DNA of 32,883 nucleotides, from contig NZ_RYYV01000032.1 of assembly GCF_003977665.1 (NCBI RefSeq), positions 1 to 32,883 of the forward strand, in the 5' to 3' direction. The stretch comes from Dyella choica (GTDB lineage Bacteria; Pseudomonadota; Gammaproteobacteria; Xanthomonadales; Rhodanobacteraceae). Under the pieces are notes generated by a model that was given only the letters and a program-made list of their open reading frames with translations, had not been told where the DNA came from and made no database searches. A program made the translations under genes and the position numbers. Below are positions 1 to 32,883 of this stretch, piece by piece; position 1 is the first letter of the stretch; each line of letters starts with the position of its first letter.

Positions 1-141
1 TCGCTGAATTTGGATTTCTTCATGACACCTCCTGGCGGAAAAGATGCCAGAAAGTTCTACTTCCCGCATGTCCAGGACCTGGGGGAGCTTACGGAACGAA
101 GGCGGCCAGTCGACAGGCTGATGTCGGCGCAAGGCCCCTGA
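1..141 (+). CDS. 3' end of an unidentified protein (partial)
   Basis: Frame 1 is open from the first base of the window to a TGA at 139-141, giving 46 residues that contain the stretch FFMTPPGGKDARKFYFPH and end in RLMSAQGP. The composition is protein-like, and the frame enters from outside the window, so this is probably the C-terminus of a longer gene. I do not recognise the family. It could also be a chance open frame, because 46 codons is short for GC-rich DNA. Confidence 0.35.
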   Translation, partial: SLNLDFFMTPPGGKDARKFYFPHVQDLGELTERRRPVDRLMSAQGP

Positions 142-486
142 GCCCAACGCAAGTACTAGGTCTGCGCGCAGCGCTTTACTTCCTTCGCTTGCATAGCGAT
201 GGACAGCTGCAAGCCGAGTGGGACGAATAAGCCGTTCGCGTATGCAAATGTCTTTACGGCACACCGACTGGAGATCGGTGTGCCGCCAAAGAACCAAGAA
301 GGAGTGCGCCGATTTGGGCAAGGAGCAGCCTGTGGATCGGATCGTGTTAACAAGCCCTTTCACGTAGCTTCGATCAGGCGGCACACGATCGCCGTCGCCC
401 CCTCGACAGTGACAAAGCGCTTGCAAAGCATGCCGAGCCCCTCGCCGCCATCTGCGACACCAGCCGCTGTGCCATAGCCATCCCGT
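142..486. other. Gene-free stretch with one strong stem-loop
   Basis: I find no convincing coding frame here on either strand; the short open frames of 60-90 codons have no family resemblance. The main structure is a perfect 11-bp inverted repeat (left arm 257-267, CGGCACACCGA; right arm 275-285) with a 7-nt loop. No T-run follows on either strand, so a simple rho-independent terminator is not supported. The stretch sits between the partial CDS and an attC-like site and may be decayed accessory DNA. Confidence 0.5.
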
Positions 487-522
487 GCCTAACCGATCCG
501 ACTCGAAAATGAATTGTTAGAC
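487..522 (-). mobile_element. attC-like integron recombination site (short or truncated)
   Basis: Read on the minus strand, the site starts with GTCTAACAATTCATT (522 downward) and ends with GTTAGGC (493-487). These match the attC core consensuses RYYYAAC and GTTRRRY, and the AATTCATT after the first core resembles the same position in classical cassette sites such as that of aadA1. The TAA stop of the DUF1801 gene lies inside the first core, which is the usual cassette geometry. The span is only 36 bp, shorter than typical attC sites of roughly 57 bp or more, and the inner arms do not pair well, so it is probably truncated. No GTTRRRY junction is seen upstream of the gene. Confidence 0.45.
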
Positions 523-945
523 GCGCGTCTTTTCAACCCCATATCGCATTGCATCTACAAGAATATCAACGTCTATATTTCTAAGCGCCCGGAACTTGAT
601 GCAATACCCTGTTACGCTTGCCTGGCCGATCCTTTTTCCATATTTCTCGGCCAAGTACTTTTTGTCCTTTATCCCCATAATATAGACGGATATGCCGGTT
701 GTGTTCGCACTCATGCCAATCTGATAGAACTCCCTGGTTTTTCCATCGGCATACTTTAGGGCCTGCACTCCATAACCTATGTTCGGATTGGAAACCACCT
801 TACCGCTTTCATCTCGGCCATCGAGAAACCACAATTTACAGTCCGGCATGATCCCAAGAATGATGCCATGAAGCTCTTGCATATCGCTTCGTTTGAGCTC
901 TGGCTGAGCTTCGATATAGTCTTTGATTTGGTGGCGTACGTTCAT
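517..945 (-). CDS. DUF1801 domain-containing protein (possible integron cassette gene)
   Basis: This 142-residue protein carries the DUF1801 signature throughout: an N-terminal DYIEAQP segment, KLWFLDG, VSNPNIGYG, KYADGKTREFYQIG and a C-terminal GYCIKF block. DUF1801 proteins are small YdhG-like folds of unknown biochemical role, and the full family length is present. The ATG at 945 is preceded by an AGGGA ribosome-binding site. The gene is visibly more AT-rich than everything around it, which suggests acquisition. Its TAA stop falls inside an attC-like core, so it may be a captured cassette. It lies 104 bp downstream of the short-chain dehydrogenase gene and has a repeat copy just upstream, so it is probably not part of that operon. 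Confidence 0.85.
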   Translation of the reverse strand: MNVRHQIKDYIEAQPELKRSDMQELHGIILGIMPDCKLWFLDGRDESGKVVSNPNIGYGVQALKYADGKTREFYQIGMSANTTGISVYIMGIKDKKYLAEKYGKRIGQASVTGYCIKFRALRNIDVDILVDAMRYGVEKTRV

Positions 946-979
946 AGAAAAATCCCTGCTCGGGGTCTACTTGGCCAAT

Positions 980-1008
980 CCTACCCCGATAGCCCTCTCC
1001 AATCGCCC
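980..1008. repeat. Short intergenic repeat, copy A (degenerate)
   Basis: Contains CCTACCCCGATAG followed by CCAATCGCCC and matches the five-copy family whose core is CCTACCCCCGATAA. This is the most diverged copy. It lies between the SDR 3' end and the DUF1801 start. Confidence 0.45.
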
Positions 1009-1049
1009 CAACCGTGCACAGGGCGACCCGGTCCACTGAGGGCCAGCGG

Positions 1050-1793
1050 TCAACCGAGCCGATATTGCCCGCCATCCACGACGATGGCTTGCCCGGTCAT
1101 AAAGGCCGCGTCATCGCTGGTCAGGAACAGCACGGCGCCGGTGATGTCTTCGGGTTCGCCCAATCGCTTGATCGCCTGCTGCTCCCACGTCGAGCGCTTT
1201 TGCTCTTCAGACTGCGAGGAGGTGGCCGGCGTATTCATCAGCCCAGGCAGTAGCGCATTGGCGGTAATGCCGTCGCCCGCGACGTCGTTGGCCAAGCCCC
1301 GCATGAATCCCATGATCGCCATTTTGGAGGCGATGTAGTGACTCATGCCGAGTATGGCCAGGCCAACCATGTTCGACGAAATGCCGACAAAGCGGCCCCA
1401 CTTTTTCTTCCTCATCCCTGGCAGGAAATACTTCACGCTCAGGAAGTGCGAGTCCAGGTTCGTGGCCATCGTCTTTCGCCACGTTGGTAGATCTAGCTCA
1501 TCGATAAGCCGATTTGGAAAGTAGCCGGCATTGTTCACGATAATATCGATGTCCCCGATTTCCTGGCTCTGAAGGAACACCGAACGCCAGTCCTCTTCCC
1601 GCGTCACATCGAGCGGCAAGGCAAAGGCGTTCTTTCCGATCTTGCCAACCGTTGCTTCCGGGGCGGCGAGATCCGTAGCGATCACTCGCGCGCCCCGTTT
1701 GGCCAGGGCCAGAGCAATGGCCTGCCCAATGCCCTGCCCTGCACCGGTTACCAGTGCGGTCCGACCTTCGTGGGTACTCACCGAGCTGTTCAT
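1050..1793 (-). CDS. Short-chain dehydrogenase/reductase (SDR)
   Basis: A 247-residue classical SDR, a cytoplasmic NAD(P)-dependent oxidoreductase. Visible motifs are TGAGQGIG near residue 16 (cofactor-binding TGxxxGxG), NNAG near residue 87, a catalytic Ser followed by YIASK (YxxxK) near residue 153, and the C-terminal VDGGQ typical of the family. The substrate cannot be read from sequence. The ATG sits three bases after the TAG of the upstream F420-reductase-like gene, and the GGGAG ribosome-binding site overlaps that stop, so the two are translated together. It is the last gene of the pirin-DoxX-reductase-SDR set. Confidence 0.93.
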   Translation of the reverse strand: MNSSVSTHEGRTALVTGAGQGIGQAIALALAKRGARVIATDLAAPEATVGKIGKNAFALPLDVTREEDWRSVFLQSQEIGDIDIIVNNAGYFPNRLIDELDLPTWRKTMATNLDSHFLSVKYFLPGMRKKKWGRFVGISSNMVGLAILGMSHYIASKMAIMGFMRGLANDVAGDGITANALLPGLMNTPATSSQSEEQKRSTWEQQAIKRLGEPEDITGAVLFLTSDDAAFMTGQAIVVDGGQYRLG

Positions 1794-1796
1794 GAC

Positions 1797-2405
1797 CTAC
1801 TCCCGCACAGGGGATTCATGGATAAGGCTGTGCGACACCAGCGGCCCGCCGAACTGTTGCAGCAAGCCGCCTTCGTCAAGCCTTCCCAAGGTGATGGGAT
1901 GGAAGCCAAGCGAGCTGACCAGCGATGCGACCTTCTCGTTGGCATCGGCGTGATCGCCCGAAACGAAGATGGTGCGGCTGCCCTTGCCCTGCCGCGGCTC
2001 ATCCGCAAGTAGGGCTGCCGGCAGCGTGTTGAACGCCTTCACTACCTTGGCGCCTTTGAACTGCGCCGACAGCACCTGACTGGAGGGTCGCCCACCAAGG
2101 TCCATGGGCTTGAACGCGGGAAATTCGATCGCATTGGTGGCGTCCACCACGATCTTGTCGGACCAGTCGTTGCGCCATTGAGCAACGTCACCCGCTGCTC
2201 CGAAGGGGACGGCAAGGATGATCACGTCGGCATTCAGCGCCGCTGAGATTTCCGCGGCGCTTACGGTGGGATCGAAGGCTTGCAGTTCGCCTGTCAGCGA
2301 GGCGGGTCCGCGGCGATTGGCGATGACCGCCTCGATCTTGCTGCGTGCAAACTGTTTGGCAAGGGCGCCGCCAATGGCGCCCGATCCGATGATGGCGTAG
2401 CTCAT
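1797..2405 (-). CDS. F420-dependent-reductase-like NAD(P)-binding oxidoreductase
   Basis: A 202-residue Rossmann protein beginning MSYAIIGSGAIGGALAKQFA, whose GxGxxG dinucleotide site is followed by ANRRGP. The NADP-binding mode resembles the NADPH:F420 oxidoreductase (NpdG-like, F420_oxidored) family. Later features are the VDATNAIEF segment and KVVKAFNTLPA, common to these proteins. Bacterial members in such operons generally use NADP(H), and F420 itself need not be present. Substrate is unknown. An AGGAG ribosome-binding site precedes the ATG at good spacing. It lies 44 bp after DoxX and three bases before the SDR start. Confidence 0.88.
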   Translation of the reverse strand: MSYAIIGSGAIGGALAKQFARSKIEAVIANRRGPASLTGELQAFDPTVSAAEISAALNADVIILAVPFGAAGDVAQWRNDWSDKIVVDATNAIEFPAFKPMDLGGRPSSQVLSAQFKGAKVVKAFNTLPAALLADEPRQGKGSRTIFVSGDHADANEKVASLVSSLGFHPITLGRLDEGGLLQQFGGPLVSHSLIHESPVRE

Positions 2406-2449
2406 GAGATGTCTCCTGAAGAACGGACGAAAGGATGGGACCGGACGGA

Positions 2450-2896
2450 TCAGCGCGACTTGTTGTCGAGGCTAAGCGGGCCTGCGCCGTTGACGGTGAG
2501 CAGGAGGAAAGCGCCGGCGATCGACACGTTCTTCATGAACATGATCATCTGTACCTGGTCGGCGAAGTGGGTGTGAAACAGGAAGCCGGTCAGCAAGGTA
2601 AAGCCGGCCAGCAGGAACGAAACGATGCGGGTTTTCCAGCCGAGAATGATGGCGAGGGAACCCAGCACTTCGGTGGCGATCACCAGCGGAAGCATGCCGC
2701 CCGGTACGCCAACGGACGCCATGTAGCCAGCGGTAGCCGTGTAGGCGGTGATCTTTCCCACGCCCGAAAGCAGGAACAAACCAGCGATCAGTACGCGGCT
2801 GAGCAGTTCGGTGGTGCTCTTGAGGGTGAGGTTGGACGGGACTCGTGCGTTGTCGACGGACGAGGCGTAAGTGGCGGTTTCAATCTTGGTGTTCAT
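2450..2896 (-). CDS. DoxX family inner-membrane protein
   Basis: A 148-residue protein with a polar N-terminus of about 30 residues, then four hydrophobic helices, the first carrying the typical DoxX pattern LFLLSGVGKI. DoxX-family proteins are small membrane proteins often encoded with oxidoreductases and pirins; most have no defined reaction. The HTHFADQ segment between helices 3 and 4 is where many members carry conserved His and Asp residues. GGAG lies 8 nt before the ATG. The pirin gene ends 51 bp upstream, so an operon is likely. Confidence 0.88.
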   Translation of the reverse strand: MNTKIETATYASSVDNARVPSNLTLKSTTELLSRVLIAGLFLLSGVGKITAYTATAGYMASVGVPGGMLPLVIATEVLGSLAIILGWKTRIVSFLLAGFTLLTGFLFHTHFADQVQMIMFMKNVSIAGAFLLLTVNGAGPLSLDNKSR

Positions 2897-2947
2897 GATG
2901 GATTCTCCGTTTGGGATGGATGGGTCATAGAGACGGACAGTTAGGAC

Positions 2948-3817
2948 TTACTTCAGGCGGCCAGCGGCACGCAGCCGCTGGCCGATACGAGCGATCTCCG
3001 CCTCGCCTTGGGCGAGTGCGCGAGAGTTGGTGTGGACGGAGTACTTGCCCATCACCAGGGGATACGGGTGCTTCACGGCAGCGCCGAGCACGAAGGACAC
3101 GTCGTCATGCGCCACCACGTCGATGGCATGGTCGGATTCTTCAAAGATGACGAGATCGCCAGCGGTGAGGCTCTCGGGCACGCTGGTCGTGCCGTGATGC
3201 AAGGCCATCCACGCTACGGTCTCGTTCGGGTTCGGCTGAAAGCGCCAGCGCTCGCCCGCCTTCAGGCGCACATGCAGATAGGTGATGCCCGCCGGAGCAC
3301 GGATCGGGCTGTTCGCGCCCTGATAATGCCCAAGCAGTACCCGCGCGGGACCCACGGCAGGAACCTCTTCCGGTGCGATGTTCTGGCTTTCCGGGACGCC
3401 GTTTTCCTGGTCCGGCGGCAGCGTCACCCAGAGCTGGAAGAACTCCACGGGCGTCTCGCCAACGACACTGCCGTCGTGCCACACGCCGCCTGCCGCTTTC
3501 ATCCACTCCAGCCCACCCGTCAGCACTTCGCCCTGTTTGCCGGTGGTGTCCTCGTAGGTCACGCGCCCCGTCAGCACTGCCGTCAAAGTGGCAATGCCCG
3601 AGTGCGGGTGGATGCCGAACAGCGGGACGTCTGACGGCGGCAGCACGCCGCCATCCAGGAAGACGAACGGCTTGATCCACTGGCCCAGATCGGAGGGGCT
3701 AACAAGGCGGGTGATGGGGCCGTGGCGATAGCCCCTGGTGACCGAGCGGATCCCGCGTACAGGGGCGGCTCGATCGTCGACTTGTTTGGGCTTGGGAATG
3801 GCGGCAACGGCGTTCAT
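2948..3817 (-). CDS. Pirin family protein (bicupin)
   Basis: A 289-residue pirin, a cytoplasmic bicupin metalloprotein. The N-terminal cupin shows the metal-site pattern FGIHPHSGIATLT followed later by WHDGS, equivalent to the His/Glu set of characterised pirins. The C-terminal pirin_C domain follows. Family members include quercetin dioxygenases and redox-responsive regulators, and sequence alone does not choose between them. The ATG at 3817 has GAGG 8 nt upstream. It is the first gene of a four-gene set and is divergent from a LysR regulator, which makes it the probable target of that regulator. Confidence 0.92.
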   Translation of the reverse strand: MNAVAAIPKPKQVDDRAAPVRGIRSVTRGYRHGPITRLVSPSDLGQWIKPFVFLDGGVLPPSDVPLFGIHPHSGIATLTAVLTGRVTYEDTTGKQGEVLTGGLEWMKAAGGVWHDGSVVGETPVEFFQLWVTLPPDQENGVPESQNIAPEEVPAVGPARVLLGHYQGANSPIRAPAGITYLHVRLKAGERWRFQPNPNETVAWMALHHGTTSVPESLTAGDLVIFEESDHAIDVVAHDDVSFVLGAAVKHPYPLVMGKYSVHTNSRALAQGEAEIARIGQRLRAAGRLK

Positions 3818-3913
3818 GGGGGCGTCCTCGTCTGCGATGGATAAAGGCTAGGCCTTGTCCATGCATCCGAATAGCCTATATATTTCGATTCAATCTATCG
3901 TTTTGGACGATAT
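3818..3913. promoter_or_regulatory. Divergent pirin/LysR control region
   Basis: This 96-bp AT-rich gap separates divergent starts. It holds an inverted repeat TATCG-N7-CGATA (3896-3912) directly against the LysR start codon, and an ATAG...CTAT pair around 3871-3898. Both are of the kind used by LysR proteins for autoregulation and for control of the divergent operon. That this LysR binds here is an inference from geometry. Confidence 0.5.
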
Positions 3914-4798
3914 ATGCTCGACGCCGTCACGCTAGACCAACTGCGCACCTTCATTGCCGCGGCGGAAGAAGGCAGCTTCTCCGCCGCCGGCCGCAAGCTA
4001 CGACGCGCGCAATCAGTCGTGAGCCAGACACTGCTGAATCTGGAAGCGCAGCTGGGCGTCACCTTGTTCGATCGCAGCGAGCGTTATCCAAAGCTGACCG
4101 AGGCGGGCGTAGCGTTGCTGACAGAAGCGCGCGGTGTGGCCGATCAAATGGACAGCTTCAAGGCGCGTGCCCGCTCGATGAAGGAAGGCCTGGAGCCCGA
4201 GCTTTCCGTGGCGGTCGATGTGATGTATCCCATGGATGGACTCACGCGTGCCGCTGGCTACTGTCGGGAGTTCTTCCCCAACACACCTTTGCGCATTTAT
4301 GTCGAAGCGCTGGGCGGCGTGATACGGCCGGTGATCGACGGCGTGTGCCGCATTGGCATCGTGGGCTCGCTGCCGGTGATACCCGACGAGCTCTCATCGG
4401 AGCCGTTGATCGACCTTCTCATGGTCACCGTGGTGGCGCCGTCACACCCGCTGGCGAAGCACAAGGGCGTCATCAGCAAGAAGCTCATCGAAAAGCAGGT
4501 GCAACTGATACTGACTGATCGCACCCCGCTGTCCGAAGGGCGAACCTTTGGTGTGCTTTCGCCGTTGACATGGCGCCTTGCCGACCTCGGTGCGAAGCAT
4601 GCGTTCTTGCTTGCAGGACTGGGCTGGGGGCACATGCCCTTGCACATGGTCAACAAGGATATCGACGCGGGAACCCTGATGAAGATCAAGGTCGAGGGCG
4701 TCGCTCGCGACGCGTTCCTGCCCATGCACATCGTCTATCGCAAAGACGCGCTTCCTGGGCCAACAGGCCGCGCCTTCATCTCGCAATTGCGCTTCTGA
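3914..4798 (+). CDS. LysR family transcriptional regulator
   Basis: A 294-residue LysR-type regulator. The N-terminal winged helix-turn-helix (about residues 6-65) reads LDQLRTFIAAAEEGSFSAAG and continues through SVVSQTLLNLEAQLGVTLFD. A LysR substrate-binding domain fills residues 90-290. It is divergent from the pirin-DoxX-reductase-SDR set and probably regulates it. The ligand is unknown. The start is placed at the ATG just after the TATCG/CGATA inverted repeat; the ribosome-binding site is weak (TTGGACG). Confidence 0.93.
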   Translation: MLDAVTLDQLRTFIAAAEEGSFSAAGRKLRRAQSVVSQTLLNLEAQLGVTLFDRSERYPKLTEAGVALLTEARGVADQMDSFKARARSMKEGLEPELSVAVDVMYPMDGLTRAAGYCREFFPNTPLRIYVEALGGVIRPVIDGVCRIGIVGSLPVIPDELSSEPLIDLLMVTVVAPSHPLAKHKGVISKKLIEKQVQLILTDRTPLSEGRTFGVLSPLTWRLADLGAKHAFLLAGLGWGHMPLHMVNKDIDAGTLMKIKVEGVARDAFLPMHIVYRKDALPGPTGRAFISQLRF

Positions 4799-4893
4799 TG
4801 ACCCATCGAACCCAAGTCACACCTTCGGACGATCACGCGCTCGTTGGGCCAACAATGGGCGTTAGCTTGCCGCTCGTTCTCGCCGGTAACTCC

Positions 4894-4916
4894 GCTTTGG
4901 GCTTGGAGCCCAGAGC
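4894..4916. terminator. Stem-loop between convergent genes
   Basis: Arms GCTTTGGGCT (4894-4903) and AGCCCAGAGC (4907-4916) pair over 10 bp with one G-T wobble and a 3-nt loop. It lies about 100 bp past the LysR stop and before the end of the convergent fusion gene, fitting a bidirectional terminator, although no clear T-run follows. Confidence 0.4.
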
Positions 4917-4920
4917 ACGT

Positions 4921-4955
4921 CATACCCCCGATAACGCTCCCTAATCGCCTACCCT
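4921..4955. repeat. Short intergenic repeat, copy B
   Basis: Contains ATACCCCCGATAACGCTCC followed by CTAATCGCCTACCCTG. It shares both blocks of the five-copy family and lies in the convergent gap between the LysR gene and the fusion gene. Confidence 0.6.
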
Positions 4956-5085
4956 GTCGCTTGCTGCTTACGAAAGGTTTCGATCAGATCATTTCCAAGA
5001 TCAAATGATGTCTTGAGAATCCTTGGAGATTTGGAGGTGGCCATCGGCCGCGGAAAAGCAGCCGCCGGCTCGCTGGCCCTCCCAT

Positions 5086-6474
5086 TCAGGCCAGCGCTTC
5101 GCCGAACAGAGCCAGCAGCCGCGACCATGCCCGTTCCGCATGGAACGGGTGATGGGCCTTGGCGTCGAGTGAACACCAGCCGTGCACGGTGCCGGCGTAG
5201 ACCTCGATCTCCACAGGCAGCTTTGCCTTGTCGTAAGCCTCGCTAAGAGCGGTCTTTGTGCCTGGATCTGCCTCGTCGTCGTTTTCCGCGATTGCAAACA
5301 GGGCGCGTGCCTTCGTCTCAGGCACGCGCAAGTGCGGACTGTTCGCCTCTTGCGTAACGAGCTTGCTGCCATGGAACGAAGCGATCGCTCCGATACGGTC
5401 GGCCAATGCGGCTGCCGTGCGGATGCTCATAGCCCCTCCCATGCAATAGCCGATTGCCCCTAGCTTTCGCCGTGGATGCACACACGCCTGTTGGTCAAGG
5501 TAGTTTGCAAAGGCCACGGCATCCGTTGCCGTCATATCCGGGCTGATCGCGTTACCGAGGTTCATAGCCATTTCGCGTCCCGCTGGTTCGTTGAAACGGT
5601 TCCAATCCAGCTCGATGGGCGCCCTACTCTTTCGATAGTGAGGGTTAACCACGAGCACCGAGTAGCCGGACTCGGCAAGCCGTTTCCCGATCTTCTTGAA
5701 CGCCGGCCGCAAGCCCAGGACATCCGGCCACAGGATCACGCCAGGATGAGCCCCGCTCGTCGGATGGACGAAATAACAGTCGGCTTTGCCGTCCGGGGTA
5801 TCGATCGTTATGTCGCTTTCGCTTACGTCCAGCGCGTGGGAAGCGACGGTGAACCTTGATCGGCGATGTCTGGGTTCTTCCGCTTCGTCGATCAAGGCAA
5901 CGGCAAAATCCTCGATCGAGATCGACGAGACGCCACGGCAGTCGATGAGCAGCTCGTCGCGGCCTGACCGGTAGTAGCCCGTGCGCATACCGGGCATCAG
6001 CAGCGCGGGAGGACTGACATAGGTCCAATCGGACTGGGTGTCCGCGATACAGGTGTCGAACTGTATGTTGCACGCCCTCGCGATATCCTGGACGTCAGCG
6101 GGAACTAAGTGAGGATCGTCGATGACAAGGTCGCCAGTGCCGGGCAGCTTCAGGCTCGCAGCTCCTCCTACCAGAAGGAGGCGTACGCCCGACTGCGCGA
6201 CCCCGGCCAGGAGGGCCTTGGCAGTAGAAGCGAGATCCTCCTCGTTGCCTACCGACGGACGCGTGGCGCTTATGATCACGTCCTGGTCGGCGGTGAGCGC
6301 GGCTACTTGCTGAGCGCTCGCTGCGTCGCCGACTTTCCCTTGAACGCCGGCAGGTAACGACGAAAGCTTCGCCCGGTCGCGAACCACGGCCGTCACCTCG
6401 TGTCCGCGCGAGAGCGCTTCCACGACAATGCGAGACCCGACGCTTCCTGCCGCTCCAAATACGGTAATACGCAT
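5086..6474 (-). CDS. Fusion: NAD(P)-binding Rossmann protein + dienelactone hydrolase
   Basis: A 462-residue protein joining two families that are normally separate. Residues 1 to about 210 form an NmrA-like NAD(P)H-binding domain (MRITVFGAAGSVGSRIV, with the glycine-rich site), ending in the usual RRSRFTVAS. Residues from about 217 form a dienelactone hydrolase-type alpha/beta hydrolase with nucleophile Cys344 in GYCMGG, a probable Asp at 399/400 (ENDDEAD) and His431 in TVHGW, so the Cys-Asp-His triad looks intact. An upstream in-frame ATG exists at 6534, but 6474 is preferred: AGGAG lies 9 nt upstream and it follows the transporter stop as TGA-T-ATG, implying coupling. Substrates are unknown. 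Confidence 0.88.
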   Translation of the reverse strand: MRITVFGAAGSVGSRIVVEALSRGHEVTAVVRDRAKLSSLPAGVQGKVGDAASAQQVAALTADQDVIISATRPSVGNEEDLASTAKALLAGVAQSGVRLLLVGGAASLKLPGTGDLVIDDPHLVPADVQDIARACNIQFDTCIADTQSDWTYVSPPALLMPGMRTGYYRSGRDELLIDCRGVSSISIEDFAVALIDEAEEPRHRRSRFTVASHALDVSESDITIDTPDGKADCYFVHPTSGAHPGVILWPDVLGLRPAFKKIGKRLAESGYSVLVVNPHYRKSRAPIELDWNRFNEPAGREMAMNLGNAISPDMTATDAVAFANYLDQQACVHPRRKLGAIGYCMGGAMSIRTAAALADRIGAIASFHGSKLVTQEANSPHLRVPETKARALFAIAENDDEADPGTKTALSEAYDKAKLPVEIEVYAGTVHGWCSLDAKAHHPFHAERAWSRLLALFGEALA

Positions 6475-6475
6475 A

Positions 6476-7453
6476 TCATCGAACTCCTGTCGAACGGATT
6501 GAGGATGAGGATGGGTTGTGACTCGCCATGACACATGTCTCGGCTGGAGGCCAAGCCCTCCGGCGCAACAGGAGGCTCATCGCCAGTAGCACCAGTAACG
6601 CGCCCGGCAGCCAACGCCATGAGATGCTTTGGGGCTCAGTCATGAAGAGCAGAAGCATCGAGACGAACGGAGGCACATAGGCATAGGAGGTCACTGATCC
6701 GGGCGTCAGGACAGGGGTGGCATGCTGCATCAACCAGAATGTGCCGCCGGTGGAGAGGGTTCCCAGGTAGGCCAGAAGAAGGGCGTCCGATGCGGTCAGG
6801 TTCTCGAGTCCCCGGAGGTCCTCTGTCGCCAGCCCGAGAACACCTACCAGCAACGCGCCAAACACCAGACTCCAGAACGTGCGGACCTCGGCCCGCGCAG
6901 AAATACAGTGGCTGGAGAGCCCCCATCGGCTCAGGACCGCGTAGAGCGCCAGGCCGAGACAACCGACGAGGTAGACCGCCTCGACTCTGCCCAGGTGCAT
7001 TCCGCCAAGTCCGCCGGCGTTCCCGGCCCAGGCCATGCCCAGCGCACCGCCGGCTCCGAGGGCCAATATCCCCAGTAGGCGCATGCTCGACGGCTCCACT
7101 CCGAAGCCAATGCCAAGACAGTAGGCAAGGAAAGGCACACTGACGGAGAGCACCGCCATCGATAGGGCGCTGGTCCGATGCGCGGCCCAAAACATCGCAC
7201 CAAAGAACACCGCCTGGCACAGTCCCATGACGATGTACAGCGCAAGCCCGCGCAGTCGGGGCCGCTGGCCCAGCGTGCGCCAGACCAGTGGCAGCAGGAC
7301 GATGGCTGCGATGGCGAAGCGTAGCGCTGTGAGCAACAGCGGTGGCAGGCCGATCGTCAACAGCCCCACTATCGAGAAGGACAACCCTTGGATCACTGCC
7401 CGGAGCAGCATGCCCAGGTGCGCGCGCGCTGTCTTCTGTGTCATGTCGATCAT
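6476..7453 (-). CDS. EamA/DMT-superfamily transporter
   Basis: A 325-residue inner-membrane protein with about ten hydrophobic helices arranged as two EamA repeats (roughly residues 12-145 and 160-295), the layout of drug/metabolite transporters such as RhaT or YdcZ-like exporters. A basic, serine-rich tail of about 30 residues follows the last helix. Substrate and direction of transport are unknown. GAGG lies 5 nt before the ATG at 7453; a second ATG at 7444 is less well placed. It is divergent from a LysR regulator and translationally coupled to the Rossmann-hydrolase fusion gene downstream, suggesting a regulated uptake/efflux plus catabolic or detoxifying pair. Confidence 0.9.
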   Translation of the reverse strand: MIDMTQKTARAHLGMLLRAVIQGLSFSIVGLLTIGLPPLLLTALRFAIAAIVLLPLVWRTLGQRPRLRGLALYIVMGLCQAVFFGAMFWAAHRTSALSMAVLSVSVPFLAYCLGIGFGVEPSSMRLLGILALGAGGALGMAWAGNAGGLGGMHLGRVEAVYLVGCLGLALYAVLSRWGLSSHCISARAEVRTFWSLVFGALLVGVLGLATEDLRGLENLTASDALLLAYLGTLSTGGTFWLMQHATPVLTPGSVTSYAYVPPFVSMLLLFMTEPQSISWRWLPGALLVLLAMSLLLRRRAWPPAETCVMASHNPSSSSIRSTGVR

Positions 7454-7612
7454 CTCTACCTCGAAAGCCGCGGCGCCGCCTGGGGCGCATGGTTACGGCA
7501 TGGCATCCCCGCGCAGTGGGGCCTGCTGGGTGAGACGAGTAAGGTAATTCATAGCTAAGAATGATTTAATGCACGCAAGAGAAGATGCACTAACTACTAA
7601 GGGTGAATAATC
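7454..7612. promoter_or_regulatory. Divergent EamA/LysR control region
   Basis: A 159-bp gap between divergent starts. The part near 7541-7612 is AT-rich and holds ATTC-N8-GAAT (7547-7562), compatible with a LysR T-N11-A type site. AAGGG lies shortly before the LysR ATG. Binding is inferred, not shown. Confidence 0.4.
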
Positions 7613-8518
7613 ATGGATCGCCTGACGGCCCTGAACGTATTTCGCCAGGCGGTAGAGCTCGGGAGCTTTGCGGCGGCTTCGCGGCGCCTTCGCATGTCGC
7701 CGGCGGCCATCAGCAAGAATGTCGGTGAACTCGAAGCCCATCTGGGCGTGCGTCTTCTCAATCGCACGACCCGGCACATGAGTCTTACCGAGGCGGGTTC
7801 GCTCTACTACGAACAGATCGTCGGCGTGCTCGACGACCTGGAGAGCGCCGACAGCTCGCTATCGCCTCTGCAGCAGGTTCCGAAGGGAACCCTGCGGATC
7901 AGCGCGCCCACGAGCCTGACCCTTCTAACGCCCTTGTCGAAGACGATGGCGAAATTCCTCGATCGTTATCCGAAGGTCTTGGTTGACCTCCGCCTGGAGG
8001 ATCGCCGGGTCAATCTGGTGGAAGAAGGATTCGATCTCGCGATCCGTGCCATGGACAGCCTTGGCGATTCGAGCCTGGTCTCAAGGAAGATCATGACTAC
8101 GCCACATGTGCTTTGCGGCGCGCCATCCTATCTTGAGCGCTTCGGTGCGCCGGAAGAGCCATCGGATCTCCGTCGCCACAACTGCGTGCAATTCACCCTG
8201 TCGGGCCACCCCGACGAGTGGGTATTCCATCGCGACGACCGCGCCGTCCGGGTGCCGATCGCAGGGCGCTACAAGGTCTCGTCGAGCATGGCGGTTCGAG
8301 ATGCGCTATGCGCCGGCTTCGGACTGAGCCTGATCCCGCAGATCTATGTGCAGGAGGAGATCGAGAGCGGACGCCTGCGCACCGTTCTGGACGGGTGGTC
8401 GGCAGTCGAACTTTCGGTTTACGCGGTCTATCCCTCCAGGCGCCACGTAGTGCCGAAAGTTCACGCCTTTGTGGATTTCGTTGTAGGTGAGCTGGGCCAA
8501 GGCGCAGTCCAGGATTAG
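7613..8518 (+). CDS. LysR family transcriptional regulator
   Basis: A 301-residue LysR regulator. The N-terminal helix-turn-helix starts MDRLTALNVFRQAVELGSFA and runs to LLNRTTRHMSLTEAG at about residue 63. The substrate-binding domain begins near GTLRISAPTSL (about residue 95). The style is that of the large proteobacterial LysR group containing YafC- and DmlR-like proteins. It is divergent from the EamA transporter and fusion gene, its likely targets. The inducer is unknown. Confidence 0.94.
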   Translation: MDRLTALNVFRQAVELGSFAAASRRLRMSPAAISKNVGELEAHLGVRLLNRTTRHMSLTEAGSLYYEQIVGVLDDLESADSSLSPLQQVPKGTLRISAPTSLTLLTPLSKTMAKFLDRYPKVLVDLRLEDRRVNLVEEGFDLAIRAMDSLGDSSLVSRKIMTTPHVLCGAPSYLERFGAPEEPSDLRRHNCVQFTLSGHPDEWVFHRDDRAVRVPIAGRYKVSSSMAVRDALCAGFGLSLIPQIYVQEEIESGRLRTVLDGWSAVELSVYAVYPSRRHVVPKVHAFVDFVVGELGQGAVQD

Positions 8519-9040
8519 CGGCAAAAGAGGCGCCCGCTTTGGCACTTTCCTTCAGAACTGGCGTCTTCTGGCAAAGCATCCACGCAACCAAGCACAAGCC
8601 GACGCCGCCTGTGGCAACAGGTGGTCGGGCTGAGCCTGACGCTCATCAAGCAATTGATGGGAACTCGCGGCCCCGAAGCGCCGAACCATGGGCGCTCCGG
8701 GGCTACTCTTAAGCAATGTCTGCACCAGTCCTTCCATTCATCGAGCTGGTCTGCGCTGATTGGCGTTGCGTTCCCGGCTTCTCAGTGAAATGCAAGGGCC
8801 CGAACTTCGAGGCCGAGCTCGGCGGCCAACGCGAGAAAACGCCCGACTCACCATAGCCGGCCGTGCGCCCTACCCGCGATAATGCTCCTTAATGACCCTG
8901 CCCAACGTCCACTCTGGAATGCGGCTTCAACCGGTCGTGGCAACCAATTAATGAAGCCGTACTGTGACGCGGATATGGCAGAAACGAGGGTGACTGCATA
9001 GGCACCATTGCCGCCTCAACGGCAACGGTGCCACCTCGAC
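8519..9040. other. Convergent gap with stem-loop and repeat copy C
   Basis: No coding frame here is supported. The gap holds a large imperfect inverted repeat (left arm 8670-8682, GCCCCGAAGCGCC; right arm 8691-8703, GGCGCTCCGGGGC) with one mismatch in 13 pairs and an 8-nt loop. This is a candidate transcription end for the LysR gene. A repeat copy follows at 8866. Confidence 0.5.
8866..8903. repeat. Short intergenic repeat, copy C
   Basis: Contains CGCCCTACCCGCGATAATG followed by CTCCTTAATGACCCTGCCC, matching both blocks of the five-copy family. Copies B and C share the GCTCC-TTAAT variant in the second half. Confidence 0.6.
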
Positions 9041-10093
9041 CTATTGCTTGGCTGCCTCTGGATTGCCCCTAGGATAGCGTCGGCCAGAACAGCGGACCAT
9101 TGCCCGGCAGGCACCATACTTGGCGGTGCACTTCGCCTGCGCAGCAGCCTTTGCTGCCGCCGGCTCAGGATCCAGCGCGGTTTCGAGATCGTGCCCTTTC
9201 TCTTTGGCCCAAGCAAAGCCGGCACAAGTGTTCTTGAACACCTGCACCACCTTACAGTTGGGGCAGTCTGAGATAGCCAGGGATTCGGCGGCCTTCTGAT
9301 CGGTCTGGTTATAGCTGCTTTGAATGTCTTCGGTGCTGGCGACAATGGCCCCCCAATACTCGCGAGTGTCCAACCGTTCCGACAACGCAACCGGGTCGGA
9401 CGCCAGACGCATCGCCTCGGTCGGGTCCCGCTTCTTCTTGGCCCAATCCCGGCCGTACAGGATCGGCATCACGTCCATAAAGCTCAACCCATTGGGTGAC
9501 GGAACGGCGCCATAAATGACCGGCGGGCTCATCAACTGGCAGTGGCCGACAAGGCTTTGCTGGTTGCACTTCTGGAAGGCCGGCTGAATCGTATCGCCGC
9601 TGTAGGGGTCTTCGCTGGCAAAGAACTTGCCCGCGCTGTCCTGAACGACGGTCACGCTCCCGTGCACTGTCGTGACAACCTCACACGACTTACTGCCTTT
9701 TTCCTGGCATTGATTGAGCGCGGCAGCTGCCGCCGACTCGCGGCTGAATTCTGCGTAGACGGAGTACCCCATATCCGTTGATCGATCGTAGGCGAGTGCG
9801 CCGTAGGTGCCTGGGGCCGGACCGTCGTAGTTCGTTTCCGGATAAGGGTTGGCGCGCTGGTTCGAAGTATTGCCGCCGGGGATCGGGACGCAAGTCTGCC
9901 AGCCTTGTCCACTTTGCGGGTACATCCCTGGCGGACAACCACCCTCGGCATGAGCGGGCCTGTGCACAAGCGAAGCGAGCAGAAGCAGGATGAAGCTTAG
10001 AAATTTCATCGCCATGTATCTTTGCGCTGAGACCGAACCACTTGGCATGCCACCTCCGATCCTCTGCAATGCACTACCGTGTAGCATCTGCAT
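9041..10093 (-). CDS. Secreted protein with two DUF4189 domains
   Basis: An exported Cys-rich protein. A signal peptide (MKFLSFILLLLASLVHRPAHA) is followed by a CPPGMYP segment, a first DUF4189 unit starting YGALAYDRSTDMGYSV, and a second starting YWGAIVASTED; spaced cysteines suggest disulphides. DUF4189 has no established reaction. The start is uncertain. An AGGGGAGG site lies 4 nt before the ATG at 10093, but this puts 28 residues ahead of the signal peptide. Starts at 10015 or 10009 give a normal signal peptide without a visible ribosome-binding site. An open frame extends back to 10210 but has no support there. The mature protein is the same in all cases. Confidence 0.75.
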   Translation of the reverse strand: MQMLHGSALQRIGGGMPSGSVSAQRYMAMKFLSFILLLLASLVHRPAHAEGGCPPGMYPQSGQGWQTCVPIPGGNTSNQRANPYPETNYDGPAPGTYGALAYDRSTDMGYSVYAEFSRESAAAAALNQCQEKGSKSCEVVTTVHGSVTVVQDSAGKFFASEDPYSGDTIQPAFQKCNQQSLVGHCQLMSPPVIYGAVPSPNGLSFMDVMPILYGRDWAKKKRDPTEAMRLASDPVALSERLDTREYWGAIVASTEDIQSSYNQTDQKAAESLAISDCPNCKVVQVFKNTCAGFAWAKEKGHDLETALDPEPAAAKAAAQAKCTAKYGACRAMVRCSGRRYPRGNPEAAKQ

Positions 10094-10501
10094 AAAACCT
10101 CCCCTTGATTTAAAAAACTCCTTGATCCACACGGCATCGAGATTCAGATCGTTACCGTGCAGATGGATCTTTGAGATTCGCGCCAAGCCCCGGGACGAAA
10201 GCCGGGGCACGTATAAGCACCTTCGCTTCCAACACCCGCTTCAACGTTTCGGCAAACACCGCTCTTGTTTCCCCCAGCCCGGGTCAGAGGAGGAGTCCAC
10301 TCGTGAAGCTTACGTGCATTGGCGCGACATCGCCAAGCGGGTTTTCCAGCCGCTTGGCGCGGACCGATTTGAGCGAGCGGCCGATGGCTCTACCTTAGGT
10401 CGCTACCCATTCGGGGATAAGGTCAGTCGCCCTACCCCGATAACACGGACCAACCATCCTTCACCGTCATCAGCCCGTCGGCAGCGAGTCCTTCGCCAAA
10501 T
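10094..10501. other. Gene-free gap with two stem-loops and repeat copy D
   Basis: Nothing coding is supported. Two inverted repeats are clear: GCCCCGG / CCGGGGC (10187-10193 and 10202-10208, 8-nt loop), and a perfect 10-bp stem CGCCAAGCGG / CCGCTTGGCG (10331-10340 and 10350-10359, 9-nt loop). Either may end transcription of the permease operon, which ends at 10502 on the minus strand. Confidence 0.45.
10428..10462. repeat. Short intergenic repeat, copy D
   Basis: Contains CGCCCTACCCCGATAACACG followed by GACCAACCATCCTT. A partial second unit (GTCGCTACCC then GGGGATAA) lies just before it at about 10409-10420, so the copy may be a degenerate tandem pair. Confidence 0.55.
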
Positions 10502-11734
10502 TCAGCCACCCCTGGTTGCCATGACGGGAGGCACCGCAGCGGCACGAAGCGCCGGCCCCAGCACCGCGAGCTGACCGATCGACCAGAGCGCGATCGCGCC
10601 TGCCGGGAGGTAGACCGATGGCAGCCGCGGTAGCTCGTAATGCTGCATCAGGAACAGGTTCATGCCGTAAGCCAGCGCCATGCCTAGCGTGATGCCGATC
10701 GTCGCCAGCACGAAGTTTTCGGTCTGGAAGTACCGCAGGATGTCGCTTCGGGTAGCGCCGAGGGCGCGGCGTACGCCGATCGTGCGACGGCGCTGTCCGA
10801 CCCAGAAACTAGCCAGTCCTGCGATCCCCAGCGCTGTGATGACGAGCATTGCCACGATGACGCCCGCAAGCATGCTCGCCATAGCTCGATCGCTCTCGAA
10901 GAACCCGTGGCGCACCTCGTCGTAGGTGCGCTGCTCCACCACGATGCGATTGGGATCGAGACGCTTGAGCTGCGCCAGCGCGGATTTCAGCACGTGCCCG
11001 CGATCCCTCGCTGCGGTGCGGATCACGTAGCTTCCACCCTCCGTAGCGGTAAGGCGTATCGGATACACGATGCTGTACTGAGCGCCGTTGCGCAGATCGT
11101 TCGGTCGTGCCAGCGGGGCACTTACCCCGATCACCTGCAAGGGAATATCGTTGCCTACGTAGATCGTCTTGCCCAGCGTGTTCTGATCCGGCCACAGCCG
11201 CGCGGCGACTGCCTGGGAGACGATCACGGCGTGCGGCAGATTCTTCATGTCGTTGCTGTGCAGCGCAGGCATGACAGCCTTCAGGTCGAGCAGCTCGTCG
11301 GGCTGAAAATCACGCCCCGAAATCAGCCTTACACCCAACGTAGCCAATAAGTTCTGGCCATAGTAGCTCGCCACTTCAAGCGAGTTATCCCGTTGGTTGG
11401 GGCGTAGCTTGATGCCACTGCTGGACATGGCATAGCCACTGAACGGCAGTTGGTTTGCCAAGGCCACCGCTTGAACTCCGGCGATCTGTCGCAAGGTGGC
11501 CAGATCGGTTTGCGCCTGCGCATAGGCACCCGGTCGATCGCCGATGTACGCAAACTGGATCTGCAGGAGTTCGTGCTCGGCGATGCCGCTGGGAATGTCC
11601 ATGCGCTGAAGGCGTTGATGGATGAGAAACACCGCGTTGCACACGATGGCGCAGGTCAGCGCAATCTGCAGGATCAACAGGAGAGCCGTGATCTTGTGGC
11701 GCAGAAGCGTGGAGAGAATCGGCCGGATACCCAT
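10502..11734 (-). CDS. MacB-like ABC transporter permease (second of pair)
   Basis: A 410-residue inner-membrane permease of the FtsX/MacB type. One N-terminal helix (about residues 15-38) is followed by a periplasmic MacB core-like domain to about residue 285, then three C-terminal helices forming the FtsX domain with the RRRTIGVRRALGATRSDI loop typical of these proteins. Such permeases normally work with an ATPase that drives periplasmic conformational change, exporting peptides or lipoproteins or sensing antimicrobials. Start and upstream stop form TGA-T-ATG, so it is translationally coupled to the preceding permease. No ATPase gene is present in this window. Confidence 0.9.
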   Translation of the reverse strand: MGIRPILSTLLRHKITALLLILQIALTCAIVCNAVFLIHQRLQRMDIPSGIAEHELLQIQFAYIGDRPGAYAQAQTDLATLRQIAGVQAVALANQLPFSGYAMSSSGIKLRPNQRDNSLEVASYYGQNLLATLGVRLISGRDFQPDELLDLKAVMPALHSNDMKNLPHAVIVSQAVAARLWPDQNTLGKTIYVGNDIPLQVIGVSAPLARPNDLRNGAQYSIVYPIRLTATEGGSYVIRTAARDRGHVLKSALAQLKRLDPNRIVVEQRTYDEVRHGFFESDRAMASMLAGVIVAMLVITALGIAGLASFWVGQRRRTIGVRRALGATRSDILRYFQTENFVLATIGITLGMALAYGMNLFLMQHYELPRLPSVYLPAGAIALWSIGQLAVLGPALRAAAVPPVMATRGG

Positions 11735-11735
11735 A

Positions 11736-13034
11736 TCAGTTGCCCTTCAGTTGCAGGCCGGGGCTGACGTGGCAGGCACGCCAGGCAGGAAGCACTCCAG
11801 CCAGCAGGCTTGCCCCTACCGCCAGCACGAAGGTGAGCAGCAGCATTGCGCCATCCAGCTGCGCCAACGATGCGTAGTCCGCCGGTTGCCGGCGCACCAG
11901 CCATAGGCCCAGATACGCCAGCAGCAGGCCGCCCACGCCGCCGGCAAGGCCGATCACGCCGGATTCCACCAGCAACTGTACGAACAACGCCCGCCGCGAT
12001 GCGCCTAGCGCACGGCGAACTCCCAGTTCGGCGGAGCGGCGCAGGAACTTGGCCAGCATCAGACTCACCGTGTTGACCAGGCACACGAGCAGGAAGCCCA
12101 GCGCCAGCCAGGTTTGCAGTTGGACGTCACCGGGCACGACATGCTCGTGGTCCAGCCACTGCATCAGATTGCGCAGGCGTACGTTGGGCGGGCGCTGAAA
12201 GCGGCCCAGCGATTTCTGCTCCTGCGAGTAATGAATCAGGAACTGCCGATACGCGGCAGCCTGGGTCGGCGTGGGTAATTGCACCCAGAACTGCAGCCAC
12301 GCGCAAGGTGCCGCGGGAGTGGCGTCGGCGCCGCCATTGCCCCAGCAACCGGCACTGCCGAGATGCGCCAAGTGCAGGTCCTGCGATGTGGATAGCGGCA
12401 GGTAGATGCCTTCGTCGCTGCCGTAGTTCTTGACGTTGAGGTCATAGAAGTGCGGGTTCGGCCGCCAGTCGCCCAACACCCCGATGATGCGCAGAGCATG
12501 CCCTTCCACACGCAGCATGCGTCCGCTGCTGTCGAGGCCGCCAAAGAGCTTGTCATTGAGCTTGCTGCTGATCACTGCGACGGCCGCCCTGGCCGCATCC
12601 TCGGATGCGCCCCAGGCATGGCCATACTTGAACGGTACGCGGAACATGGGAAAGAAATCGGCCGTGGTGTAGCGCGCGGATTGGTAGAACGGATCGAGCG
12701 CGGACTGCGCGGGCTGGATGGCCACCGAACCGCCGGTCATCAGCGCCTGGCGATCCGCCTGCTTCGCCTGCAGCAGGTTCATGCCGTCCGTCCAGGTGAC
12801 CTGGTCCGGCGGTTCGCCCTGGGGTTGATAGTCACCCATATCGCGCGGGTCGAGCTGCGGTGCATACAACGTGCTGCTTGTGCCCGGCAGCGGATTGCCG
12901 GATAGCACGTGCAGCACGGTCAGCGTGGTCATGCTGACGCCGATGCCAAGCGCGATCGCCAACACCATCAGCGCGGTAAGCGCCCTGTTGCGCCTGAGGC
13001 TGCGCCATGAGAGATCGAGGTAGTAGCCGAACAT
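11736..13034 (-). CDS. MacB-like ABC transporter permease (first of pair)
   Basis: A 432-residue permease: N-terminal helix after MFGYYLDLSWRSLRRNRAL, a large periplasmic domain to about residue 300, and three C-terminal helices with the RRSAELGVRRALGASRRAL loop of the FtsX domain. The start at 13034 is preferred over the upstream in-frame ATG at 13085 because GGAGG lies 9 nt before it and the protein then begins like other family members. It is 111 bp downstream of the response regulator gene and coupled to the second permease. Function is probably peptide or drug related export or sensing, inferred from family and two-component neighbours. Confidence 0.9.
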   Translation of the reverse strand: MFGYYLDLSWRSLRRNRALTALMVLAIALGIGVSMTTLTVLHVLSGNPLPGTSSTLYAPQLDPRDMGDYQPQGEPPDQVTWTDGMNLLQAKQADRQALMTGGSVAIQPAQSALDPFYQSARYTTADFFPMFRVPFKYGHAWGASEDAARAAVAVISSKLNDKLFGGLDSSGRMLRVEGHALRIIGVLGDWRPNPHFYDLNVKNYGSDEGIYLPLSTSQDLHLAHLGSAGCWGNGGADATPAAPCAWLQFWVQLPTPTQAAAYRQFLIHYSQEQKSLGRFQRPPNVRLRNLMQWLDHEHVVPGDVQLQTWLALGFLLVCLVNTVSLMLAKFLRRSAELGVRRALGASRRALFVQLLVESGVIGLAGGVGGLLLAYLGLWLVRRQPADYASLAQLDGAMLLLTFVLAVGASLLAGVLPAWRACHVSPGLQLKGN

Positions 13035-13145
13035 TTCTTTCTTCCTCCCTAGCCTTCCGTCTTTACGGGTGGGAGGTTGATCCATCGCCGGCTAGCAGGC
13101 AGCGGATTAGGGGTGAAAGGAGACGTCGGCGTGGCAAGGTGGACT

Positions 13146-13886
13146 TTACTGCCCCAAGCGGGCGAAGAGCGCTTCGCGATATCGTCGGCTGAGCCGGAGG
13201 ACACGACCGTTGTGCAGATGGATTTCGTAGTCCCCCTTGAAGAGGGGGGTAAGCGATCCGATCGAACTGAGGTTTACTGCCGTCGACTTATGGATCCGCA
13301 CGAAGCGCTGCTCGCCCATCTGGGACAACAGATCCTGTAGCGTCCTTCGCAGCAGGTAGGTGCGCGCCGACGTGTGCACGTGGACGTAGTTGTCGTCGGC
13401 CTCAAGCCACTGGATGGATGCCGTATCGATCAGCTGCAGCCGCTCGCCTTCCGGCACCAGCAAGCGCTCGCAGGACAGAGAGCGCTGGCGCCCTATCGCC
13501 ACCGCGGCGGCGCCGGACTGATGGGCGTGAAACCGCTCCCCGACACGCTGCACGGTCCGCGCGAGACGGTCCCGGTCGTAGGGCTTGAGCAGATAGTCGA
13601 TGGCATTGAGGTCGAAAGCCTTCACCGCATGCTCGTCGAATGCGGTCACGAACACGATGAGCGGCGCGCTCGACGGTTCGAGCTGCGCCGCAACCTGAAG
13701 GCCCGACAGCGTCGGCATCTGGATATCGAGAAAAGCTACGTCCGGGCGGAACTGTTCGATGCACTGCGACGCCGACAGGCCGTCCTCCGCCGATCCGACT
13801 ACGGCCATGTCCGCTTGCTCCGACAGCCAACGCTGGAGCTTCTCGCGGGCCGGGGCCTCGTCGTCGGCGATCACCACACGGATCAT
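13146..13886 (-). CDS. LytTR-type response regulator
   Basis: A 246-residue regulator. The receiver domain (residues 1-120) shows the acidic pair in VIADDEAPARE, phosphoacceptor Asp54 in FLDIQMP and the conserved Lys in YLLKPYDRDR. The C-terminal LytTR DNA-binding domain (about 145-245) contains WLEADDNYVHVHT and ERFVRIHKSTAVNL. The ATG overlaps the stop of the sensor kinase gene by four bases (ATGA), so the pair is co-translated. The downstream permease pair is the probable target. Confidence 0.95.
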   Translation of the reverse strand: MIRVVIADDEAPAREKLQRWLSEQADMAVVGSAEDGLSASQCIEQFRPDVAFLDIQMPTLSGLQVAAQLEPSSAPLIVFVTAFDEHAVKAFDLNAIDYLLKPYDRDRLARTVQRVGERFHAHQSGAAAVAIGRQRSLSCERLLVPEGERLQLIDTASIQWLEADDNYVHVHTSARTYLLRRTLQDLLSQMGEQRFVRIHKSTAVNLSSIGSLTPLFKGDYEIHLHNGRVLRLSRRYREALFARLGQ

Positions 13887-14998
13887 GGAGCGGCATCCTT
13901 CTTTGGTATCGAAACTCTCGCGGCAACCCCATCGTCGGCGTTGCTGACCCGCAGGGACGCCATGTTGCCGTAGATGATGTCCAGCCGTTCACGGCAATTG
14001 CGCAATCCGAGCCCGTCGCGCTGCTCAGGCGCCAGCCGGGAGCCCGAGTTCTTGATGACGATTTCCAGGGCGTCGTCCTCGCGCCTGACACTGATCTTGA
14101 TGCGCACTTGCGCCACCGTAGGTTCAACACCGTGCTTGAACGCGTTCTCCAGCAACGGTTGCAGCAACAGCGATGGAACGGGGGTATCGAGCAGGGCCTG
14201 GTCGACCTGCCATTCCAGCGTCACGCGGTCCCGGAACCGCTCGAGCATGATGTTCGCGTACAGCTCGAGCGTGCGTAGTTCTTCAGCGAGCGGGGTCATC
14301 TCATGCTCGTTGGACCGAAGACTGATACGCAGCAAGTCTCCGAGTGCGGCCACCATACGGTCGGCGCGCGCCACGTCGGTATGCATCAGGGATGATACGG
14401 TGTTGAGTGCATTGAACAGGAAATGCGGTCGCAGCTGCCCTTGCAACTGAGCTAGTTGGGCATCTGCCAGCGCTTTCTGCATCTGCAGCAAACGGTGCCA
14501 CTGGAGTTGCCATTGCCCAAAGGACTCGATACCGAACAGCACCCCGAGCCACAATCCCGAGAAATACGTCAGTTTGATGCTCTCATAGACAACGACGAAG
14601 CCCCAGCCCAGGTGCTCATAGGTACGACCCGCCATGGCATAGACGCCGAGCCGTATCGCGTAAACCACGGCAATCCAGGTAATGAAGACCAGCGGCAACC
14701 ATCGTAGGTATCGTCCGAACCATGCCAGCGGCCGGCCCAGGTAGGGCGCATAGCGCCCTCTGACCTGGACGGCAAGCAACATCCATCCGGTCGAGACCAG
14801 CGCCGAACTCCCCTCCCACAGGACGGGCTCCCACCAATGGGTGAGCGGATGGTGGAGCTCATTGCCGATGGAAACGCTGATCATCAGCAGCCAGAACACG
14901 GCCCATAGCGCCCAGAACGTGGCCAGGATCTTCGGAGGCAGCGTCACGCCATAGGCAGCGTGGACGCTTGCCACGGGTAGGTGGGGTCGCATAGTCAT
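13883..14998 (-). CDS. LytS-type sensor histidine kinase
   Basis: A 371-residue membrane kinase with about four hydrophobic helices (residues 22-165), a short coiled linker, a His_kinase domain with phosphoacceptor His192 in LRPHFLFNAL, and an ATPase domain with an N-box-like LLENAFKHG and a GLGLRN G-box. This is the LytS/YehU subgroup that pairs with LytTR regulators. Short loops between helices suggest sensing within or at the membrane, as in peptide-antibiotic sensors. No strong ribosome-binding site is visible; an ATG two codons later (14992) is an alternative. Confidence 0.93.
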   Translation of the reverse strand: MTMRPHLPVASVHAAYGVTLPPKILATFWALWAVFWLLMISVSIGNELHHPLTHWWEPVLWEGSSALVSTGWMLLAVQVRGRYAPYLGRPLAWFGRYLRWLPLVFITWIAVVYAIRLGVYAMAGRTYEHLGWGFVVVYESIKLTYFSGLWLGVLFGIESFGQWQLQWHRLLQMQKALADAQLAQLQGQLRPHFLFNALNTVSSLMHTDVARADRMVAALGDLLRISLRSNEHEMTPLAEELRTLELYANIMLERFRDRVTLEWQVDQALLDTPVPSLLLQPLLENAFKHGVEPTVAQVRIKISVRREDDALEIVIKNSGSRLAPEQRDGLGLRNCRERLDIIYGNMASLRVSNADDGVAARVSIPKKDAAP

Positions 14999-15083
14999 AG
15001 GCGCGAGTGTAACCGTGCCCGCTGCACCAAGGGCTTATTAAGTGGCAAGCGGGACATGCGAGGGGTGAAGCGGACTTCCGCGT

Positions 15084-15118
15084 CGCCCTACCCCCGATAA
15101 CACGGACTAATCACCCTC
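15084..15118. repeat. Short intergenic repeat, copy E (best copy)
   Basis: Contains CGCCCTACCCCCGATAACAC followed by GGACTAATCACCCTC. A small stem, GCGGA-CT-TCCGC (15070-15081), lies immediately before it. On the minus strand this reads as a GTAG-containing unit followed by a hairpin, like GTAG-type REP elements of Xanthomonadaceae. The relationship is an inference. Confidence 0.6.
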
Positions 15119-15183
15119 CTCGGATCCAACTGGCCTCGTGAAGCGATCAAGGCGCAACTCGGAAACTCAACGCCATCCGGTGA

Positions 15184-15966
15184 TCAGACCTTGCCTGCCT
15201 GGAGCTCATGCCGCACGGAAGCAAGTATGTGGTCGATGGCGATCGCAACGTTGCGTTCGTCGTCATGCAAAAAGAAATGGCCGCCGGAGAAAAGTTTTAC
15301 GTCGCAGCGTCCAACGGTATGCATGGACCATGCATCCAGCAGATCGGTTTCGACCATGGCATCCTGCGCGCCGCCGAAGACGTGAATGTCACATGCGATA
15401 GGCTGGCTAGTATGCCGCTGATGATTTTCAGCCAGCTTGAAGTCCGATCGGAGCATCGGCGTAAGCAACTCAAGAAGATCGCTGTCTTCCAGTATGGCCG
15501 CGGGCGTGCCGCCATAGTTGCGTAGCTCGTTGATGAATTCGGCTTGCGGCAGGTCGTGCAACGTGGGTCCTTTGCGCGGAAGATGCGGGGCGCGCGATCC
15601 GGATGCAATCAGCTTCCGAAGCTTCAGTGCATTCTTCTGGCTAATGGTCTGCGCCACGGCGAGTGCTATTTTTGCGCCCACGCTATGCCCAAAAAAAACC
15701 AAATCGTTGGAAGGTAACGTTGCGCGTGCATCATGCAGGGCGCTTGCGATGCACTCCGCGACAACTTCCATATTGTCGATCGGCGGTTCCGTGAATCGCT
15801 TCGCCCGGCCGGGCATCTCAACAGCGACGATGTGTACGTCAGTGCTGATGAGTTTGCTCAGGCTTCGGTAAACCCCCGAGTTGCCGCCGGCATAGTGAAA
15901 AAAAAGGATGGTCAGTGATGCGTGTTCAACCTTCTTGAGGGTATTGAGCCAGTTTGAGCTTCCCAC
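15184..15966 (-). CDS. Type II (external) thioesterase of the NRPS locus
   Basis: A GrsT/RifR-like alpha/beta hydrolase of about 260 residues that removes misloaded or stalled acyl groups from carrier proteins. Motifs are LFFHYAGGNSGVYR near the start, VEMPGRAKR, the nucleophile elbow GHSVGAK, and a C-terminal GGHFFLHDD carrying the catalytic His. The frame is open to an ATG at 16131, but a GTG at 15966 is preferred: GGAG lies 7 nt before it and the resulting length is that of the family, while the extra 55 residues are basic and unlike thioesterases. It is divergent from the MbtH and NRPS genes, fitting a shared control region. Confidence 0.9.
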   Translation of the reverse strand: MGSSNWLNTLKKVEHASLTILFFHYAGGNSGVYRSLSKLISTDVHIVAVEMPGRAKRFTEPPIDNMEVVAECIASALHDARATLPSNDLVFFGHSVGAKIALAVAQTISQKNALKLRKLIASGSRAPHLPRKGPTLHDLPQAEFINELRNYGGTPAAILEDSDLLELLTPMLRSDFKLAENHQRHTSQPIACDIHVFGGAQDAMVETDLLDAWSMHTVGRCDVKLFSGGHFFLHDDERNVAIAIDHILASVRHELQAGKV

Positions 15967-16439
15967 CTTGGATCTCCGGCAAGTCGTTGCATCAAGTGAT
16001 GGTGTGTTCGCTTTTTTGCGGTTGCGCGCGCCTGCGTGCTTGGCGTGAAGGAAGCGTGCACGAATGGCATGCCTTAACAGCTCATTCACCTGTATAGACA
16101 CGTGAATCACGCTTCGGTGAAATGTTTGCACATGAACCCGTGGAAGATGTTGACAAGATACTTACGGCTTGTTCATATTAGCCGGAAGCTGCACACGCAA
16201 GTGTCATTGCTCCGCACTATTTTCTCTCGTTGACACTTCCTTCACTGCTTACGCAAAAAAAGTGCAACTTGCAGCTGCAATCATTTGGTGGCGTTGAAGC
16301 TGTAGCTTATAGGGTGCTGTACGAAATGCATGAAGGTCGACGCTTCGGGGGTGTCGATCCTTTGTTTCGCGATCTTACGTTTCCGTTTTTATCGTGACGC
16401 TTGCGTTTGCGTTCTTTTCGCACTTTTGGGGCCAGGGAT
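15967..16439. promoter_or_regulatory. Divergent control region of the NRPS locus
   Basis: An AT-rich gap between the thioesterase and MbtH-like genes. On the plus strand, TTGACA (16150-16155) is followed 18 nt later by CATATT (16174-16179), a reasonable sigma-70 promoter that would leave a leader of about 250 nt before the MbtH start. A 12-bp perfect palindrome TTGCAGCTGCAA occupies 16269-16280, inside that leader, and may be an operator. TCGAC / GTCGA arms occur near 16340-16356. I see no riboswitch class that I recognise. Confidence 0.45.
16269..16280. promoter_or_regulatory. 12-bp palindrome, candidate operator
   Basis: TTGCAGCTGCAA is a perfect palindrome, preceded by a related half (GTGCAAC). 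It lies between the predicted promoter and the MbtH start. Its role as a regulator site is inferred from position and symmetry only. Confidence 0.3.
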
Positions 16440-16658
16440 ATGACCAATCCTTTTGACGATAGCAATGGCACATTCTTCGTGTTGGTAAATCACGAAGAGC
16501 AGTATTCACTGTGGCCTGAATTCGCACAGATTCCCGCCGGATGGACAGTAAAATTCGGGCCGGACAAGCGCCAGGAATGTCTGGATTATGTAGAGCAGAA
16601 CTGGGTCGATATGCGGCCCAGGAGCTTGATTGAGGCGATGGAAGCGGAACGGGCCTGA
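16440..16658 (+). CDS. MbtH-like protein
   Basis: A 72-residue MbtH-family chaperone that binds and activates NRPS adenylation domains in the cytoplasm. The family signature is complete: NPFDD at the N-terminus, [14 protein letters not shown], then CLDYVEQNW and DMRPRSL. The start is set at the ATG of MTNPFDD; an ATG 39 bp upstream would add a non-family leader. It precedes the synthetase genes by 184 bp on the same strand. The serine and threonine adenylation domains here belong to types that commonly need an MbtH partner. Confidence 0.96.
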
Positions 16659-16704
16659 TAGCGCCTTTATTCGCGCCTTTGTTGCTTTGACGGTGCCAAA
16701 TTAT

Positions 16705-16725
16705 CGGGCTTCCTAGCGAGGCCCG
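16705..16725 (+). other. Stem-loop between MbtH-like gene and NRPS
   Basis: CGGGCTTC and GAGGCCCG pair over 8 bp with one wobble and a 5-nt loop. There is no T-run. It could tune expression of the synthetase relative to the MbtH-like gene, or be incidental. Confidence 0.3.
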
Positions 16726-16842
16726 TATCGCAGTGTCATCAATGTCACCTCTGCAAGCCGGGGGATGGATAACTATGGCCTTATTTTGCTCAAAGCTAAT
16801 TGAATTCAGCGGCTCGGTGTTTTCATCGCGGAATGATCGCGT

Positions 16843-18174
16843 ATGCGAGATCTGACCCGCGGACCGGTCGTCCCGCACTTGTTGAACCTGGCAACGGCGA
16901 TGGCGGTAAACATGCTCGCCGGCACGTTCAATTCGCTGTTGAATGTTTTTTGGCTTGGCAAGCTCAACGCCAAGGCGCAAGCGGCGATGGCTCTTGCCAG
17001 CAGCCCCATCACCATCGTGCTCACCTTGATTCCGATCGTTACGGTGGGAACACGTGTTCTGATAGCCCAGGCGGTGGGCGAAAAAGACCAGGGGAAGGCA
17101 TCGCGCATACTCAATGAGGCCTTCGGTGCCGCCCTGCTGATCATGATGGCTGCGGGCGCCTGTGTCTGGCCGGGGCGTGTTGCACTTGCTGGCTTGCTGA
17201 CGCCCGATCACGAGACTGCCTTGCTGATTGTGGTTCTGCTCAATTGGCAGATCCCTTCCATTATCGTGCAGGTCTTGTCTGCAACCGTGGCCGCCGCGCT
17301 GAGCGGCACGGGGAGCATGCGCGCAAACGTGCAGGCCCAGCTTTTTTCCGTGGGACTCAGTATCGTCCTTTCTCCCCTGTTGATTTTCGGCTGGCTGGGT
17401 ATGCCGGTACTCGGTGTGGCCGGCGCCGGCGTCGCGGGTTTTATCGCCTCCGTGGGCGCCTTGCTTGTTTTCGGCTTGTATTTCACCCGTGCGGGAACCT
17501 ATCTGCGAATACAGCCGGGCTATTGGTTTTCGCGGCCCCAGGTGCTGTGGCAAACCTGCAAGATCGGGCTGCCGGCGGGCTTGCAGAATGGCGTGCTCGC
17601 CTTGTACGGATTGTTCATTATTCAGCTGCTGCGCCCCTTCGGTCCGGCGGAGCAGGCGGCGCTGAGCATTGGACAGCGCTTGCTGCAGTTTGCGGTGATG
17701 CCTTTGGTTGCGATGAGTAGCGCCACGGCTGTGATGGCCGGCCAATGTTTCGGCGCAAGGCTCGGTCGGCGCGCAGGAAGGTGCTTGCGCATGTCACTGA
17801 TGATAAGCGCCGCCGTCGCTCCTTTGATCGTGCTTATCGCACAGCTTTTTCCAGCCACGATATGCCGATGGTTCTCCCATGACCCGGCGGTCGTGGCCGC
17901 TTCGATCAGCTACGTGCGCATTGTCTCGTTCAACATCCTCCCGCTCGCCGTGACGCTTTGCTGCTTTGGCGTACTGATGGGCTTCGGCAATACGCGCGCG
18001 AGCTTGATCGCCATAACGATTTCCGCGCTTGCCCTGGTTGCTCCGGCGCTCGGCCTGTCATGGGTGCCCGGCTTTCGTCCGAGCTGGATATGGTGGCTGG
18101 TGGATGTGTCCAGCCTGGTCGAGATGGCGGTTGCTTTGCTGCTTTTGCGCAAGGAATGGCACAAGCACACCTGG
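16843..18174 (+). other. MATE-family transporter domain at the NRPS N-terminus
   Basis: Residues 1-444 begin [20 protein letters not shown] and continue with alternating hydrophobic segments consistent with 12 helices in two MatE repeats, ending at [17 protein letters not shown] proteins are Na+ or H+ driven exporters of about 440-470 residues, so the domain is essentially complete. With 12 helices, both ends would face the cytoplasm, placing the NRPS on the correct side. The next residues, [15 protein letters not shown], are the standard condensation-to-adenylation linker, so the exporter occupies the place of a condensation domain. Confidence 0.9.
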
Positions 18175-21100
18175 ATGGCACAGGCGATGCCTGAGGCGAT
18201 TGCGGAATGGAACCATACCCGCCATGCCTTGCCCTCCTCTACCTTGCTGTTGCACTTCGAGGCGCAGGTGGCAAGAACGCCTGACGCTGTAGCGGTTGAA
18301 TTTGAATCCTCGGTACTGGACTACCACGCATTGAATGCGGCGGCCAATCGCCTGGCACATCATCTAATTTCCGTCGGAGCCGGTCCTGACAAGATCGTTG
18401 CCGTTGCTCTGCCGCGCTCCATGGACCTGGTCGTGGCCTTGCTGGCCGTGCTCAAAGCCGGGGCGGCGTATTTGCCGCTGGATACGTCCTATCCCTCCGA
18501 GCGCTTGCGTCACATGGTGGATGACGCAAGACCCATCCGGGTGCTGTCCCATCGCGGCAAAGTGGCGCTGCTTCCTACGGGCGACCATGCGTTGTGCCTG
18601 GATGATCCCGATGTCATCGCGGCACTCGCGGCGCAATCGGACCGTAATCCCGAAGATACCGATCGCCACCACCGGCTGCGCCCCAATCATCCGGCGTATG
18701 TGATCTACACGTCGGGCTCGACTGGCCGCCCTAAGGGCGCCGTCAATACGCACGAAGCCATCGTCAATCGCCTGAAATGGATGCAGGCCGAATATGGCCT
18801 GGGTCCGGATGACTGCGTGTTGCAGAAAACACCCATCAGCTTCGATGTCTCGGTATGGGAATTCTTCTGGCCGCTGCTGGAAGGCGCGCGCCTTGTCCTG
18901 GCTCGCCCCGATGGGCACAAGGATCCTGCGTACCTGGCCTCGCTTATCCGCGAGCGCGGTGTCACGACGTTGCACTTTGTGCCTTCGATGCTGCAGGCGT
19001 TTGTGCGCGAAGCAACCATCGTGCAATGCAAGGGTTTGCGGCGCGTGATATGCAGTGGCGAAGCGCTATCCAAGGCGTTGCAGCTGCAATTTCAGCAGTT
19101 GCTGGATGCGCCGTTGCACAACCTCTATGGTCCTACTGAAGCGGCGGTCGATGTCACGGCCTGGGCTTGTGACGAGCATGACCAAGCTTCTTCCGTGCCG
19201 ATCGGGCGACCGATCTGGAATACGCAGATCCATATCCTCGATGACAACCTGCGTCCGGTATCCGTTGGCGAGCAAGGGGAGTTGTATATCGCGGGCCTCG
19301 GTCTTGCGCGTGGCTACCTGAATCGCCCGGCCCTTACGGCTGAGCGCTTTGTCGCCAATCCCTTCGGGGCATCCGGCTCGCGCCTGTATCGCAGCGGCGA
19401 TCTGGCTCGGTGGCGCGAAGATGGACAGATCGAATACCTCGGCCGTATCGATGACCAGGTGAAGATTCGCGGCTTGCGCATCGAGCTGGGCGAAATCGAG
19501 GCGTGCCTGGTTGACGACCCGGCCGTCGACCAGGCCGCGGTGGTCGTGCGGGAGGACCAGCCCGAACATAAGCAGCTCATCGCCTACGTGGTGCCCCGAG
19601 CTGCAGACGTAGTAACGACTGATCAGCAAGCCGTTAACGATCGCGTGCAGCAATGGCAGCAGCTGTATGACAGGATGTATCGCGATCACCTCGATGACAG
19701 CGAGTTGTCCGCTTTCGCTGGCTGGGTTTCAAGCTACGACAACCAGCCGATTCCATCGGACCAGATGCGTGCATGGCGCGACAGCATCGCCGGCCGTGTC
19801 CTGTCGCTGGCACCGCAGCGCGTGCTGGAAATAGGGGTCGGATCCGGGCTGATCCTGCATGCTGTCGCTCCCCATTGCGAGGCCTATTGGGGGCTGGATG
19901 TGTCCGCGGCGGCCATCAATAGTCTGGGCAAACGTCTAGAGCGGGATACCGGCCTGCGCGATCGCGTCATCTTGCGCAGGCAGTCCGCCGATGATTTCCA
20001 GGGGCTGCCAGCGCGCTACTTCGATACCGTCGTGATCAATTCGGTCGTCCAGTATTTTCCCGATGCGGCGTACCTGCAGAGGGTGCTCCGGCAATCACTG
20101 GAACTTCTCAAGCCCGGTGGCCACCTGGTTGTCGGCGATGTACGAAATCGACTGACGCAGCGCTGTCTGGCAGCGGCTGTTACGCTTCATCAGGCAGGTG
20201 CTTCGGATGCTGGAGCGCAGCTGCTTCGATCGTTATCGCAGCGCATGCTGGCGGAACGCGAACTTCTGATCGACCCCGCTTACTTTGTTGCCCTGAAGCA
20301 GGAATGGGCCGATGTGGCCGGCGTTGATGTGCGGCTCAAGGACGGGCTAGACCACAACGAGCTGACCCGGCATCGCTACGACGTGGTGCTGCACAAAGCA
20401 CCCGTTCGCGCGCATTCGCTGCAGTCTGCCGTGACTGTTCGGTGGGGGAAAGATTTGTCTGCGCCGGATGAGATTGCCGGTCTCATCGCCGGGCAAAGGC
20501 CTCCTGCCCTGCGCATACAGGCCATTCCCAACCTGCGCTTGAGCAGCGAGATGGCCGCTCTCATCGCGCTTGAGGGGGGCGAGGCGCATACGGCGCTGAA
20601 TAACTTGCGCGCGGCTGCCGACAATGCCGTCGATCCGCACCGGTTGAGCGAACACGCGCAAACCTTGGGCTATCGTTGCCTCTCGACATGGTCGGCCGAT
20701 CCGGCGTGTTTCGATGCCGTACTGGTCGATAACGCGCAGGCGTGGGACGGCACAGTCACGGACCTTTACCTCGCGGGAACGCCGGTATCTGCGCCGGCAT
20801 CCATCTACGTTAGTACGCCGATGGAAGCTGGGAGCCAGCATTTGCTGATCACCAGCCTGCGCGAAAAGCTGGCGCGTAGCCTGCCCGATTACATGGTGCC
20901 GGCGGCCATCGTGTGCCTGGATGAGCTGCCGGTCACCCCGAATGGCAAGCTTGATCGCAAGCGCCTGCCAGCGCCCAGCTTCGGCGGCGGCGGTCGGGCA
21001 CCCGCTACACCGCAGGAAATGCTTCTGGCCAGGCTTTTCGCCGAAACGCTGGGGCTGGAACTTGTCAGTGCCGACGACAACTTCCTCGCGCTGGGCGGCG

Positions 21101-24100
21101 ACAGTATCACGGCTATCGAGCTTGCAAGCCGCGCGAAGCAGGAAGGTTTGCCGCTTACCGTGCAACAGGTATTTCAGTATGGCAACGTGGCCGAACTGGC
21201 GGTTGCCGCGGCTTCAGCGCCGCGTGCCGCAAGCGCTTCCACCCAACCACTGATTGAGCTGAGCGCCAGACAGCAAGCCGCACTGGACCTCGAACCCCAT
21301 GCCGTGGCCGAAGCCCTGCCCTTGTCTCCTTTGCAAAAGGGCCTGCTGTTCCACGCGCTGTTCGATACACAGGCCGATGATCCCTACCTTGTGCAGATGT
21401 TGGCGGGACTGGGCGGCGCACTGGATGAATCATTGCTGCGGCGTTGCGCACATACGTTGCTGGAGCGCCACGCCGCGCTGCGTGCGGGCTTCGTCTACCA
21501 GGATGTAGAAGATCCCCTGCAGGTTATTCCGCGGGACATCACGCTGCCCTGGCGATTCGTCGATTTGTCCGACGATCCGGAAACAGGCTCTGAAGAGCGG
21601 CTCGAACATTTCCTTGAGCTCGATCGCTTGGAGCGTTTTCATCCCGCCCAACCGCCGCTGCTCCGTTTTCAATTGATACGGCTGGAGCCGGCCCGTCACT
21701 GCCTGCTGTTTACGGCGCACCATATTCTTTTCGACGGCTGGTCCGCTCAGATCCTGTTGCGTGAACTGCTGGAGCTCTATCGCGCGGGCGGCGCTGCCGG
21801 TGCGTTGCCTGCTGCACCCTCTTATCGGGACTATCTTCATTTCATCCAGCACCGAGATCTGTCAGCGGCCCGGCAAGCCTGGCAACGCGAGCTGGCGGGA
21901 TTGGAAGCACCGACACACCTGGCCAGAACGAAACCGGGACATCCCATTGGGAGCGCATGCGACACCGTCGTCCGCAGCCTGGATGAAGTTGCATTGCAAC
22001 GCATTACGGCCTTCGCGCGCAGCCATGCATTGACGCTCAATACACTGATGCAGGCGGCATGGGCGTTGGTGCTGCACAAATGGAGCGGACGCAACGATGT
22101 CGTATTCGGCATCGCCGTATCCGGGCGGCCGGCAGATGTCGAAGGCGTAGAACGCATGGTGGGCTTGCTGATCCATACGCTGCCGCTGCGCCTTCGGCTG
22201 GATCCTGGACAGCGTGTCGTCGATGTATTGAAGGCGCTGCAGGCACGCCAGGCCGAGCTGATCGAGCACCAGTACCTCGGTCTGGCAGAGATCCAGGCGC
22301 TCAGCAACCTGGGGCCGCTCTTCGACAGCCTGATCAATGTGGAGAACTACCCGGCCCATGGGAAAAACGATCCTGCCGGTGTCGCCGAGCCGATTCTTCT
22401 CGATAGCGGCTTCCATAAAGGCGGTGCGACCCACTATCCGTTAAGCATCGCCTGCTCGCTTGCGCGCGGTATGCGCGTGACTTTCAGTTTCCGGCCCGAG
22501 TGTTTCGATCGTTTCGAGGTCGAACGGATGGCCGGATGCCTAATGCTTGCACTCGAGGCATTCACCGATGGCGATCGCCGCCTGGGGGAACTGGACCTGC
22601 TTGATCAGGCTGAGCGAGGCAAGGTGATTGCGCCCTGGCGCACTGACGTGCCAAGTAGGGACACGTTACCCACCGTTGCCGAGTTGTTTGAACAGCAAGC
22701 CGCTCAGACGCCTAGCGTCGTGGCCTTGGCCTGCAATGACCGCCGTTTCACCTATGCCGAACTGAATGCTCGCGCCAACCAGCTTGCGCACTGGCTGATC
22801 GGTGAGGGCGTAGGACCGGGGCAGTTGGTGGGTGTCGCCCTACCCCGATCGCCGGAGCTGGTGATCAGCCTGCTTGGCATTTTCAAGGCCGGTGCCACCT
22901 TTTTGCCGCTGGATCCGGAATACCCGGCCGAGCGCATCCACTTTGTGCTGGAGGACGCCAATCCTTCGCGCGTGCTCAGTTTGCGCAGTGTCAGCGCGAA
23001 GCTGCTGTCTGATCATCGCGTGCAATGCCTGGATGAAGCGATCGTGCAGGCGGGGCTGGCACGCAGTTCGAAAGGCAACCCCACCAACGTGCACCGCCAC
23101 CGCGCGTTGCGCGGGGCGCATTCGGCCTACGTTATCTATACCTCCGGCTCCACCGGGCGCCCCAAGGGCGTTGTCGTGGAGCAGCAGAGTCTGGCAGCCA
23201 AACTCCTGGCCGTGCAGCCGGTCCTGGGCGATCGCGAGGCGATGTGCTTTCCCAATCTGTCATCGCACGCTTTCGATATTTCACTGCTGGAAATGCTCCT
23301 GCCGCTGATCTGCGGCGGTGCGGTGCGACTGGTGGATACGCCGCAAAGCAGCGGCATGCACGCGCTGATCGAGCAAACCCGCGATGCAACCACCCTGCAT
23401 GCAGTGCCGAGCCTCATGCGCGCATGGCTGGATGCGGTGCAATCACAAGGAGGCAAGACGCTGTATCCGCTGCTTCGCTGTCTGCTGACCGGCGGAGACG
23501 CGGTTCCGCAAAGCCTGCTTGACGCTTTGAGACACGGTTTTCCGGGTGCGCGGGTGATCGAGCTATACGGCCCCACCGAAGCCGCCATCATTTGCGCGCA
23601 TCACGTGGCCGACGAAGCATCCGCTCACGCACCACCGCATTGCATCGGGCGGCCCTTCGCCCAGGTGTCATTGTATGTGCTCGATGCGTGGCTTTCGCCG
23701 CAGCCGCAGGGGGTGGTGGGCGAGCTATACATCGCGGGTGATTCGCTTGCACGGGGTTATCTGAAGCGACCCGCACTCAGCGCCGAGCGTTTCGTGGCCA
23801 ATCCCTTTGGACCTGCCGGCAGCCGCATGTACCGCAGCGGCGACCTGGTGCGCCGCTTGCCGGACGGCAATCTGGAGTTCGTCGGGCGCGCCGACAACCA
23901 GATCAAGATTCGCGGCTTCCGTATTGAACTCGGTGAAATTGAAGCCTGCCTTTTACGCCAGCCGGCGGTGGGCCAGGCAGCCGTGGTCGCGCGCACCATG
24001 CCAGGTGGCCAGAAGCAGCTTTTCGCGTACGTGACGGCTGCGGCAGGCCACGTACTGGATGCGCAGGTGCTGCGCCGCAGTCTGTCCGAGCAACTGCCCG

Positions 24101-25977
24101 ACTACATGTTGCCTGCGTCGATCACGGCCATCGACAGCATGCCCTTGAACGTCAACGGCAAGGTTGACCGGCAGGCGTTGCCGGAACCTGCATTCGAAGG
24201 CGGCCATGGCCGCGCGCCGGGCAGCGTCAATGAAAAAATCCTCGCGGGGCTTTACGCACAGATACTGGGCATGGACGAAGTGGGCGCCGACACCAGCTTT
24301 TTCGACCTTGGTGGAGACAGCATCGGTGTACTGCAACTGGTCAACCACGCGCATAAGGCCGGCTTGGTATTTACACCGAGGGAGGTGTTCGAGCATCCAC
24401 GCGTGGCCGCGTTGGCCAGGGTGGCGCGCACTGCCTCGTCCGCGCCGATAATCGAGGAGGTTGCGCACGGCGAAGTGCCGCTCACACCGGTGTTGCATGC
24501 CATGTTCCAGCAGCTATCCGGGCAAGACCTGCCCGCGGCCTTCTGCCAGCAACAACTTCTGCGCGTACCGCCACACTGCGGACCTGATGCATTGATCGAT
24601 GCGCTGCAGGCGATGCTGGACCGTCACGCCGTGTTGCGCATGCGCGCATATCGCGACCGGCAGACGCAAGCGTGGCGCCTGGAAGTGCCACCTGTAGGCA
24701 GCTTGCGCGCCATGGCGTGCTTCAGCTGCTGCGACATTGCGGGCCTGGATGCGCCTTCTGTTCGTGCCGTGATCGATACGCAGCGGGAGCTTGCGGCGAA
24801 ACGCCTGGCGCCGACTCAAGGAATGATGCTCCAGGCCGTGTGGTTTGACGCCGGCCATGCGCCAGGCCGCCTGCTCTTGCTTGTGCATCATCTGGCGGTC
24901 GACGGCGTGTCCTGGCGCATTCTCGTTCCGGACCTGGTGCAGGCGTGGAAGAGCGCTCGTGGGAGCAGCAGCGTCCCGCCCGACGCAGGCGGCAGCTCAT
25001 TCCGGCACTGGGCCAAACGCTTGCGTGAGCATGCGCTCGAAGGTGCGCACGCTGACGAAATGCCGCAGTGGCTGCATATCGTCCGACAGGCGGATGGGTT
25101 ACTGGGTTCGCGCAGGCTTGCTTCGCACGATACGGTTGCAACGCGCGGCCATTTTGAACTGGTGTTGCCGGCCGCGACTGCCGAACCTTTGCTGACCCGC
25201 GTGCCTTCGCTGTTTCATGCAAGCGTCAATGACGCCTTGCTGACTGGTTTCGTCATCGCCATGGCCGTTTGGCGGCGCGGCCGCGGCGACGATACGGGGC
25301 CGGGCTTGCGGCTGGACCTGGAGGGCCATGGCCGTGAAACGCTTTGGGATCACCTCGATCTCAGCCGCACCGTGGGCTGGTTTACCAGCCAGTATCCGGT
25401 GTGGCTGGACCCGGGCGATATCGACGCGGATCAGGCGCTGAACGGTTCGACCGATCTGGGCATCGCCTTCAAGCGCGTCAAGGAGCAATTGCACTCAGTG
25501 CCAGCGCACGGCATCGGATTCGGTTTGTTGCGCTATCTCAACCCCGTCACGGCGGCGCAACTGGAGGGAGCCTGCAGCCAAGTTGGCTTCAACTATCTGG
25601 GCCGGTTCGCGGCGCGCACCGACGAGGATTGGTCACTCGCGCCGGAACATTCAGGCCTGGCCGGGCCGCTCGATCAAGGCCTGCGAATGCAACACGTGAT
25701 CGAACTCGATGTGATGGTGCATGACCACACTGAAGGGTCCGAACTGGTTGCCACATGGTCCTGGGCGAGCGGGATCCTCCGCGAGCAAGACATACGGCAG
25801 CTCGCCACTCTCTGGTTCGCCGCGCTGCGCGCCCTGGTTGCGCTTGCCGACGATCCGGATGCAGGCGGTTTCACGCCCTCGGATATCGGCTTGCTGGCCC
25901 TGGATCAAAGCCAGATCGAGAGTCTGGAAGCCGAGTTCGACCTGAGTTTTTCGCCACCGAACAGCGATGCGAGCTGA
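16843..25977 (+). CDS. MATE exporter-NRPS fusion: MATE-A(nMT)-PCP-C-A-PCP-E
   Basis: A 3044-residue protein with an uninterrupted frame. Order by residue: MATE transporter 1-444; linker 445-469; A1 with inserted N-methyltransferase 470-1375; PCP1 (LGGDSI, Ser1421); C1 1490-1930 (HHILFDG, His1627); A2 1945-2445 ([11 protein letters not shown] 2099-2109); PCP2 (Ser2493); E1 2540-3030 (HHLAVDG, His2683; EGHGRE 2827-2832; NYLG 2917). It should load Ser, N-methylate it, condense it with residue 2 and epimerise that residue. An in-frame TGA nine bases upstream of the ATG rules out a longer N-terminus, so no starter condensation domain is missing in this frame. GGAA nine nt before the ATG is a weak ribosome-binding site. 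The next synthetase starts three bases after the stop. Confidence 0.95.
18211..21297 (+). other. NRPS module 1: A (Ser) with N-methyltransferase, PCP
   Basis: Core motifs are [11 protein letters not shown] at residues 622-632, NLYGPTE at 760-766, the A8 block at 867-886 and NGKLDR at 1367-1372. Code residues aligned by hand to GrsA give DVWHISLVDK, the serine type (compare DVWHFSLVDK of EntF). Between A8 and A10 about 435 residues (nt 19555-20862) form an N-methyltransferase with the SAM site VLEIGVGSG at 994-1002. PCP1 Ser1421 carries the phosphopantetheine. No condensation domain precedes it. Confidence 0.88.
21298..25974 (+). other. NRPS module 2: C-A-PCP-E
   Basis: The C domain has an intact HHILFDG. 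The A domain code reads DILHLGLIIK. This differs at two positions from a glycine code (DILQLGLIWK) and at three from a hydroxyphenylglycine code (DIFHLGLLCK), so I do not assign a substrate. The following E domain has an intact HHLAVDG and EGHGRE, so residue 2 should be released as D unless it is glycine. Confidence 0.85.
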
Positions 25978-25980
25978 ACC

Positions 25981-28900
25981 ATGTCGAAGATCGCCGAAAT
26001 CCTGCCATTGTCACCGTTGCAGCAAGGCCTGTTATTCCATGCGCTGTACGACGAGCAGGCGGCAGACGCCTATCACGTACAGCTCATCTACGACTGGGGC
26101 GGCGAACTGGATCCGGATCGCCTGAAGGCTGCCGGCAGCGCCTTGATAACGCGACATCCGCATCTTTGCGCGGCCTTTGCGCATCAAGGCATGGAGCAGC
26201 CGGTGCAGCTCGTGCCGCGCACCCCGACTTTGCCATGGACTTTTCTCGACCTGTCGATGCTGGATGAGGCGGCAAGACAGCAGCGGCTGCAGGAAGTGCT
26301 TGAGCAAGACCGCCGTCGCCGCTTCGATCCGGTGCGTCCGCCATGGCTGCGCTTCACCTTGATCCGATTGAGCGCGCAGCTGCACCGGCTGGTCTTCAGC
26401 CAGCACCATATCCTGCTGGACGGATGGTCGATTCCGCTCTTGATGAAGGAATGGTTCTCGCTTTACCAATCCGCCGGCGACCTTTCGGCGCTGCCGCCCG
26501 CAGCCCCCTTTCGTGATTACCTGGCATGGCTGAAGCGGCAGGACGCGCAAGCTGCGCGCGCCGCGTGGCGCAGCTATCTCGATGGCCTGGAGGCGCCGTG
26601 CCGCCTGGCCGAAAAATCCTCTGACGAAGCCGTGCTGCCGCACACTTACAGCTGCCGCCTGCCATCTGTCTTGAGCGATGCGCTGGTGCAGCAGGCCCGC
26701 CATCATGGGCTCACGCTCAATACGTTGATTCAGGCGGCCTGGGCCTTGCTGCTGGGGCGGCTGAGCGGCCGCAGCGATGTCGTGTTCGGCATCACCGTTT
26801 CCGCGCGTCCGCCTGGACTGGCTGGCGCGGAAAGCATGATCGGCATGTTGCTCAACACCCTGCCCTTGCGCGTGGTGCTGGAACCGGCAAGCTCCCTGCG
26901 GACGCTCCTGCAGCACATCCAGGCGCGACAGTCGCAGCTGATCGAGCATCAGCATTTGAGTCTGAGCGAGATCCAGCGGGTGGCCGGCCTGGGCGAACTG
27001 TTCGACACCCATGTGGTGTTCGAGAACATGCCGGCCGACGGCGCCGATCTGGAGCTGGATGACGAAAGCGGTCTTCGCCTGCGCTTCGTCGCCGGCAGCG
27101 GCGACGACCGCGCGCACTATCCGCTTGGCCTGTGCGCGATTCCGCGCGCACAACTGGAACTGCGCTTCGGCTATCGGCCCGATGTGTTCGACCAGGCGGC
27201 GGTGCAGGTTATCGCTGTGCGCCTGCAACGTGCGCTGGAAGCCATCGCCTACGACATCGACCGTCCATTGGGCCAGCTGGACCTGCTGGAAGACGCTGAG
27301 CGCCAACAGCTGCTGCATCACTGGAACGATTCCGCCCATCCGCTGCCGTCGGCCACGCTGGTGGAGCTGTTCCAGCACACGCTTGAACGTTTCCCCGCTG
27401 CCGTGGCCTTGCGCGATGACACCCACACGCTGAGCTACCGTGAACTCGATGCGCGCGCCAACCGGCTGGCCCACTGGCTGGTCGATCAGGGCGCGGGGCC
27501 TGAACGCATCATCGCCCTGGCCTTGCCGCGGTCGCTGGACCTGTTCGTGGCCGTGCTGGCCGTGCTCAAAAGCGGTGCGGCCTATCTGCCGCTGGATCCG
27601 GAGTATCCGGCCGAACGCCTGGCCTTGATGGTGGCCGATGCGGCGCCGTTGTGCATTCTGACCGGGCATGAACAAGCAGCACGCTTGCCAGGCGATGTGC
27701 CGTGGCACGACCTGGATGAGGTGTGGTCGCGCGTAGCAGCCTACCCGGACACGCTTCCGGTCACCGCGCTGCATGCGTCGCATCCGGCATACCTGATCTA
27801 CACCTCCGGTTCTACCGGACGCCCCAAAGGGGTGCTGGTCACCCATCACGCGCTGGCCAATTACCTGCGCTGGGATCACGCCACCTATTACCAGGCCGGC
27901 CAGGGCGGCTCGCCCACCGTGTTCTCGATCAGCTTCGATGCCGGTGTCACCACGGTGTTCGGTGGCTTGTTATCCGGCCAGGGCCTGACGGTGCTGCCGT
28001 CCGGTGAAGAAATCGATCGTCTTGCCAGTGGCCAGCTGGCGGCGTATCGGCTGGTCAAGCTCACGCCCTCGCACCTGGCCCTGCTCAACCAGCAGTTGCA
28101 GGCCCATGACGTGGCGATGCCCACGCAGTGCCTGATGTGCGGCGGCGAAGCCATGGTGCCGGCGGATATGGCCTATTGGCAGCAAAGCTATCCGCTGGTG
28201 CGGCTGATCAATCACTTCGGTCCGACCGAAACCACGGTGGGCTGTGCCACGTTCGAGATCACCCAGGACGTGGCGCAGCACAGCGCCATTCCGATTGGCC
28301 GGCCGATCTGGAATGCCCAACTTTATGTGCTTGACGCTGCCCTGCAGCCGGTGCCGGCGGGCGTGGCGGGTGAGTTGTATATCGCGGGCGAAGGCCTGGC
28401 GCGTGGCTATCTGCGCCGCCCGGCACTGAGTGCCGAGCGATTCGTGGCCAACCCGTTCGGTGCGCCGGGCAGTCGCATGTATCGCACCGGCGATCGCGTG
28501 CGCTGGTTGGCGGAGGGCGTGGTCGACTATCTGGGACGTGCGGATCATCAGGTGAAGATTCGCGGCTTCCGCGTGGAGCCGGGCGACATCGAAGCCGCAT
28601 TGCTGCGCGTGCCGTCACTGAGCCAGGCGGCGGTGGTCGCCCGCCAGGACCAGGGGGTGACGCGGCTGGTGGCCTATGTCGTGGGCGATGGTGCGCCCGA
28701 TCCGGCAGAGCTGCGCCGTGTGTTGGCGTCGCAACTGCCCGATTACATGGTGCCCGCGGCGATCATGCCGCTTAAGGCCTTGCCGCTCACGCCCAACGGC
28801 AAGCTCGATCGACGTGCCCTGCCGGCGCCGAGTTTTCAATCGTCCAGCCAGCGGACGCCGCGTAACGAACGGGAAACCCTGCTTGCGCAGCTGTTCGCGC

Positions 28901-30555
28901 AGGTATTGCGCCTGGAACAGGTCGGCATCGACGAGAGTTTCTTTGACCTGGGCGGTGACAGCATCAGTTCGTTGCAGCTGGTCGGCCGTGCACGCAAGGC
29001 TGGCCTGGTGCTCAAGCCCAAGGATGTGTTCGTCCATCAGACCGTCGCCGCGCTCGCCGATCTGGTCAAGACGGATGACAGGCCCGCCGTACAGGACGAT
29101 GCGTCGACGGGTGGGCTTGAGCCTACTCCGGCGATGCGCCGCTTCATCCGGCATGTGGATCTCAGCGACAAGGTGCAGCCTGTAGTCAAGCGGCTGGTGC
29201 GCTTGCCAGTCGGCGTGCGCCAGGAGCAACTGGCAGGGGCGCTGCAAGCCTTGCTGGATCATCACGCCATGCTTCGATTGCGTTGCCATCGGAGTGAGGG
29301 CGGCACAGATTGGCGCTTCGATATTCCCATAGCGGGGAGCGTACACGCCGCCGACTGCCTGACGCGGATCGATGCATCCTCGCTCGACACCGAACAGCAC
29401 CGCCAGTGCATGCTGGACCACGGCCGTGCAGCAGGCGCCTCGCTCAACCCTGCCCAGGGGCACATGCTGCGTGCGCTATGGTTCGATGCGGGTGAAACAC
29501 AGGCAGGAACGCTGCTGCTTGCGTTGCATCGCCTGGTCGTGGATGGCGTGTCATGGCGAATTCTGCTGCCCGATCTGGAACTGGCCCTGCAAGCCTTGCA
29601 GCAAGGACGAAAACCGGAGTTCGGTCCGCCTTCAAGTTCGTTCCGCCGTTGGGCCCAATGCCTGAAGCAGGAAGCGCACTCGGATCGGCGCGTCGGTGAG
29701 ATGCCGCTCTGGAGAGAGGCCGTGCCTAGCCCGCACGAAGTCCCGCCCTCGCCGCGCACGATACGCAGTCTGCGCGTGAAACTTTCGCGCGAGACAAGTC
29801 GTGCCCTGCTCATCCATGTACCTGTGCATTGCCGTGCGCGCGTCGATGAGTTGCTGCTCACTGCGTTTACGCTCGCCATTCTGCGCTGGCGTGATGCCCC
29901 GCAAGCCGATGGCGCCGTATACCTGGATGTGGAAAGCCACGGCCGCGAAGACCTTTTCCATGACATCGACCTCAGCCGCACCATCGGCTGGTTCGCGAGT
30001 CAATATCCGGTACGGCTGAATCCGGAAACCGCGCAATCGCACGGGAGTGCCTTAGGCCGCACTTTGAAGCGCATCAAGCAACAGCTGCGCACGATTCCGG
30101 ATCACGGCATCGGCTATGGCTTGCTCCGCGAAATGAATGCCGACACGGCGCAAGAATTGGCGACCGTCCCTGCGCCGGACTTTGGCTTCACTTATCTAGG
30201 CCGGTTGCATTCGGCTTCGGCCGATGAAGGCGGTCCGCTGCTGGACGATGAAGCGGTTGCCCTTACGGCTGCCGCCATGGAGGAACTGGAGGCATTCGTA
30301 ACGCACGACATCGAATTGCACGCCATGAGCCTGGATCAAGCCGGGGGCCCCGAGCTGCAGGCCGTGTGGTGCTGGAATGCAGCGCGACATGCGCCGGCGC
30401 GCATACACGAATTGGCCGAATACTGGTCGGCCGCACTTCAAGCGTTGATCGATCTTGCGGCGATGCCCGCATCCATCGGGCCAACGCCTTCGGATTTGCC
30501 TTGGGTAACGCTGACCCAGACGCAGATCGACACCATTGAACAACGATACCCCGCG
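25981..30555 (+). other. NRPS module 3: C-A (Asp-like)-PCP-E with altered E active site
   Basis: The A3 code reads DATKMGHVGK, close to aspartate codes such as DLTKVGHIGK; Lys at position 278 and His at 322 fit a side-chain carboxylate. The E domain reads [12 protein letters not shown] at residues 1182-1193, so the second, catalytic His of HHxxxDG is Arg1184 (codon CGC at 29530-29532). Glu1318 of the ESHGRE motif is kept, and the NYLG motif reads TYLG. Epimerisation of residue 3 is doubtful. Confidence 0.85.
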
Positions 30556-32883
30556 CCGCTGGACATACTCCCACTGTCCCCCATGCAGCAGGGTTTTCTG
30601 TTCCGGGCGCTATACGATCGCCGTGAGACGGGTACATACGTCACGCAACGTATCTTTCATCTAGATGGCGCAGTGGATCCCGCGCGAATGGCGCAGGCCG
30701 CGCGCGCAGTGATGGCGCGCCATCCTCATCTTGGCGCGGCTTTTCTGCATGAGGGATTGATGCATCCCGTGCAGGTCGTCCCGCGCGCCGTGGATCTTCC
30801 ATGGCGATTCGTGGATCTTGGCGGGCTGGACGAGGCAGCGCAAACGCAGGAGCTTCAAAGGCTGCGCGATGAAGATCAGCTGCGTCCCTTCGATCCTGCG
30901 CAGCCGCCGCTGATGCGCTACACCCTGGTGCGCGTGGCGCAGGAACGCTGCCAGCTGATCCATACCGCCCATCATGTGCTGATGGACGGCTGGAGCTGGC
31001 AGATTCTGCTGAACGACCTGATGGCGCTATATGCTTCGCGCAACGACGGCACGGCATTGCCGTCGCCGGCGCAATACCGCGATTACCTGGCCTGGATCGC
31101 ACGGCAGGATGCCGCCGCCGCGCGTGCCGCCTGGTCGGCCTACCTGCAGGGACTGGAAGAATCCACGCTGGTCGCACCCGCTGCGCCAGCGATCGGCATG
31201 CAGCAGGAAACGATCGCTGTGGAGCTTGACGCCGGATTGAGCCGGGCCGTCCAGCAAAAACTCCGCCGCCTGGGCCTGACCTTGAACAGTCTCGTGCAGG
31301 TGATATGGGGCCTTGGCCTGGGCGCGCTCACCGGTCGCCAGGATGTCGTGTTCGGCGTTATTGCAGCCGAACGCCCGCCGGAGCTTGCTGATGCCGAGCG
31401 GATGGTCGGCCTGATGATCAATGTACTTCCGCTGCGCATGCGCTGGCGGCCGGCCGAGCGCCTGCCGGAACTGGTCGCACGCATCCAGCTTGAGCAGGTG
31501 CAATTGCTGGAACACAACCACCTCAGCTTGATCGAGATCCAGCGGCTGGCCGGGTTGGGCGAATTGTTCGACACGCATAGCGTGTTCGAAAACTATGCGC
31601 TCGATGTCGATGAGCCCGATAACCCCGGAAAAGATCTCCGCGCGCGCATCGGGGATGGCCAGGGCGGCATGCGCTCGCACTACCCGCTGGCGTTGTGGAC
31701 CAGCCCGGGCGAACGGATCAAGCTGCACATCGGCTATCGTCCCGATGGGTTTGAACACGCCGCGGTAGAGGCTCACGCACAGCGGCTGCAACGCTGGTTC
31801 GAAGCTTTCGCCGACGAAGCGGATGTGCCACTCGGCCGCATCAGCGCCTTGGATGTCGTCGAGCGGCAACGCTTGTTGCACGAATGGAATGCCCCCGCTG
31901 CGGCGGTGCCGGAAACCTGTCTGCCCGAGTGTTTCCAGGCACAGGTAACGCGTACGCCGGAGGCTGTCTCGGTCAGCTTTGGCCGAGAGTTGCTCAGTTA
32001 CCGCCAGTTGAATGAGCGCGCCAACCAGCTGGCGCATCGTCTGATCAGCCAAGGGATCGGGCCCGAGCATATCGTTGCCCTGGCCCTGCCGCGTTCGGCT
32101 GAACTGGTCGTTGCCCTGATTGCCGTGCTTAAGGCTGGCGCTGCGTATTTGCCGTTGGATCCGGATTACCCGAGCGATCGCCTGAGCTTCATGCTGGAAG
32201 ACGCACGACCCGTGTGTGTTCTCACATTATGCGATGTAGCCCTTCGCTTGGGCCTGGGTGAAGTTGCACTGTGTCTGGATGACGCAGCCGAGCTGGCGAC
32301 GCTTGCTCAATGTCCGCTGACCGATCCGGATGACGAAGATCGGGTGTGTCCGTTGCGCAGCGAGCATCCGGCCTATGTGATCTACACCTCCGGTTCGACC
32401 GGGCGTCCCAAGGGTGCCGTCATTCCGCACCAGAACGTGGCGCGCCTGCTTGCCAGTACGCGGCACTGGTTCAACTTCGGCGCCGACGAAGTGTGGACGC
32501 TTTTCCACTCCTATGCGTTCGACTTCTCGGTCTGGGAACTATGGGGGCCACTGCTGCATGGGGGCCGGGTGGTGGTAGTGCCCTTCTCCGTCAGCCGCTC
32601 GCCCGGGGAGTTTCTGCAATTGCTGGTGGACGAGCGCGTCACCGTGCTCAATCAGACGCCGTCGGCTTTCTACCAGCTGATGCAGGCCGATCGCGAGCAG
32701 CCCGGACTGGGCGCGCAGCTGGCATTGCGCTGGGTGATCTTCGGCGGCGAAGCGCTGGAACTGGCCAGGCTGCATGAATGGTACGAGCGGCATGCCGATA
32801 CGCAGCCGCGCCTGGTCAACATGTACGGCATCACCGAGACCACGGTGCATGTGACTTATGTGGCGCTGGATCGCGCGGCCATC
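25981..32883 (+). CDS. NRPS, second synthetase (5' part): C-A-PCP-E-C-A...
   Basis: The frame is open for 2301 codons and runs off the window. Order by residue: C2 1-430 (HHILLDG, His143); A3 460-945 ([11 protein letters not shown] 607-617, NHFGPTE 744-750); PCP3 (Ser994); E2 1040-1515 (altered HHxxxDG, see module 3); C3 1526-1965 (HHVLMDG, His1665); A4 from 1981 ([11 protein letters not shown] from 2135, NMYGITE 2280-2286), cut before its end. The ATG follows the previous stop as TGA-ACC-ATG in the same frame, and no strong ribosome-binding site is visible, so translational coupling is likely. The protein starts almost directly with the C domain core ([10 protein letters not shown]). Termination domains must lie beyond the right edge. 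Confidence 0.95.
30556..32883 (+). other. NRPS module 4 (partial): C-A (Thr)
   Basis: The C domain has intact HHVLMDG. The A4 code, read to the window end, is DFWNIGMVH plus the invariant Lys outside the window, the standard threonine code. The [11 protein letters not shown] form of motif A5 is also typical of threonine domains. Confidence 0.88.

Follow-up and report, generated by a model that had tools for sequence, protein, structure and literature searches.

To our knowledge, NRPS lines that sit at the membrane beside exporters have been studied mostly through loose contacts of separate proteins, for example CesCD and CesAB. In the epsilon-poly-L-lysine synthetase Pls the membrane part stands after the A and T domains; we know of no transporter family to which it belongs. 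Pls has NRPS and transmembrane domains on one polypeptide (PMC9617413), a feature shared with the gene reported here. In cereulide synthetase a cluster transporter, CesCD, holds the NRPS CesAB at the membrane, and this matters for synthesis (PMC7527721). The present locus is alike in pairing an NRPS with a transporter that would hold it at the membrane, here through a covalent link known from sequence. CesCD is, however, an ABC transporter and a separate protein whose contact is made via the ATPase CesC (PMC7527721), whereas the transporter encoded here is a MATE protein by both profile and fold. MATE exporters are described for NRPS/PKS clusters, namely ClbM for colibactin and SolL for solanimycin; unlike the protein encoded here, both are free-standing (PMC9854587, PMC9765074). 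Deletion of solL left antifungal activity unchanged in the solanimycin study. Our best reading of the gene described below is the known pairing of NRPS and cluster exporter in covalent form, comparable to cereulide synthetase with its transporter tether but joined in one chain.

The window, the whole stretch of DNA analysed, is one complete contig of 32,883 bp from a Dyella genome of 5.49 Mb in 68 contigs. The uninterrupted frame from MATE into NRPS that the earlier note had claimed was confirmed, with one open frame covering the entire fused gene (Table 1) and the stretch 18000-18500 free of stops in that frame. Pfam searches of the encoded protein returned MatE, two AMP-binding, one methyltransferase, two carrier and two condensation-type stretches, and our own domain cuts gave the order listed in Table 1. 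The starter module (A-nMT-T) begins about 10 residues past the MATE end and is followed by C-A-T-E. Its A and T domains carry the core motifs, no C domain stands ahead of the first A domain, and the NRPS motifs are intact across the fused protein. From its position, the methyltransferase is predicted to be N-methylating; the last domain is taken by us to be an epimerization domain on motif and position, and the first NRPS stretch after the junction is the kind of segment that normally joins a C domain to an A domain. The fusion is likely present in the genome, as represented by one assembly. On balance, we consider it probable that this is a real in-frame fusion of a neighbouring MATE gene with the first NRPS gene, giving an assembly line anchored beside its exporter.

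Table 1. Features of the fused gene, its neighbours on the contig and the second NRPS cluster of the genome
Feature	Position	Strand	Basis
Thioesterase, probably type II, divergent	15184..16131	-	Pfam PF00975, 133.1 bits
MbtH-like protein, 72 aa, upstream of fused gene	16440..16658	+	Pfam PF03621, 103.8 bits
Fused gene, MATE - A - nMT - T - C - A - T - E, 3044 aa	16843..25977	+	frame, Pfam, own cuts
Full-length MATE transporter with 12 predicted transmembrane helices, residues 1-446	16843..18180	+	profiles, alignment, predicted fold
Junction: MATE tail (residues 437-454), then directly A-domain lead-in (residues 455-466)	18151..18240	+	
ATGCCTGA: in-frame ATG (residue 449), possible internal start, overlapping TGA of frame shifted by 2	18187..18194	+	
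Adenylation domain A1, starter module	18208..19662	+	own cut, motifs
Methyltransferase embedded after A1 core, VLEIGVGSG	19708..20382	+	own cut
Carrier domain T1, LGGDS	20923..21192	+	own cut
Condensation domain, HHILFDG	21298..22632	+	own cut
Adenylation domain A2	22663..24192	+	own cut
Carrier domain T2, LGGDS	24223..24432	+	own cut
Terminal condensation-family domain, probably epimerization, HHLAVDG	24478..25932	+	own cut
Second NRPS, C-A-T-E-C-A, cut by contig end	25981..32883	+	Pfam, own cuts
C12 cluster, MFS exporter gene and A-nMT starter NRPS	L052 3528-4787 and 2-2857		

The architecture is best read as a membrane-anchored NRPS whose starter module would be covalently tied to an exporter. 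The 12 helices would lie in the inner membrane with the starter module directly beneath them in the cytoplasm, and the subunits that come later in the line would dock to the anchored starter protein. Because the starter protein would be anchored, these other subunits would gather at the membrane beside the exporter in a constant 1:1 ratio. Membrane anchoring in cells, transport by the MATE part and the peptide of this cluster as its cargo are all things that we infer. Coupling would be by place and not by direct hand-over of the product; hand-over is unlikely because product release is expected on another polypeptide, whereas the exporter sits on the first module. The proposal that the peptide is never released into the cytosol does not follow, since release would be carried out by a later module elsewhere. 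More tentatively, it is possible that the exporter serves as the first domain of the line, the starter recruiting the line and fixing the ratio, and synthesis being coupled to export, and to self-protection, by place. With a natural one-chain version and unfused relatives as built-in controls, the membrane question would be directly testable by separating or moving the parts, and exporter fusion would be suggested as a route to secreting assembly lines.

Relatives of the MATE part were sought among proteins of 0.55-1.75 times the query length, a size range in which fusions would not show up, and the nearest named ones come from Dyella silvatica (57% identity) and Dyella flagellata (55%). In both species (P0002/L005 and P0003/L006, respectively) the MATE gene lies directly upstream of an NRPS gene on the same strand as a separate gene; together with ClbM and SolL in the literature, this agrees with the earlier note that such exporters are normally encoded separately. 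Both pairs share the MATE clade, gene order and strand of the window, and differ from it in having a stop, a spacer and a separate NRPS start between the genes. In D. flagellata, 52 bp separate the MATE stop from the first ATG of the NRPS, which begins with an A domain. The D. silvatica genes lie 62 bp apart if the NRPS is taken to start at its first in-frame ATG, and 128 bp apart if the ATG at L005 11009 is used; a truncated C domain opens this NRPS. The D. silvatica NRPS frame (L005 10943-13597) ends soon after a carrier domain and is overlapped by the next NRPS frame (13558-20000), possibly a frameshift or a split gene. The first A domains of the two relatives are only 45% identical to that of the window and no methyltransferase was found with them, which means that these NRPS genes cannot be called clear orthologs.

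In the MATE tree, the window protein falls in a 100/100 clade with both Dyella proteins and four proteins (P0004-P0007) from short contigs of 2.8-4.4 kb. NRPS adjacency does not mark a single clade on this tree, for known contexts only (3 changes; 500 of 500 shuffles as low). Similarity to the D. silvatica MATE extends to about residue 453 of the fused protein, and similarity to the D. flagellata NRPS starts at residue 453. Because both nearest named relatives keep MATE and NRPS as neighbours, the simplest view is that the fusion arose locally in Dyella from such a pair of exporter and NRPS genes. It was probably made by a deletion, which would have removed the MATE stop, the spacer and the stretch before the A-domain lead-in, a stretch corresponding to the truncated C domain in D. 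silvatica.

To see how widely the fusion occurs, several collections were searched; these searches extend to relatives similar to this MATE, and a fusion that involves a remote one would escape them. Among NRPS-size proteins, protein words from residues 1-470 matched only the window itself (1 of 7979 candidates scored). A MATE match was found in 2 of 16 genus genomes, one of them fused (own genome counted), and a close match (E up to 1e-60) in 4 of 233 family genomes, where the only fusion is that of the own genome. The other three family matches are D. flagellata, D. silvatica and a genome (G044, 42% identity) without an NRPS match in the 20 kb covered at its locus. Across 27 MATE loci of the species-genome collection, several of them short, NRPS domain matches in the DNA covered occurred only at the two Dyella loci. 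When a junction piece, half MATE and half A domain, was run against 398 order genomes, and likewise against 369 class, 398 phylum and 392 other-family genomes (overlapping sets, at most 4 candidates scored per genome), both halves were spanned only in the own genome among the matches listed, which for the order genomes are the stronger ones. None of 570 matching plasmid records covered 80% of the query in one place, and at the DNA level plasmid matches were confined to short NRPS stretches in 7 records. Among the 120 starter-module relatives listed of 2625, no PF01554 domain besides that of the window was seen by eye. In the 7 of these 120 that were compared, the best-matching module starts at residue 213 at the earliest, and beyond residue 1400 in five, which suggests that a starter-like module usually lies inside longer proteins. 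Among the papers listed, which take in few subscription papers and preprints, no title or opening of an abstract names a MATE-NRPS fusion. The earlier note had named a lack of relatives with the same fusion as a point against its reading, and as far as the searches went the fusion was found in its own genome only. A Bacteroidales metagenome contig (L032 10001-13000) carries MatE followed by Peptidase_M23 in one frame of 999 aa.

A singleton of this kind would also be expected from a neutral accident, in which a deletion joined the two genes and the parts work as before, the joining having no consequence of its own. The two genes are already neighbours in two relatives, where in-frame loss of stop and spacer would fuse them. 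Reading nevertheless runs on unbroken from the MATE into the NRPS part, and the following NRPS is open too, indicating a line without visible decay, and a 12-helix protein tied to a megasynthase should change the place of the latter. We therefore regard a neutral accident as rather unlikely, and keep to an anchored line as the preferred reading.

With a single genome carrying the fusion, an internal start or a one-base sequencing error is also possible. In the first case the frame would be continuous, as in a real fusion, with which this explanation is compatible, and ribosomes would also or mainly start at the ATG at 18187 or 18175 to give free NRPS as well. The ribosome-site energy at ATG 18187 (-5.5) is stronger than at the starts at 16843 (-3.5) and 25981 (-2.2), yet it does not reach the level of -6.4 that bounds the lowest 5% among random coding 20-mers, whose median is -2.6 and whose lower quartile is -4.0. 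At ATG 18175 the value is only -1.5, and the NRPS starts of the relatives reach -6.1 and -9.1. At this locus the energies did not separate real from internal starts, and predicted promoters and terminators in 16000-18400 were about as numerous as in shuffles. We regard an internal start as unlikely.

A sequencing or assembly error would instead place a missed or extra base at about 18150-18190, hiding a gene boundary; in that case the MATE gene would stop at the TGA at 18192-18194, which overlaps the ATG from which the NRPS would start. The ATGCCTGA site is a spot where a one-base error could have this effect, because the TGA lies in the frame shifted by 2 right beside the in-frame ATG (in the frame shifted by 1, the next stop comes at 18290). 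The resulting MATE of about 450 aa would suit the 434-458 aa of the relatives, and the absence of the fusion from the other genomes searched points the same way. Against an error, there is no homopolymer longer than 4 in 18120-18230 and no tandem repeat was found in 18000-18400, and in both Dyella relatives the two genes are separated by gaps, not overlaps. Up to the stretch that begins at 18223, the same frame has the highest G+C at third positions, which is weak evidence because the signal also flips inside the undoubted A domain. The in-frame tail of the window suits D. silvatica best; of seven MATE relatives, one gave a significant in-frame match. Tail similarity was discarded as proof of frame and counts as weak support: apart from that single match, two shifted-frame comparisons among 21 gave p = 0.008 (P0005) and 0.017 (P0004), and the distal tail alone gave no significant in-frame match to any of the seven (p 0.16 to 1.0). 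We judge an error distinctly improbable, and the real fusion remains the preferred reading.

The earlier note had also described the transporter as full-length with a cytoplasmic C-terminus. The fused protein scores 118.7 bits with PF01554 (cut-off 24.9) in two stretches, and 16843-18260 scores 149.2 bits with TIGR00797 (cut-off 147.4). Twelve transmembrane helices are predicted, in keeping with the 12-helix MATE fold, and the predicted fold is complete; the model was made from a second alignment with C-A rows, and its A part, of low confidence, was left out. Full length is thus upheld, and a cytoplasmic C-terminus holds as a prediction from the 12 helices and the loop charges. The SolL equivalog model NF041801 gives 97.4 bits with the window MATE, far below its cut-off of 780.

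In a ten-sequence alignment, the window MATE shows 10 lone departures from otherwise invariant columns. In the six relatives at 52-57% identity such departures number 0-4, and in the three at 47% they number 7, 5 and 12. Position 34 of the fused protein (window 16942-16944), in helix 1, is Asn at what we take to be the usual site of an acidic residue; Asp occurs there in P0011 and others, where the subfamily of the window has Asn. Faster change of the MATE after fusion was considered and rejected: the end branch of the window (0.58) is the longest in its clade, while its sisters reach 0.49-0.53 when measured from the fork they have in common with it. A MATE part that serves purely as a membrane anchor, with transport lost, is most doubtful, the lone departures in its favour being set against a complete predicted fold, a branch not clearly longer than those of the sisters, an Asn34 common to 8 of 9 unfused relatives, and retention of E92 and the remaining invariant columns of this alignment, a list that by its definition holds kept columns only.

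The second NRPS gene starts three bases past the stop of the fused gene, and since it adjoins together with the MbtH and thioesterase genes, the locus is part of an NRPS cluster, with the fused gene as the first NRPS gene on the contig. On the strand opposite to the cluster, 10502-14998 holds two MacB-like permease genes, a LytTR response regulator and a histidine kinase; the permease pair is a possible second export system.

The same genome has another NRPS cluster, on contig C12 (220-225 kb), where an MFS transporter gene precedes a starter NRPS that likewise begins A-nMT; the two genes are unfused, share a strand and lie 670 bp apart. This NRPS is 43% identical to that of the window over 933 residues. 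With the MATE of the window, a transporter gene thus stands before a starter NRPS twice in the genome and is fused once. The C12 locus also contains a different, lone MATE gene (L052 6202-7629) after a P450 gene (7622-9106). NRPS frames that are open within an A domain were also seen at the left end of L049 (C32) and the right end of L054 (C48), with match scores of 206 and 204. These near-equal scores suggest that an NRPS cluster may be broken by repeats, and C32 and C48 may belong together with C26, the contig of the window.
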